A stretch of DNA of 64,000 nucleotides from Bryobacteraceae bacterium. Its GTDB lineage: Bacteria; Acidobacteriota; Terriglobia; Bryobacterales; Bryobacteraceae. Shown in pieces: positions 1-64,000 of the stretch. A program made the position numbers and the translations under genes. Each line of letters opens with the position of its first letter. Position 1 is the stretch's first letter. The notes under the pieces were generated by a model. That model was not told the DNA's origin. It was given only the letters and a program-made list of their open reading frames with translations, and made no database searches. The stretch spans positions 124,001 to 188,000 of the forward strand of contig JAHCHE010000007.1 in assembly GCA_026129905.1 (NCBI GenBank). The letters run 5' to 3'.

Positions 1-1
1 G

Positions 2-1843
2 TCGTGGGGCCCGCAGGGCGTTAACGATCTACGCGAAGCATTACGATTCCTGTTTGGTCAACCCCATGAGACGCAAACTCAGACTAATCCGATTGTCGCT
101 GCACTCTTCGCACAATTGCAGCAGGACCGGCTTCAAGCTCAGGTTCAGGTTACCGTATTCCTGGTTGTCTACGGCATGCTCAACGGCAAAGGGAAGGAGG
201 ACTTCGAAGCCGTCAAGAGCGAGTGGGAACAGAAGGTTGCTAACCTCAAAGTCGAACTATATGAGTTGGAAGACCTTGTTGAAGAGTTCCTGCTTGGCAC
301 CTCCCACTCCACAGGTGAGATCGAATTTGACCTGAAGGTGAAAGATTCAAAGCTGCTGAGCATGCATGACTTCTGCTACTTTCTCGCCAATGCTGCGGAC
401 ATTCACCGTGCATTCGTGAAGTTCGGGTGGCGCCTTTTCAACCTCAACGTTCGTTACGAGATTAAGGGATCAAGTGTAAATGGTGATATTGTCGAATCGC
501 TGGAACACCAGAAGACGAGAAAACGATTCCACCACTACAACAACGGTCTTGTTATTTTGGTCGAGAACTTCAATGCAAAGAACCCACAAGTCGTGAAGGT
601 CAAGAAGGCACAGATCGTAAATGGCCTGCAGACCGTCAAGTCCATCCACAATGCCGTTTCCAGCAAGAAGGTCACAGTGCAGGAGCTTGAGGCGGACTGC
701 GTTGTTCAAGTGAAAGTTATTAGAAATGATCAGCCAGACTTCGTAGACACCGTCGTCGAGACGACCAACAACCAAAATCCAATGAACCCCCGCAACTTAA
801 AGTCGCACACGAGGGAACAGCGGATATTGCAAACGACCTTTAAGGAATACAATCCCCGTTGGTTTTATCAATTGAAAGAAGGCCAATGGAATTCGCTGAC
901 CGAAGAGGACGCCAGGTTTTTCAAGCCAGTCGTTGGTTACTCAGTCAAGGAGTTCAAGCCCGATCCCCACAAGAAAGCAGGTAGAGTGATCGACAATGAA
1001 GACCTTGCAAAAGCGTGGCTGGCGTTTCTCGGATTTGCCGACAAAGCTGCCGACCGAGTGACGCATTTCTTTTCTGAGAATGATCTATACCATTTGTCCT
1101 TCAACCGAAAGCCCACCGCCAAACACTGGGAGATCTTCGCAAGCCAAACCAACTTTTTTGATTCTTCTGCTGCCGACGGTAAGGAGTTTACTCGTTGGAC
1201 GGAGCTTGCTATCGGACAAGCCTCCCCAGAAGAGTACTTCGCGGCATACGCGCTAATGGATTTCGCCAAGAACTATGTGCCCTCGCCGAAGCAGTACCGC
1301 GAGTTGGCCCTACAAGAAGGCGTTGTAGATGGTGCAATTGAAAAATCGGGCGGTTCCTTTAAGGTTTCCGCACACGAAGAGGAGAAGTTCCTGTCTACCA
1401 GTGCGACGTACCAGACGTGGCGCTTATTGGCGAACATGAAGGAGTTATTGGTGGAGTTGGCTACTCATGTTCTCGCTCGCCGATATGGTAATTTGAGTCG
1501 AGAGTTTTGCCAATCCCTGCTTGAGACTAGCGACTTGAGGGGCTATACAAAGACGGCGGAGTTAAGGGACGTGGCCCGCGCGGCCGCGTCGGCATCTGAC
1601 TTGCCGAACGACGCCGTCATCGCACGCCTCTTCGGGTTTATTCGCTTCGTCGCCACGCAATTCTGGGAAGAGAAACACAATACGCTCTTGTCTACATCGC
1701 GCATACGTACTATCCTGATCCGCCGTGAGGTCGCGGCGGAGTTCAAGAAGAAGATTTGGGAAGTCGAAAAGAGAAAGACGCTAGATCGAGCATGGAAGCC
1801 TGAAGGCGTGACGTTTTTGGAGTCGCTTCCAGACTTTAAGTAG
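2..1843 (+). CDS. AIPR family abortive-infection protein, 5' end outside window
   Basis: The frame is open from the first bases of the window to the TAA-type end at 1843 (613 visible residues), so the gene is cut by the window edge; the TTG at 116 is only an internal codon. The family signature is clear: IVNGLQTV near visible residue 204, then ETTNNQNPMNPRNL about 55 residues later, as in AIPR proteins (PF10592), which act in phage abortive infection and sit beside restriction or defence genes. The charged C-terminal third has no motif I recognise. Codon and base use are visibly less GC-rich than in all genes downstream, which suggests recent horizontal acquisition. Its usual defence partners would lie upstream, outside the window. 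Family call is confident; the mechanism in this organism is inference. Confidence 0.8.
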   Translation, partial: SWGPQGVNDLREALRFLFGQPHETQTQTNPIVAALFAQLQQDRLQAQVQVTVFLVVYGMLNGKGKEDFEAVKSEWEQKVANLKVELYELEDLVEEFLLGTSHSTGEIEFDLKVKDSKLLSMHDFCYFLANAADIHRAFVKFGWRLFNLNVRYEIKGSSVNGDIVESLEHQKTRKRFHHYNNGLVILVENFNAKNPQVVKVKKAQIVNGLQTVKSIHNAVSSKKVTVQELEADCVVQVKVIRNDQPDFVDTVVETTNNQNPMNPRNLKSHTREQRILQTTFKEYNPRWFYQLKEGQWNSLTEEDARFFKPVVGYSVKEFKPDPHKKAGRVIDNEDLAKAWLAFLGFADKAADRVTHFFSENDLYHLSFNRKPTAKHWEIFASQTNFFDSSAADGKEFTRWTELAIGQASPEEYFAAYALMDFAKNYVPSPKQYRELALQEGVVDGAIEKSGGSFKVSAHEEEKFLSTSATYQTWRLLANMKELLVELATHVLARRYGNLSREFCQSLLETSDLRGYTKTAELRDVARAAASASDLPNDAVIARLFGFIRFVATQFWEEKHNTLLSTSRIRTILIRREVAAEFKKKIWEVEKRKTLDRAWKPEGVTFLESLPDFK

Positions 1844-2172
1844 TCGAAGTTTATTTGGTCAGCGATTATCTTCGCCGGTTCACAGTAGACGTTCTACCCT
1901 CCAGCCAGTCGAAGTACACTCGTAGGCGTTCTTTTCATCCGATACATGTTCCATCGCACTTGCGGCCACTGGGCCGAGATTGTTGTTGCTACTCGACGGG
2001 CGATCCGTCGTTCGCGTTAGGCTTGAGGCACCACTTCCGGATGCACTCCGCGGCTCTGCCGCAGGAATCAGAAACCCTATGGTTCGGAACATAATGAAGA
2101 CGAGCGTAGCTCAATTTGCGGCCTGAGCGGAAGTTGCCGGTCGGCTGGGCTACTCCGTTGGGAATCGATATT
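1844..2172. other. Intergenic stretch without recognisable gene
   Basis: This 329-base gap separates the AIPR gene from the leftward DUF433 gene. Short open frames occur on both strands but none resembles a known family, and none encodes the PIN-like toxin that usually accompanies a DUF433 antitoxin. Base composition shifts from the AT-richer AIPR gene to the GC-rich background, so the border of an acquired segment may lie here. I see no convincing terminator or attachment site. Confidence 0.5.
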
Positions 2173-2454
2173 CTATCTCCTGAGAAGGGTGCTCAGTGGA
2201 AAGGATCTTCGGCCGCGCACCTTTTTATCCTGCCAGGGGCGGCGGCTCGGACGTCCGCGTCGTGGGAACGCACGCATGTACAGCGGCGCGATGGCGATCT
2301 TGTCCTTGCTCAGCGTTGGATAGCCTTCAAGGATCTCCTCCGCAGTTGCACCCTGGGCGAGCATGTCGGCCACCAGGTCCACCGGAATCCGCGTGCCCTT
2401 GAACACCGGTGTTCCGCGCATGATCTCCGGATCGCTGACCACCATGTCCTCCAT
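2173..2454 (-). CDS. DUF433 antitoxin-like protein
   Basis: The protein begins MEDMVVSDPEIMRGTPVFKG and continues with GTRIPVDLVADML and EEILEGYP, the classic DUF433 (COG2442) small DNA-binding fold; the tail PRRGRPSRRPW is also usual for this family. DUF433 proteins are normally antitoxins of a PIN-like DUF5615 toxin encoded immediately downstream. Here no such toxin follows, so the gene is an orphan. I chose the ATG at 2454; an in-frame TTG at 2472 overlaps the stop of the lyase-like gene (TTGA) and is the alternative start, which would couple the two genes translationally. About 94 residues, a normal length. Confidence 0.7.
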   Translation of the reverse strand: MEDMVVSDPEIMRGTPVFKGTRIPVDLVADMLAQGATAEEILEGYPTLSKDKIAIAPLYMRAFPRRGRPSRRPWQDKKVRGRRSFPLSTLLRR

Positions 2455-2468
2455 ACGCGCCAGTTGCT

Positions 2469-4673
2469 TCAATTGGCTCTACAGCGCCGGGGCGACTCCA
2501 CCGACAGATACCACGGAAAGCGTTGCGAGTTGCGGAATAGCTGCGCGAACAGCTTGAGGCGGTCGGTAACCTGCCCTTCTTCCGCCTGCCACCGAAAGCT
2601 ATCCAAGGCGATATCCCAATACGTCTTCTCCCCGCTTGTCTCGGCGATGTAGGCCAGACCCGGAGTCAGCATCACGGAATGGACGGGGGCGTTGAGAAAC
2701 CGGCGGCGGTTGGGGTCCCACTCGCGTGGATTGGCGAAGATCCAATCGGCGGCGCGCCGCAGATAGGCGGGCATTTCCTGGAGATGGAACGTCCAGGAAG
2801 CTTGCGCCATGGCTTCCAGCGCGATGCCGTACATCCAGGACTGGTGGCTGTAGCCCCCGCGGAAGACCGGATCCCACACAACCCGCGGATTCAGAGCTTT
2901 AAGCCGCTCGAGGTCGGCGTCTTGCCAGGCGTGGACGCAGTCGATAATCCAGTGGGCGCGGTCGAGATACTTCTTGTCGCCGAGAACTTCGTAGGCTTTC
3001 AACATGGCGAACATTCCGTGCCCGATGGAGCGCGTATTGCTGTGGAGGTCCAGGCCATTGTAGGTGACGCCGAAATCCGCCGACATCCTCGCCACGTCGC
3101 GCGACCAATGGTCTCCAGTCAGGAGCCAGCGGTCGAAGAGACCCTCGTTCTTGTAAAACGCCCAGCTTGTCGATGAGATGAACTCACCGTTGGAGTAACG
3201 TGTCCAGTGGTTCAGGCCGGGACCGGTCCGCGGCGCGCCGTCACGCCCGGGCTCCACTTCGTGGTGCGAGATGTCCACGTCCGCCAGGTGCGCCGCCGCC
3301 TCGATGGCCATGCGATACGACTTCATGTCCCCGGTTCGGAAGAAGTGCAGGAACAGCGCGTGGGGAAAATCGTAGTATTCGGTCTCCCAGTGGATGCCGT
3401 AGTCGGGCCGCCGGTCGTCGGCGATCAGCTTGTGAATGGCATCGCCGAAATTCAGCATCCCGTATTCATCCAGCCGCCGTCCCTGAAACTGAAAGCCTCG
3501 GTCGCGTTTCGCCAGTACCGCGTCACGGGACGCCGCCAGCCAGCGGTCGTAGCGCTCGACGAGCGGCCAGTACTCGGGCCGGATCGCTTCCTTCGAGGAC
3601 TCGACCAGTCGTCCGAGGGCATGCGTATCGCGGGTGTACCATTTCGGCGGCGCGACGGCGTAGAGCGGCTCGTCGAGCTGGGCCCACAGGTTCTCGCCGC
3701 CGAACGACAGGATCATCTCGTGGGTCTTGGCGACGCCGGTGTAGATATTCTGAGGCCGCGCCGTTTCGGGGAACAACTCGAGTCGCGCCAATCCGTCCGG
3801 ACGCGCCTCGAAGCCTTTCGGATAGAGCTGCCAGAACCAGCGCAGGCCGAAGCCGATGCCGCCGGCCTCGAACCACCCCTTACGGCGGGGATCGGCGGTA
3901 AGCTGTTCGACTCGCGCCGGAGTCACCGGGCCGTCCAGTTGCGCCTGCAGCCACAGCCCGTCGAGGCGCACGAAGTCGCTCATCCGCTCGCCCTGTCGGT
4001 TGACAAAACTGTACACGATGCGGATGTAGGGGCGTCCGGCATAGGCGATCATGCGAACCACGCTGTCCAGTGCGCGGTCCTCCTTGTTCACCCAACCGTG
4101 CGAGCCGGTTCGCTTCAACACCACCTTGAGGGGACTTTGTTCCTCTACGACCAGCTCGGACGAAGGCCAGTTGCTCAGCTTGTATATGCGCTCGTCGGAC
4201 CGGAGCAGCAGATCCGCGGAGCGAAGGCCGGGCCCGTCGAGCAGCGCCCCGGTCCGGCGCGCGGTGAACTCCAGCGGCCCCGTATTGACCGTGACGCCGT
4301 CCTCAGCGGCCTTCACCGCGAGTGAGGCGGGAGGCGGGGGCGGCGGCTCATCGGAAAGCCGGAGGCGATAAACCGCGCGGCCGCGCGCCGCCACATCCGC
4401 GAAGAAGTCGCAGTGTACCCACTGTATCGAAGCCACCTGTACCGCGGCGTCGTTCCACCAGCGGTTCACCACGCGGAAGTCGGCCGGGACAAGCTTCCCG
4501 CCGGGCCCGTACAATCGCAGCCGCGAGATTTCCCGCACCAGGCCTTCCGGAAGCGGCACGCCGAACGTGACCGGCTCGGAAACGCGAGCGATCCCCGCCG
4601 TTTCCTCCACCGTGAGCGGCACATCCAGCGCGAAACCCGCGGCAGCCAGCAAAAGCCCCAGAACGAGCAGCAT
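2469..4673 (-). CDS. Secreted exo-rhamnogalacturonan-lyase-like protein (PcRGLX/YetA type)
   Basis: The start is set at the ATG giving the signal peptide MLLVLGLLLAAAGFA followed by LDVPLTVEETAG; a GTG at 4712 would add 13 residues. The N-terminal part (about residues 15-110, with VTFGVPLPEGLV) looks like the RIFT-barrel domain of PcRGLX/YetA-like proteins. A central beta domain and a helical C-terminal half rich in Trp/Tyr/His (about residues 430-700, with YYDFPHALFLHFFRTG and GLNHWTRYSNG) suggest an alpha/alpha toroid. The family includes rhamnogalacturonan exolyases, so a role in pectin side-chain breakdown is inferred. The gene is divergent from an Oar-like TonB receptor, a common pairing for polysaccharide use. 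Substrate is not provable from sequence. Confidence 0.65.
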   Translation of the reverse strand: MLLVLGLLLAAAGFALDVPLTVEETAGIARVSEPVTFGVPLPEGLVREISRLRLYGPGGKLVPADFRVVNRWWNDAAVQVASIQWVHCDFFADVAARGRAVYRLRLSDEPPPPPPASLAVKAAEDGVTVNTGPLEFTARRTGALLDGPGLRSADLLLRSDERIYKLSNWPSSELVVEEQSPLKVVLKRTGSHGWVNKEDRALDSVVRMIAYAGRPYIRIVYSFVNRQGERMSDFVRLDGLWLQAQLDGPVTPARVEQLTADPRRKGWFEAGGIGFGLRWFWQLYPKGFEARPDGLARLELFPETARPQNIYTGVAKTHEMILSFGGENLWAQLDEPLYAVAPPKWYTRDTHALGRLVESSKEAIRPEYWPLVERYDRWLAASRDAVLAKRDRGFQFQGRRLDEYGMLNFGDAIHKLIADDRRPDYGIHWETEYYDFPHALFLHFFRTGDMKSYRMAIEAAAHLADVDISHHEVEPGRDGAPRTGPGLNHWTRYSNGEFISSTSWAFYKNEGLFDRWLLTGDHWSRDVARMSADFGVTYNGLDLHSNTRSIGHGMFAMLKAYEVLGDKKYLDRAHWIIDCVHAWQDADLERLKALNPRVVWDPVFRGGYSHQSWMYGIALEAMAQASWTFHLQEMPAYLRRAADWIFANPREWDPNRRRFLNAPVHSVMLTPGLAYIAETSGEKTYWDIALDSFRWQAEEGQVTDRLKLFAQLFRNSQRFPWYLSVESPRRCRAN

Positions 4674-4758
4674 TCTATGAGGATTGTAGGCCACCCGGCG
4701 TATCGGACGCACAAGGAACGTGATAGAATCCGGACCAAGCTTTCAAGTTGGGGGGCCC

Positions 4759-7700
4759 ATGGTCAGTCTGGTGAGCCAATCATTCGTTTTGGCAATAGCG
4801 GCGCTGCTTTTCGCGGCTTTCGCTCTGCCCGCCCAAACCACGCTGGGGACGATCCTCGGCACAGCGACCGATCCAACCGGAGCATCCGTCTCTGGCGTCG
4901 CGGTCACCGTCAGGAACATGGATACCGGCATCGAGAACCGGACCACCAGCCGCGAGAACGGTCTGTACGAAGTCACGCACCTCATTCCGGGCCGCTACAC
5001 GGTCACCGCCGAGCAGACGGGCTTTAAGACAGTCCATATATCGGGCGTACTCCTGGAGACTTCGGCGACGGTGCGCGCGGACCTGCGGCTGGAGCTCGGA
5101 GAAGTCACTACGTCGGTGAACGTCGAGGCCACGGCCGCGGCCATCAACACGGAAAGCGCCGATGTCGCCGCCGTGCAGAACAAGGAGGTGATGGTTAAGC
5201 TACCCCTCAATAACCGCAATAGTTTCTACTTCACAATGCTGGTCCTGACCCCTGGCGCGGTCCGCGGCCAAGGGTCCAATGTCAGCCTCGGCGGCGCTCG
5301 CGGGTTTCAATGGCACAGCACGGTCGACGGGGTCAGCACACGTTCACCGCTGTTTGCCAACGCGGTCGGCCCGGCGGAAAGCGGCATGGAAATGACGGCC
5401 GAACTGCGCGTCCAGTTGGCCAACGACAAGGCGGAGTCGGCTCTGCCGGGCGGCTACTACGCGACCTCCAAGTCCGGCACCAACGAGTTTCACGGCAGCC
5501 TGTTCTACTATCACACGAACTCCCGGCTGACGGCCCGTAATACCTTCTCGACGTCAGTTCCTTTCCAGGTGCAAAACAATTACGGGGTCGCCGGAGGCGG
5601 TCCCATTCGCAAGAACCAGACGTTCTTCTACGGCACTTACGAGCGGTTCCCCACCCGCAACGAGCGGATCTTCAACAGCAACCTGCCGACGCTGGCGTTT
5701 CGGCGAGGCGATTTTTCTTCGCGGCTGCCCGCGAACGCGGTGCGCGATCCGCTGAACGGCGAGCCATTCGCCGGAAACCTGATCCCGGCGGCGCGCATCA
5801 GTTCCACCGCCCAGAGGATTCAGGAGCGGTTCTACCCGGAACCGAACTTCGGCCCCGCCAATGGTTTCCAGCAGAATTGGCGTGGCGTCGGCAAGGGGTC
5901 GATATTTAAAACGCTGGTGGAAACGCGGGTGGACCACAAGCTGTCGGCGGCGAACTCCCTGTTCGGCCGGTTCTCCTGGAATACGACCGGCGCCAACGTC
6001 TACGACTACAACCTGATCACCATGCCCATCCGTGAGCAGGACCGGCGCACGACCGCCGTCAGCGTGACCGACACCCACGTGCTGAATCCGACCATGGTCA
6101 ATGAGTTCCGCTTCGGCATCATGCGCAGCAAGAACCCGGCTTTCAATCCTCTGGACGGGCCCGCCCTGGTGGGGGAGTTCGGTCTGGAAGGCATTCGTTG
6201 GAATCCCGAGATCGCCAAGGGCGCCCCGGTTTTCTCCTTCAACAATTTTCAGCAGATCGGCGCCACCGACCTGTACCAGGATCCCAGCGAGAGGATTTAC
6301 CAGGCGACGAACAACTTCACCTGGATCCGCTCCAATCACACGATCAAGATCGGCGCCGGGCTCGCTATTAACCGGGGGACCAACTTTCCGGGCGGCACCA
6401 GCTTCCCGGTCCTGCAATTCGGGCAGTTCGGATTCTCCGGCGCATTTAGCGGCTTCGACTACGCGGATTTCCTGCTGGGTTTGCCGCAGACGGCCGGGCG
6501 CGCCAACGCCATTCCACTGCAAAGCGTGGTCAACCGGGATCTCTCGTTTTTCGTGCAGGACGACTGGAAGGTGACCCGGCGGCTCACCCTCAACCTCGGC
6601 GTGCGCTACGAGTATAATCCGCCTTACCACGACAACGAAGAATTGCTGTTCAACTTCGATCCGGCCACGGGACGGGTGGTCGTACCCAGCGAAAGGTCCT
6701 TGCAGGCTATCAACCCGCTGTTTCCGCGGAACCTTGCGCCGGTTGTCACGGCGGCCGAGGCCGGACTACCCGAAAGCCTTTACTACACCGACCTCAACAA
6801 CATCGTCCCGCGATTCGGTTTCGCCTTCCGCCCTTTCGCCAACGCGCACACGGTGATCCGGGGCGGTTACGGCATTTACATCGACGATCTCACTTCTCAG
6901 TTGTGGCGGCTGGGCGCCGGCGGACCATACGTCTCCCAGGAATCCTTCGTCAACCGGATTACCAATGGAGTCCCCGATTTTCAGTTTCCGCGCGCCTTCC
7001 CGGGCGGGTTTGGCGCAATCGGGGCGCAGAACTTCAACGCGCTGGATCCGCATTTCCGCAATCCCTACATTCAGCAATGGAGCCTGACCCTGGAGCAGGA
7101 GGTGGCCAACACCGGCATCCGCATCTCGTACATCGGTACCAACTCCAGAAAGCTGCCCTGGGTGCGAAACATCAATCAGCCCGTCCCGGGCGTCACGCGC
7201 TTCAGCAACGACCTGCGGCGCTTTCCCCAGTTGCAGAACATTCTGTTGCGGGAAAACGGCGGCCTGCACAATTACAATTCACTGCACGTCGAGGCGGTGC
7301 GCAAATACCGCGCAGGCCTCCATTATCAGATCGGGTGGTCGTGGGCGAAGGCTCTTACCGATTGCCAGAGCGACAGCGAACAAGGCTGCAGCGTGCAGGA
7401 CGCCTACGCGCGCCATCAGGAGTACAGCAATGTGGACTACCAGGCCCGGCACCGCGTTGTCGGCTCCCTGCTTTGGGACCTTCCTTTTGGGCGCGGACGG
7501 CAGTTCGCGTCGAACTGGCGAGGGGTGACTCAGTGGGCCCTCGGCGGCTGGACCTTGAGCTCGACGCTGGCGCTTCAAACCGGATCCAACTTCAGCCCGG
7601 CCTTCAACGGCTTCGACGTATCCAACACGAACGTCACCAGCGGACGCCCGGACCGAATCGGGGACGGCAACTTTCCCTCTTCGGAGCGCACCATCGACCG

Positions 7701-8028
7701 CTGGTTCGACGCGTCCGCCTTCCGCGTCCCCGGAGACGAAAACGGCGACGGCGTTCCCGACGTCAGTGTGGGCCGGTTCGGCAACTCGGCGCCCAATATC
7801 CTGGTCGGCCCCGGCACGATTGACCTGAGCGCCGGTCTCCACAAAGACGTTCAGATCACTGAGCGCGTTCGCGCCACCATCCAGGGCACCTTCCGCAACG
7901 TGCTCAATCACCCCAACTACGGCATTCCCGTGACTAACATCCGCGCCGCGAATGTGGGAGTCGTAACCGGCATGAACGGTTTGGCTGGACCTCGCGTGGG
8001 CCAGGTTGGCCTACGGATCGAGTTTTAG
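4759..8028 (+). CDS. Oar-like TonB-dependent outer-membrane receptor
   Basis: 1089 residues from the ATG that follows a G-rich ribosome site and gives a signal peptide ending ALPAQ; a GTG at 4720 is less likely. Residues about 25-115 form a carboxypeptidase-regulatory-like beta domain (GTATDPTGASVSGVAVTV, then GRYTVTAEQTGFK). A plug domain follows (about 130-240) and the rest is a beta barrel with many aromatic strands, ending in VGLRIEF with the terminal Phe typical of outer-membrane barrels. Oar-like receptors are greatly expanded in acidobacteria and probably import large ligands using TonB/ExbBD. The gene is divergent from the lyase-like gene, so its ligand may be the lyase product; this is inference. 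Confidence 0.85.
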   Translation: MVSLVSQSFVLAIAALLFAAFALPAQTTLGTILGTATDPTGASVSGVAVTVRNMDTGIENRTTSRENGLYEVTHLIPGRYTVTAEQTGFKTVHISGVLLETSATVRADLRLELGEVTTSVNVEATAAAINTESADVAAVQNKEVMVKLPLNNRNSFYFTMLVLTPGAVRGQGSNVSLGGARGFQWHSTVDGVSTRSPLFANAVGPAESGMEMTAELRVQLANDKAESALPGGYYATSKSGTNEFHGSLFYYHTNSRLTARNTFSTSVPFQVQNNYGVAGGGPIRKNQTFFYGTYERFPTRNERIFNSNLPTLAFRRGDFSSRLPANAVRDPLNGEPFAGNLIPAARISSTAQRIQERFYPEPNFGPANGFQQNWRGVGKGSIFKTLVETRVDHKLSAANSLFGRFSWNTTGANVYDYNLITMPIREQDRRTTAVSVTDTHVLNPTMVNEFRFGIMRSKNPAFNPLDGPALVGEFGLEGIRWNPEIAKGAPVFSFNNFQQIGATDLYQDPSERIYQATNNFTWIRSNHTIKIGAGLAINRGTNFPGGTSFPVLQFGQFGFSGAFSGFDYADFLLGLPQTAGRANAIPLQSVVNRDLSFFVQDDWKVTRRLTLNLGVRYEYNPPYHDNEELLFNFDPATGRVVVPSERSLQAINPLFPRNLAPVVTAAEAGLPESLYYTDLNNIVPRFGFAFRPFANAHTVIRGGYGIYIDDLTSQLWRLGAGGPYVSQESFVNRITNGVPDFQFPRAFPGGFGAIGAQNFNALDPHFRNPYIQQWSLTLEQEVANTGIRISYIGTNSRKLPWVRNINQPVPGVTRFSNDLRRFPQLQNILLRENGGLHNYNSLHVEAVRKYRAGLHYQIGWSWAKALTDCQSDSEQGCSVQDAYARHQEYSNVDYQARHRVVGSLLWDLPFGRGRQFASNWRGVTQWALGGWTLSSTLALQTGSNFSPAFNGFDVSNTNVTSGRPDRIGDGNFPSSERTIDRWFDASAFRVPGDENGDGVPDVSVGRFGNSAPNILVGPGTIDLSAGLHKDVQITERVRATIQGTFRNVLNHPNYGIPVTNIRAANVGVVTGMNGLAGPRVGQVGLRIEF

Positions 8029-8140
8029 AAAGGCGGCCGCCAGCGTCCAAGTCGGTGTTCATCGGCATTCGCGGTGGTTGAAATCGATTTGTTCACACCT
8101 TCTCGCGGTCGCGGGTCGGTCTCGCCTGCCGCGTGCGCGC

Positions 8141-9535
8141 TCATGAGCATGGCTCCAGCGCGAGTTGGTTGTAAAGGCGGGAAACGGTATCGGCGAGGGG
8201 CGGCAGAAGGCGGCCGGAGTGTGGATCGATGGCCGGTCCCAAGCCGGACAGGCGGAGCAGTTTTGAGCCGGCATGCATCGGCCGTCCGAGGCGCGGTACG
8301 CCGCCGGTGATCAGCAGTTCGCCCGGCGAGCAGAGTTCGTGGAGCCGTAGACCGGGCCGCAGGTATCGCATGTCGCTGGAATAAATGCCGGTGGACAGAG
8401 CGCGGCCGGCTCTCGTGCGGCGCGAGGCCGGGCTCCGGGGGAACACCTGCGCGCCCTGCAAGGGCTCGAAGAAGGAATCGGACATTCTCAGCACCTCCGC
8501 TTCATTCAGGAGGCCCAACTGGAAGGCGACTTCGACGGCCGCCAGGGGAATCCGATTCTGCCGGCGCGCTGCCTGCGCTTCAAGCGCGGTGGAACCCTGC
8601 CAGCGAGGATTGAGGTCCACCGCGCAGGGCGCGCCCGTACTCTCGTCGACGACGAAATCGAGGCCGAACAATCCGCGATAACCCCTGGACGCCATCCACG
8701 CGCCGATGCGGACGGTCTGCTCGCGGATGGCATCGACGATGGTTTGTCCGACCGAGGCGGTCGCCGTGAAATCATTTCCACCGTGCCCGCCGCGGACGCT
8801 ATGCAACGCCTGCTGGCCGACGACCTGCACGCTTGGATATCCGGCAACCGTTCCCGCGGGCATCGCGATGGCGTTCAAGTTGAACGAGAGCGCGCCGGCG
8901 TAGGGCGTCACCCAGACCTGGGATTCGCCGAACCGCTCGACAGCGGCGGCATGTTGCGGCTCGGATTCGATGATCGCCGTTCCGCTTCCGGCCGCGCCGA
9001 GGTCGAGCTGTGCGACCAACCGTCCGCCGAATTCGGAACGAAGCTCGCTGTAGCGCGTCCCCCGCAAGTTGAGCCAGCGGCCCGGCAGCCTGGGAAGGCC
9101 AAGTTCCGCAAGACCGGAAACCAGGTTCCTCTTGCTGCTGAACCACCAGAACGCATCCCAATCGAGGCAATGGCAGGGCATTCCAGCGGCCGCCGCAAAA
9201 CTCTCCAGCGATCGGCTAGGGTATGGGGACACCGCGGCCCAGGGTCCGCCGGGATTGCGCGCGATCGCCGCGGTTACTTCTTCCTCGACGGCATGCGGGA
9301 GCAGGCCGGTACCAGAATCGTCGAGTTCTTCCCGGTGGCCACGTTTCCGCTCCAGCGAGCAAAAGGAGATGCCGGTCTCGCGCTCCATCGCATCGAGATC
9401 GTCGCCGTCATCCAGCGTCGGTACGACGGAAATCGGGGCGAATTCGTCCAGGCCGAGGCAATACCCCCCGAGCCTCGTCTGCCAGAGAAGGCGTAGGCGG
9501 TGGAACACCTGGCGAAATGAGGCTGGATCGGTCAT
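8141..9535 (-). CDS. ATP-grasp domain protein of unknown substrate
   Basis: 464 residues if translation starts at the ATG at 9535 (MTDPASFRQVFHRLR); the open frame runs further upstream but into non-conserved sequence. Key parts of an ATP-grasp ligase are visible in the second half: GLFGLDFVVDESTG and DLNPRWQGSTALE, where the Asp, Asn and Arg would bind Mg-ATP. The N-terminal part may be a substrate-recognition domain. ATP-grasp enzymes join a carboxylate to an amine or thiol through an acyl phosphate. It resembles the loose COG2232-type carboligases, some of which serve cofactor biosynthesis, but no partner gene lies adjacent. It ends about 110 bases from the convergent TonB receptor gene. 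Confidence 0.65.
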   Translation of the reverse strand: MTDPASFRQVFHRLRLLWQTRLGGYCLGLDEFAPISVVPTLDDGDDLDAMERETGISFCSLERKRGHREELDDSGTGLLPHAVEEEVTAAIARNPGGPWAAVSPYPSRSLESFAAAAGMPCHCLDWDAFWWFSSKRNLVSGLAELGLPRLPGRWLNLRGTRYSELRSEFGGRLVAQLDLGAAGSGTAIIESEPQHAAAVERFGESQVWVTPYAGALSFNLNAIAMPAGTVAGYPSVQVVGQQALHSVRGGHGGNDFTATASVGQTIVDAIREQTVRIGAWMASRGYRGLFGLDFVVDESTGAPCAVDLNPRWQGSTALEAQAARRQNRIPLAAVEVAFQLGLLNEAEVLRMSDSFFEPLQGAQVFPRSPASRRTRAGRALSTGIYSSDMRYLRPGLRLHELCSPGELLITGGVPRLGRPMHAGSKLLRLSGLGPAIDPHSGRLLPPLADTVSRLYNQLALEPCS

Positions 9536-9704
9536 CACAGGATTGTATAATCGGCGCAAGCCACATGTGGAATCCGCCGGCGCGGGCGCCGCGACGCGTT
9601 CTCGGCAGTGAGGCTCCAGTCTGGAAACAGGAAGGTCGGGACGTGTCCGTTCATTGGCGGGTGAAGCGGTGGGGCCGGGTGTGACAATCCGCAACCGGAG
9701 ATAG

Positions 9705-10997
9705 GTGAACGCGCAAACAAGGCCGACATTCGGATCGTTGAGCGGCGCCGTGCTGTCCACTGCCGGAGTCGCGATCGGCCTTGGCAACATCTGGCGGTTC
9801 CCTTACATGATGGGCGCGTTCGGCGGGATCTGGTTTCTGGGCACGTACGTCGCCTGCGTGCTCGGCGTCGGCATTCCGGCGCTGATGTGCGAATGGGCGC
9901 TGGGCCGCGCGACCGGCAGGGGACCTTGGGGGGCGTTTGAGAGCGCTTCGATGCCGGGCGGACGATATTGGGGTTACGCGCTGGGGTTGTCCATCTTCAT
10001 GGCCGCGTCATACTACGTCGTGGTTATAGGCTGGGTGGCTCGTTACCTGGTCCTGTTCGCCGCGGGCGGAAACGTGGAATCGCCTCACGCGGAATTCGCC
10101 GGATTCGCCGGCCGGCCGTGGACCCAGTTCATCTATATCTGGCCGTGCATTCTGCTATGCGGGGCGGCGCTGGGGTTCGGCGTTCGTCGAGGCATCGAGC
10201 GTATCAGCAAGTGGGGAACGCCGGTTTTCCTCCTGGTTTTCGTGGCGCTCGCGGCGCGAAGTCTCACGCTCGAGGGCGCGTGGAGGCAGACGGTGGCCTA
10301 CCTGGCGGCGCCGGGCGAGTTCAGCCCCCGTACCGTGCTCGCCGCGCTGGGGCAGTGCATCTTCTCACTGGCTCTCGGGGGAACGTCGATGGTGGTCTAC
10401 GGCAGCTACCTGCAACGACGGCATCCGATCGCGCCGGGCGCGGTGGCTACGGCGGGACTCGACCTGGCGGCGTCGTTGATCGCCGCTCTCATCGTCATTC
10501 CGCCCGCCTTGGTTTTCGGCATCCGCCTCGAGAGCGGACCGCCGCTGCTTTTTGAAGCGGCTCCCGCCCTGTTCCAGGCGATGCCTGCCGGAGGAAACCT
10601 CCTGGCTGTTCTCTTCCTGCTGGCTGCGTGGATCTGCGCGATGCTGTCGCTGATGGGGGCTTACGAGGTGATTGTCGCGGGCATTCAGGATCGTCTGAAC
10701 TGGCCACGCTCTCGCGCGCTGGCGCTGCTGGTTGGATTGCAGAGCGTCTTGATCGTCCCCGCGCTGCACAGCCTGGACTACATCTTCTACAGCGATCTTT
10801 TCTGGGGTTCGACGATGCAGCCCGTGGGCGCGGCCGCCGCGGTCTGCGCCGTAGCATGGGGCTTCGGCCGCGTCCGAACCATCGAAGAATGGACGCGAGG
10901 CGGTGGAGTGCCCTTTGCCCCGTGGCTGTTCTTCTGGGTGAAGTACGTCGTGCCGGCCGCAATCCTCGCCGGACTCATTTACGGGTGGTTCGGATAG
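9705..10997 (+). CDS. Neurotransmitter:sodium symporter (SNF/NSS) family transporter
   Basis: 430 residues, starting at GTG after a GGAG ribosome site five bases upstream. The first helix carries GVAIGLGNIWRFPYMMG, the unwound TM1 Na+/substrate site of LeuT-fold transporters. About eleven to twelve hydrophobic segments follow, and the ALGQCIFSLALGG stretch corresponds to TM6. The family imports amino acids or related amines with Na+. The length is slightly short compared with eukaryotic members but normal for bacterial ones. It stands alone; the downstream gene is convergent. Confidence 0.88.
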   Translation: MNAQTRPTFGSLSGAVLSTAGVAIGLGNIWRFPYMMGAFGGIWFLGTYVACVLGVGIPALMCEWALGRATGRGPWGAFESASMPGGRYWGYALGLSIFMAASYYVVVIGWVARYLVLFAAGGNVESPHAEFAGFAGRPWTQFIYIWPCILLCGAALGFGVRRGIERISKWGTPVFLLVFVALAARSLTLEGAWRQTVAYLAAPGEFSPRTVLAALGQCIFSLALGGTSMVVYGSYLQRRHPIAPGAVATAGLDLAASLIAALIVIPPALVFGIRLESGPPLLFEAAPALFQAMPAGGNLLAVLFLLAAWICAMLSLMGAYEVIVAGIQDRLNWPRSRALALLVGLQSVLIVPALHSLDYIFYSDLFWGSTMQPVGAAAAVCAVAWGFGRVRTIEEWTRGGGVPFAPWLFFWVKYVVPAAILAGLIYGWFG

Positions 10998-11080
10998 CGG
11001 GCGCCGCACGAGCGCCGCGGGTCCGGGAGAGATGGTTCCCCCGGGCGCCGAGGACCAACCGACGGGAGCCCGCGTGGGCG

Positions 11081-13543
11081 CTACTCCGATCGAAGAGCAT
11101 CGACCGGGTCGAGTTTCGCGGCGCGGCGCGCCGGAACGTATGCCGCGAGGGCGGCGACGGAGACGAGGATCAGGCATGCGGCGGCGATCACGGCCGGGTC
11201 AGCGGGCTTGACGCCAAAGATCATTGTCTTCATGTAACGGGACAAGCCGAGACTGGCCACCGCTCCCGCGGCGGCGCCGGCGACGGCCAGACGCACGCCC
11301 TGCCCGACGACCATGCCGCGCAGGCGCCCCGGCGCCGCGCCAAGAGCCAGGCGGATGCCGAGTTCATTGGTACGCTGCCGCACCGAGTAGGCGACGAGGC
11401 CGTAGACGCCGACCGCAGCCAGCAGCAGCGCCAGAACCGCGAAGGCCGACAGCAGCAGCGCGTGAAAGTCGCTGCGCGACGCGGATTGCCGCACAACCTC
11501 CTCCATCGACCGCATGCGTGCCACAGCCAGCCCGCCGCTGGCCGACTTCAGCTCGCGCTGGATGGCTGCGCCAAGCGAATGCGGTTCGGCCGCGGCGCGA
11601 ACGGCCCAGGTCAGCGGCAGCACGCGGGCGTCAATGGCGGTCATGCCGTTGGGGACCTGCGCCAGCGGCATGTAGATCATCGGCCCGGGCTCCTGGTGGA
11701 TGCCGATGTCCCTCACATCGCCGGCCACGCCGACAATTCCGCGGGGCGGGGCCGCGAAATCCGGACCAAGGTACTTATCGATAGTGATGCGCTGTCCGAT
11801 GGGGTTGGCGTCTGGCTAGAACCGACCGGCCATCGCCTGGCTGACGATGGCAACGCCGGGCATGGCGGCTGTGTCGCGGCTGGTAAACGCGCGGCCGGCG
11901 AGAAGAGGGATCCGAAAAACCGAGAAGTAGTCCGGCGAGACGGGGCGCATAAGCGCGGTTCCGTGAACGAGACCGGCGTCGAGCGGCCTGCCTTCAACGA
12001 TGAATGTCGAGTTGAACGCCAGTTCGACCGGGAGCGTCCAACTCGAGGCGGCGGCGATAACCGCGGGCAGGCGCCGGATGCGATCGGCCGCGTCTTCGAC
12101 CAGCCGGGCGACGGCGGCGGTGTCCTGAAAGCGGGTCCCCCGGAGCGAGATCTCGAACGTCAGGATGCGCTGAGGGTCGATGCCAGGATCGGTCTGGCGC
12201 AGCGCCGCAAACGTGCGGATCATCAGGCCGGCGCCGATCACGAGCAGGACCGCGAGCGCCACCTGCGTCGCGACCAGGATCGACCTGATCCTCGCCGCCC
12301 GGCCGCCCGTACCTGTCCGGGCGCCGCCCTGCTTCATCGCGGAGACCAGGTCCGTTCGCGAGTTTTCCAGCGCCGGCGCCAGGCCGAAGACGACGACAGC
12401 GCACAAGGAAGCCGCACCGGTGAATGCCAGCACACGCCAGTCGAGCGAAACCGCCGTGCCCGGCGCGGCGCCGGGAAGCGCCCCGGGATTCCAGGCCGCC
12501 AGCGTTCGGATGCATAGCTGTCCCAGCGCCAGCCCGAAGGCGCCGCCGGCGACTGCCAGCAGCAGACTCTCGGCAAGCAGTTGCCTCACCAACCGTCTCC
12601 GGCTTGCCCCGACGGCCGCGCGAACGGAGATCTCCCGGCGCCGGGCGGCGCCTCGAGCAAGCAGCAGGTTTGCCACGTTCGAGCAGGCGATCGACAACAC
12701 CAGCGCAACGGTGACGAACAGGACGAGCAACGGCGCGCGGAGGTCGCCGGCGCGCGTCTCGCGAAGCGGCCGCGCTTGAAAGCCCGCGTCGGGGTTGAAC
12801 AGCGGGAAGCGGCGCCGAAATTCCTCCACCGCCAGCTTCAACCGCGCATTCGCCTGATCGATCCCGGTTCCTTTTCGCAGGCGGGCCGCGACCCGCAGGT
12901 AGTGCGCGTGGGAAACGCTGTTGGGGTCGGCCTGCAAGGGAAGCCAAAGATCCGCCGGCGGATCCGGGCGGAATTCGGGCGCGAGGACGCCGATCACCAC
13001 GTAGGGCTCGTTGCCGAGAGAGATCGCGCGGCCCAGAGAAGAAGGATCCCGGTTGAACCGGCGCATCCATAAAGCGTCGCTGATGACGGCTACCCGCGCG
13101 CCGCCGGGCCGGTCTTCGCCGGCAGTGAACGTGCGGCCGGCCGCCAGCGGGGCGCCAAACAACCGGAAATAACCGCGGGAAACGTGGATCGCCTTTACCT
13201 GTTCCGGTTCTCCGGCGCCGACGATGTTCACTCCCGGGCCGCCAAAGTCGTAGGCCGCAGACTCCTCAAAGACGTCGTCCTGTTCGGTCAGGAGATTGAA
13301 TTCGGGAATCGAAAACATGAGGCCCGCGCCGTCGGGCGTCGTGAACCACAGTTGGACGATCCGCGCGGGTTCGGGATAGGGCAGAGGTTCGAACAGGGTG
13401 GCGTTGATCAGGGAGAAGACGGCCGTGTTGGCTCCGATACCTAGAGCGAGCGTGGTCACCGCGGCGCATGCGAATGCGGGGCTGCGCCGAAGGGACCGCA
13501 GCGCGAACCGGAGGTCCTGAAACGCCGACTCGAGCGTTGCCAT
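11081..13543 (-). pseudogene. ADOP-type MacB/FtsX permease interrupted by an in-frame TAG
   Basis: Translation starts at the ATG at 13543, after a GGAGGGG ribosome site, with MATLESAFQDLRFALRSLRR. The first 575 residues contain an FtsX/MacB permease half with periplasmic core and the motif SVRAAVGASRRRLVRQLLAE. At 11818-11816 the codon is TAG, exactly where these permeases have Trp in F-W-P-x-x-N-P-I-G. The same frame then continues (DANPIGQRITI) for about 240 more residues to the expected C-terminal PARRAAKLDPVDALRSE. Without the stop the product would be 820 residues, normal for this acidobacterial family. A single G-to-A change of TGG explains it. Either a true nonsense mutation or a sequencing error; no frame change is needed. 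Such permeases usually form a macrolide-exporter-like complex or act in envelope stress. Confidence 0.85.
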
Positions 13544-13714
13544 GAGAATCCCCTCCGCGGAACCGCCTCGGAAGCAGTTCTGCGCCAACGATGAGCCACC
13601 CGCTGCCGGGGACTGTCCGGTTGGCGCACAGATAACACTCATCCTGACACAGACGGGAAGACCGTGAAGGGGCGCGGGAGCGGTAGGCGGTGGTGGCGGG
13701 ACTGGGAGACCCGC

Positions 13715-13732
13715 GCAGCCTTACGAGGCTGC
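13715..13732. repeat. Small perfect hairpin with UACG loop, REP-like copy 1
   Basis: GCAGCCT and AGGCTGC form a perfect seven-pair stem closed by TACG, a UNCG-type tetraloop. The flank CCCCGCAG (to 13739) continues a sequence shared with the long palindrome at 41235-41278. It lies just downstream of the small membrane-protein gene at 13751 and upstream of the ADOP gene leader. Confidence 0.55.
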
Positions 13733-13750
13733 CCCGCAGACACAGTAGTA

Positions 13751-14173
13751 CTAGAGCGACGAGCGGGACCGGCCGGGAGCATGCGGCAAGGGCTTCTTCG
13801 ACGCCGCGTGCGTGAGAAGCGAACCATTCGGGGCGCCCGGCGGCAAGCCGTCGTCGATGCCCATGGCCTGCTCCAACATTTCGGCGGGCAGGGTTTCGAT
13901 CAAGCGCACCATGATCTTCAGCGCCCCCATAGGGTTGGGCGCCGCGGCCGTCGTATGGAGAGCGCGATTGTAGCGTTGCTGGGAACCGGCTTGAACTTCC
14001 AGCCGCCGCTCGTGGAGCGAAGCGGCCGCGGCGAAGCGGCGAGCTTCGCACCAGTCTGCCGCCCGCAGGAGAGAGAGCGCGCCGAATCGCAAGAGGTTGA
14101 CGCTCCCATTGTGAATCAGGACCAGCGCCCCGAACAGGGCAAGTAGAATCGCAATGCCTAAAGCTACCTGCAT
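13751..14173 (-). CDS. Small protein with one N-terminal membrane helix, unknown function
   Basis: 140 residues beginning MQVALGIAILLALFGALVL, a clear membrane anchor, then a charged and Ala/Arg-rich soluble part (about residues 35-140) with the segment ALKIMVRLIETLPAEMLEQA likely helical. An AGGA ribosome-like site lies about eight bases before the ATG. I do not recognise a family. The opposite strand has an overlapping open frame, but this frame has the better start and a membrane segment. It may be a lineage-specific envelope protein. Confidence 0.5.
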   Translation of the reverse strand: MQVALGIAILLALFGALVLIHNGSVNLLRFGALSLLRAADWCEARRFAAAASLHERRLEVQAGSQQRYNRALHTTAAAPNPMGALKIMVRLIETLPAEMLEQAMGIDDGLPPGAPNGSLLTHAASKKPLPHAPGRSRSSL

Positions 14174-14356
14174 AATATCCTCGCTACCCGACGCGGCGGC
14201 GCGGGCGGTCGCTGCGCGCCTGGACTCCTACTTACCAGTGCTGTCGGAAAGCGGAGAATCTCGGCCGGTGAGACGGTAGGCAGGTTGGGATCTGAATATC
14301 GATTTTCCTCCGGAAAGCATGAAGAGAATCGGGCGAATCGCCGATGGAAGGGAGCC

Positions 14357-14515
14357 ATGGCACGGATCGGCTTTGCGCTTCTCGTCGCACATCAGAACGG
14401 CGCCTCGTACAGACAGCTTGCGGATAAGCTGGACCTGCCTGTCGATTGGGTTGAGGAGCGGGTCGAGGCTGCGCGGCTGTGTCTTCCCGAACCTTTGGGG
14501 CCGGCGGCTCGATGA
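14357..14515 (+). CDS. Small helix-turn-helix protein
   Basis: 52 residues from an ATG with a strong ribosome site (GGAAGGGAG, four bases upstream). The sequence ASYRQLADKLDLPVDWVEER reads as a helix-turn-helix resembling sigma region 4 or MarR/ArsR-like recognition helices, followed by a second helix VEAARLCL. Too short for a full regulator; it may be a lineage-specific DNA-binding peptide. It precedes the secreted toroid protein, in a different frame. Confidence 0.5.
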   Translation: MARIGFALLVAHQNGASYRQLADKLDLPVDWVEERVEAARLCLPEPLGPAAR

Positions 14516-14549
14516 CGACAACCGGGTCCGAAAGATAGAATTATGGATC

Positions 14550-16433
14550 GTGCGGGTAGATACAGGATACAGGTGGTGGAAGGGGCTCCGCGGCGGGCTG
14601 TTGGTCGCCGTGGCCGCCGCGGTGTTCTCGGCGGGCGCGCCCGCGGAGCAGGTCATTGAACTGACCGAGCCGATGTCGCCGCCCGAGTGGGCGCTGCTGG
14701 AGCGAGCGGTGTTGCGCGCCGGTTCGGAGGCGGTGGAGCGGTTCTACGACCGGTATTTCGACCAACGCGGCTACCTCGAACACGTTGCTCGGTGGGGGAT
14801 TCTGGACGGAACGGACGACGCGATCGAGACGTTCCACAACTGGACGTTGTTTCATGCGGTGGGCGCATCCGACCTGGTGTTGGATCGCTACCGGCAGGCT
14901 CTCGAAGGGCACCTCCGCCAGTACTCCCAGGTGAAGACGACAACGACCGACATCGCCAGGAACGGCGTCTATCACCGCGAATTTTACGGCTACACGGACT
15001 GGCTGCACGCCGCCGAGGGGCTGCGCGGCTTTTTCTTTCAGGGGTTGGCCGATCCGGCCGACGCCCGCTACGTTGAGCGGATGCGGCGGTTCGCCGGCCT
15101 TTATATGAATGAAGATCCAGCCGCTCCAAACTACGACCCGAAACATCGCATTATCCGCAGCGTCCTGAACGGCTCCAGGGGGCCTTTGCTCCGCGAACTG
15201 ACTCGCGAGGATTGGATCGGCGATCCGGTTCCGGGCCTGTTTCACCTCCTCCACAGCGAGAAGGGCGACCAGACGATGCTGGATTTCGAGGCGGAGTACC
15301 CGTCGATGCTCGACGCGGTGAACGACCCGGTGTTCCGATCGGCGGCCGGAGACAATCCTTTGAACCTGGCGGTTACGAATCTGGCGACAGCCGCCTATAT
15401 GCTGACGGGGGAAACGAAATACCGCGATTGGACGCTCGAATACGCGAACGCGTGGCGGGAACGTACGGAGGCCAATGGCGGCATCATACCCGGCAATATC
15501 GGGCTGGACGGGACCATTGGCGGCGCGTACGGCGGCAAGTGGTACAAGGGCATCTTCATGTGGGACCGCGAACGGTACGAGGGCAGTCTGGCCTCGTGGG
15601 GCATGTGGCCGGGCTTCGGCAACGCCTACCTGCTCACGGGCGACAGGAAGTGGATCGACGCGTTGCGCCGGCAAATCGACCTGGTCTATGCGCAAGGCCG
15701 GGAGGTCAACGGCCGGTTCATGACGCCGAACAACTACGGGGATAAGGGCTGGTACCGGCTGCGCGAATACACGTTCACGCACGAACTGGCGAAGATCTGG
15801 ACCTGGACGATGGAACCGCGGGACCGCGAGCGACTCCCCGCCGAAGGTTGGATTGCGTTTCTGTCCGGGAGCGATCCCGGCTATCCGGAAAGAGCTCTGC
15901 GCCGGGAGTTACAGTTCATCCGACAGCGGGCCGAGCAGTCGCGGCGCGATCCGACGACACCGGACAGCCGGCTGGCGGATTGGCCCTTGCAGCACAACCC
16001 CGTCACCGCGCGCGCCCTCGTCGAACTGGCATTTGGCGGGCATCGCATCGACAACGCGCTGGACCGGCTGTTCGGCGTGCTGCACTGCCGCGTCCGGCAC
16101 TTCGATCCCGAGCGGCGGCGCCCTGGGTTGCCGGAGGATGTCGCGGCGCTGGTGACGTCGATGGATGCCAGGTCGGCGAGTCTGACGCTGGTGAATACGA
16201 ACCAGATCGAGGCAAGGACTGTGATCGTGCAAGGCGGCGCCTACGGCGAACACCAGATCCGCGAAGTCGAGGCCGCGGGCCGCAAGTACGCGGTGAACCG
16301 GCGGTACTTCACGGTCCGCCTTGCGCCAGGCGCGGGAGCGCAACTGCTCATCCGCGACAGCCGTTACGCGAATCAGCCGACCATGGCGATGCCCTGGTTC
16401 GGCGAGACGCCGCCGGCGCGATGGGCAGACTGA
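14550..16433 (+). CDS. Secreted alpha/alpha-toroid-like protein, unknown function
   Basis: About 627 residues from the GTG at 14550; the start is uncertain because the frame is open further upstream across the small HTH gene. A hydrophobic signal segment (GGLLVAVAAAVFSAGAPAE) opens the protein. The body is rich in helical repeats with aromatic motifs (YDRYFDQRGYLEHVARWG, YKGIFMWDRERYEGSLASWG, GMWPGFGNAYLLTGD) as in six-hairpin glycosidases and related toroids. The last about 110 residues look like a beta domain. Probably exported and acting on a carbohydrate, but no catalytic residue can be assigned. Similar proteins are common beside glycan-degradation genes in this lineage. Confidence 0.6.
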   Translation: MRVDTGYRWWKGLRGGLLVAVAAAVFSAGAPAEQVIELTEPMSPPEWALLERAVLRAGSEAVERFYDRYFDQRGYLEHVARWGILDGTDDAIETFHNWTLFHAVGASDLVLDRYRQALEGHLRQYSQVKTTTTDIARNGVYHREFYGYTDWLHAAEGLRGFFFQGLADPADARYVERMRRFAGLYMNEDPAAPNYDPKHRIIRSVLNGSRGPLLRELTREDWIGDPVPGLFHLLHSEKGDQTMLDFEAEYPSMLDAVNDPVFRSAAGDNPLNLAVTNLATAAYMLTGETKYRDWTLEYANAWRERTEANGGIIPGNIGLDGTIGGAYGGKWYKGIFMWDRERYEGSLASWGMWPGFGNAYLLTGDRKWIDALRRQIDLVYAQGREVNGRFMTPNNYGDKGWYRLREYTFTHELAKIWTWTMEPRDRERLPAEGWIAFLSGSDPGYPERALRRELQFIRQRAEQSRRDPTTPDSRLADWPLQHNPVTARALVELAFGGHRIDNALDRLFGVLHCRVRHFDPERRRPGLPEDVAALVTSMDARSASLTLVNTNQIEARTVIVQGGAYGEHQIREVEAAGRKYAVNRRYFTVRLAPGAGAQLLIRDSRYANQPTMAMPWFGETPPARWAD

Positions 16434-16674
16434 GGTAAGCCGCAGGCGGTAAGGGCGGGAGGAGGTAGTGAGCACGGCATGTAGGGAAGGCGATCGGCAG
16501 CGAGTGGGGGAGGCTCGGGACTGGCGGGAGTCGCGGACCCGAACGCCAGCGGAAGGTCCGGCGGCCAGTCAGGGAGTCGGAGAGGGCTTCTGCATGCCCG
16601 AGGACAAGATCTGGCGCGAAGACACCCCCTGGAAGTTCCCCTCCTCATCGGCTCCTGATAGGCCCTCCTCGCGT

Positions 16675-17805
16675 TTACGGCAGAACGGCGATCGCTTCGT
16701 CGATCTCGTCCGGCGAGATATAAAAGTGGGGCGAGGCGCGGACCCAGCCTTGGCGCGGCGCAACGATGATCCTCCGGTCGCGCAACTGGCGGGTCAGGAC
16801 GCGGCTGTCCACCCCGTCCTTGCGGAAGGAGACGATTCCGGAACGGGCGCCATTCGCGGAAGGACCAAGCGTTTCGTAACCCTTGGCGGCAGCGCCGTCC
16901 GTCAGGCGGTCGGCGAGGGCGAGCACGGCTTCTCCAATCGGCTGGATGCCGACCCTGAGGAGATACTCGATGGAAGCCCGGAGCCCGAAGCAGCCGACGG
17001 TGTTCAGCGTGCCACATTCGTAGCGGCCGGCATCCGGGCGGAGAGTCATGTCGCGGGAAGCGTAATCGGCGTAACGGGCGACGTTGGTCCAGCCGAATTC
17101 AACCGGCTCGATGGAATCCTGTAAATCCTTATTTACATAGAGAATGCCGCAGCCTTCGGGGCCGAGCAGCCACTTGTGCCCGTCGGCCGCCAGCGCATGG
17201 ATGCCCGAGGCGCGGACGTCAACCGGGAATACGCCGAGGCCCTGGATGGCATCCACGAAGTAGAGGCAGTTGTGACGGCGGCAGATTCGCCCGATCGCAT
17301 CCAGGTCCACGCGGTAGCCGCTCAGGTAATTGACGAAGCTGATGGCGAGCAGGCGCGCGCCCCGGCAGGCGGCGTCGATCACGTCGAGCGGAGCCTCGAT
17401 CGAGAGCCTGTCGACGCGAATTCCCCGAGCTTCCAACCGCAGCCAGGGATAAAAGTTAGCGGGAAATTCCTCATGAAACGCTACAACTTTGTCCCCAGGC
17501 CTCCAGTCCAACCCGATCGCGACGGTCGCGATGCCCTCGGACGTGTTCTTCACAATGGCGATTTCGCTCCGGTCCGCGCCGATGAGTTGGGCCGCGGCAA
17601 CTCGGAGACCTTCGTAAGCGTCCAGCCACTCGTGGTAGTGGAGAGAACCGTGGGCGCAGGCGTCCTCGGCAAGCGATTTCATCGCTTCGGCGGCCTGCCG
17701 CACCAGCGGCGCCACGGCGGCGTGGTTGAGGTAGATCAGGTTCGCGGTGACCGGAAAGTCTGGGCGATGCCGTTGCCAGAGGGCGGTTTCGCTGTAACCC
17801 ATCAA
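16675..17805 (-). CDS. PLP-dependent class V aminotransferase / cysteine-desulfurase-like protein
   Basis: 376 residues. The fold-type I PLP signature is clear: the internal Lys lies in AADGHKWLLGPEGCG near residue 226, preceded by the PLP-contacting Asp in YFVDAIQGLG. N-terminal IYLNHAAVAPLV is the usual substrate-binding start. It lacks the obvious C-terminal active-site Cys loop of SufS/IscS, so it is better called an aminotransferase class V-fold protein (isopenicillin-N-epimerase or kynureninase-like) than a desulfurase. No adjacent partner gene suggests a pathway. Confidence 0.85.
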   Translation of the reverse strand: MMGYSETALWQRHRPDFPVTANLIYLNHAAVAPLVRQAAEAMKSLAEDACAHGSLHYHEWLDAYEGLRVAAAQLIGADRSEIAIVKNTSEGIATVAIGLDWRPGDKVVAFHEEFPANFYPWLRLEARGIRVDRLSIEAPLDVIDAACRGARLLAISFVNYLSGYRVDLDAIGRICRRHNCLYFVDAIQGLGVFPVDVRASGIHALAADGHKWLLGPEGCGILYVNKDLQDSIEPVEFGWTNVARYADYASRDMTLRPDAGRYECGTLNTVGCFGLRASIEYLLRVGIQPIGEAVLALADRLTDGAAAKGYETLGPSANGARSGIVSFRKDGVDSRVLTRQLRDRRIIVAPRQGWVRASPHFYISPDEIDEAIAVLP

Positions 17806-17902
17806 GAAGACTATACGTTAAGTAGATGAGGGACCGCAGGGGTAGCAGGGCCCACGCAGCGAGCGCCGCGAGTTTTCGATTCGATTTGCGGCGCTATGAG
17901 TC

Positions 17903-17908
17903 TATAAT
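17903..17908 (+). promoter_or_regulatory. Consensus -10 element upstream of the M48 protease gene
   Basis: TATAAT matches the sigma-70 -10 consensus exactly in otherwise GC-rich sequence. A convincing -35 is lacking: the hexamer 17 bases upstream is TTCGAT. It would give a leader of about 100 bases before the gene at 18017. Confidence 0.4.
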
Positions 17909-18016
17909 GTGGGTAGGAGCTTGTGAAGCGCCCGCTAACCGTTTAGAGGGTGAGGGATCGGAAACGGGTGGGCTTCCGCGCAGGCTGCCGGAGCGGTCCG
18001 GATAAGGAGCTGTCGC

Positions 18017-19009
18017 ATGACGCGTCTGGTTTACAGGAATTTTGCCACATTGGCGTTGGTACTGGCCTTACTGCCGGCGACCGTGCTCGCGAAAAATAAG
18101 AAGAAAGATCCGGAAGAAATCGGCAATCGCGAGGTCGGGAGGGGCGTGAACTTCTACTCGCTGGAGCGTGAGATCGCGCTGGGCAAGAGCTACGCGCAGG
18201 AGATCGAGCGCCAGGCGAAGATGGTGGACGACCCTGTGGTCACCGAGTACGTGAATCGCGTGGGGCAGAACATCGTGCGGAACTCGGACGTGAAGGTCCC
18301 GGTGACGATCAAGGTGATCGACAGCGAGGAAGTGAATGCGTTCGCGCTGCCGGGCGGGTTTTTCTTCGTGAATAGCGGGCTGCTGCTGAAGGCGGAAACC
18401 GAGGCGGAGCTTGCCGGCGTGATGGCCCACGAGCTGGCGCACATCGCGGCCCGGCACGGAACGCGTCAGGCGACCCGCGGAGAAATCATCAACATCGCCT
18501 CGATCCCGCTGATCTTCATGGGCGGCTGGAGCGGCTACGGCATCCGCCAGGGCGCCAGCGTGCTCATCCCGATGGGCTTCCTGAAGTTCTCGCGCGACTT
18601 CGAGAAGGAAGCGGATCTGCTCGGTCTGCAGTACCTTTACAAAGCGGGCTACGATCCCACCGCGTTCGTGGACTTCTTCGAGAAGCTTCAGGCGGCGGAG
18701 AAACGCAAGCCCGGCACGATGGCGAAGGTTTTCTCCTCGCACCCGCCGACGGGTGACCGCATCAAGAACGCCCAGCGGAACATCGAGGAGATCCTCACCA
18801 ACAAGCCGGAGTACGTGGTTACCACCTCGGAGTTCAACAAGGTGAAATCGCGGCTGGCGATGCTTCAGAACCGCCGGGTCTCGCCGGACGAGGACCCCAA
18901 CCGCCCGACGCTGCGGAAGAAGGGTTCCGGCCGCGTGGACTCCGAAGGCAACGAGATTCCCGCTTCCGAGGAGGACGAGGACCGTCCGACCCTGAAGCGA
19001 AGGAACTGA
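18017..19009 (+). CDS. M48 family metalloprotease, BepA-like
   Basis: 330 residues. The N-terminus is a signal peptide ending VLAKNKK. The zinc site HELAH is seen in MAHELAHIAARHG near residue 140, with the third ligand Glu in FEKEADLLGLQYLYKAGYD. FALPGGFFFVNSGLL is the usual edge strand. The C-terminal about 60 residues are charged, with RPTLRKKG and RPTLKRRN as two similar short repeats; TPR repeats of full-length BepA are absent. Family members degrade misfolded envelope proteins in the periplasm. The ribosome site AGGAGC lies nine bases before the ATG. A strong hairpin terminator follows. Confidence 0.88.
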   Translation: MTRLVYRNFATLALVLALLPATVLAKNKKKDPEEIGNREVGRGVNFYSLEREIALGKSYAQEIERQAKMVDDPVVTEYVNRVGQNIVRNSDVKVPVTIKVIDSEEVNAFALPGGFFFVNSGLLLKAETEAELAGVMAHELAHIAARHGTRQATRGEIINIASIPLIFMGGWSGYGIRQGASVLIPMGFLKFSRDFEKEADLLGLQYLYKAGYDPTAFVDFFEKLQAAEKRKPGTMAKVFSSHPPTGDRIKNAQRNIEEILTNKPEYVVTTSEFNKVKSRLAMLQNRRVSPDEDPNRPTLRKKGSGRVDSEGNEIPASEEDEDRPTLKRRN

Positions 19010-19037
19010 GCTCCTCTTTCGGCAATCACGCATTTCG

Positions 19038-19072
19038 CCCACCGCCGGCCAAGCGCTGCGGTGGGCTTTCTT
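19038..19072 (+). terminator. Intrinsic terminator after the M48 protease gene
   Basis: CCCACCGC (19038-19045) pairs with GCGGTGGG (19058-19065) and is followed by CTTTCTT. It stands 28 bases after the stop codon and just before the end of the convergent methyltransferase gene. Confidence 0.7.
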
Positions 19073-19089
19073 GTGTCCGCAAGGGCAGA

Positions 19090-20493
19090 TCAAACGGCCG
19101 CGCCGTCCAGCCCGATCCGTTCCAAGCGCTCGAGTTCGGCTTCCTGGCGCGCGTCGAGATACAGCCGGGGCTCGGCCGCGAGGACTTCGCGGACCCGCTC
19201 CTGGGCCGCCTCCTCGAGAGTTCGTGCGCCGCGGGCCTCCCAGGTTGATCTCCGGACGCGGGAGGCCAGGCGGGGACGGCTGAGGGCGCGGCGGTAGTTG
19301 GCGAGCGTGTGCTCGGACGTGAGGAAATCGCGGCCGCTGAGGCCGATCTCCCTAATGGCGTCGAGCGCAAGCGTTTCTTCGTTCACCGGTACGCCTTCGC
19401 GAAAGCGCAGGAAGTAACCGGCCACTTCGTCGTCGGCAACCAGCGCTTCCGGTGACATGGCGAGCGTGGATTCCAGGTTGCCCGCGCCCCAGATCAGGTT
19501 GACGCCGGCCGCGGCGTGCGCCGCCCCGGTCATCGTCTTTTCGAGCGTCGCCTGCGCGTCGGCGGTCATCGCCTCGGTGGACATCCACGCCGCGCAGGGC
19601 AGGCCGTGATAGCGGGCCAGGTCGGCGCCGGCGGCCTGCAGCAGCGCGTTCTCCGGAGCGCCGGTGAGAGCGATGGCGGAGGCCATGTCGATCACGTGCG
19701 CGAACCCGAGGTTGTAGATGCACGGGCGGCCTGGCTCCAGAAGCTGGTTGATCACCAGTCCGCTCAACGCGTCGGCGTCGCCCACCGCGAGGCATCCGGC
19801 CAGAGTCACCGGCGCCGTCGCGCCGCCCAGCGGCTCGGAGTTGATCATCACCGGCGCGCCAAAGCCCGCGGTCTGCTGAAAGACGCCCAGCGCGAGCGAA
19901 GTCCAATGCAGTGGGCTGAGGATGCTGAACCCGGTGCTCACGACGGGCCGTTCGCGGAGACTCGCGCCGTCCAGCAGCGCCTGGGCCATCTCCATCACCA
20001 GCCGCCCGCCGCGCGGCGTGTAGATGCAGGGCCGGAGATGCTTCGCCGTATGGCGGGCCATGATGCGGAAGCCAACAAAATCGCGGCACGCGGGAGGGAC
20101 GTCGGCGATCGACGTTCCCACCATGCCGTGGATGTTGGGGCAGGCATCCACGATGCGCGCCAGTTCCGCCAGGTCGGACGAGTTCAGGTCGGCGCGTTCG
20201 CGCCCGCGGGTGATGTAGAGCGCGTTCCCGGTGAGAACCAGGGTGGGACCTCCAGGGGAGAGTTCCCAAAGGTTGCCCCGGCGGTCGGCGATGCGGGCCT
20301 GCCGCGGCGCCTGCCGGACGGCCCACTCGACAAGCTCCGCCGGCAGGCGGACCACCGAATCCTCGACGACCGCGGCGCCGGCGTCGCGCAGCAGATTCAC
20401 GATCTCGGGCGAATCGACGCGAACGCCCACCGTGTCCAGAATCTCCAGCGCCGCATCGTGAATGCGCCGGCAATCGTTGTCGCTCAGGATCAT
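19090..20493 (-). CDS. Trimethylamine-methyltransferase-family (MttB/MtgB-like) protein without pyrrolysine
   Basis: 467 residues with family features throughout: HDAALEILDTVGVRVDSPE at the N-terminus, NALYITRGRERADLNSSDLA, and IWGAGNLESTLAMSPEALV in the C-terminal half. Members form a TIM barrel and move a methyl group from a quaternary or tertiary amine to a corrinoid protein. There is no internal amber codon, so this is a non-pyrrolysine member like the glycine-betaine-type MtgB. No corrinoid protein or corrinoid:H4folate methyltransferase lies next to it, so its partners must be elsewhere. Two UroD-like proteins, a family that also includes corrinoid methyltransferases, occur at 47.6 and 60 kb. 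Confidence 0.82.
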   Translation of the reverse strand: MILSDNDCRRIHDAALEILDTVGVRVDSPEIVNLLRDAGAAVVEDSVVRLPAELVEWAVRQAPRQARIADRRGNLWELSPGGPTLVLTGNALYITRGRERADLNSSDLAELARIVDACPNIHGMVGTSIADVPPACRDFVGFRIMARHTAKHLRPCIYTPRGGRLVMEMAQALLDGASLRERPVVSTGFSILSPLHWTSLALGVFQQTAGFGAPVMINSEPLGGATAPVTLAGCLAVGDADALSGLVINQLLEPGRPCIYNLGFAHVIDMASAIALTGAPENALLQAAGADLARYHGLPCAAWMSTEAMTADAQATLEKTMTGAAHAAAGVNLIWGAGNLESTLAMSPEALVADDEVAGYFLRFREGVPVNEETLALDAIREIGLSGRDFLTSEHTLANYRRALSRPRLASRVRRSTWEARGARTLEEAAQERVREVLAAEPRLYLDARQEAELERLERIGLDGAAV

Positions 20494-20559
20494 CGCACCT
20501 AAGGATAGTGCACCTGTCGCCGCGCTGTACGGTACAATCGCCCCGGGGAGGATGCGGGA

Positions 20560-21927
20560 TTGCTTTCACGGAGAGGGTGGTTATGGTGGCCGCTGGCGGG
20601 CGCGGCGTCGATTGGCTCGGCCAGGGCGGCGCAGGGCCGGAGCTCGAAGTCGCTTCGGGAGCGGCTGAGGGATGCGGTTGACCGGATGGAAGTGGTCAAC
20701 ACGCACGAACACATCATTCCCGAAGCGGAACGCACGTCGCAGCCGGTGGATTTCTTCACGCTCGCCGGACATTACGCCATCAACGACGTGATTTCCGCCG
20801 GTTTGCCGGCCGAGACGGCCACCCGCGCGGGAATTTCGCCGGTCGAGCGGTTCCAGGCATTCGAGCCCTACTGGAAACACGCACGGTTTACCGGCTATGG
20901 CCAGGCGCTACGGATCGCGATTCGCGACATCTACGGCTTCGACGAGATCTCCGCGGCGACGCTGCCGAAGATCGACGAGGCCATTGCGGCGAAGAACAAG
21001 CCGGGGCTTTACCGGCAGGTGCTGAAGGAACGCGCCAGGATACGCTACTCGGTGCTGGACGACTACTGGAACCCCGCGCCGAAGCCCGCCGACCCGGAGT
21101 TCTTCGTGCTCGCCCGCAAGTTCGACCGCTACGTGATGCCCGGCTCGCGCAAGGGGATCGAGGAGTTGGAGAAGCTGACCGGCGTTTCCATTACATCGCT
21201 GGCCGGGTTGAAACAGGCGATGGAAAAGAGCTTCGAGCAAAGCCTGGAGGCCGGGATGACGACGGTAAAATCCACCATCGCCTACAACCGCGAACTCCGG
21301 TTCGCCGAAGCGGAGGAAGGCGCCGCGGCGAAAGCGTTCGAGGACCTCGCGCAGGGCAACGCGCCGCTGCCCGAGGGTTTTCGAGCGGCCGTGGAAAGGC
21401 CGTTCCGGACGCTGGAAGACCATATGTTTCATCACCTGGTTCGCCTGGCGGAGGCGCACGGCGTCCCCGTGCAGATCCACACCGGAATCCTGGCGGGCAA
21501 CGGCAATTTCGTAACCAACACGAATCCGACCGGCCTGACGAATCTTTTCTTCCTTTATCCCAAGGTAAAATTCGATTTATTTCATATCAGCTATCCGTAT
21601 CAGGGAGAACTCGCCGCCATGGCCAAGCTGTTTCCGAACGTCCACATCGATTTTTGCTGGGCGCACATTATTTCGCCGGCCGTCTCGCGGCGCGCCCTGC
21701 ACGAATTCCTGGAAACCGTCCCCGTCAACAAGATCTTCGGCTACGGCGGAGACTACCGGTACCCCGAACTGAGTTACGCGCACCTGGTGATGGCCCGGCG
21801 CAACATCGTTCAGGTCATGTCGGAAAAAGTGGAGGATGGGTTTTGCTCCGAGGACGAGGCCGTCGCCATCGCGCGGATGCTGCTGGACGAGAACCCGGCG
21901 CGTATGTTTCCAAGAAGGAGGGCATGA
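20560..21927 (+). CDS. Secreted or TAT-type amidohydrolase-family protein
   Basis: 455 residues from TTG. The N-terminus (RRGWLWWPLAGAASIGSARA) resembles a signal peptide with twin Arg. NTHEHIIPE near residue 48 is the first metal motif of amidohydrolases (HxH), and IHTGILAGNG plus FHISYPYQGEL and IDFCWAHIISP carry later His/Asp candidates. The layout resembles uronate-isomerase-like or COG2159 members, so hydrolysis or decarboxylation of a ring or acid substrate is possible. Its stop overlaps the start of the next gene (ATGA), so the two are translationally coupled. Confidence 0.7.
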   Translation: MLSRRGWLWWPLAGAASIGSARAAQGRSSKSLRERLRDAVDRMEVVNTHEHIIPEAERTSQPVDFFTLAGHYAINDVISAGLPAETATRAGISPVERFQAFEPYWKHARFTGYGQALRIAIRDIYGFDEISAATLPKIDEAIAAKNKPGLYRQVLKERARIRYSVLDDYWNPAPKPADPEFFVLARKFDRYVMPGSRKGIEELEKLTGVSITSLAGLKQAMEKSFEQSLEAGMTTVKSTIAYNRELRFAEAEEGAAAKAFEDLAQGNAPLPEGFRAAVERPFRTLEDHMFHHLVRLAEAHGVPVQIHTGILAGNGNFVTNTNPTGLTNLFFLYPKVKFDLFHISYPYQGELAAMAKLFPNVHIDFCWAHIISPAVSRRALHEFLETVPVNKIFGYGGDYRYPELSYAHLVMARRNIVQVMSEKVEDGFCSEDEAVAIARMLLDENPARMFPRRRA

Positions 21928-22988
21928 AAATGGCCGCTTCCCGTGTGGTGTCGCGGCGCGGCCTGCTCCTCGGCGCGCTGGGCGCCGCCCGCGCGGAGGA
22001 ACCGGACCTGTCCCGCTACGAAACGCCGTACAAGCTTGGCAGACTGGCGCTGGCGGCCGACCCGGATCCGACGGCGTTCGATCACCGCGCTGTCGATTGT
22101 CCGTTCGTTTTCCGTTACGGCGGCGAGTTCCGCATGACGTATCTCGGCTTCGACGGAACGGGCTACCAGACGGGTCTCGCCGCGTCGTCCGACCTGGCGA
22201 CCTGGCGCAAACTGGGCTGCATCCTGCGGCGCGATCCGAGTTCGCCCATCACGCGCTACAACGTGGCGCTCAACTGGATCGTGCGGGATTCCGAGCTCCG
22301 GTCTCCGGGAGAACTGAAGAAGGTCAAGGGGCGGTTCCTCGGCGTCTTCCACGCCTATCCGAATCCCGGCTACGAAGAGGGACCGGCGGTGATCGGGCTT
22401 TGCCGCAGCGGCGATCTGATGAAGTGGGACCTGGGCGACATCTGCCTGCGGCCGGAGGATGGCGCGGATTGGGAGCGAGGCGGGTTGTACAAGCCGTGCC
22501 TGGTGGAGCACGACGGCGTCTACTACCTTTTCTACAACGCCAAGACGCGGACATTTCCCAAGTCCGAGGGAGGCGGCTGGCGCGAACAGACGGGAGTCGC
22601 GACGTCCACCGATCTCAAGGCCTGGAAGCGGTTCGAAGGAAATCCCATCGTCAGGAACGGGCCCGCGGGCAGCCCGGATGAGCGGTTCGCCAGCGATCCA
22701 TGCGTCATGCTCGACGGCAAGCGATGGGTGCTGTTCTATTTTGGGCTGGACGCCAAGGGCGTCGCGCGGGACCTGCTGGCTTACGGCGACGATCCGTTTC
22801 ACATGAAGAAGGCGGACCGTATCCTCATCGACGTGGGACCTCCCGGAAGCATCGATTCCACGTACGCGCACAAGCCCTCGGTGATCGAGCACGACGGCGC
22901 GCTCTATCACTTCTACTGCGCCGTCTCCGGCCGCGGGCCCAGTGAAGTGCGCGGAATCTCCTTGGCGCGCTCCCGCCCGTGGGGCTGA
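21924..22988 (+). CDS. Secreted five-bladed beta-propeller glycosidase-like protein
   Basis: 354 residues from the ATG after AAGGAGGGC; this ATG overlaps the TGA of the amidohydrolase. A short TAT-like leader (SRRGLLLGALGAARAEEP) is followed by repeated propeller blades: VFRYGGEFRMTYLGFDG, KPCLVEHDGVYYLFYNAK, DPCVMLDGKRWVLFYFG and KPSVIEHDGALYHFYCAV. This spacing matches GH43/GH130/GH32-like five-bladed propellers acting on beta-linked sugars. The exact family and catalytic acids cannot be fixed by eye. Coupled with the amidohydrolase, it may process one substrate. Confidence 0.68.
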   Translation: MKMAASRVVSRRGLLLGALGAARAEEPDLSRYETPYKLGRLALAADPDPTAFDHRAVDCPFVFRYGGEFRMTYLGFDGTGYQTGLAASSDLATWRKLGCILRRDPSSPITRYNVALNWIVRDSELRSPGELKKVKGRFLGVFHAYPNPGYEEGPAVIGLCRSGDLMKWDLGDICLRPEDGADWERGGLYKPCLVEHDGVYYLFYNAKTRTFPKSEGGGWREQTGVATSTDLKAWKRFEGNPIVRNGPAGSPDERFASDPCVMLDGKRWVLFYFGLDAKGVARDLLAYGDDPFHMKKADRILIDVGPPGSIDSTYAHKPSVIEHDGALYHFYCAVSGRGPSEVRGISLARSRPWG

Positions 22989-23081
22989 GCCGCCGTTGCG
23001 ATTTTCAAAGCTATACTTGTGTGTTTAATGAAAAACGCCGCGCAAACACTCTGTAATCCGCGCGATCCCGCAACCTAACTC

Positions 23082-24047
23082 ATGAGCGCGCTGTGGGCCA
23101 TCACCAGCTTCTTCAATCCGGCGGGATACCGGCGAAGGGTGGAGAACTACCGCGTCTTTCGGGAGCGGCTTCGGGCGCCCTTGATCGCGGTCGAGCTGTC
23201 CTTCACCGGCGCCTTCGCGCTGCGGCCCGGCGACGCGGAAGTCCTCGTCCAACTCGATCGGGGCGACATCCTGTTTCAGAAAGAGCGCCTGCTGAACATC
23301 GCCTTGCGGCATCTGCCGCCCGAGTGCGAGGCGGTCGCCTGGCTCGACTGCGACGTGATCTTCGGTTCGGACGACTGGACGGCAACCACGCTGGAAGCCC
23401 TCGAACGCTTCGCCGTCGCGCAGCCCTTCAGTGAGCGGTACGACCTGGCCCCGGAGGCGCGGCCGGAGGACATCGAGGGCGCCGAAAAACTCTACGACCG
23501 GCTTTCATTGATGGCAACGATCGCCCGCGAGGGGCTGACCGGCGCGGATTTCCGCGAGACGAAGCCGCCCCTGAAAAATCCCGCCTGGGGGTTGGCGTGG
23601 GCCGCGCGACGGGATGTGCTGGACAAGCACGGCCTTTATGATGCGTGTGTGTTCACCAGCGGCGACATAGCTATGTTCTGCGCGGCTGCTGGCGCGCACA
23701 ACGGCGGATTCATGCGGGGCCGGATGAACGAACGCTCGTTCCGGCACTACGCCGAGTGGGCCGGGCCGTTTCATGAAACCGTGCGCGGCAGCGTAGGACA
23801 CGTCGACGGGCGCCTTTATCACCTCTGGCACGGCGGCATCGCGGAGCGAAGGTACGGCCGGTGTCACGAAGAATTACGGGACCTGGGCTTCGATCCCTAC
23901 ACCGACATCGCTATGACGGACCAGGGCGCCTGGCGGTGGTGTACCGACAAACCGGAACTGCACGCGCGCCTGCGAGAGTACTTCCACTCGCGAGAGGAGG
24001 ACGCCGAGCCGTCGTCTAGCGCGGCAGCGAGGCGGGCGCCGGCTTGA
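23082..24047 (+). CDS. GT-A-like glycosyltransferase-type protein, paralogue A
   Basis: 321 residues starting MSALWAITSFFNPAGYRRR. The core AVAWLDCDVIF near residue 90 has the Asp-Cys-Asp arrangement of a DxD metal/nucleotide-sugar site in GT-A enzymes, and VLVQLDRGDILFQKERLLNI precedes it. Further conserved blocks are AWGLAWAARRDVLDKHGLYD and LYHLWHGGIAERRY. It is clearly paralogous to the leftward gene at 28192-29133 along its length. It opens a run of four coupled genes: the next start overlaps its stop as TTGA. Function as a glycosyltransferase is inferred from the fold motif and the neighbouring GT4. Confidence 0.68.
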   Translation: MSALWAITSFFNPAGYRRRVENYRVFRERLRAPLIAVELSFTGAFALRPGDAEVLVQLDRGDILFQKERLLNIALRHLPPECEAVAWLDCDVIFGSDDWTATTLEALERFAVAQPFSERYDLAPEARPEDIEGAEKLYDRLSLMATIAREGLTGADFRETKPPLKNPAWGLAWAARRDVLDKHGLYDACVFTSGDIAMFCAAAGAHNGGFMRGRMNERSFRHYAEWAGPFHETVRGSVGHVDGRLYHLWHGGIAERRYGRCHEELRDLGFDPYTDIAMTDQGAWRWCTDKPELHARLREYFHSREEDAEPSSSAAARRAPA

Positions 24048-25249
24048 CGATCCTGCACCTCGTAGCGAACCGGGTCCTGCCGCATCCCGGCGGACTCCAG
24101 GAGTCCGTGATCCGGATCGGGCGAAGCCTGGCATCGGCCGGCTTTCGGGTGATTGTCTACACGCTCTACCAACCGGCCGAGTACCGGTGCGCCGATCCAT
24201 CGCACCAGGGCCTCCAGGTGCTGCACCTGGGGGGACGGGAGTTGCTGCTGGGGCCTTACCTCGACGGCGGTGCGCCGGAGTTGCTGGCGACGGAGCGGAG
24301 CCGCGTCACGGCTCTGCTGTTGCGGAACGCGATCGAGCGTCGAACCCACAGCGAACCGGACGCTCGCCACGTAGTCATTTCGTTCTACGCCTCCGGAACG
24401 GGCTTCCTGGCGCAGATGGCCGCGGCCAGCCTCCGGCTTCCGCACATTGTTTCGGTCCGCGGCACCGACTTCGAGTTGGACGTGTTTGGCGCGAAACAGC
24501 ACCCGAGACTGCGGGCCGCGATCGATGGCGCCGCACAGGTGATCACCACCAACCGCGAGCAGGCCGATGCGCTATCCGCGATGTTCCACCCGCGGCGGAC
24601 GGTTCGCACTATCCACAATGCGCTGCCGGACGCCGGCGCGCGGCCGTTCTGGAAAACGCCGCCCGTCGAAACGATCCGCTTAATCAGCGACTGCGGATTT
24701 TCCGGAAGGAAAGCCACGCACCTGCTGCTGCGGGCGGCGGCTTCGCTGATGGACCAGGGTTTCGACGCATCATTGACGGTGCTCGGCTCGACGTTCTGGC
24801 TGGAGTCGCCCGCCTATTGGGAAGAGCGCCGGCGAGAGTACGAATCGTCACATCCCGGGCGCTTCTTCTTTCCCGGCCAGGTGAGTCATGAGGAGCTGGA
24901 TCGCCGCCTGCTTTCGTCGCACATCTACTGTTCGGCCAGCCTGGCCGAGGGCTCCTCCATGAGCCGCATCCGGGCGCTGACGTTGGGCATTCCGATGGTG
25001 ACCACCGCCAACGGGGGCATGCCGGAACTGGCCGCCGGCTGCCGCCATGTGCGGCTGTGCCCCGCCGGTGATTGGCAAGCGCTGGCAGCCGAAACGGAGG
25101 CCGCGGCGGGGGAGATTCGCGCCGGGACGCTGGAGCCGGACGAGCGCTGCGTCGCGCGATGGCGCGAGCATTTCCGGGTCGAGCGCGAGCGGGACGAGTG
25201 GGTCCGCGCGATTGAGCTGGTCCTGCGCGAGGAAGCCGCGCGAGTATGA
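24044..25249 (+). CDS. GT4-family glycosyltransferase with altered EX7E motif
   Basis: 401 residues. N-terminal HLVANRVLPHPGGLQESV is the acceptor loop of GT-B enzymes; IVSVRGTDFELDVFG and GFSGRKATHLLLRAAASL belong to the linker and donor domains. In GT4 enzymes the donor site carries Glu-x7-Glu; here the block is AEGSSMSRIRALTLG, so the second Glu is replaced by Arg, which is unusual. The start TTG overlaps the upstream stop, and the next gene starts inside the end of this one (ATGAG), so the cluster is translated as a unit. Confidence 0.8.
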   Translation: MTILHLVANRVLPHPGGLQESVIRIGRSLASAGFRVIVYTLYQPAEYRCADPSHQGLQVLHLGGRELLLGPYLDGGAPELLATERSRVTALLLRNAIERRTHSEPDARHVVISFYASGTGFLAQMAAASLRLPHIVSVRGTDFELDVFGAKQHPRLRAAIDGAAQVITTNREQADALSAMFHPRRTVRTIHNALPDAGARPFWKTPPVETIRLISDCGFSGRKATHLLLRAAASLMDQGFDASLTVLGSTFWLESPAYWEERRREYESSHPGRFFFPGQVSHEELDRRLLSSHIYCSASLAEGSSMSRIRALTLGIPMVTTANGGMPELAAGCRHVRLCPAGDWQALAAETEAAAGEIRAGTLEPDERCVARWREHFRVERERDEWVRAIELVLREEAARV

Positions 25250-26874
25250 GATTCGACAAAATCTGGTCCCGGTCGCGCGGACTGATCAGCCTGGCGCGCC
25301 ACATTCCCCCGTTCCTGGCCGAGCCGCTCTCGGCCGCACAGGCGGAAGCCACCACCGCCAAAGGCGTGGTCGAGCGCGAGGGGCGGTTCCTGTCCAAGCT
25401 GGATCGCGCCGTCTACGCGAATCCCCGCAGCCCCTACCGAAAGCTCCTCGAGGCGAGCGGCTGCGAATTTGGCGACGTCGAACGCCTGGTGGCCGCCGAC
25501 GGTCTGGACGGCGCGCTGGCAAAACTCGCCGCCGCGGGCGTGTACCTGACATTCGAAGAATTCAAGGGACGAGTCCCCACGGTACGCGCCAACCGAACCA
25601 TTGAATTTGCGCCGGACGACATGAACGATCCCACGTTCCGCGCGGTGACCAATTCCCGGACGAGCGGTACCAGCGGCTCGCCGATCCAGTTCGGGTGGAG
25701 CTTCGCGCTGAATGCCCAGTGGGCGACGCACTGGTGCCTGTTCTTCGCCGCGAATGGGATCCTTGGCAATCCGCTGATTTTCTGGACGCCCGGCAACGCA
25801 GGCGCTATCGGCCCGCAACTGGCGTGCGCGAAATTCGGCCAGCGGGTGGACGGGTGGTTTGTGTCGCAGGAGATGACGCTGGCGGCCGACCGTCTGTACG
25901 CCTGGTCGCGGCACTGGATCTGCCGGCGGCTCGCTGGTCTGCCTGGCACGCGCAGCGTCGCGTATCACGACACGGCGCCGGTGCTTGAAGCGGTGGCGGG
26001 TTTTCTGCGGGATGAGAGAGGCGTATCGGTGAATACGACGCCAAGCGCGGCGGTCCGGCTCAGCCTTGCTGCCCGGGAGCGCGGCGCGGACCTCAGCGGA
26101 CTCGTCTTCCTGCTGGGCGCCGAACCGTTGACCCCCGCGCGGCGCGAAACCATCGAGGCGTGCGGAGCGCGGGCCACGCCGCTATACGGCTCGACGGAGG
26201 CGGTCTGGACCGGGGGACAATGTCCGCACCCCAGGAACCATGACGAGGTCCACGTTCTGCGCGACCTGCACGCGGTGATCAACGCTCCGGCGGGCGCTTC
26301 CACGGAGTCCGAAGCGCCGCGTCTGCTGTTCACGTCGCTGGCGCCGGTGACCTCGAAAGTGATCCTCAATACCGATATTGGAGACAGCGGCGTGGTCGAA
26401 TACCGCCGCTGCGATTGCCTTTACGATCGCGCGGGCTGCCGGCAGACCATCCACACGATCCGCAGCGCGGACAAGCTCACCGAGTTCGGCGTCACTATCT
26501 GGGTGGCCGACGTGTACGACGTGCTGGAGAACGCGCTGCCGCGGCGCTATCGGGCAGCGGCCGGCGATTTTCAGCTCATCGAAACTCGGACGCCGGCTGG
26601 CCTGCCCCGATACGTGCTCCTGGCGCATCCGCGCGCGGTGGAGATCGACGAGCAAACGCTGGCGAAAGTCTTTCTGGAGGAACTGGGGCGGCGGAAGACG
26701 TACTATGGCTTCATGACGTCGATCTGGGAACGCGAGAAGGTCCTGGAAGTCCGCCGGCAGGCGCCGATCGCCACCAGCCGCGGCAAGCTGTTGCCGTTCC
26801 TGCGGTTGACGGACCCGGCGCAGCTCGAGCCCGCACTGGCGCGGTCCGGCCGCGAGAGCCGGCGCATCACATGA
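25246..26874 (+). CDS. CapK/PaaK-like adenylate-forming enzyme
   Basis: 542 residues. SRTSGTSGSPIQFG near residue 140 is the Ser/Thr/Gly-rich ATP loop of acyl-adenylate enzymes, and ATPLYGSTEAVWTGGQ near residue 310 is the A5-type motif. The overall layout follows the phenylacetate-CoA ligase/CapK/coenzyme-F390-synthetase branch. CRRCDCLYDRAGC-like cysteines (C in EYRRCDCLYDRAGCRQ) occur near residue 395. CapK relatives appear in capsule loci, where they are thought to activate a carboxylate for transfer to glycan. Its start overlaps the GT4 stop by four bases and a MurF-like ligase follows. Confidence 0.78.
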   Translation: MRFDKIWSRSRGLISLARHIPPFLAEPLSAAQAEATTAKGVVEREGRFLSKLDRAVYANPRSPYRKLLEASGCEFGDVERLVAADGLDGALAKLAAAGVYLTFEEFKGRVPTVRANRTIEFAPDDMNDPTFRAVTNSRTSGTSGSPIQFGWSFALNAQWATHWCLFFAANGILGNPLIFWTPGNAGAIGPQLACAKFGQRVDGWFVSQEMTLAADRLYAWSRHWICRRLAGLPGTRSVAYHDTAPVLEAVAGFLRDERGVSVNTTPSAAVRLSLAARERGADLSGLVFLLGAEPLTPARRETIEACGARATPLYGSTEAVWTGGQCPHPRNHDEVHVLRDLHAVINAPAGASTESEAPRLLFTSLAPVTSKVILNTDIGDSGVVEYRRCDCLYDRAGCRQTIHTIRSADKLTEFGVTIWVADVYDVLENALPRRYRAAAGDFQLIETRTPAGLPRYVLLAHPRAVEIDEQTLAKVFLEELGRRKTYYGFMTSIWEREKVLEVRRQAPIATSRGKLLPFLRLTDPAQLEPALARSGRESRRIT

Positions 26875-26901
26875 GGCATTCAATTAGGCCGAGGGAACGC
26901 C

Positions 26902-28185
26902 ATGCGCGCGCGGCTGCGTGAGATCCCCGCGTTACTTCGAACGCCGGAGGGCCGGCGCAAGATCCGGGGCGGCGCGGAGCACCTGGCGCGGCCGGTCACC
27001 CAACCGATCGCAGGACTGTACCGGCGAACGGTACTGCGGCGGACGAGGATCGTCGCGGTGGTCGGCTCGTTCGGCAAGACGACCACTCGGCGAATCGTCG
27101 CCGCTGCGCTGGGTGACCTCGAGCGCGACCATCGAAAGCGTCCCGCCTCCGCCATACTCGCCATTCCCGCCGGGCATCCCTACGCGGTTTTCGAGATCGG
27201 AATCGACAGCAAGGGGCAGATGGCCCCGATGGCGAAAATGCTCGCTCCCGATATCGCGGTGGTCACCACGGTGGGCAGCGAGCACCTGCGTTCAATGGGA
27301 AGCCTCGAGACCACCCGCCACGAGAAGGCCTACATGGTGCGCGCGCTGCGGCCGGGCGGCCTCGCCGTGCTGAACGGCGACGATCCGAACGTGATGTGGA
27401 TGGCCTCCCAGACCCGGGAGAACGTGATCACGTTCGGCATGGGTGACGGCAACGACGTGCGGGCCTCCGGCGTGACGCTGGATTGGCCGCACGGTTTGAC
27501 GTTCGCGATCCATGCGCGCGGCCAGACCCGCCGGCTGCGGACGCGCTTCGTCGGGCGCCACTTCGTGCTCTCGTTTCTGGCCGCCGCCGCGGCGGCGACG
27601 GAACAAGGCATCGGGCTCGACGAATTCGCGAGCCGCGTGGAAGCCGTTTCTCCCGTGCACGGCCGCCTGCACATCCGCCGGCTGGATAATGGCGCCGTGC
27701 TGTTGTGCGACTACCTGAAATCGACGCACGAGACGATGCACGCTGCGTTGGACGCGCTGGCCGAAATCCCGGCGCGGCGGCGGATCGTAGTGTTTGGCGA
27801 CGTCTCCGAGCCTCGAGGAACGCCCGCGGAAGTCTACGGCGGTCTGGGCGAACGCATCGGCCGCATTGCGCAGAAGGCGATCTTTTTGGGTTGGCGCTTC
27901 CGCCGCTACCGTGCTGGGGCGGTGCGTGGCGGGATGCCGAACAGCGCGGTCGTCGACGCCGGCGAGTCCGTGGCGGCGGCGACGGCAGCGCTTCGCGGGG
28001 ACTTGGGCCCGGGTGACGTCGTGCTGATCAAAGGCCGCGCCGAACAGCGCCTGGACCGCATCGCGCTGGCGCTGGAGGGCCGGCGGGTGGCTTGCGCGCT
28101 GGAGACCTGTTGGCTGAAGGAGCCCCGGTGCAACGAGTGCTCGATGCTCGAGCGCGGCTGGGAAGGGCTGAAACCGGCGACGTGA
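26902..28185 (+). CDS. MurF-like Mur ligase lacking the UDP-substrate domain
   Basis: 427 residues. The ATP loop VVGSFGKTTTRRI appears already near residue 55, whereas true MurF has it after an N-terminal UDP-sugar domain of about 80-100 residues. VTTVGSEHLRSMGSLE and VLNGDDPNVMWM are the central-domain motifs; DYLKSTHETMHAALDAL replaces the MurF motif DSYNANPxSMxAAL. The C-terminal tail has three cysteines (ETCWLKEPRCNECSMLE) that could bind zinc. Mur ligases form amide bonds between a carboxylate and an amino acid. The missing domain and the location with two GTs and a CapK-like enzyme argue for a glycan or capsule substrate instead of peptidoglycan. Confidence 0.78.
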   Translation: MRARLREIPALLRTPEGRRKIRGGAEHLARPVTQPIAGLYRRTVLRRTRIVAVVGSFGKTTTRRIVAAALGDLERDHRKRPASAILAIPAGHPYAVFEIGIDSKGQMAPMAKMLAPDIAVVTTVGSEHLRSMGSLETTRHEKAYMVRALRPGGLAVLNGDDPNVMWMASQTRENVITFGMGDGNDVRASGVTLDWPHGLTFAIHARGQTRRLRTRFVGRHFVLSFLAAAAAATEQGIGLDEFASRVEAVSPVHGRLHIRRLDNGAVLLCDYLKSTHETMHAALDALAEIPARRRIVVFGDVSEPRGTPAEVYGGLGERIGRIAQKAIFLGWRFRRYRAGAVRGGMPNSAVVDAGESVAAATAALRGDLGPGDVVLIKGRAEQRLDRIALALEGRRVACALETCWLKEPRCNECSMLERGWEGLKPAT

Positions 28186-28191
28186 GGCCGG

Positions 28192-29133
28192 TCACGCGCT
28201 GACGGCGCACACCAGGTACTCGCCGTCCTCCTGCCGGCATGCGAAGTATTCCTTCACCATCCGGTGCATGTCGGGCTTCGGTGAGCTCCACCGCCAGCAG
28301 CCCTCGGCGTCCAGCGCAATGTCGGCCGCCGGGTCGTACCCGCACGAGCTAAGGATCTGGAGGCGCTCCTGGTAACGCCGGCGTTCCAGGTTGCCGTGCC
28401 AGAGGTGGAAGATGTCGCCCTCGATGTAGCCGATGCCGTTCACCGCGGCGCGGAATCGCTCGGCCCACCGGCGATAGTCGTCGGCATGGGCCGCGGTCAT
28501 GCCGTGCCGGGCGATCACTTCTTCGGCGCGTCCCTTGGCAGCGTGCGCCAGCAGGCTGTCGCCGCCTCCGACGACGTTTCGGTCGTAGAGCCCGTGCCCG
28601 GCGAGCGTCTCACGGCGCGCCGCCCACGCGTGCCCCCGCTTGAACACCCGTTCGGAGCCGTTGGCGCCCGCGCCTCCCGGGCCGTTCAACCCGTTGGCAA
28701 ACGCGTAACCTAACGAGTCGTGGCGAAGAATCGAAGCCTCGCGGCTGATCGAGGCGGCATCGGGAGCAAGATGGTAGACCGATCGATACAACTGACACAC
28801 GCCCGCGCGTTCCAACTCGCGCATCGCGGCCCACGCCCAATCCGAACGGCTGAAAACCACGTCGCAATCGAGCCACGCCACGTACCCGCACTCGTCGGGC
28901 AGATGATCGGCGGCGATGTTCAGCAAACGCTCCTTCTGCCACATCACGTCGCCGCCGCGGAGTTGCACAAGGATGTCGGCGTCGCCCGGACCGAGCTCGA
29001 AGCGGCCACTATGCGACAATTCGACCGCCGCGAGGGGCACGGCCAGCCCGTTACGGAACTCCCGGTAATTGGGCAGTTTCCTTCGGTATCCGGCGGGATT
29101 GAAATACGACGTGATGGCCCAAAGCCGGCTCAC
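28192..29133 (-). CDS. GT-A-like glycosyltransferase-type protein, paralogue B
   Basis: 313 residues from GTG with a GGAGGA ribosome site. It matches paralogue A block by block: LWAITSYFNPAGYRRKL, DILVQLRGGDVMWQKERLLN, YVAWLDCDVVF, HAWAARRETLAGHGLYD and IFHLWHGNLERRRYQERL. It is encoded on the opposite strand, with its end only six bases past the stop of the Mur-ligase-like gene, so the two paralogues bound the cluster as an inverted pair. Similarity is moderate, suggesting an old duplication with different acceptors. A hairpin lies just before its ribosome site. Confidence 0.68.
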   Translation of the reverse strand: MSRLWAITSYFNPAGYRRKLPNYREFRNGLAVPLAAVELSHSGRFELGPGDADILVQLRGGDVMWQKERLLNIAADHLPDECGYVAWLDCDVVFSRSDWAWAAMRELERAGVCQLYRSVYHLAPDAASISREASILRHDSLGYAFANGLNGPGGAGANGSERVFKRGHAWAARRETLAGHGLYDRNVVGGGDSLLAHAAKGRAEEVIARHGMTAAHADDYRRWAERFRAAVNGIGYIEGDIFHLWHGNLERRRYQERLQILSSCGYDPAADIALDAEGCWRWSSPKPDMHRMVKEYFACRQEDGEYLVCAVSA

Positions 29134-29149
29134 GATCCTCCTCCCTAGA

Positions 29150-29175
29150 CCGAAGTTCCCCCCCAGGAACTTCGG
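29150..29175 (-). promoter_or_regulatory. Perfect hairpin in the leader of the GT-A paralogue B gene
   Basis: CCGAAGTTCC and GGAACTTCGG form a perfect ten-pair stem with a six-base loop. It ends 17 bases before the GTG start, next to the ribosome site. No U-tract follows on either strand, so it is more likely a leader structure than a terminator, although it could slow transcripts arriving from the alginate-lyase-like gene. Confidence 0.5.
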
Positions 29176-29293
29176 CCCAAATCAGGCAATTATAGCAGCA
29201 CCGAACGCTCAGGTCCTTTCACGGCGCCATAAAACAATTCTACGGTCTTCTGTTTTATTCGTAAAGGCCCCTCGCGAGATTTTGCCGGATTTT

Positions 29294-30457
29294 CTATCGC
29301 CGGCCAAGCCGCACAACCAGGTCGATAAACTGGACCCATGGCGAGTTCGCCCGGGGAAGCCGGTCGTACGCGGCTAGCAACGCCCCGGATTCCAGGCCGA
29401 CCCCCGCCAGTCCCGGGAACACAAAGCCGGCCGCGTCGAAGGGATGGGTTTGCGGCTTGCGCCAGTTCGGAGGATCGGCTACGTATGGCGCCAGGTAGTA
29501 GCAAGCTTTCGCCACGCCGGCTCCGCCCGGAGTCTCGAAACGCCACAGGTCCACGCCATCGTTCTCGGCGAGCCGGCAGATGACCGCGAACCCGTCCAGG
29601 TTCATCGCGGAATAGCTCAGTGAAATCGGCCGCGCTTCTTCCTGCGGACAAGAGCCGTCGGGCCGGATCTGCACGGGCACGAGGTAATCGCGAAAATGAT
29701 CCCAAGCCATCCGTTTGATAGCGGAATTCCCGCTGAAAATGGCGAAAGCCGCCGCCTGCGCCGTCCACCACGTGGCGTGGTTGTTTCTGGCGGCCATTTC
29801 GGCGCGGCCCTTCGCGCTGCCGGTAATCCACTCGAGATAATCGGCAAACCAGCGCCGCACCGCCCGTAGCAGGCCCGCGTCCGCGCCGCCGGCGGCTTCG
29901 AGCAGCAGGATGCCCTGCGCGGCGTGGATCAGCAGGACCGTCTCGATGATTCCCCTGGCTCGTCCGGAACTGACGCCGCGCACCGCCTGGCCGAATTCCA
30001 GGTGCGGGTTCATGCGGGTCGAAGGCGCGACGAACCAGGCATCCAGCAGCGCCGCGGCATGGTTCCCGCACTCCGGCCGGTCAAGAAAGCAGGCGCCGGC
30101 GCCCAGCGCGAGCAGGGCGTCGCACATCTTCTTAAGGTCCCGCGCGTTCGCCAGGAAACGGTTCGGGTTGGGTTCTCCGTCCCGGCGGATGTACGGGCCG
30201 TCCGGATTCGCCGGGTCGGGCCACCAGTAGTACCCTTCGCTGAAGTAGTCGTTCACCCGCAGATCCGCTTCGGGTTGGCTGGGGCGATAGTAGGTCACGC
30301 TCCACGGACCCGCTCGCAGGGCGTCGTCAACCAGCGCATGTAGGCCCCCTGCGGCCGCGCCTCCCTGTTGCACGGCTTCCCGGATCCGGTGCGCCTGCTC
30401 GCTCGAGGTCACCAGCAGCGTCTCTCTCGCTTGCGCCGCGGCGTCGTTGCGCTCCAC
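29294..30457 (-). CDS. Alginate-lyase-family (PL5-like) protein
   Basis: 387 residues. YYWWPDPANPDGPYIRRDG near residue 75, MNPHLEFGQAVRG, ARNNHATWWTAQAAAFAIF and SLSYSAMNLDGF are the hallmark blocks of the alginate_lyase Pfam family (PF05426); the Asn-Asn-His and Tyr are the usual catalytic region. Unlike most members there is no signal peptide, so the enzyme may be cytoplasmic or the start may be misplaced. It might release unsaturated uronic acid from a polymer made by, or taken up near, the adjoining glycan cluster. Confidence 0.75.
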   Translation of the reverse strand: MERNDAAAQARETLLVTSSEQAHRIREAVQQGGAAAGGLHALVDDALRAGPWSVTYYRPSQPEADLRVNDYFSEGYYWWPDPANPDGPYIRRDGEPNPNRFLANARDLKKMCDALLALGAGACFLDRPECGNHAAALLDAWFVAPSTRMNPHLEFGQAVRGVSSGRARGIIETVLLIHAAQGILLLEAAGGADAGLLRAVRRWFADYLEWITGSAKGRAEMAARNNHATWWTAQAAAFAIFSGNSAIKRMAWDHFRDYLVPVQIRPDGSCPQEEARPISLSYSAMNLDGFAVICRLAENDGVDLWRFETPGGAGVAKACYYLAPYVADPPNWRKPQTHPFDAAGFVFPGLAGVGLESGALLAAYDRLPRANSPWVQFIDLVVRLGRR

Positions 30458-30508
30458 ACTACCTTTCCTATCATGAGAAGGTTGCCGTAAGCCGGGTCGA
30501 GAGAAAAG

Positions 30509-31612
30509 ATGGCGGAACCGGTACTTTCGAGAAAAGCGCTGAATCGAGCGCTATTGGCCCGCCAGATGCTGCTGGCGCGGAAAAAGACAACCGCGGCGCT
30601 CGCCATCGGTCGGCTCGCCGGCCTGCAAGCGCAGCAGGCGAAGCCGCCGTTCGTCGGCCTCTGGTCGAGGCTGGAAGGCTTCCGGCGCGAGGACCTGGCG
30701 CGGGCGATCGAACAACGGGAGGTGGTGCGCGCCACGCTGATGCGCGCAACGCTCCATCTCTTGCCTGCGGCGGACTACCCGGTTTTTCGGAGCGGCCTTC
30801 AGCCGGCCCTAACCGCGGCCATGCGCTCCGCCTTGCGCGACCGCGCCAGCGGGTTGGACGTGGAAGCGATCGCCGCGGCGGCGCGCGCCTGTTTTGCCGA
30901 ACGGCCGCGGACGTTTGCCGAACTGCGAGTCGAATTGCTCAAGCGCTTTCCGGAAGCCGACGAGCGCGCCATGGGCTACCTGGTTCGCACGCACCTTCCG
31001 CTGATCGTCGTGCCGGGCGGCAACCACTGGGGCTATGCCGCGGACGCGAAGTTCGCCGATGCCTCGGCGTGGCTCGGCCGCCCCGTCGAAGCGGCGGCGG
31101 ATCCAGGCGCCCTGGTGTTGCGCTACCTGGCGGCGTTCGGCCCGGCGGCGGCCGCGGATGCGCAGGCATGGTCCGGCTTGGCGAAATTGCAGCCGGATTT
31201 CGAACGCCTGCGTCCCAGGCTCGCTGTGTTTCGAGACGAGCGGGGAAGAGAACTGTTCGATCTGCCGGACGCGCCGCTGCCGGACGAGAATACGCCGGCG
31301 CCCGCGCGGCTGTTGCCGGGCTTCGACAATCTCGTGCTGGCGCACAAGGACCGGACGCGGGTGATCTCTGACGAGCAAAGGTCCCGCGTGGTGACGAAGA
31401 ACCTCCAGGTGCTGCCGACATTCCTGGTGGATGGCTTCGTCGCTGGAACCTGGGCCGTGGAGCGCCGCAAGCAATCGGCGACCCTGACCCTCACGGCGTT
31501 CGCGGCCTTGCCGGCGCCGGCAAAGAGTCGGCTTACGGAGGAAGCCGGGAAACTCGTCCGTTTTGTGGAGGACGACGCGAACGAGTTCAACGTACGGTTC
31601 AATGCCGCCTGA
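30509..31612 (+). CDS. AlkZ/YcaQ-like winged-helix DNA glycosylase
   Basis: 367 residues of the HTH_42 family (PF06224). The N-terminal block IGRLAGLQAQQAKPPFVGLW contains Gln-x-Gln, the catalytic motif of AlkZ-type glycosylases that unhook bulky or cross-linked adducts (YcaQ has Gln-x-Asp). RATLMRATLHLLPAADYP and LLPGFDNLVLAHKDRTRV are other family blocks; the C-terminal VDGFVAGTWAVERR strand is typical. In producers of DNA-alkylating natural products it is a self-resistance gene, but free-standing copies occur widely. It precedes the DUF721-gatC-gatA genes. Confidence 0.82.
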   Translation: MAEPVLSRKALNRALLARQMLLARKKTTAALAIGRLAGLQAQQAKPPFVGLWSRLEGFRREDLARAIEQREVVRATLMRATLHLLPAADYPVFRSGLQPALTAAMRSALRDRASGLDVEAIAAAARACFAERPRTFAELRVELLKRFPEADERAMGYLVRTHLPLIVVPGGNHWGYAADAKFADASAWLGRPVEAAADPGALVLRYLAAFGPAAAADAQAWSGLAKLQPDFERLRPRLAVFRDERGRELFDLPDAPLPDENTPAPARLLPGFDNLVLAHKDRTRVISDEQRSRVVTKNLQVLPTFLVDGFVAGTWAVERRKQSATLTLTAFAALPAPAKSRLTEEAGKLVRFVEDDANEFNVRFNAA

Positions 31613-31686
31613 TTTCGGCGCGCCGGCATCCTATTGCGGCTGAGGGGCATCCAACAGGGTGCGTGCTAAAATGGCGTTACCCGCCG

Positions 31687-32103
31687 ATGGAGCGCGCCGG
31701 CAGAATCCTCGCCCGTTGGAAAGCCTCGGGCGGTCGTTTCGGCGCGGAGGAGATGGCCGCCGCGGCATGGCGGCTGGCGGCGGGCGCCAAGATCGCTGAG
31801 CACACCACGAGCGTGACGCTGGTTAGGCGTCACCTAGTGGTGGAATTGGAGGACCCGGAGTGGCGGCGGCAGTTGTGGCCGCTGCGCCACGCATTACTCC
31901 GGAATCTGGCGAAGGCGCTGGACGAAGGCGTCGTCGAGGACATCGAATTTCGAGTGGCCAGCCTCCGAAAGAAACCCGGTCGCGAGGAACGGCCGGCTCG
32001 CCGTCCTCCGGCGATGGCCGCCGGCGGCGATGAAGCGGAGAGCATTGCCGACCCGGTGTTGCGAATGCTCTACAAAACTTCGCGAAGGAAAGAATCGGCT
32101 TGA
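31687..32103 (+). CDS. DUF721 (DciA-like) protein
   Basis: 138 residues from the ATG at 31687; a GTG at 31663 would add eight. The block TLVRRHLVVELEDPEWRRQL, followed by LRHALLRNLAKAL and VVEDIEFRV, is the DUF721 fold shared with DciA, the ancestral loader of the replicative helicase. A TGCTAAAAT extended -10-like sequence lies at 31664-31672, which would suit the 31687 start with a very short leader. The Arg-rich C-terminal tail is variable. The gatC start overlaps its stop (TTGA). Confidence 0.68.
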   Translation: MERAGRILARWKASGGRFGAEEMAAAAWRLAAGAKIAEHTTSVTLVRRHLVVELEDPEWRRQLWPLRHALLRNLAKALDEGVVEDIEFRVASLRKKPGREERPARRPPAMAAGGDEAESIADPVLRMLYKTSRRKESA

Positions 32104-32399
32104 AGATCAGCGAACAGGAAGTGCGGTACGTCGCCGGCCTGGCGCACTTGCGCCTGACGGAGGAGGAGATCCGCCGCTTCACGCGCGACCTGAGCGAGAT
32201 CCTGACGCATATCGACAAACTCAACGAACTGGACACGTCCGGAGTCGAGCCGATGGCGCAGGTCATCTACGACGCCGGCGCGACGGCGACGCTGCGCGAG
32301 GACCAGGAACGGCCCGTCCTCGGCGCGGAGACGGCGTTGGCTAACGCTCCGCTGGCCGGCGCGGGGTACTTCAAAGTGCCGCGGGTGATCGAACGCTAG
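32100..32399 (+). CDS. gatC: Asp/Glu-tRNA amidotransferase subunit C
   Basis: 99 residues starting at TTG that overlaps the DUF721 stop. KISEQEVRYVAGLAHLRLTE at the N-terminus and the belt-like C-terminal part ending GAGYFKVPRVIER are diagnostic for GatC. It wraps GatA and holds GatA and GatB together in the complex that converts Glu-tRNA(Gln) or Asp-tRNA(Asn). gatA follows 23 bases later; gatB is not in the window. Confidence 0.95.
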   Translation: MKISEQEVRYVAGLAHLRLTEEEIRRFTRDLSEILTHIDKLNELDTSGVEPMAQVIYDAGATATLREDQERPVLGAETALANAPLAGAGYFKVPRVIER

Positions 32400-32422
32400 C
32401 GCGGACGCCTCGCATCGAAATA

Positions 32423-33868
32423 ATGGATATCGCGCAACTCACACTGGACCGCATCCGCGAAGATTTGATCGCGCGGCGGTATAGCGCGGCGGAACTCGCC
32501 ACGGAGGCGCTCCGGCTGGCGGAAGCGGAAAATCCCAAAACGAACGCCTACATTCACTTCTGCCCGGAGCGCGCCCTGGACGCCGCGCGGCGCGTGGACG
32601 GCAAGATCGCCAATGGCGAAGATCCCGGGGCGCTGGCCGGCGCGGCGGTTGCGGTGAAGGACGTGATCGTCACCAAGGACGTGCGGACCACGTGCGGTTC
32701 GCGGCTCCTGGCGAACTACATTCCGCCGTACGATGCCACCGCGGTGATCCGGATGGAGCGGGCCGGCGCGATGATCCTCGGCAAGGCGAACTGTGACGAA
32801 TTCGCGATGGGATCGTCCAACGAGAACTCGGCCTTCGGCGCTGTACGGAACCCGGTGGATCCCGAGCGCGTGCCCGGAGGATCGAGCGGCGGACCGGCGG
32901 CGGCGGTCGCGCAGGGAACGGCTGTTGTCTCGCTCGGCTCCGACACGGGCGGCTCGATCCGGCAGCCCGCTTCGTTCTGCGGCGTCGTCGGGGTCACCCC
33001 CACCTACGGCCGCGTCTCGCGATACGGGCTGGTCGCGTTCGCCAGCTCGCTGGATCATATCGGACCGTTCGCGCGAACCGTCTCCGACGCGGCGGCGCTG
33101 TTGCACGCGATCGCCGGGCGTGACGAAATGGATTCGACCTCGGCCTTCGCGCCCGTGCCGGATTACCGCGCCGGCATGAACGGCGGCCTGCGCGGGGTCA
33201 AGCTCGGGCTGCCGCGCGAGTACTTCAAGGGGCTCGCCAGCGAGACCGGCAACCGCATCGAGGCCGGCGTCGGACTCCTGAAGAAGCTCGGGTGTGAAGT
33301 CCGCGAGATCAGCCTGCCGGCGACCGACTATGCGATCGCTTGCTATTACATCATCTGTACAGCCGAGGCGAGCTCGAACCTGGCCCGCTATGACGGCGTG
33401 CGGTACACCACCCGCTCGGCTTCTCCGCCGAACCTGATCGACATGTACCGCGCGTCCCGCGGCGAGGGGTTCGGCGCCGAGTGCAAGCGCCGGATCATGC
33501 TGGGTACCTACGTGCTAAGCGCCGGGTATTACGACGCGTATTATTTGAAAGCGCAGAAGGTACGCGCTTTGATTGCTCGCGATTTTCAGCAGGCTTTCGA
33601 AAAAGTGGATGCGATTGTCACGCCTGTTTCTCCGTTTCCCGCGTTTAAGATAGGCGAAAAAATAGACGATCCGATGGAAATGTACTTGTCCGATATCTAC
33701 ACGATCACCGGAGACCTGGCGGGCATTCCCTGCATGAGCGTCCCCTGCGGCAAGACCGCCGCGGGCCTGCCGGTGGGAATGCAGATTTTGACGAACCATT
33801 TCGACGAGCCGGGCATGTTCCGGATCGCCGATGCGTATGAGAGGGCCGGCGGATTCGCCGGAGCGTAG
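32423..33868 (+). CDS. gatA: Asp/Glu-tRNA amidotransferase subunit A
   Basis: 481 residues of the amidase-signature family. The catalytic Lys is in GAAVAVKDVIVTKD near residue 80; the cis-Ser and nucleophile Ser are in VPGGSSGGPAAAVAQG and LGSDTGGSIRQPASFCG near residues 155-180. Length is normal. It hydrolyses glutamine and channels ammonia to GatB. It follows gatC in one transcript; gatB must be elsewhere. Confidence 0.95.
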   Translation: MDIAQLTLDRIREDLIARRYSAAELATEALRLAEAENPKTNAYIHFCPERALDAARRVDGKIANGEDPGALAGAAVAVKDVIVTKDVRTTCGSRLLANYIPPYDATAVIRMERAGAMILGKANCDEFAMGSSNENSAFGAVRNPVDPERVPGGSSGGPAAAVAQGTAVVSLGSDTGGSIRQPASFCGVVGVTPTYGRVSRYGLVAFASSLDHIGPFARTVSDAAALLHAIAGRDEMDSTSAFAPVPDYRAGMNGGLRGVKLGLPREYFKGLASETGNRIEAGVGLLKKLGCEVREISLPATDYAIACYYIICTAEASSNLARYDGVRYTTRSASPPNLIDMYRASRGEGFGAECKRRIMLGTYVLSAGYYDAYYLKAQKVRALIARDFQQAFEKVDAIVTPVSPFPAFKIGEKIDDPMEMYLSDIYTITGDLAGIPCMSVPCGKTAAGLPVGMQILTNHFDEPGMFRIADAYERAGGFAGA

Positions 33869-33901
33869 TTCAATCTGGAAAGACTAACAGGAGGGTGAAA
33901 C

Positions 33902-34513
33902 ATGCCATTTACAGTTCCCGACTTGCCGTACGCGTTTGATGCCCTGGAGCCGTACATCGACGCGCAGACGATGCAGATCCACCACGACAAACATCACGCG
34001 ACGTACGTGACGAACGCCAATAAGGCGCTCGAGTCCGCCCCCGACCTGGCAAACGCCACGTTGGAGGAGCTTCTCGCCAACGAGTGCGCCAAGGTCCCGG
34101 AAAACATCCGGACCGCGATCCGCAACAACGCCGGCGGCCACGCCAATCACAGCCTGTTCTGGGAAATCATGGCGCCGAAAGCCGGCGGCGAGCCTTCGGG
34201 ATCCCTCGCGGCGGCGATCGATAATTCATTCAACAGCTTCGCGAATTTCAAGGAGAAGTTCTCCGCGGCCGCGACCACGCGGTTCGGCTCCGGCTGGGCC
34301 TGGCTGGTGCTCTCCGGCGGCAAACTCGAACTCTATTCGACCGCGAACCAGGATTCGCCGCTGATGCAGGGGCACTCGCCGATCCTGGGTCTGGACGTGT
34401 GGGAACACGCCTATTACCTCAAGTATCAGAACCGCCGGCCCGAGTACATCGCCGCGTGGTGGAACGTGGTCAATTGGCCCGAGGTCCAGAAGCGTTTCGA
34501 TAAGAAAAAGTAG
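33902..34513 (+). CDS. sodA: Fe/Mn superoxide dismutase
   Basis: 203 residues after a strong AGGAGG ribosome site. Metal ligands are visible: the first His in [13 protein letters not shown], the second in [12 protein letters not shown], then Asp and His in [15 protein letters not shown]. The block [10 protein letters not shown] and the [20 protein letters not shown] region fit the Mn or cambialistic type better than strict Fe enzymes. No signal peptide, so cytoplasmic. A hairpin terminator follows. Confidence 0.94.
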
Positions 34514-34526
34514 AAGTCCAGCATCA

Positions 34527-34557
34527 CGGGGCCGGATCGCGTCCGGCCCTGTCATTT
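34527..34557 (+). terminator. Hairpin terminator after the superoxide dismutase gene
   Basis: GGGCCGGA (34529-34536) pairs with TCCGGCCC (34542-34549) around a five-base loop; the following GTCATTT is only a weak T-run. Confidence 0.55.
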
Positions 34558-34578
34558 CCAACGGAGATCTTACGATCG

Positions 34579-35613
34579 ATGAAGGCGCTGATGAAAGTCG
34601 CCCCGGGCGTGGGCAACGTCGAGTTGAGGGACATTGCCGAACCCGAGCCCGGCCCCGGCCAGGTGAAAATCCACGTCCACGCCGCCGGCATTTGCGGGAC
34701 CGACCTGCACATTTATTACGATGAGTTCCGCAGTTGGCCGCCGGTGGTGCTCGGGCACGAGGTGGCGGGCGAAGTGGCGGGCGTGGGCGAGGGCGTGAGC
34801 GGCATCGAACCGGGGGCCCGCGTCACGACGGAAACGTATTTCTCCACCTGCGGCGTGTGCCGTTACTGCCGCAATGGCCAGAGCAATCTGTGCCTGGGCC
34901 GGCGCTCGATCGGCTCCGCCGTGAACGGAGGGTTCACGCAGTACGTCCTCGTGCCGGCCAGGAACGTCCACCGCTTGCCGGAGCGCCTGGACACCGCATC
35001 CGGCGCGCTGACAGAACCGTTGGCCTGCGTCGTGCACGGCGTGCTCAACGCGTCCACCGTCGCCGCGGGCGACACGGCGGTAATCGCCGGACCCGGCGTC
35101 ATCGGGCTTCTGACGCTACAGGTGGTGAAAGCCGCCGGCGCAAGAGCCGTCGTTCTCGGCACGGAACGGGATCAGCGGCGGCTGGAACTGGCGCGGGAAC
35201 TCGGCGCCGAATTCACCGTCGACGTGACAAAGCAGGACCCCGAGCCGCTGATCCGCGACATCACGCACGAAGGACTTGGCGCAGACGTCGTCTACGAATG
35301 TTCCGGCGCGGGCCCGGCGGCGCTCCAGTTGCTCAGCCTTGCGCGGCGCCGCGGCCGTTACGTACAACTCGGCTTATTCGGCAAGCCCGTCGTCTGGGAC
35401 CTGGACCAGGTGGTCTATCGCGAGCTCGTTTGCACCGGCAGCAACGCAAGCGTGCCGTCGTCCTGGATTCGCGCCCTGCAACTGCTGGCCTCCGGCGCCG
35501 TCCGCGCCGAACCTCTCATCAGCGGCATCTACGACCTCACCGACTGGCAGCGCGCCTTCGAAGCTTTCGAAGGCAAAACGGGCGTCAAGACGCTCCTGCG
35601 GCCGGTGGGATAG
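34579..35613 (+). CDS. Zinc-dependent medium-chain alcohol/polyol dehydrogenase
   Basis: 344 residues. Catalytic zinc ligands: Cys in [11 protein letters not shown] and His-Glu in [11 protein letters not shown]. Structural zinc is held by [15 protein letters not shown], four cysteines in the classic spacing. The Rossmann loop is [14 protein letters not shown], followed by the Glu of VLGTERDQ, which suggests NAD rather than NADP. It is nearest to sorbitol/threonine dehydrogenase-like enzymes; substrate not assignable. Its 3' end overlaps the convergent MFS gene by 29 bases. Confidence 0.88.
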
Positions 35614-36865
35614 GCGCTTCCGCGGCCCTCAGATCCACCTGCTTCACCGCGCCCATCAGGCGCGTTCCGATCAGGAACGCCATTGGCATTAACAACCCAA
35701 GCGCGGCCAGCACCGGCGTGTAGCTGTGGGTCAGATCGAGCGTGCGGCCCACCAGCCACGTGCTGATCACGGACCCGACCGTCGATCCCGTTCCGCCGAA
35801 CCCGTACACCGACGCCACCGCGTGCGCCGGAAAGTAATCGGTTACCAGCGTCTGTACCGTAACCGACCACGCCATCCAGAAGAAGATGGCCACGCAGATG
35901 AACGTCATCGTCCAGAACAGCGATGTCGAGTACGCGGCGGCCACCCCGATCGGCGAGACCAGCGCGCCGGCCAGCATCAGCGCCTTCCGCGTCCGGTTGA
36001 CGCTCCAGCCGGCCCGCTCCAGCCGCAGCGCGATGAGGCCCGTGGTGAAGTTGGAGATATCGGAGACCAGGAACGGAATCCACGCCACCGCCGCGATTGC
36101 CGTGAGATTGAGGCCTCGCTCGCGGGTGAGAAACTCGGGGATCCAGAAAATGTAGAAATACCAGATCGGGTCCGCGAAAAAACGGCAGACGAATATCGCC
36201 CACGCCTGCCGGTAGCGGATCAGCGCAAGCCACTTCAGCCGCGGCGTGGCAGGGAGGCCATCTGTCTGCCCTTTCTCGGTGGCGCGCATCGCGGGATGCA
36301 GGAACCGGAAAATCTGAAAGACGAGCACCCATGCCAGGCCCATCGCGCCGGTGATGACGAACGCGCCTCGCCAGCCGGAATGGTGCGTGATGAAGACCAC
36401 CAGCGGCGGCGCGATCATCGCTCCCAGGCTCGAACCGCTGTTGCAGACGCCGATGGCGAGCGTCCGGTACGCGGCAGGGACCCAGATGGATACCGCCTTG
36501 GCGAACGACGGCCACGCGCCGCCCTCGCCCATGGCGAGCAGGGAACGGAAGACGCCCATGCTTACGGGACCGCGCGACAGCGCCGTTAACATGCCGGCGA
36601 TGGACCACCAGGTGACCGCCAGGCTCAGCCCGCGCCCCACCCCGAGTCGGTCGATCACCCAGCCCGCCGCTGGCAGCGCGACGGCATAGGTGATCATGAA
36701 CGCGTTGAGAATGGCCGCGTACTGCGAATTGGTCAGCCGGAACTCGTCGCGCAGGACCGGCGCGAGCACCGACAGCACCTGGCGATCGATGTAGTTGATC
36801 GTGGTGGAGCCCAGTAGGAGGGCCACCAGAATCACCAGTGAGCGTTTTGAGAGGACGGCGTTCAT
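35585..36865 (-). CDS. MFS transporter, hexuronate/ACS-type
   Basis: 426 residues with 12 predicted membrane helices. The first helix region [17 protein letters not shown] is the ACS (anion:cation symporter, ExuT-like) signature, and [15 protein letters not shown] holds the loop 2-3 motif of MFS. Relatives carry hexuronates, which would fit the pectin and alginate enzymes in the window. Its ATG overlaps the stop of the GT4 gene, placing it last in the dnaX-deacetylase-GT4-MFS run. Confidence 0.85.
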
Positions 36866-38004
36866 CGGGCGCGCCGCGCGGTCTCCTGAAAGACCGACAG
36901 CAGTTCACGAGCCGCGCGGTCCCAGGAGAAGCCGGCGGCGCGGCGTAGCGCGCGAGCGGACAAGTCCGCGGCGAGAGCGGGATCGGCGAGAATGCGGTCG
37001 AGAGCTTCCGCAAGCGCGGCTTCGTCGCGAGGCTCCACGAGAATGCCCGCATCGCCGACGATCTCCTCCATCGCGTTGCCTGCGCTGGCAACCACCGGCG
37101 TCCCGCAGGTCATTGCTTCCAGCGCCGGCAGCCCAAAGCCTTCGTCGAGCGAGGGCAGCGCGACCACCGATGCCTGGTTGTACATGCGGCAGAGCTCTTC
37201 GTCGGGAATGAAGCCGGTAAACGTCACTTCGCCGTCCAGTCCCAGATCGTGGACCAGCGCGCGCAGTTGGGCGTAGCTGCCCTTGAAGGAATCCGACGTG
37301 TAGGCGCCGGCCAGGACCAGGCGAAGGCCGGTCGGGCGGGCGCGCAGCCGCGAGAAGGCTCTCACCAGCGTGGCGAGGTTCTTGTGCGGGCTGAGGCCGC
37401 CGACGTAAAGAATATAAGGGCTTTCCGGAGGAACGACATCGAGTTTGTGCAGATGTTGCGACGTAGCTTCATACATTACCCGCACTTTTTCCGGTCGAAC
37501 TCCGAGAAAGTCGCCGAGACAGCGCTTGGAATACTCGGAAACCGTCAGCACCAGCGACGCCTGCGAGAGCGCCAGGCGCACCTTCGCGCGCCAGAACAGG
37601 CCCTGCTTCCACGAATCGAAGTGGAGCTTCGGGTCGCGCTCCGGGATTGTGTCGTGGATCGTGAGCAGCACCGGCGCGCGTCCCAGCGCGGGGAAGTACG
37701 AGTAGACCGAGGAGAAGAACAGGAGATCGAGGCTCTCCCGGGCCGCGGCGCGGCTCATGCGCAGCAAATCGACAACCGAGCGGCGGCCTTCCGCGGATGC
37801 GGCTTCGGAAACCGGCTGTGAGAGAGAGACGCGCACCGGCCGGAACGGCCCGCGCAGAGGGAAATCGTCGTAGGAAGGCGGGTCGAGAAAAACGACGTAT
37901 TCGTTTTCGCGGTCCACGCGGGCCAGCGCATGCAGAATTTCGCGCAGGAACCGGCCGTAGCCTCGCCGGTTGCTCCAGCAGCCCCCGTCAACCCCAATGA
38001 GCAT
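36862..38004 (-). CDS. GT4-family glycosyltransferase
   Basis: 380 residues from the ATG at 38004 (MLIGVDGGCWSNRRGYGRF); the open frame extends upstream over the deacetylase but is not conserved there. GYGRFLREILHAL is the acceptor-side glycine loop; YILYVGGLSPHKNLATLVRA and SLDEGFGLPALEAMTCGTPV are donor-side blocks with an intact Glu-x7-Glu. Likely a mannosyl- or rhamnosyl-type transferase working at the membrane on a lipid-linked glycan. It starts two bases after the deacetylase stop. Confidence 0.88.
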   Translation of the reverse strand: MLIGVDGGCWSNRRGYGRFLREILHALARVDRENEYVVFLDPPSYDDFPLRGPFRPVRVSLSQPVSEAASAEGRRSVVDLLRMSRAAARESLDLLFFSSVYSYFPALGRAPVLLTIHDTIPERDPKLHFDSWKQGLFWRAKVRLALSQASLVLTVSEYSKRCLGDFLGVRPEKVRVMYEATSQHLHKLDVVPPESPYILYVGGLSPHKNLATLVRAFSRLRARPTGLRLVLAGAYTSDSFKGSYAQLRALVHDLGLDGEVTFTGFIPDEELCRMYNQASVVALPSLDEGFGLPALEAMTCGTPVVASAGNAMEEIVGDAGILVEPRDEAALAEALDRILADPALAADLSARALRRAAGFSWDRAARELLSVFQETARRAR

Positions 38005-38006
38005 TT

Positions 38007-38762
38007 CTACAGTATCCGCCGAACGCGCCGGAGAACATTCCGCAACGCGATATAGGCGGCCGACCGCTCGACCACGACCCTCTGAAACACCGATGGCTTC
38101 TGGAGGTAGTAGACGTCCAGGCGGGGGAGATTGCACCGGTCATCGGCGCCGCTGACGAACCGCAGTTCCGTTCCACAAGCGACGTCGAAGATTTCTTGGG
38201 CAATGCCCCGGACGGCGGCGGTCGACGCGCCGAACGGATAGGCGAGCGACCGGACCGGGCGCCCGGTGCGGTCCTCGATCTCCTTCCGGCAGGCAACCAG
38301 CTCCTCGCGCGCGCGGTCGATCGGGATGGCGGCGAGATTCGGGTGGCTGGCCGTGTGCGCCCCAAGCTCGATGCCCGCGGCCGCGAGTTCGTTCAGCTCC
38401 GACCAGGTCATCAGCGGGAGCGAGGGGATGCCTCCGTACGGCCCCTGGTCCCAGTCGTTGCGTTTGCCGCAATAGCCGCTGACAACGAAAACGGTGGCGG
38501 GCAAGCGATGCTCGGCCAGCAGCGGCAGGGCGTGCTCGCGAAGGTTTCCGAAGGCATCGTCGAACGTCAAAGCCACCGAGCCGGGAGACTTCTGCACGGC
38601 GGGCAACGGAACCACCGGCACGCGCCCCGAAACGAGCGCGTTAACCTGACCGCGGAACCGCTCGGGCGTAACGGAGATCGCCGAGCCGCTTGGGTCGAGC
38701 GAGTGGTACGCAAGAATCGCGGAGCGGTCTGTTTGCTTCCAGGCCACCCCACACTGTAGCAC
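38007..38762 (-). CDS. Polysaccharide deacetylase (NodB homology) protein
   Basis: 251 residues from GTG. VALTFDDAFGN carries the catalytic Asp and metal Asp; LGAHTASHPNLAAI gives the His-x3-His zinc ligands; SLAYPFGAST is motif 3. Family members remove N- or O-acetyl groups from chitin-like sugars or peptidoglycan. There is no signal peptide, so it may act in the cytoplasm during glycan assembly, consistent with the coupled GT4 gene. Confidence 0.87.
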   Translation of the reverse strand: MLQCGVAWKQTDRSAILAYHSLDPSGSAISVTPERFRGQVNALVSGRVPVVPLPAVQKSPGSVALTFDDAFGNLREHALPLLAEHRLPATVFVVSGYCGKRNDWDQGPYGGIPSLPLMTWSELNELAAAGIELGAHTASHPNLAAIPIDRAREELVACRKEIEDRTGRPVRSLAYPFGASTAAVRGIAQEIFDVACGTELRFVSGADDRCNLPRLDVYYLQKPSVFQRVVVERSAAYIALRNVLRRVRRIL

Positions 38763-38771
38763 CGCGCCAAA

Positions 38772-40457
38772 TCAGGTGTCCTTGAGGTTGCGTACGGCGC
38801 GGACCTGGCTTCCAGGGAACAGCCGCTGAAACCTCTGCACGTCGGGATTGGCGAGGGCACGCCGCTCCGCATCGTCGTCGTGAACGCCGGCGCGGGCCGG
38901 CGCGGCGGAGTTCACCGCGTTTTCTCCCGAGATAACCTTCACCCGCACGGGATGGCCGGCGAGTGTCTGCGCGATCGTCTGCAATTCCGGCGATTGGAGG
39001 GCGAGCTGGAACTCGCGGCCGGCCACAAAACGGATCTCGTTTTCGGCCTCGGTGATCGAGGCGTGTTCGACGGCGTCGGCGATGAACGTCATGCCCCGCT
39101 CGTTCAATGCCGCGAGAAGGCGTCCTTGAAAACCCGCCGGCTCAGCCGTCTGAATCGGCGATGGAGCGGGCGTGGACGGCGGCGCCGCTCGCTCCGGGGC
39201 GCTGGCCGCGGGAGTCGATGGCGCGGGGGCGGCTTGGTAAGCGCGCGGCGCTGGGCGGCCGCCGGTCGGAGCCGGTCCTGAGCGGCTCGAGGGAGAAGCC
39301 GGTCCTTTCGGCGCCGGAGGCGAACTCGCGCCGGAACCGAGAAGCGCCAGGGCCTCTTCGATGGCGACCAGCTTTCCGGCGTTCACGAGCCTAAGCAGGC
39401 CAACTTCAAGGTGCAGCCGCGGCTGGAGCGAGACCTGAAGGTCGCGAAACAGGTCGAGCGTCAACTGAAGATAGCGGGTGAGGTCTTCCTCGGAAAACGA
39501 CGCGGCGATTTCCGCCAACCGTTCCTGCTCTCGATCGGCGGCGGCGATGAGACGGCTGCCGGCGCCGGCAATCTTCGCCACCAGGAGATTGCGGAAATAG
39601 CGGGCCAGCTCGCGGCAGAAGTGCTGCAGATTGCGGCCATCACGCTCGAGTTGCTGAACGATTTCGAGCATCCGGCGGGAATCGCCGCCGGCGAGCGCCT
39701 CCGTCACCTGGTGCAGCGACTCCAGCGAGAACATCCCCAGAAGCTGCCGCACTTCCGCCACGTCGAGACGGTTTCCGCAGCAGGCGATCGCCTGATCGAG
39801 CGCGGACAGCGAATCGCGGACGCTGCCTTCACCCGCGGCGGCCAGTACCGCAAGCTCCTCCGGGCCGGCCTCGACCCCCTCCTGACGGCATACCCATTCC
39901 AGGCGCGCGACGACCTCGGCGAAGTCCACCGAGCGGAAGGCGAACTGCTGGCAACGCGAGGCGATGGTGGTGGGGATCTTGTGAGCCTCGGTCGTGCAGA
40001 GGATAAAGACGACCCATTCCGGCGGCTCCTCGAGCGTTTTCAGGAGCGCGTTGAACGCCTCGTTTGTGATCTGGTGGGCCTCGTCGATAATGAAGACCTT
40101 GTAGCGGTCGCGGGCGGGGCGATACTTGATGCTCTCCCGCAGTTCGCGCATTTCGTTGATGCCGCGGTTGGAAGCGGCGTCGATTTCGATCACGTCCACG
40201 GAGCCGCCGGCCGCGATTTCCCGGCAACTGGCGCAGACGCCGCAGGGCGAAGCGGTTGGACCCCGTTCGCAATTGAGGCAGCGCGCCAATATGCGCGCGA
40301 CCGTGGTTTTTCCGGTTCCGCGCTGACCGGCGAAGATGTAGCCGTGGGCGATGCGGTTGGCCGCAATGGCGTTGTCCAGCGTCGTGCGGACGTGTTCCTG
40401 GCCGATCAATTCGGCGAAACTCTGGGGCCGGTACTTGCGAGCGAGAACCTGATACAT
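38772..40457 (-). CDS. dnaX: DNA polymerase III subunit gamma/tau
   Basis: 561 residues from the ATG at 40457 (MYQVLARKYRPQSFAELIGQ). The Walker A loop is GQRGTGKTTVARILA; four zinc-binding cysteines lie in CLNCERGPTASPCGVCASC; the DEAH-box IIDEAHQITNEAFNALLKTL and sensor-1 block CTTEAHKIPTTIASRCQQF follow. The C-terminal third has a Pro/Ala/Ser-rich linker and a tau-like domain. It is the clamp-loader motor. The SRP RNA gene lies 24 bases upstream on the same strand, a frequent arrangement. I see no clear frameshift site for making gamma. Confidence 0.95.
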   Translation of the reverse strand: MYQVLARKYRPQSFAELIGQEHVRTTLDNAIAANRIAHGYIFAGQRGTGKTTVARILARCLNCERGPTASPCGVCASCREIAAGGSVDVIEIDAASNRGINEMRELRESIKYRPARDRYKVFIIDEAHQITNEAFNALLKTLEEPPEWVVFILCTTEAHKIPTTIASRCQQFAFRSVDFAEVVARLEWVCRQEGVEAGPEELAVLAAAGEGSVRDSLSALDQAIACCGNRLDVAEVRQLLGMFSLESLHQVTEALAGGDSRRMLEIVQQLERDGRNLQHFCRELARYFRNLLVAKIAGAGSRLIAAADREQERLAEIAASFSEEDLTRYLQLTLDLFRDLQVSLQPRLHLEVGLLRLVNAGKLVAIEEALALLGSGASSPPAPKGPASPSSRSGPAPTGGRPAPRAYQAAPAPSTPAASAPERAAPPSTPAPSPIQTAEPAGFQGRLLAALNERGMTFIADAVEHASITEAENEIRFVAGREFQLALQSPELQTIAQTLAGHPVRVKVISGENAVNSAAPARAGVHDDDAERRALANPDVQRFQRLFPGSQVRAVRNLKDT

Positions 40458-40480
40458 CGCGGACGGCGTGGAGTCAGTTG

Positions 40481-40584
40481 CCAGACCCCGGGGTGACCGC
40501 GGCACACGAGCTAAACCGTTACCGTTGCTTCCTTCCGGACCTGGCGGGGTTCACGGCCGCCCATTGCACGGCGCCCGGAGCCTG
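40481..40584 (-). ncRNA. ffs: Small bacterial SRP RNA (4.5S type)
   Basis: Read on the minus strand, the centre is GTCCGGAAGGAAGC, the invariant SRP domain IV loop with the GGAA tetraloop where Ffh binds. The ends CAGGCTCCGGG (5') and CCCGGGGTCTG (3') pair with G-U allowance, giving a hairpin of about 104 bases, the size of the short 4.5S form without an Alu domain. It guides signal-peptide-bearing ribosomes to the membrane with Ffh. The ends are set from pairing and are uncertain by a few bases. Confidence 0.92.
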
Positions 40585-40591
40585 ACACTCC

Positions 40592-40597
40592 ATCCTA
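40592..40597 (-). promoter_or_regulatory. -10 element of the SRP RNA gene
   Basis: TAGGAT on the minus strand lies seven bases before the inferred RNA 5' end, the correct distance for a sigma-70 -10 element. No good -35 hexamer is present at 16-18 bases. Confidence 0.4.
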
Positions 40598-40624
40598 GCA
40601 TGCGCCGGCTGATAGCATTGAAAA

Positions 40625-41254
40625 TTGCTTCCATATGTCCTTTCCGGCGCGACATTCGGGCTTGCGGCGGGTCTGTCGCCGGGACCGATTCTCGCGCTCG
40701 TGGTTTCGCAGACCTTACGCTACGGCGTTCGGGAAGGATTCAAGGTCAGCCTCGCGCCGCTGCTGACGGACCTGCCGATCGTCACGCTCTGCGTTCTCGG
40801 CCTGTCGAGGGTCGCGGACCTTGGCGCGGCGCTGGCCTGGATCTCCCTGGCCGGCGGCGCGTATGTGGCATGGCTCGGCGTTCAGTCCCTCCGGACGCAA
40901 GGCGTCGACAACGCCTCCGCGCCGGCGCCGCGTTCGGTCCGCAAAGCCATGGCGATCAACTTTCTGAACGCGCACGTGTACCTGTTCTGGCTGACGGTCG
41001 GCGCGCCGATGGTTTTGAAGGCGGCCGAAGGCGGCGCGCACTTCGCTGCCGGATTCATCGCGCCTTTCTACGTTTGTCTCTGTGGATCGAAGATGGCGCT
41101 GGCGGCGCTGGTGAACCGGTCGCGGGGATTTCTGAAGGGCAGGACCTACGTGTGGACGCTTCGCGCGCTCGGAGCCGCGCTCATCGCGTTCGGCCTATGG
41201 CTGATCGCAGAGGGAGCGCGGGCGTTGTCGGCCTCCTGCGGGGCAGCCTCGTAG
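40625..41254 (+). CDS. LysE-family exporter
   Basis: 209 residues, TTG start, weak ribosome site. About six membrane helices; the first carries FGLAAGLSPGPILALV, the conserved LysE/RhtB block, and INFLNAHVYLFWLTVGAP is the second half motif. Members export amino acids or related metabolites. Its stop codon lies inside a long palindrome (41235-41278) which may end the transcript. Confidence 0.82.
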   Translation: MLPYVLSGATFGLAAGLSPGPILALVVSQTLRYGVREGFKVSLAPLLTDLPIVTLCVLGLSRVADLGAALAWISLAGGAYVAWLGVQSLRTQGVDNASAPAPRSVRKAMAINFLNAHVYLFWLTVGAPMVLKAAEGGAHFAAGFIAPFYVCLCGSKMALAALVNRSRGFLKGRTYVWTLRALGAALIAFGLWLIAEGARALSASCGAAS

Positions 41255-41278
41255 GCGCCTAAGAGGCTTCCCCACAGG
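41235..41278. repeat. 44-base near-perfect palindrome, REP-like copy 2
   Basis: Arms CCTGCGGGGCAGCCTC (41235-41250) and GAGGCTTCCCCACAGG (41263-41278) pair at 14 of 16 positions, and the centre contains the further palindrome TAGGCGCCTA. The segment CTGCGGGGCAGCCTCGTA also occurs, on the other strand, at about 13722-13739. The lysE stop codon is inside it, so it may act as a transcript-stabilising or terminating hairpin. Confidence 0.65.
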
Positions 41279-41354
41279 CATTGTCAAGGTTTGCGCGGGG
41301 TGCGCAACCCAACAGTTCTCTCCGCATACGATCCGAACCTACAACTTTGGAGTC

Positions 41355-41756
41355 TCAGCCGTTTTCGACGCGCGCCTTTATATCCGAGTACGCCGCGTGG
41401 ATGAGCGCGGTTAGGGCTGCCGCGTAAATGGGCGCTCCCGGTTTCAGCTTCACATGGCGCATGAGTTTGCCGGCGCCTTGCAACAAGCGGGCCGGATCCG
41501 GCAGAGCCGCGCCGTGAAAGAACCCCACGTTGACGTGCGAAGTGAATACATTGACGTATCCGAATGGCGCGTCTCCCAGACATGCAACCGGGCAGCCGTC
41601 ATGCAGGAGTTCCCGGACTTCGTCCCCGCATTTTCGCATCACTTCGAACCACTGACGGGAAATGGCGCCCAATTCACCCGCGCGCTCGTCCAGCCAAGCA
41701 TCAACGGCGGGATCCCGCTCGACAGCGCCGTTGAATCGCAGCAGTTCGGCTCTCAT
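41355..41756 (-). CDS. DUF1801 domain protein
   Basis: 133 residues of the YdhG-like DUF1801 fold: VHDGCPVACLGDAPFGYVNV-type core, seen as ELLHDGCPVACLGD, GYVNVFTSHVNVGFFHGA and LMRHVKLKPGAPIYAA. The fold may bind a small ligand; its role is unknown. It stands alone, leftward, before the VapBC module. Confidence 0.75.
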   Translation of the reverse strand: MRAELLRFNGAVERDPAVDAWLDERAGELGAISRQWFEVMRKCGDEVRELLHDGCPVACLGDAPFGYVNVFTSHVNVGFFHGAALPDPARLLQGAGKLMRHVKLKPGAPIYAAALTALIHAAYSDIKARVENG

Positions 41757-41864
41757 GGTCGCTCCACTATTTTCTCCGGAGATCTATGTTCTGTAGCACT
41801 GTTACGCGAGGAAAGCCGGCCGCCGGCTGAGGCGCTTGCGCCTGGCGCATTCACATCTTCGCGA

Positions 41865-42257
41865 TCAGGCGGTGAAGAGCACCACCTGGGCGCGGTGGCC
41901 CCTGCTCAGCTTCTCGTCGCAGGTGTAGAGCAGGGCGCCAGTTGCCTCCGCCAGCGCGATGTATGTCGCGTCGTAGGCAGTGAAGCTGTGGCGCAGTTCC
42001 CAGATACGTTCAATCAACGGCGTGTGCGAATACCGGACTGCGGGAAGCCCAGCCAGCGCGGCGAGAAATTGCCCGCTGCGATGGGCGTCGATTCGCGCGC
42101 CCATCACCAGCCTTCGCATCGCGCTCATCACCTCGACATCGATCAAGTGCGGAACGATGAACGACGGGTCGCTCGCGGCAAGTTCGCCTCGGATGCGATG
42201 GGCCAGCATGCCGTTGATCAGAAGCTCGACCACCACGGAGGCATCCAAAACGATCAT
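41865..42257 (-). CDS. vapC: VapC-type PIN-domain toxin
   Basis: 130 residues from the ATG at 42257, which overlaps the antitoxin stop as ATGA. Acidic residues of the PIN nuclease site are visible: Asp in MIVLDASVVVELL, Glu in LIDVEVMSAMRR, Asp in SFTAYDATYIALAEA and Asp in YTCDEKLS. VapC toxins cut tRNA or rRNA and are neutralised by the co-translated VapB. The long open frame upstream of the ATG is just the shadow of the antitoxin gene. Confidence 0.88.
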   Translation of the reverse strand: MIVLDASVVVELLINGMLAHRIRGELAASDPSFIVPHLIDVEVMSAMRRLVMGARIDAHRSGQFLAALAGLPAVRYSHTPLIERIWELRHSFTAYDATYIALAEATGALLYTCDEKLSRGHRAQVVLFTA

Positions 42258-42484
42258 CTTTCGTCCCGCATCTCGCGAATGACTTGTACGGCGGTCCGTT
42301 TGGCGGCGATCGGCTTCGCCTGCCGGGTCTGCTCCAACCATTCCTGCATCGTCGGCCGCGCGGCGACGTGTTCCAGCTCTCTCTTGATGAAATCCGAAAG
42401 GCTCATGCCTTCGCGCGCCGCGCGCGACTTCAGGATCCCATGTACGGATTCCGGAACATCCCGCACCTGAATCATCTTTGACAT
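42254..42484 (-). CDS. vapB: FitA/VapB-type ribbon-helix-helix antitoxin
   Basis: 76 residues from the ATG at 42484 (MSKMIQVRDVPESVHGILKS). IQVRDVP is the DNA-binding strand and SLSDFIKRELE the second helix of a FitA-like ribbon-helix-helix; the C-terminal tail would wrap VapC. Together with vapC it is a complete type II toxin-antitoxin module. The start codon coincides with the predicted transcription start of a near-consensus promoter, so the mRNA may be leaderless. An inverted repeat covers that region and probably serves autoregulation. Confidence 0.88.
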   Translation of the reverse strand: MSKMIQVRDVPESVHGILKSRAAREGMSLSDFIKRELEHVAARPTMQEWLEQTRQAKPIAAKRTAVQVIREMRDER

Positions 42485-42505
42485 GCTTTGAGCATACAAG
42501 CATGT
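42481..42505. promoter_or_regulatory. Probable VapBC operator, inverted repeat
   Basis: ACATGCT (42481-42487) and AGCATGT (42499-42505) form a perfect inverted repeat spanning the -10 element and the vapB start; a nested ATGCT/AGCAT repeat lies at 42483-42495. The position fits repression by the antitoxin or by the toxin-antitoxin complex. Confidence 0.6.
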
Positions 42506-42519
42506 TCGGCGCATGTCAA
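42491..42519 (-). promoter_or_regulatory. Near-consensus sigma-70 promoter of vapBC
   Basis: On the minus strand TTGACA (42519-42514) is followed by exactly 17 bases and TATGCT (42496-42491), which is preceded by TTG as in an extended -10. Transcription would start at about 42484, the first base of the vapB ATG. Confidence 0.75.
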
Positions 42520-42556
42520 CGCGACCGCCCGGCCTGGCAATCTTCCGCGGGATCGC

Positions 42557-43177
42557 TCAGAGTGGCGGGGCGGAGCGGCCGCAGCAGCGCTTGTACTTGA
42601 GGCCGGAACCGCAGGGACAGGGGGCGTTGCGCGGGGTCGGGGGCTCGGCGCGGGGCGGGGCGGCCGAAGGGGCGGGGATGTGAGTTTCGGACTTTCGCAG
42701 GGCGTCGTTCATCCGCATCATCTTGTAATCCGAGGCGAGCAGGGCCATTTCGTCGGCATAGAGCTGGCGGGCGGGCGTTTCGACCGGGGCGGGCAGGCTC
42801 CAGTCGCGATCGGGAAAACGGGGGCGGTCGAGGACGGCAAGGGCCGCCTTCAGGCGAACAGAAGCAGGAGTTTCCGGGTCGGCGAGGAGGTTGCGCAGGA
42901 CGCCGAGAGCGGCGGCGGCGAGTTCGGTGAGGTCGTCGGCAAGCTGACTGCGATTGTCGGCGGTGGCATGCTCGACGGAATGGGCGAAATCGGGGATCGT
43001 TTGGAGCCAATTGTGGATGGTGGAGCGATGGACCCCGGCCTCGCGCGCGGCGGCGGAGATGGTTTTGCCCTCGGCGAGGGCGGCGGCGACCTGCGCCTGA
43101 GCGGGAGGCAGGCCGTCGAAGGGGGAAATCGCAGAAGGTGTCGAAAGTGTCGAATTGTGTAGAACGGCGGACGACAT
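42557..43177 (-). CDS. Helix-turn-helix protein with C-terminal SEC-C zinc motif
   Basis: 206 residues. Residues about 25-65 (LAEGKTISAAAREAGVHRST, then IHNWLQTIPDF) form a transposase-like helix-turn-helix; a helical middle follows; the end PRNAPCPCGSGLKYKRCCG is a full SEC-C motif with Cys-x-Cys-x8-Cys-Cys that binds zinc. Such HTH/SEC-C proteins occur in many copies in acidobacterial genomes, with unknown role. It lies at the edge of the decayed ADOP gene, so it may be part of an element, but I see no terminal repeats. Confidence 0.75.
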   Translation of the reverse strand: MSSAVLHNSTLSTPSAISPFDGLPPAQAQVAAALAEGKTISAAAREAGVHRSTIHNWLQTIPDFAHSVEHATADNRSQLADDLTELAAAALGVLRNLLADPETPASVRLKAALAVLDRPRFPDRDWSLPAPVETPARQLYADEMALLASDYKMMRMNDALRKSETHIPAPSAAPPRAEPPTPRNAPCPCGSGLKYKRCCGRSAPPL

Positions 43178-43394
43178 TGGGGTTTTCGCCTTTCCGCTAC
43201 CAGGGTAGCAGGCGAGGCCAAGAAAATCGGGGGAGTTTCGGACAATTAGTGAGTGGTTTCAATGGATTAGAGGCGGAAAATGGGTTGTGACCGGGTGGCG
43301 GAGCCGGCGAGGGAAAGATCGGTTGGTCGCGCAGACACTCCCCCCAAGGGTGTAGAATGCCCACATCCATGCCGGGCTGGGTAAGGAAAACGCA

Positions 43395-45418
43395 ATGAGA
43401 TGGCCGTGGCATTCCCGCAGTCGCCGGGACCAGGGAACCCGGCCCTCGTCGAGGAGATAACTCGCGAGATGTGGGGTTGGGGCCGGCTGGAGACGATCCG
43501 GCAGGAAGCGGATCATTGTCCGCGATGAGCCGGCAACCATCGTTGGCGTGGCGCCTCGCGGGTTCTCCGGAGTACGGTCGTGGTTACGACCCCAGGTCTG
43601 GTTGAGCGGCGGTGAAGGCGGCGCCGTTGTGGGACGCTTGAGGGCGGGCGTCACCATCGGCCAAGCTGAGGCGCAAGCCGCGGCGTTGTATCGCCGCGCA
43701 CAAAGGCTCGATTGCGATCTGTTCTGGGATAAGAGAACGTTCGAGTTGGAGCCCGCCGGCGCCGGGATCGCGCCTCCCGTTCTGCGGGATCGGTTCGCCC
43801 CGCTGCTGGCGCTGATGGCGATCGTGGGATTGCTGTTGTTGCTGGCCTGCGCCAATGTGGCCGGCATGCTGCTGGCGCGGGCGGCGGCGCGGGATCGCGA
43901 GATGGCGCTGCGCGTCTCATTGGGGGCGGTCTGGCGCGACAGGCGCTGACCGAATCGCTGCTGTTTTCGGCGGCGGCGACGCTGGCCGGCATCGTGCTGG
44001 CGTGGTTCGGCGCGCGCCTACTGCTGCGGATCATTGCGTCCGGACGCCGGATCGCCGGATTGCCGGAGAACTTCGAGATGCGTGTCGAGCCGGACATGAA
44101 TCTGTTGCTGTTCACGATCTGCGTTGCCGTGCTAACCAGCCTGCTGTTCGGCCTTGCGCCCGCGCTGCGGCCAATGGCGGCGCCTTCCTCGTGGCTGCGG
44201 TCCGCGCGGTCCGGCCAGACCCGCCGCGGCCGGCGGTTCGGAACGACGCTGGTGGTTGCGCAGGTGGCATTGTCAGTGACGCTGCTGAGCGCGGGCGCGC
44301 AGTTTGTTCAGCGCCTGTACCAGCTTCGGTACAACCTCGGGTTCCGGAGCGACCACCTGCTTCTGGTAACGCTTGATCCGGCCGGAAGCGGATTGAGCCG
44401 TCGGCAATTGACCCGTCTGTACCGGGAACTGTTGGAGCGACTGGAAGCGATTCCGGGCATCCGCTCGGCCACGCTGTGCGGGCCTACTCCGATTTCCGGA
44501 GCGGGCGCCGGCCGTCTGGTAATCGCGGAAGGACATTGGGAAGAGCCTGGGGATCGCCGCTATGTCTCGCTGGCCTGGGTCGCCCCGAAGTATTTCCAGA
44601 CGCTTGGAACTCCGCTCCTGGCCGGCCGCGACTTCCGATTCGAGGACACGGGCCGATCTCGCGTGGCCATCATTAATGAGACGATGGCGCGGTACTATTT
44701 TCGGGACGCCAATCCGATCGGAAAGCGGGTGACGGTCGAGCGGGATTCCCGCACCGGCGGCTGGTACGGCAGTGACCAGCCGTACGAAATCGTGGGCGTA
44801 GCCGCCGATGCGAAATATTACGATCCTGGCGAAACGCCGCATCGCGTACTTTACTTCAACGCTTTTCAGGAGGACCGCGTCGAGTCGAACTTTGCGCTCC
44901 GGATAGGCGTGAAGCCGGCGGCGGTCGTGCCGGAGGTTCGCCGGGCGGCGTCGGAAATACTGGGCGCCGTTCCGGTGGGCCGCGTCACGACAATGGCGGC
45001 TCAGGTAGACGCCTCCATTGTCCCGGAACGTTTGGTCGCGACGCTCTCCGGGATGTTTGGAGGGCTTGGGGCGTTGCTGGCGGCCATCGGCGTCTATGGG
45101 CTGCTGGCTTACACCGTGACGCGGCGGGCCAACGAGATCGGCGTCCGCATCGCGCTGGGCGCAACGCGAGGCGACGTGAGCCGGATGGTGCTCGGCGGCG
45201 CGCTGCGAATCGTCGTCGCCGGACTCGCTCTCGGGCTGCCTGTCGCATTCTGGGGACGTAGCGTCGCCGCGCATCTGATCGCGGACCTTGCGCCTCAAGG
45301 TCCGGCGCCGATTATTTTCGGCGCGGCGGCCATGATGGGCGTGGCCCTCATGGCGGCGTACCTTCCCGCGCGCCGGGCAGCTCGCGTGGACCCTGTCGAA
45401 GCGCTGCGATCGGAGTAG
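43395..45418 (+). pseudogene. Decayed ADOP-type MacB/FtsX permease
   Basis: Pieces of one permease lie in alternating frames. The ATG at 43395 after AAGGAA gives MRWPWHSRSRRDQG, which stops at 43458. In another frame NPALVEEITREMWGWGRLE (from 43436) matches the segment that precedes the first membrane helix in this family. Then RIIVRDEPATIVGVAP (43509 onward) is from the first periplasmic domain, so roughly 250 residues are missing. The frame runs through ACANVAGMLLARAAARDREM to a stop at 43949; the continuation ARQALTES-like then MLAWFGARLLL reads in a different frame to 45418, ending PARRAARVDPVEALRSE. At least two frame changes and two deletions: a pseudogene. Confidence 0.82.
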
Positions 45419-45659
45419 GGCCGCGAGATGAGGGGCTGGACTTCCCTCGATGGGATCCCGTTGAGGGCAGGCTGTCAAGGACTAACGATCATGCCTGGTC
45501 AAGGTCGGGCGGGCTCTGTCTATGCTTCGGAGAAGACCTTCTGATTCGGTTCTGTTCACCCACCCTTGAGGAAGCGGACATCCATGTGCCCGAACCTGAA
45601 TACGTGGCGATCCCTGAAAGGTCGATGGCGCTACACTAGGAACGAAGGCAGGAACCATC

Positions 45660-45845
45660 GTGGACACCTTGGCGGAGAAACTGGACGCTCGATTGCGCGA
45701 GTGGAAGCCAGAGACGGCTGCGGAGGCCAGGGAGCGCATCGCTGAAGTTATAGAGCTCGCCGATCACGGTGTCCTTGACATCGCGCGTTCGCGCGCCGCC
45801 GAACAGGAGGTGCTCGAGATGCTTGATGAATCCCCGACCCGGTGA
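45660..45845 (+). CDS. MazE-like small antitoxin
   Basis: 61 residues from GTG with an AGGAA ribosome site. LDARLREWKPETAAEARERI and EQEVLEMLDESPTR are helical and acidic, typical of the short toxin-wrapping antitoxins found before MazF, although no DNA-binding domain is visible. The downstream toxin start lies 20 bases inside its end. A TACACT -10-like hexamer lies at 45632. Confidence 0.6.
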   Translation: MDTLAEKLDARLREWKPETAAEARERIAEVIELADHGVLDIARSRAAEQEVLEMLDESPTR

Positions 45846-46158
45846 GATTTGGCTGGCGGACCTGGGACTCGCTGCCAAGACGCGTCCCGTCGTGATCGTC
45901 TCCCGCCAAGATCCCGACCCGCCGCGATCACTCGTCTTGTACGTACCTCTCACCACCCAGCGGAGAAACAGTCCGTATGAAGTGCCGCTGCCGCGGCTCC
46001 CGTTCCTTGACCGTGAATCGGTAGCCAATGTTCAGGGTTTAGGATCTCTGCCAACCGTGCGGCTTGAACGGAAGATTGGCAAGCTCTCCACCGAGGTATT
46101 GGAGCGGCTCAAGGACGCGCTGGCTTTTGTGCTGGATCTTGAACGGGCTGCCAAATGA
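45826..46158 (+). CDS. MazF/PemK-type endoribonuclease toxin
   Basis: 110 residues from the ATG at 45826, overlapping the antitoxin gene. MNPRPGEIWLADLGLAAKTR, then PVVIVSRQD and YVPLTTQRRNSPYEVPLP are the MazF beta-barrel blocks, and ANVQGLGSLPTVRLERKIGK holds the catalytic Arg/Thr region. The protein cleaves mRNA at short sequence motifs when free. With the overlapping small gene it forms a type II module. Confidence 0.85.
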   Translation: MNPRPGEIWLADLGLAAKTRPVVIVSRQDPDPPRSLVLYVPLTTQRRNSPYEVPLPRLPFLDRESVANVQGLGSLPTVRLERKIGKLSTEVLERLKDALAFVLDLERAAK

Positions 46159-46292
46159 ACGCTCAGCCGATACCGCGATTCACAGTGCCCCACATGGCCG
46201 TGCAGTCCCTTCCAGGAGAACTGCCGTTGCAGGTGATACCGGTTGCAGATCTGGTAGCCGTGGATTCTGGAGACCGCGGGATACAATAAGCA

Positions 46293-46611
46293 ATGGAGAG
46301 GCGCGTGATTGGACTCTTAGAAAGCAAGCGTCAGGCGATTAAAGGAGGTCTGCTCACGTTTCGGCGTGGCTCGACTCGAGGTGTTTGGCTCAGCGCTACG
46401 AGAAGATTTCAAGCCTGGGGAGAGCGACGTGGACCTGCTCGTTGCGTTCAAACCAATGGAGCCATACGCGCGGGTCGAGGCGTACTTCCGCATGCGGGAC
46501 GAGCTTCGCGCATTGCTACAGCAGGAAGTCGATTTGGTCATGGTGGGCGCTGTCAAGAATCCGTATATCTGCCGTGAGATCGAGCGCACGAAACAGATGA
46601 TGTATGCCTGA
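46293..46611 (+). pseudogene. Frameshifted minimal nucleotidyltransferase (MntA/MNT type)
   Basis: The ATG at 46293 begins MERRVIGLLESKRQAIK, the N-terminal helix of MNT proteins. One base too many in AAAGGAGG (46341-46348) changes frame; in the next frame EVCSRFGVARLEVFGSALRE continues directly, with the catalytic GSALR and SDVDLLVAFKP, then VDLVMVGAVKNPYI, to the TGA at 46609-46611. Read as one protein it would be about 105 residues, normal for the antitoxin of HEPN/MNT modules. The HEPN toxin gene is absent downstream (a 17-codon frame stops at once). An internal GTG at 46366 could still give an 81-residue product with an intact active site. Confidence 0.72.
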
Positions 46612-46677
46612 TCCAAGTCCTGATACGCTACAACGGCCGCACATTCGGGCCGCGTAAGTGGCCGCTCTCGGCCGGCG

Positions 46678-47559
46678 TCAGCGTCCGGGAGGTGAGGGGC
46701 GAGGCTTCGGTTTGGCGGCCGGCTTTGCGGCGGCACAGGGCTTCAGTGGAACCCACTGCAATGGATTGATGTTCACCCCGTGGGCCGCCAGGCCCCAGTG
46801 CAGGTGCGGCGCGCTCGATCGGCCGGTCGAACCGACATAGCCCAGCACATCGCCCTGCTCGACTCGTGCGCCTTCGCTCACCGCGACTTCCGACATGTGC
46901 GCGTACGACGACGTCAGCCCCTGTCCGTGATCGATGCCGACGAAATTGCCGGGGACGGTGAACATGCCCGCGAGCCGTACGATGCCGGCGGCGGGAGCGC
47001 GGATGGGGCGCCCCGCGGGCGAGCGCTGATCGACGCCGCCGTGATAGTTCCCGGTCGGCTTGCCATTGTGCATGCGCTTCACCCCGAACGGCGACGTCAT
47101 GCAGCCGGGAACGGGAACGATGAAGGGCTCGGTCCAGAAACGCTCCGGCGTCACGAGTTGGCGGAAGGCGCGGAGCCGTTCGGTTTCACCCGGCGCGGGC
47201 GCGAGTTCCAACGTGGACTTGCTTAGCGTGACGTTCTGCTCGGGAAAGCGCGCATCCACAACCTGGAAGCTCAACGTCTCGAGCAGGCGCCCCTCGCCCG
47301 TTCGTACCGCGATTGTCCGGGGGCCGGGAGGCGTACCGGCGGCCACTGGGAGCATGCCCAGCGCTTTGCCGTCCGCCTGGATGAATAGCGGGAACTCCCG
47401 ATCGAGGAGGCGGGCGGAAGAAGCTTGCGCATCGCAGGTCAGGCGGATGACATCTCCTTGCCGCACTTGCGATCGCGCCAGTTCGCAGGTTCCCGCCGCG
47501 GCCGCGATGGCGGCGTGAACGAGGGCGATGCCGGCGTGAAGCAATACGGTCCGCACCAC
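46678..47559 (-). CDS. Secreted M23 peptidoglycan endopeptidase
   Basis: 293 residues with a signal peptide (ALVHAAIAAAAGTCE). The LytM/M23 domain fills the last 130 residues: SPFGVKRMHNGKPTGNYHGG with the zinc His, then the Asp in HGGVDQRSPAG, and the His-x-His of SSAPHLHWGLAAHG. The N-terminal half is a beta-rich domain, and the tail is a Lys/Pro/Ala-rich stretch. Because the first zinc ligands are intact it is likely an active hydrolase, not an activator of amidases. Confidence 0.88.
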   Translation of the reverse strand: MVRTVLLHAGIALVHAAIAAAAGTCELARSQVRQGDVIRLTCDAQASSARLLDREFPLFIQADGKALGMLPVAAGTPPGPRTIAVRTGEGRLLETLSFQVVDARFPEQNVTLSKSTLELAPAPGETERLRAFRQLVTPERFWTEPFIVPVPGCMTSPFGVKRMHNGKPTGNYHGGVDQRSPAGRPIRAPAAGIVRLAGMFTVPGNFVGIDHGQGLTSSYAHMSEVAVSEGARVEQGDVLGYVGSTGRSSAPHLHWGLAAHGVNINPLQWVPLKPCAAAKPAAKPKPRPSPPGR

Positions 47560-47587
47560 CGTAGTATAAGCGCGGGTCGAAGCGCGC

Positions 47588-48607
47588 CTACTCCCGGCCG
47601 GCGGCGATCATCGCACGCAGGTTCTCAGGCGGGGTGGTCGCGGGAATGGCGCAGCCGGCGTTGAGAATGAACCTGGGCGTATCGGCGAATATCGCCAGGA
47701 GTTCGCGCGTGCGCTCTTCTACCAGTCGAGGGGAGCCAAGCGCGAGTACGGCGTTGGGATCGATGTTGCCGACAAACGCCGCTTTTCCCGCCAGCGTATC
47801 ACGAGCCAGCCGGACGCCGGTTTTGGAATCCAGTTCCAGGGCGTCCGCGCCGGTAGCGACCATTTCGGGAAGAATGCGGTCCGTTTTGCCGCAGATATGG
47901 AGCATGTACGGCAAGCCGAGTTCGTGCGCCAGGTCCACGATCCGGCGCTCGTATTCGAACGCGAACTCGCGATAAAGGCGTGGGGAGGCAAGATCGGGAC
48001 CGGCTGGGCTGTCGCCGTTTGAAACCATGTCGGCGCCGGCGGCGGCCATCAAGCGGATGAACTGGGCGACGGCTCGGGAGCAGTATTCGAGCAGTTCGTG
48101 GGCCGGCGCCCGATTTTCGGGATCCATCAGGTCCATCAGCCAGTCGGCCGGACCGCGCATCATGCCGGCGAGGGAAAACGGCAACTGGTCGCAATTGCCT
48201 CGCACGAAGATTTCGTTCCTGAAGTGCGTCTTCAGAATGCGGACGGCCTCCAGCCACACCTGTATGCCCGGATAGCGCGAGACATCCGGCTCGGGGAGGC
48301 CGCGCACTTCCGCGATACTCCCGAGCAGGGCGCGCGGACAGCGGGCCGGAGCATCGTCGGGAAGATCCACCGGCACGCCTACCGCGCCGGCCAGCGTCGC
48401 CGTGTCGATATCCACCAGGACGCCGTCGTAGCCGTAGGTCTCCACCGCCTGGATGTGGACCCGGGCGACAACCTCCGGATCGCTCCGGTACTGGCCCATC
48501 GTGACGCCGGCTTCCCGCGCCGCCAGCATGAAGTTGTGAAGCATCACCGGCCGGACGTCGGGCCAGCGGCCGTTCAGAGCCTCGGCTATCCGCCGATATC
48601 CGTTCAT
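47588..48607 (-). CDS. Uroporphyrinogen-decarboxylase-family protein (not HemE)
   Basis: 339 residues from the ATG at 48607; its start overlaps the stop of a short remnant gene (ATGA). The TIM-barrel family is shown by ADMVSNGDSPAGPDLASPRLY, LPYMLHICGKTDRILPEMV and FVGNIDPNAVLALGSP. True HemE has the N-terminal motif for coproporphyrin binding, which is missing. Such homologues often act on corrinoid methyl transfer (MtaA/CmuA-like) or other unknown substrates. There is no neighbouring corrinoid gene. Confidence 0.8.
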   Translation of the reverse strand: MNGYRRIAEALNGRWPDVRPVMLHNFMLAAREAGVTMGQYRSDPEVVARVHIQAVETYGYDGVLVDIDTATLAGAVGVPVDLPDDAPARCPRALLGSIAEVRGLPEPDVSRYPGIQVWLEAVRILKTHFRNEIFVRGNCDQLPFSLAGMMRGPADWLMDLMDPENRAPAHELLEYCSRAVAQFIRLMAAAGADMVSNGDSPAGPDLASPRLYREFAFEYERRIVDLAHELGLPYMLHICGKTDRILPEMVATGADALELDSKTGVRLARDTLAGKAAFVGNIDPNAVLALGSPRLVEERTRELLAIFADTPRFILNAGCAIPATTPPENLRAMIAAGRE

Positions 48608-48882
48608 CCGAAGGGCTCCACGCGCATCAGGTCGCTGTTGGAAGGCTCCACCCGCACGCAAAGCAGGTAGCGACCGTCCGGGGAGACGGAAAACGGGCCG
48701 CTGCCGAGCGGCTCCGGGTACTCGATGACGGGGCGGCTCACCTGCCCGGCGCTCTCCACCAGTACCAGCAGCGTTTCGACGGCCTTCCGCGCCAGGGCGA
48801 CGGGCTGACCCTGCTTCATCAGAACCTTGGCCGTCGCGTCCAGCGAAAGATCGCCGAACCTGTACAAGCTATGCTTTTCCAA
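48604..48882 (-). pseudogene. Collapsed winged-helix/TolB regulator: first and last parts only
   Basis: The 92 residues begin YRFGDLSLDATAKVLMKQGQ and PVALARKAVETLLVLVESAG, the start of the winged-helix DNA-binding domain of CadC/ToxR-type regulators. Without any frame change they go on as GSGPFSVSPDGRYLLCVRV and SDLMRVEPFG, which is how the C-terminal propeller of acidobacterial winged-helix/TolB proteins ends. The recognition helix, the linker and about 500-600 residues of propeller appear to be missing. The simplest reading is an in-frame internal deletion that left a non-functional remnant. Confidence 0.65.
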
Positions 48883-49024
48883 CGAATTGCGGCCCCGCTT
48901 GGAATTCCCTTAGAATCTCTTTACCGCCGGCTCCTTGCGAGACCCGTCTCCCGGTTATATTTTGACGCTTATGAGTCGCCGCAACAAGCCCGGCCGCGGC
49001 GGCCTCCAGGTCTCAGCAGGCGGC

Positions 49025-51790
49025 ATGTACATCCCAATGCGAACGACAATCCTGCTGACATGCATGACGCTTGTTTCGGCGGTGGGCCCAGCCTGGGCCG
49101 GCGATGCCGCGCAACTGCGCCGGTCGTTCCTCGATCCGCCCGACGATGCGCGAATTATGATGCGCTGGTGGTGGTTTGGGCCATCGGTGGTGAAGGCGGA
49201 GTTGGAGCGCGAAATGCGCCAGATGAAAGCGGCCGGGATCGGGGGTTTCGAGATCCAGCCGGTTTATCCGCTGGCGCTGGACGACGAGCAGGCCGGGATT
49301 CGCAACCTTGCCTTTCTTTCGGGCGAATTCCTGGAAGCGCTGCGTTTCACGGCCGAGAAGGCGAGCGAACTCGGCTTGCGGATGGACCTGACGCTCGGAA
49401 CCGGCTGGCCGTATGGCGGTCCGGATGTGCCTGTCAGCCAGGCGGCGGCAAGGCTCCGGGTAGAGCGCGCGCCCGTGAACAGCCACACGCGGCGGGTCCC
49501 ATTGCCGGCCATAGGCCAGGGCGAGCAACTGCTTGGGACGTTTCACATCGAAACCAACAGCGGGGCCATTGCCGCGGAGGAGGTCGCCGGCGGCGGGAGC
49601 GACGGGGCGCTGTGGTTTGGAGACGGCGCGCACAAGCCCGAAGAGGTCTGGTTTTTTATCGCCAGCCGGACAGGCCAGATGGTGAAACGGGCGGCCGTGG
49701 GCGGCGAAGGCTTTGTGATCGACCACTACAGCCGGGGCGCGACCGAGCGCTACCTGAGGACGGTGGCGAACCCGATGATCGAGGCCCTGCGATCCCGCAT
49801 CCCGTTCGCTGTCTTCTGCGACAGCCTGGAGGCTTTTGGGGCGGACTGGACGCCCGATTTTCTTGACGAGTTCCAGCGCCGGCGCGGCTACGATTTGAAG
49901 CCCCGGCTGGCCGCTCTGACGGGGGACAATCCCGGCTTCGAGGCGCGCGCCATCCGGCACGACTGGGGGCGGACGCTGACGGAATTGTTGAATGAGAGAT
50001 TCCTCGCTCCGATGAAAGAGTGGTCCGTGCGGAATGGGACCCGCTTTCGCATCCAGAACTACGGCACGCCGCCCGCGGTGATGGCGAGTCACGCCTATGT
50101 GGACCTGCCCGAGGGGGAGGGCTCGCAGTGGAAGACGCTGCGGCAGTCCCGGTGGGCGGCTTCGGCCAGCCACATATACCGGCGGCCGGTTGCCTCGTCG
50201 GAGACCTGGACCTGGCTCCACTCGCCGAGCTTCCGCGCCACGCCGCTCGACCTGAAGGCGGAAGCGGACCGGCATTTCCTCCAGGGCATCAACGAACTCA
50301 ACGGCCATGGCTGGCCGTACAGTCCGCCGGGCGCGGAGTATCCCGGCTGGCGATTTTACGCGGCGGCGGCGCTCAACGAAAACAACCCATGGTGGATCGT
50401 CATGCCGGACGTGGCCCGCTACTTGCAAAGGCTGAGCTTCCTGCTTCGGCAGGGCCGGCCGGCCAACGACGTGGCCCTCTACTTACCGAACGGCGACGCC
50501 TGGGCCAGTTTCCGGTTGGGAAAAGTCCACATGATCGAGGCGCTGCGCGAGCGGGTGGGCGACCGCGTCATCGCCGCTGTCCTCGAGGCGGGCTACAACC
50601 TGGATTTCATCGACGATGGGTCGCTGGAGCAGACAGGCCGTATCGAGCAGGGCGCGCTGTCGATGGGGGACGGCCGCTACCGCGTGGTGATCCTGCCGGG
50701 CGTCGAGTGCATGCCGCCGGCGACGCTCCGGACGCTGGACCGCTTTGCGCGAAGCGGCGGCGCGCTGATCGCGACGCGGCGGTTGCCCGATTGCGCGCCG
50801 GGCTTCAGGGCTACGGCGGCGGAGCATAGCGACGTCCGGAGAGCGGTGCGCTCCCTGTTTGAAGGGGAGCGGGCGCCGGCCCGGTTTGTCGCGGACGAGG
50901 ATCGGGAACTCGCGCGGACGCTACGCGGGGCGTTGAAGCCGGACCTGGCGCTGTCTCCGGCCGCGCCCGAAATCGGTTTCATTCGCCGTACGACCCAGGA
51001 CGCCGAGATTTATTTCGTCGCCAACACGGGCAATCAGGCCCGGAACGTTAAGGCGACGTTCCGGATTGGCGGCAAAGAGCCCCAGTTGTGGGATCCGCTG
51101 ACGGGCGAGGCGTCGCCGGCGGACGTCCGGGCGCGCGAGGAGGATGCCACGACGATTGCCATGGACCTTCCGCCATATGGCTCGCGGGTGGTCGTGTTCT
51201 CGAGCTTGCCGGCGCCCGCCGCCGACGGAGAGGGCCGGGCCGCCCCACCGCCGCCAATCGACCTCAGCCGTGGGTGGCAGGTGACGTTTGGGGAGCGGAG
51301 CGTTTTCATGGATGCGCTGCGGTCCTGGACCGACGACGAGGAGACGCGCTACTACTCCGGCACGGCCACGTACGAAAAACGCGTGGCCGTGCCGGCGGCG
51401 TTCCTCCGGGCGAGCCGCGAGGTAGAGCTGGACCTGGGAGAGGGGCGCACTGCCGACCCCGCGGCCGGCGACGCGCAGGGTGAAGGGATGAAGGCGTTCT
51501 TCGAGGGGCCCGTCCGCGAAGCGGCGGTCGTCTACGTTAACGAAGAACGGGCCGGGGCGGTATGGTGTCCGCCCTACGCGGTGGATGTCCGGCGGCTGCT
51601 GCGGCCGGGCGAGAACCGGATTCGGATCGTGGTGGCGAACCTGGCCGTCAACCACATGGCGAGCCGTGCGCTGCCGGACTACCGGCTGCTGCACCTCCGC
51701 TACGGCGAGCGCTTCACGCCGCAGGACATGGGCGGGATACAGGCCATTCCGTCCGGTTTGAGCGGCCCTATCCGGTTGATCGGGCGCTGA
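49025..51790 (+). CDS. GH106-like alpha-L-rhamnosidase, secreted
   Basis: 921 residues from the ATG at 49025, giving a signal peptide ending GPAWA. The block RIMMRWWWFGPSVVKAELER, then GIGGFEIQPVYPLALDD and MDLTLGTGWPYGGPDVPVS, is the N-terminal signature of Glyco_hydro_106. SHIYRRPVASSETWTWLHSP and LNGHGWPYSPPGAEYPGWRF are later barrel blocks. The last about 170 residues form a beta-sandwich carbohydrate-binding domain (LSRGWQVTFGERSVF, then AVWCPPYAVDVRRLLRPGEN). Members cut terminal rhamnose from pectin and other glycans. It fits the rhamnogalacturonan-lyase-like protein at 2.5 kb, though the two are far apart. Confidence 0.8.
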   Translation: MYIPMRTTILLTCMTLVSAVGPAWAGDAAQLRRSFLDPPDDARIMMRWWWFGPSVVKAELEREMRQMKAAGIGGFEIQPVYPLALDDEQAGIRNLAFLSGEFLEALRFTAEKASELGLRMDLTLGTGWPYGGPDVPVSQAAARLRVERAPVNSHTRRVPLPAIGQGEQLLGTFHIETNSGAIAAEEVAGGGSDGALWFGDGAHKPEEVWFFIASRTGQMVKRAAVGGEGFVIDHYSRGATERYLRTVANPMIEALRSRIPFAVFCDSLEAFGADWTPDFLDEFQRRRGYDLKPRLAALTGDNPGFEARAIRHDWGRTLTELLNERFLAPMKEWSVRNGTRFRIQNYGTPPAVMASHAYVDLPEGEGSQWKTLRQSRWAASASHIYRRPVASSETWTWLHSPSFRATPLDLKAEADRHFLQGINELNGHGWPYSPPGAEYPGWRFYAAAALNENNPWWIVMPDVARYLQRLSFLLRQGRPANDVALYLPNGDAWASFRLGKVHMIEALRERVGDRVIAAVLEAGYNLDFIDDGSLEQTGRIEQGALSMGDGRYRVVILPGVECMPPATLRTLDRFARSGGALIATRRLPDCAPGFRATAAEHSDVRRAVRSLFEGERAPARFVADEDRELARTLRGALKPDLALSPAAPEIGFIRRTTQDAEIYFVANTGNQARNVKATFRIGGKEPQLWDPLTGEASPADVRAREEDATTIAMDLPPYGSRVVVFSSLPAPAADGEGRAAPPPPIDLSRGWQVTFGERSVFMDALRSWTDDEETRYYSGTATYEKRVAVPAAFLRASREVELDLGEGRTADPAAGDAQGEGMKAFFEGPVREAAVVYVNEERAGAVWCPPYAVDVRRLLRPGENRIRIVVANLAVNHMASRALPDYRLLHLRYGERFTPQDMGGIQAIPSGLSGPIRLIGR

Positions 51791-51871
51791 GGCGGATCTT
51801 CCGGCAGCAGGGAGGTGGCCCTGCCTCGGAGGGAACCGTCCCCCTTGCTGTGCCAGTTCCCCTCCACGATG

Positions 51872-52164
51872 ACGCTTCCGTATGCCAACACCTTAAATAT
51901 GGTGATGGGTGTGGCGTTGGCGAATCTGGCAACGGAGCCCGCCGTCATCACCGCAACCATCTGGGACGACGCCGGCGCGATGCTGGGCGCCCAAAACATC
52001 CCCTTGGCCGGGAGCGGCCATGCTTCGTTCGCTCTGCCGGCCGAGATTCTGCTGACGGCCGGCGGGGAATCGTCCAATTCAGAACCACGGGCAACCGAGG
52101 CGTCGCCGGGTTGGGCGTCCGCTTCAGTCCCTTTATGACATCTACATCGGTTCCGCCGATGTGA
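51872..52164 (+). pseudogene. Remnant of an extracellular beta-domain protein, frameshifted
   Basis: One frame reads NMVMGVALANLATEPAVITA, then TIWDDAGAMLGAQNIPLAGS and GHASFALP. After about 52060 the meaningful sequence is in another frame, RRGIVQFRTTGNRGVAGLGV followed by RFSPFMTSTSVPPM and a stop at 52164. Together this is the C-terminal repeat domain common at the end of large secreted acidobacterial proteins. The rest of the gene is missing. The left boundary is approximate. Confidence 0.5.
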
Positions 52165-52210
52165 ATGGAAGGGCTGCCGGAGGCGATAGTCCCTCGAAGA
52201 ACGTTTGCTG

Positions 52211-52909
52211 TTACCGCGGACGGCCGACTCGCGTTTCCTCGCGAATGATCGCTGCCATTGCTCCCAGGCGCGCGGGCCGCGGCAACTCCGGAGCGCTCAG
52301 GAACACATAGAGCCCCAGGGCCTGCTCTCGATTGCCCTCCGCGAGGAGATGTTCCGCGCACGCCAGTAAGCCGTCGGCGACCGCCATCTTCGTCAAGCCC
52401 TGCGTCTTTTTCAGCGCCGCCTGCAGTTCCTTCGCCGCCGCCGCATCGCCGATTTGGCCCAGCGCCGAAGCCGCCGCACTGGCGACATTCGCATCGCCGG
52501 CGTACATCATCTTTGCCAGCGCGGGCGTCGCCTTCGCATCCCGCCGCTTGCCGATCGAGGCGATTACGCCGATCAGCAGGTTGCCCTTTAACTGGGTCAG
52601 CGCCGAACGCAGCGCCTCATCGGCGGAGGGATGGGAAATCGGTTCCAGGCCATAGCGGGCGTAGGTGTTCAAACGTTCATCTTTGAGCAGCGCCGCCATT
52701 GCGGGAACCGCCTCCACGGCCCCCAGTTCGCCGGCCCGCTGGCAGGCTTTTGCCTTCTGAAACTCCGGCGAACCGGCGTCGGTTAGAATGCGGATCAGCG
52801 CCGCCGCGTCCATCGTCGCGATCTCGCGCTCCTGAAGTTCGGCAGGCGGCGTCGGCGGTTTCGGTTTCTCGACCTCTGGTTTGGCGGCCGGTGGCGTCGA
52901 TTGCTGCAT
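52211..52909 (-). CDS. HEAT-repeat protein
   Basis: 232 residues: a Pro/Lys-rich start (KPEVEKPKPPTPPAELQERE) and then helical repeats, for example VEAVPAMAALLKDERLNTYA, DAKATPALAKMMYAGDANVA and SAAASALGQIGDAAAAKELQ. No signal peptide. HEAT repeats make curved scaffolds for protein binding. The gene lies 15 bases after the end of the leftward Gfo/Idh gene upstream of it, so they are probably one transcript, and such pairs are frequent next to secreted sugar oxidoreductases in acidobacteria and planctomycetes. Confidence 0.75.
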   Translation of the reverse strand: MQQSTPPAAKPEVEKPKPPTPPAELQEREIATMDAAALIRILTDAGSPEFQKAKACQRAGELGAVEAVPAMAALLKDERLNTYARYGLEPISHPSADEALRSALTQLKGNLLIGVIASIGKRRDAKATPALAKMMYAGDANVASAAASALGQIGDAAAAKELQAALKKTQGLTKMAVADGLLACAEHLLAEGNREQALGLYVFLSAPELPRPARLGAMAAIIREETRVGRPR

Positions 52910-52924
52910 TGTCGGTCTCCTTGC

Positions 52925-54202
52925 TCACACTCTCCACGGCTCGCGCAACGCGCGCGATCGCATCCGGTTCGCGACATCGTCGTTGGTGAACTCACGCTTC
53001 GCCGGATCCCACGCCAGCGTCTTGCCCCGCTGAAAGGCAATGAACGCCGCGTGGCATGCGATGTGCGAATTCGCCGCCGCCGCCGCGCTTGCCTGTGGTT
53101 GCTCGCGGCTCTTAATCGACCGGATGAGGTCTCCCACGTGATTCACCAGCGCGAGACTCGCCGCTTCCGTCGGCCGCAGCAGCGGCCTGATGTTGTCCGA
53201 ACACTCGATCTTGGTGGCATCGCCCGTCTCCACCCAACCCTGATCGCCTTCCAGCCGGAAGCTGCACGAACCGGTCTTCAGGCTGCCGTCCCAGCCGTCG
53301 TCGCGCATCACCAGCTTCACGCCATTGGCATACTTGCACAGCACCTGGTACGGACCTGTATTGCCGCCCACGGGCTCGTATTCCACCGGCTGCGTATCGT
53401 CGAGTCCCGCCGCCCAGTGGCACAAATCCACCGTGTGCGAACCCCACTCCAGAATCCCGCCGCCGTGAAAATCGTAGTAATTGCGCCAGCCGCCCCGAAC
53501 ATAGGAGGAGTTGTACGGCCGCCAGGGGGCCGGCCCCAGCCAGCGGTCCCAATCAAGCACCTGCTTGGGAGGCAGTTCCTCCGCCGCCAGCCAGTCGCGG
53601 CTCGGCAGGGGCGGCCAGTTCACCGACGGCCCGACGTTGGCGTACATGGTGTGCAACTGGCCCAGCGCGCCCGCCTTCAGCAGCTCCTTGCACAACTGGA
53701 AATTGGCCCCGTTGCGGCGCTGGCAACCGGCCTGGTAAAGGCGGTTGTACCGCTGGAACGCGTCGGCCAGCGCCCAGCTTTCTTCCATTGACATCGAGCA
53801 CGGCTTCTCGCAGTAAACGTCTTTGCCGTGCTGCGCCGCGATGATCGCCAGCGGCGTGTGCCAGCGGTCGCCCGTGGCAATCAGGACGGCGTCGATGTCC
53901 GCGCGGGCCAGCAGCTCGAACTGGTCGTCGTACATCTCGCAACCGCGGTCCCCATACTTCTGGTCCACCGTTGATTTGATCGTCTCGCGCCGCTCGTTGC
54001 GCACATCGCAAATCGCGACGAACCGGGCCGTTTCAAAGTCCAGTATTTTGCTGAGCACGTGCGCGCCGCGAGCGCCGATGCCGATGCCGCCGAAAATGAT
54101 CTTGTCGCTCGGCGGAACGGCCCCGGCGCGCTGGCCCAGCACCAGGCTCGGAACGATCATCGGCGCGACCGCGCTTTTCAGAATTTGCCGTCGGGTGGTC
54201 AT
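52925..54202 (-). CDS. TAT-exported Gfo/Idh/MocA-family oxidoreductase
   Basis: 425 residues from the ATG at 54202. The leader TTRRQILKSAVAPMIVPSLV is a twin-arginine signal. The NAD(P) loop is GGIGIGARGAHVL and the catalytic Lys-Pro motif is EKPCSMSMEESWALAD near residue 125; TGDRWHTPLAIIAAQHGKDV precedes it. The C-terminal half forms the usual beta-sheet with His/Asp active-site candidates such as WGSHTVDLCHWAAGLDD. Probably a periplasmic sugar oxidoreductase with tightly bound cofactor. The HEAT gene follows. Confidence 0.87.
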   Translation of the reverse strand: MTTRRQILKSAVAPMIVPSLVLGQRAGAVPPSDKIIFGGIGIGARGAHVLSKILDFETARFVAICDVRNERRETIKSTVDQKYGDRGCEMYDDQFELLARADIDAVLIATGDRWHTPLAIIAAQHGKDVYCEKPCSMSMEESWALADAFQRYNRLYQAGCQRRNGANFQLCKELLKAGALGQLHTMYANVGPSVNWPPLPSRDWLAAEELPPKQVLDWDRWLGPAPWRPYNSSYVRGGWRNYYDFHGGGILEWGSHTVDLCHWAAGLDDTQPVEYEPVGGNTGPYQVLCKYANGVKLVMRDDGWDGSLKTGSCSFRLEGDQGWVETGDATKIECSDNIRPLLRPTEAASLALVNHVGDLIRSIKSREQPQASAAAAANSHIACHAAFIAFQRGKTLAWDPAKREFTNDDVANRMRSRALREPWRV

Positions 54203-54334
54203 GATATTGGCGTCAACCATAGGATTCTATACCCGCTGCCCGGCCGCTGTCCCGCCGGCGCCGGCTCGCGCATGCGCGAGGCGGGACGGAACGCTCTGCC
54301 CGCATGGGAAAATAGCGTTTAACGGCGGCTGGGA

Positions 54335-55471
54335 ATGAATCTGACGAGGCTTCGACGGTCGATGCGCGCGGCGCCCCGCAGGCTCCGGGAATCGCGGATG
54401 TTCGCCAAGGCGATGCTCGAGCCGTATCACCCGATCCTGGCGCACATCATCCCGATCCGCCGCTGCAATCTCGCTTGCACTTACTGCAATGAATTCGACG
54501 CCGTTTCTCAGCCGGTTCCGACGGCGGAAATGCTCCGCCGGGTGGAGAAGCTGGCGAAGCTCGGCACAACGATCATCACCATTTCCGGCGGCGAGCCGCT
54601 GCTGCATCCGGAACTGGAACGGATCATCGCCCGGATCCGGAGCGCCGGCGCCATCGCCACGCTGATCACCAATGGTTATCTGCTCGCGCCGGAACGAATC
54701 AAAAAGCTGAACCGCTCCGGGCTCGACTACCTCCAGATCAGCATCGACAACGTGCGGCCGGATGCGATTTCGAAGAAGAGCCTGAAGGTCCTGGACCGCA
54801 AGCTGCGGTGGCTGGCCGAATACGCCGAGTTTTCGGTGACGATCAACTCGGTCCTCGGCGCTTCGATTCCCTGCCCCGACGACGCGGAGACCATCGCGCG
54901 GCGGGCGCGGGAACTGGGTTTCACCAGCACCGTGGGCCTGATTCACGACCACAACGGGCAATCGAAGCCGATCGACGAATACCGGCGCGGCATCTACGAG
55001 TCGATCCTCAAGCTCGGCACGCCGCTGTTCTCCTTCGCGCAGTACGATCGCTTTCAAAAGAACATTGCGCGCGGACTGCCGAATCGCTGGCACTGCCGGG
55101 CGGGCGCGCGGTACCTGTACGTGTGCGAGGACGGGCTGGTCCACTGGTGCTCGCAGCAGCGCGGAACGCCGGGCATTCCGCTGGAGGACTACACGGTGGA
55201 GGACCTGAAGCGGCAGGCGGGCGTCGTGAAGTCCTGCGCCGACTACTGCACCGTTTCCTGCGTGCACCAGACGGCCATGCTGGACGCTTTCCGCGAAACG
55301 CCGCGGGAGACGCTGGCGCACATGATGCGCTCGCGCCGCGAGATCGACCCTTCGTTCAAGCCGCCGGCTCTGGTGAAGGCGCTGGACTGGATGTTCCTAC
55401 GGAGCGGGAACAAGCGCCTGTTCGAGAAACTCGCCTTGCGGCTGCTCGGCGTCACGCGCGGCGAGCGCTGA
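54335..55471 (+). CDS. Radical SAM protein with SPASM-like C-terminus
   Basis: 378 residues. The Fe4S4 site is CNLACTYCNEF (Cys-x3-Cys-x2-Cys) near residue 47, followed by SGGEPLLHPELE and LQISIDNVRPDA. The C-terminal part has many cysteines (WHCRAGARYLYVCEDGLVHW, then CADYCTVSCVHQTAM), which could hold an auxiliary cluster. Such proteins modify peptides, sugars or lipids; no peptide substrate gene is seen nearby. Extended N-terminal basic segment MRAAPRRLRESR could hold it at the membrane. Confidence 0.8.
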   Translation: MNLTRLRRSMRAAPRRLRESRMFAKAMLEPYHPILAHIIPIRRCNLACTYCNEFDAVSQPVPTAEMLRRVEKLAKLGTTIITISGGEPLLHPELERIIARIRSAGAIATLITNGYLLAPERIKKLNRSGLDYLQISIDNVRPDAISKKSLKVLDRKLRWLAEYAEFSVTINSVLGASIPCPDDAETIARRARELGFTSTVGLIHDHNGQSKPIDEYRRGIYESILKLGTPLFSFAQYDRFQKNIARGLPNRWHCRAGARYLYVCEDGLVHWCSQQRGTPGIPLEDYTVEDLKRQAGVVKSCADYCTVSCVHQTAMLDAFRETPRETLAHMMRSRREIDPSFKPPALVKALDWMFLRSGNKRLFEKLALRLLGVTRGER

Positions 55472-55484
55472 AGTGGGCGGTGAA

Positions 55485-55742
55485 TCAGAAATTGAAACGG
55501 ACACCACCGTTGACGACCCGACCGTCCAAAGGGGCCCACGCGTCCACCGTCACTTTCGCCGGACCCAGCGGAGCGGAGAGACTAGCCACCCCATCCGGAC
55601 CCGTCTGCGTTTTCCCTCCGTCGAGCTCGACCTCCGCCGCCGCGACCGGACCACTCTCCGATGTCACTTCCACTCTTACGGTTGCTTGAGGCGTTTGGGC
55701 AGACAGGGCGAGCGCAGCGAGACCGAGGCTAAGGAGCTTCGT
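55485..55742 (-). pseudogene. Possible collapsed TonB-receptor remnant
   Basis: The frame gives a signal-peptide-like start (TKLLSLGLAALALSAQT), a carboxypeptidase-regulatory-like beta domain (ATVRVEVTSESGPVAAAEVE, then GPDGVASLSAPLGPAKVTV) and ends at once with APLDGRVVNGGVRFNF. The last residues look like the final strand of an outer-membrane barrel with terminal Phe, while the plug and barrel are missing. No ATG, GTG or TTG start exists in this frame close to the signal peptide. I read this as the two ends of a TonB-dependent receptor gene joined by an in-frame deletion; an intact small secreted protein is the alternative. Confidence 0.45.
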
Positions 55743-55819
55743 GCGCGGGCTTCCACCAACTCTGTCGCCGTTGTGACGAGCAGTCAGGCTCGAACTCCAC
55801 CGGGACGGCTCATGAGTGT

Positions 55820-56452
55820 CTAGAACTGTACGGCGTTGTGGGCGACGATGGAGAGGAATTCCTCGCGGGTTTCGCGGTGAGAGCGGAAGGCGCCGAGCAT
55901 GGCGGAGGTGACGGCGCCGGAGTGCTGCTTTTCGACGCCGCGCATCATCATGCAGAAGTGGCGGGCTTCGCAAATGACGCCGACGCCGCGGGGCTCGGTC
56001 ATCGATTGCAGCGTCTCGGCGACCTCCTGGGTGAGGCGCTCCTGGACCTGGAAACGGCGGGCGTACATGTCCACCAGGCGCGGGATTTTGCTGAGGCCGA
56101 TCACCTTGTCCTTGGGCAGATAGGCGACGTGCATCTTGCCGTAGAAGGGCAACAGGTGATGCTCGCAGAGGCTGAAGAATTCGATGTCGCGGACCACGAC
56201 CATTTCGTCGTACTTGACGGTGAAGAGGGCGCCGTTGACGATCGTGGCGGGGTCCATGGAGTACCCCTGGGTGAGATAGCGGAGGGCCTTTTCCACCCGG
56301 TCGGGCGTGCGTTTCAGTCCCTCGCGGTCCGGATCCTCGCCGAGTTGGGCGATGACGCGGGCCATGTGAGCGGCGATCGAATCGTTCTGGGCGGCGGTAT
56401 GGAGTTGGGGTTTGGATTTGATGACCTTCACAACGGCCTTGTTGGAACTCAT
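55820..56452 (-). CDS. folE: GTP cyclohydrolase I
   Basis: 210 residues. The zinc and active-site block [20 protein letters not shown] holds Cys and the two His; the second zinc Cys lies in [33 protein letters not shown] and [20 protein letters not shown] are further family blocks. It makes 7,8-dihydroneopterin triphosphate, the precursor for folate, biopterin and 7-deazaguanine. It ends the operon with two PTPS-like genes; the start overlaps the upstream stop (ATGA). Confidence 0.95.
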
Positions 56453-56874
56453 TCTTGTTCTACCAGCAATTCAAAGATGTTGCGGCCCGTCTCGTGGAGC
56501 CGGATTTTTTCGAGCTTCGTACCGGCGGGGAACGACGAGGACCAGTCGCGGAGCAGACGGCGGGAGATTTCGAGGGCGAGGTTCTCGGTGGTGGGGACGG
56601 AGGTTCGAAACGCCGGCGCCTGGAGGTTGAGGTTGGCGTGGTCGAACGGCGCGAGGACGTCGCGCGCTACCAGGCGGTCGAGGACCGTCGTGTTCGCCAC
56701 CAGGCCGGTGGTCTCGTCGACGGGTCCGCGGACGCTTACTTCAAGGACGTAATTGTGGCCGTGGCCGTGCGGGTTGTTGCACTTGCCGTAGAGCGCGCGG
56801 TTCTCCTCGACGCCGAGCTGAGGAGCGTGCAGGCGGTGCGACGCGCAGAAGCGGTAGCGGCGGGTGAGCCTCAT
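56449..56874 (-). CDS. 6-pyruvoyl/6-carboxy-tetrahydropterin synthase, Cys-containing copy
   Basis: 141 residues from the ATG at 56874. [19 protein letters not shown] holds the catalytic Cys and two of the zinc His; the third zinc His is in [13 protein letters not shown]. The Asp-His pair near [11 protein letters not shown] is the proton relay. This is a complete catalytic set, so conversion of dihydroneopterin triphosphate (to 6-carboxy- or 6-pyruvoyl-tetrahydropterin) is likely. Start and stop overlap with its two neighbours. Confidence 0.9.
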
Positions 56875-57290
56875 CGCGCCTCCGGGCCGGAGTAGTCGAG
56901 GAAGAAGTCCTCGGTCTCGTAGAGCCGGATGGAGCGCAGGCGAACGGCGGGGCCGACGAAGCAAGGGGCGAGCCGGCGCCAGATGTCGCGGACGATGTTT
57001 TCCGCCGTCGGGACGACGGAATCGAACGGAGGAACTTCGTAGTTGAGGAAGCGGTGGTCGTAAGGCTCGACGATCTCGCGGTTGAGGATGTCCTTGAGCG
57101 CCTTCAAGTCGAAGACCATGCCGGTGACAGGGTCGGGCTCGCCCTCCAGGGTGACCTCGGCGACGTAGTTGTGGCCGTGGCCGTGGGGATTGGCGGCGGG
57201 CCCGTAGAGGGCGAAGTTCTCTTCATCGGAGAGCGCCGGGTTGCGGCAGACGTGCGACGACGAGAATTCGACTTTCCTGGTGAGAAGCAT
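56871..57290 (-). CDS. PTPS-family paralogue lacking the catalytic cysteine
   Basis: 139 residues from the ATG at 57290, overlapping the next gene (ATGA). Zinc ligands are kept: SSSHVCRN and [14 protein letters not shown]. In place of GKCNNP it has YGPAANP, so the usual catalytic Cys is missing; a Cys is found at SSHVC close to the first zinc His, possibly on the same face. YDHRFLNYEVPPFDSVVPTA keeps the Asp-His relay. A changed reaction, similar to the PTPS-III group, or a role as partner of the second copy is possible. First gene of the pterin operon. Confidence 0.85.
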   Translation of the reverse strand: MLLTRKVEFSSSHVCRNPALSDEENFALYGPAANPHGHGHNYVAEVTLEGEPDPVTGMVFDLKALKDILNREIVEPYDHRFLNYEVPPFDSVVPTAENIVRDIWRRLAPCFVGPAVRLRSIRLYETEDFFLDYSGPEAR

Positions 57291-57352
57291 CGCCAAGGTA
57301 TTGGATGCCGCCGAAGGACGCGCGGATACCTTAGAATTAATACGTACCATAC

Positions 57353-57874
57353 ATGGGGAAGTCGAAGACAGACCTGTTGTTACAGGCGACAATCGGTGTG
57401 TTGGCGGCGGCGCTGGTGAGCGTAGTCGCCTTCGCGACGCGGGAGACGGTGGTCGGCGTCGGCGACAAGGCGCCCGATTTTTCGATTCGCGCGGACTCGG
57501 GGCAGACGATTTCGCGCGGCGATTTCGGAGGGCGGCTGCTGGTGCTGAACTTCTGGGCGACGTGGTGTCCCCCGTGCATTGAAGAGATGCCGTCGCTGGA
57601 CGAATTCCAGAAGCAGTTCCGGGATGCCGGCGTGGTGGTACTGGGTGTAAGCGTGGACGAGGACGAGGGGGCTTACCGGCGGTTTTTGGAGCGCGCGGGC
57701 GTATCGTTCTCAACGGCGCGCGATCCCGAGGCGGCGCTGGCGGACAAGTTCGGCACGTATCGCTACCCGGAAACCTACGTCATCAACCGGGACGGCAAAG
57801 TGGTGCAGAAGATCATCGGGGAAGCGGACTGGACCGACGCCCGGATGGTGAGCTACATCAAGTCGCTGCTGTAG
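57353..57874 (+). CDS. Membrane-anchored TlpA-like thiol redoxin
   Basis: 173 residues. One N-terminal membrane helix (TIGVLAAALVSVVAFAT) anchors a thioredoxin-fold domain with NFWATWCPPCIEEMPSLDEF; Trp-Cys-Pro-Pro-Cys is the redox site. YPETYVINRDGKVVQKI holds the cis-Pro region. Such proteins reduce periplasmic disulfides or haem-maturation thiols. A TAGAAT -10-like site is at 57332, and there is no ribosome site, so the leader is very short. It is divergent from the pterin operon. Confidence 0.88.
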   Translation: MGKSKTDLLLQATIGVLAAALVSVVAFATRETVVGVGDKAPDFSIRADSGQTISRGDFGGRLLVLNFWATWCPPCIEEMPSLDEFQKQFRDAGVVVLGVSVDEDEGAYRRFLERAGVSFSTARDPEAALADKFGTYRYPETYVINRDGKVVQKIIGEADWTDARMVSYIKSLL

Positions 57875-57907
57875 GCGCGGCCCGCGCCGAATAGAAAGGG
57901 GCCAATC

Positions 57908-59341
57908 ATGATATCAAGGGAAGCCAAGGACGAGCTGGCGGCCCTGCTAGGACCGAAGGGTTACCTGGACCGTCCGGAGGATCTGATCCTTTACGAATAC
58001 GACGGCGGGGTGGACAAGGCCCGTCCGGACCTGGTGGCGTTCCCGCGCGGCACGGAAGAAGTCGTGGGGATCGTCAAGATCGCGGCGAAATACGGCGTTC
58101 CGGTAGTGGGACGAGGAGCGGGGACGGGTTTGAGCGGAGGCGCGGTGCCGCGCTCGGGCGGCGTGATTGTGTCGTTCGCGCGGATGAACCGGATCCTGGA
58201 GATCGACCTGGAGAACGAACGGGCGGTAGTGGAGCCGGGGGTGGTGAACCTGGACATCACGCTGGCGGTGCAGGACGACAACTTCTTCTACGCGCCGGAC
58301 CCGTCGAGCCAGAGGGCGTGCACGATCGGCGGGAACGTGGCGGAAAACGCGGGCGGGCCGCATACGCTGGCCTATGGCGTGACGACGAACCACGTGCTGG
58401 GCGTCGAGGCGGTGCTGCCGGACGGGACCGTGTTCACGACGGGCGGCATGGAGAGCGATCTTCCGGGGTACGACCTGACCGGCCTGCTGACGGGGTCCGA
58501 AGGAACGATGGCGCTGGTGACCAAGGTGTACATCCGGCTGATGCGGAAGCCGGAGACGGTGAAGACGGCGCTGGCGATCTACGACTCGGCCGAGGATTGC
58601 GGGCGAACGGTGACCGAGATCACGGAGCGGGCGATTACGCCGGTGGCGGTGGAGATGCTGGACGGCGTGATGCTGCGGATGGTGGAAGAGGCGACGCACG
58701 CCGGGTATCCGATGGACGCGGCGGCGGTGCTGCTGGTGGAACTGGAAGGCGTGCGCGAGATGGTCGAGGAGCAGGTGGAACAGGTGCGGGAGGCGTGCCT
58801 GAAATGCCGCGCGCGGGAATTTCGAGTGGCGCGCTCGGCCGAGGAGCGGGACCTGCTGTGGAAGGGGCGGAAAAACGCGTTCGGAGCGGTGGGGCGGGTG
58901 AGCCCGTCGTACCTGGTGCAGGACGGCGTGGTGCCGCGGTCGCAGATCGCGCCGACGCTCAAGTTCATCCGGCAGGTGGCGGAGAAGTACGGGCTGGTGA
59001 TCAGCAACATTTTCCACGCCGGCGACGGCAACATGCACCCGATCATTCTGTTCGACAAGCGGAAGCCGGGAGAATTGGAGAAGGCAATCAAGGCGGGCGA
59101 GGACATTCTGGAACGCTGCATCGCTGTGGGCGGATCGATCACGGGCGAGCATGGCGTCGGGATGGAGAAGATCGGGTTAATGAGCAAGCAGTTCAGCGAA
59201 GACACGCTGGAGACGATGCGGCGGCTGAAGAACCTGTGCGATCCGGAGGGGCGCTTGAATCCGGGCAAGGTGCTGCCGACGGGCCGCGGCTGCGTGGAGA
59301 TACGGCAGGAGCCGTTGCGGGAAGGCAGCGTGGTTTATTAG
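57908..59341 (+). CDS. glcD: FAD-linked oxidase, glycolate oxidase subunit GlcD type
   Basis: 477 residues after an AAAGGGG ribosome site. The PCMH-type FAD domain has VVGRGAGTGLSGGAVPRSGG and GGNVAENAGGPHTLAYGVTT; the C-terminal cap has NIFHAGDGNMHPIILFD with the metal-site His and GGSITGEHGVGMEK. It oxidises glycolate or D-lactate; GlcE and GlcF partners are not in the window, so it may be a D-lactate dehydrogenase-like single subunit. Confidence 0.9.
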   Translation: MISREAKDELAALLGPKGYLDRPEDLILYEYDGGVDKARPDLVAFPRGTEEVVGIVKIAAKYGVPVVGRGAGTGLSGGAVPRSGGVIVSFARMNRILEIDLENERAVVEPGVVNLDITLAVQDDNFFYAPDPSSQRACTIGGNVAENAGGPHTLAYGVTTNHVLGVEAVLPDGTVFTTGGMESDLPGYDLTGLLTGSEGTMALVTKVYIRLMRKPETVKTALAIYDSAEDCGRTVTEITERAITPVAVEMLDGVMLRMVEEATHAGYPMDAAAVLLVELEGVREMVEEQVEQVREACLKCRAREFRVARSAEERDLLWKGRKNAFGAVGRVSPSYLVQDGVVPRSQIAPTLKFIRQVAEKYGLVISNIFHAGDGNMHPIILFDKRKPGELEKAIKAGEDILERCIAVGGSITGEHGVGMEKIGLMSKQFSEDTLETMRRLKNLCDPEGRLNPGKVLPTGRGCVEIRQEPLREGSVVY

Positions 59342-59344
59342 CGG

Positions 59345-59368
59345 AGCTTACAGCTATCAGCTTTCAGG
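59345..59368. repeat. CAGC-rich degenerate repeat, copy 1
   Basis: AGCTTACAGCTATCAGCTTT is built from short CAGC units with TAT/TTT spacers. Similar stretches lie at 59999-60034 and 62077-62100, all between genes. Confidence 0.5.
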
Positions 59369-59410
59369 AATCATGCAAACGAGGGTGGTGGGCCGGCGTA
59401 AAGACCAGGG

Positions 59411-59989
59411 ATGAAGACGTTTGCTCAATTCCGGCAACAGGCGGCATTCTTGAGAGAATCCAGTGGATCCACCAATATCGAGAAGACGCTCCTGAAGGCG
59501 TTGACGGTCTTGAAGCTATTCAACGTCCCGCACTTTGTCTGTGGCGGTTTTGCCGTGCAGGAGCATGGATATCCACGGTTCACGGTGGATGTAGACCTCA
59601 TTGTGCCGGATGTGAAGTTTGCTATTGAGAAGCTGTCGATGAACGGTTTCAAGCAGAACCCCGGTTCGAGAATGACCGTGACAGATCGTGAAACGAAAGT
59701 AGAGGTCGACCTTCTGCCGGGCGGCGAAAGAGTCGATCCCGGTCCGTTGACCTTGCCGATGCCTACCCATGTGTCGGACAAGCCACAAATACTAGGCCTG
59801 GAAAGATTGATCTCCGCTAAGCTGTCCACGTACATCGGACGGGGGATTGACCGCAGCCAGGATTATGCCGATGTAGTCCAACTCGTCAAGGCGAACCGCC
59901 TAACAAGAAACTTTGGCGTCGATCCGAAGGTTCGGGACGAGTACCACAAAATCTGGGATGGGCTGCACCAGCCGGACAGGACGGTGTGA
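59411..59989 (+). CDS. AbiEii-like nucleotidyltransferase-fold protein
   Basis: 192 residues. FVCGGFAVQEHGYPRFTVDV, then DLIVPD, is the Gly-Gly and Asp-x-Asp site of nucleotidyltransferases; VEVDLLPGG carries the third Asp. QILGLERLISAKLSTYIGRG and DYADVVQLVKANRLT fit the helical C-terminal part of AbiEii-type proteins. Base use is AT-richer than the neighbours and CAGC repeats lie on both sides, which suggests insertion as a cassette. Whether it is a toxin, a defence protein or a housekeeping enzyme cannot be told. Confidence 0.7.
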   Translation: MKTFAQFRQQAAFLRESSGSTNIEKTLLKALTVLKLFNVPHFVCGGFAVQEHGYPRFTVDVDLIVPDVKFAIEKLSMNGFKQNPGSRMTVTDRETKVEVDLLPGGERVDPGPLTLPMPTHVSDKPQILGLERLISAKLSTYIGRGIDRSQDYADVVQLVKANRLTRNFGVDPKVRDEYHKIWDGLHQPDRTV

Positions 59990-59998
59990 GTAATTACT

Positions 59999-60034
59999 AG
60001 CTGTCAGCTTGCAGCGATCGGCTTTCAGCTTTCG
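59999..60034. repeat. CAGC-rich degenerate repeat, copy 2
   Basis: Contains AGCTGTCAGCTTGCAGCGAT followed by CGGCTTTCAGCTTTC. It shares ATCAGCTTTCAG/ATCGGCTTTCAG with copy 1 and starts ten bases after the nucleotidyltransferase gene. Confidence 0.5.
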
Positions 60035-60052
60035 GAGCAAAGAAGTGGAGAG

Positions 60053-61012
60053 ATGGCGGTGATCGGGAGAAGAGCGATTTTGTTGGGGCCGGCGGCGGCG
60101 TTGCTGCGCGGCGCGGCGATGACGCCGAGAGAGCGGGTGGACAGGGCGTTGAAGGGGCAGGACGTGGACCGTTCGCCGTTCACGTTCTGGTATCACTTCG
60201 GGCTGGAGAAGATGCCGGGCGAGAAACACGCCGAGGCGACGCTCGCGTTTCATTGGAAGTTCAAAACGGACCTGGTCAAAGTGATGAGCGACTATCCGTA
60301 TCCGCGGGCGGCGTCGGGGCAGTGGTACGAGCTGAAAGTCGAAGAGAATCCGTTTCCGCGCCAAATTCGGGCGCTGGAGGTTATCCGGGCGGGGCTGGCG
60401 GGCCGTGCGTTCGTCGTCGAGACGATTTTCAACCCGTGGAATGTCGCCGAAAAGCTGTCGTCGAAAGAGGATGTGATGCGGCTGAAAGAAGAGAAGCCGC
60501 AGTCGCTGTTGGATGCGCTGGAGACGATCGCGAAGTCCGAAGCGAATCACGCGAAGCGGGCGGTTTCCAAGGGGGCGGCGGGGGTGTTTCTGGCGATTGC
60601 GAACGCCGAAGACGGGATCCTGTCGAAAGCCGATTACAGGAAGTTCAGCGAGCCTTTCGACCGGATGGTGCTGGACGCGGTGAAGGACGCGAAGCTCAAT
60701 ACGCTGCACATCCACGGGAACAAGGTGTGGCTGGACCTGTTCTACCAGGGCTGGCCGGCGCCGGTGGTCAATTACGCAACGCACGGAACGGGCGTCCCGA
60801 TCGCGGAGGTGCGCAAGCATTTCAGCGGGGTGATCATGGGCGGGCTGGATCATGACCGCGTGCGAGAGCTTTCCGAGGACGAGATACGGGCGCAGTGGCA
60901 GAGCGCGCAAGAGGCGGCGGGCAAGAAGTTCATCTTGGCGCCCGGGTGCTCGGCGCCGAACGAATCGACGGACGACGAGTTGCTGCGCATCGTCAAGGTG
61001 GTGGGCGCATGA
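60053..61012 (+). CDS. UroD-family protein with signal-like leader
   Basis: 319 residues from the ATG after GGAGAG. The first 22 residues (GRRAILLGPAAALLRGAA) look like a twin-arginine signal; the ordinary UroD start would be MTPRERVDRALKGQDVDRSP at 60119. The barrel is shown by NPWNVAEKLSSKEDVMRL, LNTLHIHGNKVWLDLFY and GGLDHDRVRELSEDEI. It is not HemE. Exported UroD-like proteins are rare in my knowledge of the family, so the leader deserves attention. The sialidase-like gene overlaps its stop (ATGA). Confidence 0.75.
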   Translation: MAVIGRRAILLGPAAALLRGAAMTPRERVDRALKGQDVDRSPFTFWYHFGLEKMPGEKHAEATLAFHWKFKTDLVKVMSDYPYPRAASGQWYELKVEENPFPRQIRALEVIRAGLAGRAFVVETIFNPWNVAEKLSSKEDVMRLKEEKPQSLLDALETIAKSEANHAKRAVSKGAAGVFLAIANAEDGILSKADYRKFSEPFDRMVLDAVKDAKLNTLHIHGNKVWLDLFYQGWPAPVVNYATHGTGVPIAEVRKHFSGVIMGGLDHDRVRELSEDEIRAQWQSAQEAAGKKFILAPGCSAPNESTDDELLRIVKVVGA

Positions 61013-62061
61013 CGCTGCTGCTGGCGCAGGCGCTGCTGGCCTCCGCGGTTCAACTGGCGCCTCCGGCGCCGGGGGTCGAATTCAAACAGCCACAGATGGC
61101 GGTGGAAGGACGGAACGTCTACCTGACGTTCGGCTCGGCCGACAGGGTGTGGTTCGCGCGATCGAAGGACGGCGGGCGGTCGTTTGGGGCGCCGGTAGAG
61201 GTTGCCAGCGGCGGCAAGATGTCGTTGGGGCGGCACCGGGGTCCGCGCATCGCGCTGGCAGGCGGGGCGGTGGTGATCACGGGCGTGGTTGGTGAAAAAG
61301 GCGGCCTTGCGGACGGGGACATCATGGCGTGGCGGTCCACCGACGACGGAACGACATGGTCGCGCGGCGTGCGGGTGAACGACGTTGCGGCGTCGGCGCG
61401 GGAAGGGCTTCACGGAATGGCGGCAGGCGGGGGCGTGTTGTTCACGGCGTGGCTGGATCTGCGGGAAGGCGGGATGAAGCTTTACGGGGCCGGATCGCGG
61501 GACGGCGGCGCGACGTGGTCGGAGAATACGCTCATTTACGCGTCGCCGGACGGGCACATTTGCCAGTGCTGCCATCCGTCGGTGGCGGTGGACGCGAAGG
61601 GCGTCGTTACCGTGATGTTCCGCAACGCGCTGGACGGGTCGCGGGACATGTACGTCGCACCGTCTTCCGACGGCGGGAGGACGTTCTCGGCGGCGGAGAA
61701 ATCGGGCGAGGGGACGTGGAAGATCAACGCGTGTCCGATGGACGGCGGGGGCGTCGCGCTGGGACCCGGCGGGGAACGGACGGCGGCGTGGCGGCGGATG
61801 CAGACCGTCTACCTGGCGCGGCCCGGTGAGGCGGAACGGGAACTGGGCGAGGGGAAGGACCCGGCAATCGCGTGGGGCGCGCGCGGCGCCTACGTGGCCT
61901 GGACGGCGCCGGACGGGGTGCGGATGCTGGCGCCCGGCCGGCATGAAGCCACGGTGCTTGCTCCAAAGGGAGGCTATGCGCAGCTTGCCGGAGGGGACAC
62001 GGTCGTGGCGGCGTGGGAGCAGGAAGGGCGGATCGTGGTGCAGGCGCTGGAAGGGTTCTGA
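61009..62061 (+). CDS. Sialidase-like BNR/Asp-box propeller protein, secreted
   Basis: 350 residues from the ATG overlapping the upstream stop. A short signal peptide (LLLAQALLASAVQLAPPAPG) opens it. Four Asp-boxes mark the blades: SKDGGRSFG, STDDGTTWS, SRDGGATWS and SSDGGRTFS. A Cys cluster HICQCCHPSVAVD in the middle is conserved in one subgroup and may bind metal. The catalytic Arg triad of true sialidases is not apparent, so exo-sialidase activity is doubtful. Confidence 0.78.
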   Translation: MTLLLAQALLASAVQLAPPAPGVEFKQPQMAVEGRNVYLTFGSADRVWFARSKDGGRSFGAPVEVASGGKMSLGRHRGPRIALAGGAVVITGVVGEKGGLADGDIMAWRSTDDGTTWSRGVRVNDVAASAREGLHGMAAGGGVLFTAWLDLREGGMKLYGAGSRDGGATWSENTLIYASPDGHICQCCHPSVAVDAKGVVTVMFRNALDGSRDMYVAPSSDGGRTFSAAEKSGEGTWKINACPMDGGGVALGPGGERTAAWRRMQTVYLARPGEAERELGEGKDPAIAWGARGAYVAWTAPDGVRMLAPGRHEATVLAPKGGYAQLAGGDTVVAAWEQEGRIVVQALEGF

Positions 62062-62076
62062 TTTAAGCGGATTAAA

Positions 62077-62100
62077 GCGATCAGCCGTCAGCGATCAGCA
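62077..62100. repeat. CAGC-rich degenerate repeat, copy 3
   Basis: GCGATCAGCCGTCAGCGATC followed by AGCA; same CAGC unit as copies 1 and 2, here between the sialidase-like gene and glutamate dehydrogenase. Confidence 0.45.
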
Positions 62101-62188
62101 ACCACCAGCTCGTGGTTTTGGCGCCACCGGGCGTTTCCATAGAGAAGAAACGGATCTGAAAGTGCATTATGCTGAGGGTGGTGCGTTT

Positions 62189-63451
62189 ATGCAGGCAGTC
62201 TTAACGGAAAACAAAGACGTTTATCAGCAGGCGCTGGAGAACTTCGACCTGGCGGCGAACGCGCTGGGATTGGAAGAAGACATCCGAGCGATGATCAAAT
62301 ACCCGGAACGGGAGCTGACGGTGAGCGTTCCGGTCCGGATGGACAACGGACATATCCGGCATTTCCGCGGGTACCGTGTGCAGCACAACACCACGCGCGG
62401 ACCGGCCAAGGGCGGTATCCGCTACCACCCGGCTGTAACGCGGGAGGAGGTGGCCGCGCTGGCCACCTGGATGACGTGGAAGTGCGCGGTGGTGAACATT
62501 CCCTTCGGCGGCGGCAAAGGCGGCGTGGCGTGCAATCCCAAAGAGCTGACGATGGGCGAACTGGAGCGGTTGACGCGGCGCTACGCGAGCGGGATTCTGC
62601 CGTTGATCGGACCGACGCAGGACATCCCGGCGCCCGACGTGTACACGAACCCACAGATCATGGCTTGGATCATGGACACCTACAGCATGACCAAGGGCTA
62701 CACGATCCCCGGCGTGGTAACGGGCAAGCCGCTCACGCTGGGCGGTTCGCTGGGACGGGGGGAAGCGACGGGGCGCGGCGTCTATTTCACGGTGGACTCG
62801 GCGGCCGAGCATCTTCGTATCCCGCTCCGCGGCGCGAAGGTGGTGGTGCAGGGTTTCGGCAATGCCGGATCGGTGGCGGCGCACCTGCTCGACAGCGCCC
62901 AGAGCTACGTGGTCGCCGTCAGCGACACGCGCGGGTGCATCTACAACCGGGACGGGCTCGACATTCCCAAGCTGATCCTGCACAAGGAGCGAACGGGAAC
63001 GGTCCTGGGATTCCCGGGTTCGGAGACGATCTCGGCGGCGGACCTGCTGGCGCTGGAGTGCGACGTACTGATTCCGGCGGCGCTGGAAAACACGATTGAC
63101 GGCGCCAACGCGGGGATGGTGAAGGCAAGGATCGTGGCCGAGGCGGCGAATGGGCCGGTGACGCCGGAGGCGGACCGGATTCTCGAATCGCGCGGAGTGT
63201 TTCTGATTCCCGACATTCTGTGCAACGCGGGCGGCGTCACCGTGTCGTACTTCGAATGGGTTCAGGACGAGCAGCACTTGTTCTGGGAAGCGCAGGATGT
63301 CTATGGGCGGCTGGAGCGGGTGATGAAGACGGCGTTCAACGATGTACTGAAGGTCCACCGGGAGCGCGGCGTGGGGATGCGGGTGGCGGCGAACATGGTG
63401 GGCATCGGGCGCGTGGCGGAAGCGGTACGGCTGCGCGGGCTGTATCCGTGA
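62189..63451 (+). CDS. gdhA: Glutamate dehydrogenase
   Basis: 420 residues from the ATG at 62189 after GAGGGTGGTG. The substrate site RGPAKGGIRYHP and the catalytic Lys block NIPFGGGKGGVACNP lie near residues 75-110; GPTQDIPAPDVYTNPQIMAW follows. The NAD(P) loop is GFGNAGSVAAHLL and the C-terminal block PDILCNAGGVTVSYFEWVQ is invariant. It interconverts glutamate and 2-oxoglutarate plus ammonia. Single gene, convergent with the next. Confidence 0.94.
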   Translation: MQAVLTENKDVYQQALENFDLAANALGLEEDIRAMIKYPERELTVSVPVRMDNGHIRHFRGYRVQHNTTRGPAKGGIRYHPAVTREEVAALATWMTWKCAVVNIPFGGGKGGVACNPKELTMGELERLTRRYASGILPLIGPTQDIPAPDVYTNPQIMAWIMDTYSMTKGYTIPGVVTGKPLTLGGSLGRGEATGRGVYFTVDSAAEHLRIPLRGAKVVVQGFGNAGSVAAHLLDSAQSYVVAVSDTRGCIYNRDGLDIPKLILHKERTGTVLGFPGSETISAADLLALECDVLIPAALENTIDGANAGMVKARIVAEAANGPVTPEADRILESRGVFLIPDILCNAGGVTVSYFEWVQDEQHLFWEAQDVYGRLERVMKTAFNDVLKVHRERGVGMRVAANMVGIGRVAEAVRLRGLYP

Positions 63452-63467
63452 GCGCCGGAGCGCGGCG

Positions 63468-64000
63468 TCAACCCGCGAACTGCGGCAGGTGCGGCGCCTG
63501 GGCTTTGATGAGCGCGTCGGTAAGCTTGACGGCCGTGGCGTAGTCGCCGACGCTGCCGTCGAGAATCAGAGCGTCGGTAAACATCTTACGGTTGCCGGTG
63601 ACGGCGGCTTCGACAATGGCCTCGACGGCGGCCAGGCGCCGCAGGAGGATGGCGGTCAGCGGCGGCGACAATTCGCCGAGCGGAAGGGCCGCCATGCCTT
63701 CAATGGTGGCGAGGGCGGGAACCTCGAGCACGGAATCCTTGGGGAGGTTGGCGACGCAGCCGTTATTGGGGAGGTTGGCCGAGTACCAGCGGCGGCGGTC
63801 GCTCCAGAAGCTGCGGAGGATGTCCATGGTCTCCATGTGCTCGCCCTCGGTGGCCTTCAGGCGGGCGGCGTCGAGGGGACCGGTTCCCTGGGCGAGGCTC
63901 AGGGTGTCGTCATAGATCTTGTCGCCGCGGGCGATGGTGCCCTCGAACGAATAGGCGTCCACGCCGAGGACGCTGCCGTAGTACTGGCCTTTCGGGAAAC
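63468..64000 (-). CDS. Family 4 glycoside-hydrolase-like protein, N-terminal part outside window
   Basis: The frame stays open to the right edge (QYYGSVLGVDAYSFEGTI and on), so this is the C-terminal portion only, about 177 residues; GTG at 63962 is internal. NLPNNGCVANLPKDSVLEVP and LSPPLTAILLRRLAAVEAIV match the C-terminal half of GH4 NAD-dependent glycosidases or alpha-galacturonidases. The Cys of NNGCVANLP may be the metal Cys region. If so, it would add a pectin-type activity; the assignment needs the missing N-terminal NAD domain. Confidence 0.55.
   Translation of the reverse strand, partial: FPKGQYYGSVLGVDAYSFEGTIARGDKIYDDTLSLAQGTGPLDAARLKATEGEHMETMDILRSFWSDRRRWYSANLPNNGCVANLPKDSVLEVPALATIEGMAALPLGELSPPLTAILLRRLAAVEAIVEAAVTGNRKMFTDALILDGSVGDYATAVKLTDALIKAQAPHLPQFAG

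Follow-up and report, generated by a model that had tools for sequence, protein, structure and literature searches.

The five genes between positions 23082 and 29133 of the window (the whole stretch of 64,000 nucleotides analysed) raise the question of whether three glycosyltransferases, an adenylate-forming enzyme and a Mur-type ligase act together, and on what product. The original prediction described four rightward genes with coupled joins, closed by a leftward GT-A-like gene, and the ORF list matches the claimed limits exactly. The features are as follows:

23082..24047, + strand: GT-A-fold glycosyltransferase, copy 1 (321 aa; family without a library model, structure model with a GT-A fold)
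24044..25249, + strand: GT4-type glycosyltransferase (401 aa, TTG start; Pfam match)
25246..26874, + strand: CapK/PaaK-like adenylate-forming (ANL) enzyme (542 aa; NCBIfam PaaK match, motifs)
26902..28185, + strand: MurF-derived ligase (427 aa; lacks the N-terminal UDP-binding domain, carries four cysteines in a C-terminal tail)
28192..29133, - strand: GT-A-fold glycosyltransferase, copy 2 (313 aa; runs towards the Mur gene)
29237..29265, - strand: promoter-like site ahead of copy 2, by consensus match only
29294..30457, - strand: alginate-lyase-family protein (PF05426, E 1.6e-74), upstream of copy 2 on the same strand, a candidate member of the cluster

The copy 1 stop overlaps the GT4 start in TTGA (24044-24047), and the GT4 stop overlaps the CapK start in ATGA, within ATGAG (25246-25250). 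A 27-nt gap without overlap separates the CapK stop from the Mur start, and the stops of Mur and copy 2 converge, 6 nt apart. Three promoter-like sites were found at 22700-30700 (0.6 expected). Of the genes that would mark a capsule or O-antigen locus, no flippase, polymerase, sugar-phosphate or other initiating transferase, or exporter (ABC type included) was found among nine Pfam-scanned proteins (19.1-30.5 kb), and the cassette therefore does not seem complete in itself. An anti-phage defence system was set aside, as none of the five proteins matches a PADLOC model.

Neither GT-A copy matches Pfam (E 0.1), NCBIfam, PHROGs or PADLOC; assignment to CAZy GT2 through Pfam Glycos_transf_2 fails for both, and no PDB chain was matched by the sequence of copy 1. 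The guess that these proteins are GT-A-like was borne out by the AlphaFold model of copy 1 (pLDDT 92, pTM 0.92), which aligns with the solved GT-A enzyme 6p61_B (Z 14.6, rmsd 2.6, 174 aligned residues) and with chondroitin polymerase 2z87_B (Z 14.4). Residues D89, D91, D195, H250 and R304 are invariant in the 59 rows of the family alignment. In the GT-A fold class, the DxD aspartate and a downstream histidine are metal and nucleotide ligands. The family keeps this metal-site-like Asp/His motif, and by likeness to the fold class these residues are the probable ligands. The nearest known enzymes are GT-A enzymes of the GT2/GT27 kind, which include chondroitin polymerase K4CP, polypeptide GalNAc-transferases, TarP and AvpGT. 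The window proteins share with them the fold (Z ~13 to 14.6), Asp-x-Asp and the downstream invariant His; however, identity is only ~9 to 19% over the aligned parts, and the family has conserved motifs of its own, HLWHG and a C-terminal R.ED.

The two copies are 45% identical, and the blocks previously pointed out in both (AWLDCDVIF/AWLDCDVVF and others) are indeed present. A 37-row tree does not place them as sisters (21 rows are cellular, plasmid or phage, the other 16 come from the 80 viral loci, and no row was dropped for a stop): copy 1 groups with copy b of genome G032 (support 94/82), copy 2 with G111 and with the copy at C25 of the home genome (98/89 and 92/80). The bootstrap of this tree is unsettled, with 19 of its 34 inner branches open and a long branch leading to G111; G409 was left out, its GT-A match being in two pieces. 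This separation makes a local inverted duplication an improbable source of the pair. The description of the copies as inverted paralogues thus holds for their geometry and not for such an origin, and a recent inverted duplication, the simple reading, was set aside on the separate tree placement. Regarding long inverted repeats bounding the cluster, only weak matches inside coding regions were found, the longest of 44 nt at 70%. Paired GT-A copies also occur in G032 and in a Verrucomicrobia MAG.

The GT4 protein carries Glyco_transf_4 and Glycos_transf_1 domains (best Pfam E 6e-14). The CapK-like protein has no Pfam match; its NCBIfam PaaK match is weak (E 3e-10; 39 bits, where the cut-off is 700), and its best PDB match is a phenylacetate-CoA ligase (E 6e-4). 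The TSGTSG motif is present, and G141, G144 and K514 are invariant in 7/7 proteins. From these motifs we assign it to the PaaK/CapK group of ANL enzymes, with the catalytic-lysine-type motif kept. It resembles PaaK-like phenylacetate-CoA ligases in the TSGTSG-type, GD and C-terminal lysine motifs but is ~100 residues longer than the matched PaaK chains, and CoA ligase activity is not known for it.

The Mur protein has the Mur middle and C-terminal domains (Pfam E 2e-23 and 5e-12). It shares with MurF the P-loop and the aligned Glu, His and Lys; G55, S56, G58, K59 and T61 of the P-loop region, E98, H128 and K142 are invariant in all 16 rows of its group. It differs from MurF in three respects. 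The N-terminal UDP-MurNAc-binding domain is absent: the murF model alignment begins at model position 73, and 54 residues precede the P-loop, compared with 107 to 134 in nine proteins from other genomes that have the MurF motif. CDYLKSTHET stands in place of DDCYNANP of the home-genome MurF, with no DxYNxNP-type motif. Finally, a C-terminal four-cysteine tail (C-x4-C-x6-C-x2-C), present in 14/16 of the group and in 0/9 canonical MurF, may bind zinc. On sequence grounds, the protein belongs to a new group that derives from MurF, lacks the UDP-binding domain and is mostly cysteine-tailed. Because the N-terminal domain is missing, the usual mode of binding UDP-MurNAc-peptide is not available to it. 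The canonical murF of the home genome lies at C70, among genes that are dcw-like by order; the window gene lies outside dcw. CapB/PgsB and MurT are also Mur-type ligases without the usual UDP-binding domain, and MurT has a Cys4 zinc ribbon. The cysteines of the window protein form a C-terminal tail, whereas MurT carries them inside the middle domain. No CapB/PgsB or MurT model was among the NCBIfam matches of the window protein.

Six of the ten genomes above the Mur cut-off remain as carriers of the group, the home genome included. Proteins of G186, G233, G303 and G317 were rejected as canonical MurF, judged from their motif, the position of the P-loop and the lack of a tail, and a Shinella match because it lacks the tail and lies among dcw-like genes. 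Outside the home phylum, membership was accepted only on a Gemmobacter plasmid, where a formyltransferase, GT25, GT4 and a pyruvyl transferase are neighbours. A formyltransferase also neighbours the relative on C40, and a sugar-transfer ATP-grasp and a GT41 adjoin those at L213 and L214, respectively. The group genes on C45 and C43 have aconitase/hydroxylase and transporter permease neighbours and no glycan genes.

Conservation of the neighbourhood was examined in 396 genomes of the phylum and at 13 other Mur-group loci. The four-gene GT-A/GT4/CapK/Mur set was not found at any other locus in the sampled genomes, and the home genome is the only one of the 396 in which at least two of the three families sought score within the cut-offs (1e-70 for CapK and 1e-42 for Mur, set after earlier searches for these families). 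None of the 13 Mur-group loci matched profiles of the other cluster families; the annotated GT4 on the Gemmobacter locus was missed by the GT4 profile. Homologues of the four genes are thus largely not neighbours in relatives, contrary to what the original prediction required. Twelve further genomes with a GT-A gene gave no CapK match, in a comparison for which one search ran without a positive control for its alignment. Seven of these 12 have Mur matches, and the five inspected (L288-L291 and L020 of G032) are canonical MurF; those of G409 and G009 were outside the five. In the near relatives G004 and G037, CapK and the Mur group are both present, on different contigs. A rearranged GT-A/GT4/CapK subset recurs once in the home genome, without Mur, at C25 (identity 54% for CapK and 48% for GT4), a CapK and GT4 pair once more at C34, and a GT-A gene stands alone at C12. 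The ORF picker chose wrong frames at some high-GC loci (L071, L091, L103), so some neighbours recorded as having no Pfam family may be false frames; these three loci and part of L210 were re-read from ORF lists.

The GT-A family occurs at no fewer than 80 viral-contig loci, in unrelated bacteria and on megaplasmids. With the nine profiles tried, GT-A was the only match at 83 of 98 loci. At a minority of loci in unrelated hosts a carboxylate-activating enzyme (CapK, PaaK, A-PCP or ATP-grasp) adjoins, by raw tally. A PaaK-like enzyme lies next to the GT-A gene in G111; a Rhodocyclales MAG combines GT-A with a PaaK-like enzyme (Pfam AMP-binding, E 3e-5) and a methyltransferase; A-PCP proteins adjoin the GT-A pair of the Verrucomicrobia MAG; and PaaK-like enzymes or ATP-grasp proteins lie near GT-A genes on some viral contigs. 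The CapK/PaaK profile matches at the window, C25, G111 and the Rhodocyclales MAG arise by construction, as the profiles were partly built from those proteins. No viral relative of CapK was found among 36 pattern matches of its alignment, and only two weak viral relatives of Mur among 27 of its own, which speaks against phage carriage of the whole cluster.

We propose, at about an even chance, that the five genes form a small glycoconjugate-decorating cassette. Judging from the fold and the predicted metal site, GT4 and one or both GT-A-fold enzymes would glycosylate an acceptor with sugars taken from nucleotide-sugar donors. The CapK-like enzyme, with the motifs of the ANL family intact, would convert a carboxylic acid to an adenylate for transfer to a carrier, the glycan or the glycan's lipid. 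The MurF-derived ligase, given its Mur fold and conserved core, would then use ATP to join the product carboxylate to an amine, e.g., an amino acid. We infer a single pathway for all five, with the steps in this order and a product that is exported or envelope-bound. The gene overlaps, the GT-A fold with its invariant residues, the C25 and C34 recurrences, ligases beside GT-A genes elsewhere and glycan-type neighbours of the Mur group argue for the cassette. Against it, Mur was found with the other three families only in the window, GT-A is alone at C12 and, by the profiles tried, at most other loci, the C45 and C43 settings are non-glycan, and exporter-type genes are missing among the nine scanned proteins. 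The predicted glycan with amide-linked amino acids or acyl groups is partly supported: the GT-A fold, ANL motifs, Mur core and some Mur neighbourhoods agree with it, the four-gene set is not conserved in the genomes sampled, and the amide-linked amino-acid glycan itself is an inference.

Two other explanations address the same genes. CapK and Mur might instead produce a small molecule with an acyl- or aryl-amide bond, which the three glycosyltransferases would glycosylate to a soluble metabolite, with no envelope glycan. We consider such a natural-product pathway rather doubtful: the NRPS-type A-PCP proteins of the Verrucomicrobia MAG, the Rhodocyclales gene set and the lack of a polymer-export gene among the nine scanned neighbours would fit it, but these nine window proteins include no NRPS/PKS, transporter or resistance gene, and some Mur-group relatives lie in polysaccharide-type neighbourhoods. 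Alternatively, the pathway could consist of GT-A, GT4 and CapK only, Mur and the second GT-A gene being there by chance or later insertion and acting elsewhere. The C25 locus without Mur, the uncoupled 27-nt gap and the grouping of copy 2 with the C25 copy and G111 rather than with copy 1 (support 92/80) point that way. Nevertheless, Mur is close and co-directional, only 6 nt lie between it and the end of copy 2, and GT-A pairs are found in two other genomes, and we regard this explanation as unlikely.

A literature search found no described cluster of this kind. Beyond the cassette, GT-A plus a carboxylate-activating ligase could be a mobile two-part module of bacteria and large environmental phages, making acyl- or aminoacyl-glycans for cell or virion surfaces, to which the window would add cysteine-tailed, perhaps zinc-binding Mur ligases that bring peptidoglycan-type amide chemistry to a non-peptidoglycan sugar; we hold this to be speculative and improbable. 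If the substrate is a sugar acid, the cysteine-tailed group would carry the amide chemistry of the cell wall over to other glycans. A family with a confident model and no match in four family libraries, spread across bacteria, megaplasmids and viral contigs, marks a gap in sugar-enzyme annotation, and acid-activating enzymes recur beside it, if only at a minority of loci, which predicts chemistry that is open to test. The presence of the GT-A family in viral contigs and, at a minority of loci, beside carboxylate-activating enzymes in unrelated hosts is a new observation.

The cluster is made up of the following genes of the window:
23082-24047, + strand, GT-A-like gene, copy 1
24044-25249, + strand, GT4 gene
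25246-26874, + strand, CapK/PaaK-like gene
26902-28185, + strand, MurF-like gene
28192-29133, - strand, second GT-A-like gene, copy 2

Re-reading of the ORFs reproduced exactly the cluster coordinates and gene joins of the original prediction: the two joins between the GT-A-like, GT4, and CapK genes are 4-nt overlaps, a 27-nt gap separates the CapK gene from the Mur start, and the stops of the Mur gene and copy 2 are convergent, with 6 nt between them. The left flank (19090-22988) encodes an MttB-family methyltransferase (-), an amidohydrolase with weak uronate-isomerase likeness (+), and a GH43/GH32-like protein (+). An alginate-lyase-family protein (29294-30457) is encoded upstream of copy 2 on the same strand; it could possibly be a lyase acting on the glycan of the cluster. 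Of more general bearing are the GT-A family, which is without a model in family libraries and has recurring ligase neighbors, and the tailed group of Mur ligases.

Copies 1 and 2 share 45% identity. No match for either was detected in Pfam, NCBIfam, PHROGs, or PADLOC, and no PDB chain matched copy 1 by sequence. The structure predicted for copy 1 (mean pLDDT 92.2, pTM 0.92) was modeled from 59 aligned sequences, all of them window proteins or proteins of retrieved related loci. Comparison of this model with solved structures assigns copy 1 a predicted GT-A fold (Z 14.6 for 6p61_B, 14.4 for chondroitin polymerase, and 14.2 for AvpGT). All 59 rows share ten residues, including D89 and D91 of the WLDCD motif, D195, and H250; by analogy with the fold class, these four would act as metal ligands and base. 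Two predicted viral proteins, A0A6G6XPM6 (TM 0.80) and A0A5K0U7Q5 of Yasminevirus (TM 0.77), outscored the listed solved structures against the model.

The GT-A family is present in five of 396 genomes of the phylum, including the home genome (the G409 match is in two pieces), and in four of 41 near relatives, again including home (weakly in G022). One scan of named genomes gave seven loci, from Verrucomicrobia, Bauldia, Paraburkholderia, Rhodocyclales, a Planctomycetaceae MAG (two contigs), and Omnitrophica; the family was also found in four plasmid records and in one deposited phage, Xanthomonas phage XaC1. Among viral contigs, 139 of 213 pattern-matched stretches encode a relative, and 80 were retained. 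At least one of these contigs (L154) has, by eye, genes resembling a T4-type major capsid protein and a prohead protease. In the megaplasmids of Cupriavidus (L106) and Burkholderia contaminans (L107) and in phage XaC1 (L189) the gene is annotated as a "hypothetical protein," and its neighbors are mostly hypothetical too.

The best match of the window Mur ligase is MurF. Because the MurF model aligns only from position 73 and just 54 residues precede the P-loop, the protein lacks the UDP-binding domain. Core residues aligned to the canonical MurF of the home genome are retained, and E98, H128, and K142 are invariant in 16/16 Mur-group rows. The home MurF motif DDCYNANP is replaced by CDYLKSTHET; relatives are mostly of the RDD or RDE type. 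A C-terminal C-x3,4-C-x4-6-C-x2-C tail was found in 14 of the 16 rows, the exceptions being a G024 protein with the first two cysteines only and one of two tandem copies in G215 with none; G037 has an additional tailed member. In contrast, the tail is absent from the canonical home MurF and from all nine DxYNxxP-motif proteins of other genomes (P-loop at 107 to 134). The G215 tandem genes are the nearest relatives (44-47%). Some relatives have glycan-type neighbors: a formyltransferase at C40; a formyltransferase, two GT25, a GT4, and a pyruvyl transferase on a Gemmobacter plasmid; ATPgrasp_ST in L213; and GT41 in L214. A tandem pair at C31 adjoins an asparagine-synthase-type gene, and the relatives at C45 (aconitase and hydroxylase) and C43 (permease) are without glycan-type neighbors. 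The home genome (8.6 Mb) encodes eight tailed Mur ligases, including that of the window, plus canonical MurF.

The window CapK, a PaaK-like ANL protein, is probably an active adenylate-forming enzyme, as judged from its TSGTSG-type motif and a lysine (K514) invariant in 7/7 homologs. Nine CapK-like matches were found in the home genome, eight at E 3e-60 or better.

In the sampled genomes, the set of four families does not form a conserved locus. CapK was detected in 9/396 genomes of the phylum (E <=1e-70) and Mur in 10/396 (E <=1e-42, four being canonical MurF), and the home genome alone was on more than one of the CapK, Mur, and GT-A lists. Among the 41 near relatives, a set apart from the 396, both G004 and G037 have CapK and the Mur group on different contigs; since G037 contigs are mostly short, the two may still be neighbors there. 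In 12 other GT-A-bearing genomes no CapK was found at 1e-40 in a search run without positive control; of seven Mur matches, the five inspected were all canonical. CapK, PaaK, GT4, and GT-A profiles had no match in 13/13 other Mur-group loci, so that Mur with the other three families was found solely in the window, although the GT4 profile is not fully sensitive and missed an annotated GT4 gene adjoining Mur at the Gemmobacter locus. No description of such a cluster was found in the open-licence papers searched.

The three-gene subset GT-A/GT4/CapK recurs at C25 of the home genome, with CapK and GT4 leftward and GT-A rightward between them (identity to the window 54% for CapK, 48% for GT4, and 43-45% for GT-A). 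A GT4 gene follows CapK at C34. Around the remaining home CapK genes that were examined (L075, L081, L082, and L083), 20-kb stretches showed none of these partners. A pathway of three genes, with the remaining genes as chance neighbors, is improbable. A single run that combines three glycosyltransferases and two ligases of the carboxylate-activating kind points to a decorated glycoconjugate, and the chemistry originally proposed, a glycan bearing amide-linked amino acids or acyl groups, is plausible. The product has about an even chance of being an envelope or exported glycan; a soluble glycoside is a weaker candidate, somewhat less doubtful than the three-gene pathway.

In a maximum-likelihood GT-A tree of 37 rows, in which bootstrap values are unsettled and the majority of forks are open, copy 1 grouped with one G032 copy (support 94/82); the partners of copy 2 were G111 and the C25 copy (98/89 and 92/80). 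Paired copies also occur in G032, where they surround a methyltransferase and two GT2-like genes recognized from sequence, and in a Verrucomicrobia MAG. Given these groupings and pairs, the window pair is likely old and not a local inverted duplication.

A CapK- or PaaK-like gene lies within about 1.5 kb in four of 18 cell and plasmid GT-A loci: the window, C25, G111, and a Rhodocyclales MAG. The profiles were built from proteins of those four loci, so this count is descriptive, and the information lies in the 14 loci without such a gene. For the Rhodocyclales protein, Pfam gave an AMP-binding match (E 3e-5); that of G111 was identified by resemblance to it. In the Verrucomicrobia MAG, two GT-A copies face away from each other and adjoin A-PCP proteins. 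A nine-profile scan of 98 loci (80 viral, 18 other; window left out) found GT-A alone in 83. Viral GT-A loci include two with an adjacent PaaK-like gene (L115 and L154), three with an ATP-grasp gene (L108, L110, and L111), and three with a radical SAM gene (L112-L114), whose identical match figures are perhaps those of a single virus; a second GT-A gene was found in L121 by profiles, and tblastn added L116. The reverse search from PaaK found a GT-A gene directly downstream in four contigs (two being L115 and L154 again) among 62 viral loci on 44 contigs, a hand count from listings. By raw counts, GT-A/ligase pairing is thus recurrent yet a minority arrangement, with ligases of different families.

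The G111 PaaK had four matches, at coverage of at most 42%, among 50,697 deposited phage records, and the L154 protein had none. In L108 (5995-8683) and L110 (5998-8675) the GT-A gene is directly followed by a protein with two ATP-grasp-type, RimK-like matches, another type of carboxylate-amine ligase. Radical SAM, GT4-type, and GT-A genes occur together on a 277-kb viral contig (L112:6001-10292) and in Paraburkholderia fynbosensis (L086:6325-10936). A two-gene module, in which a small methyltransferase-like ORF (motif IIGDGxLN, by eye) abuts a PaaK-like ligase, occurs among environmental viral contigs L226-L286, as in L227:4246-6284 and L154:923-2393. The ORF lies upstream of the ligase in most of the 14 loci with neighbors printed, and the module at times adjoins tail- or virion-type genes.
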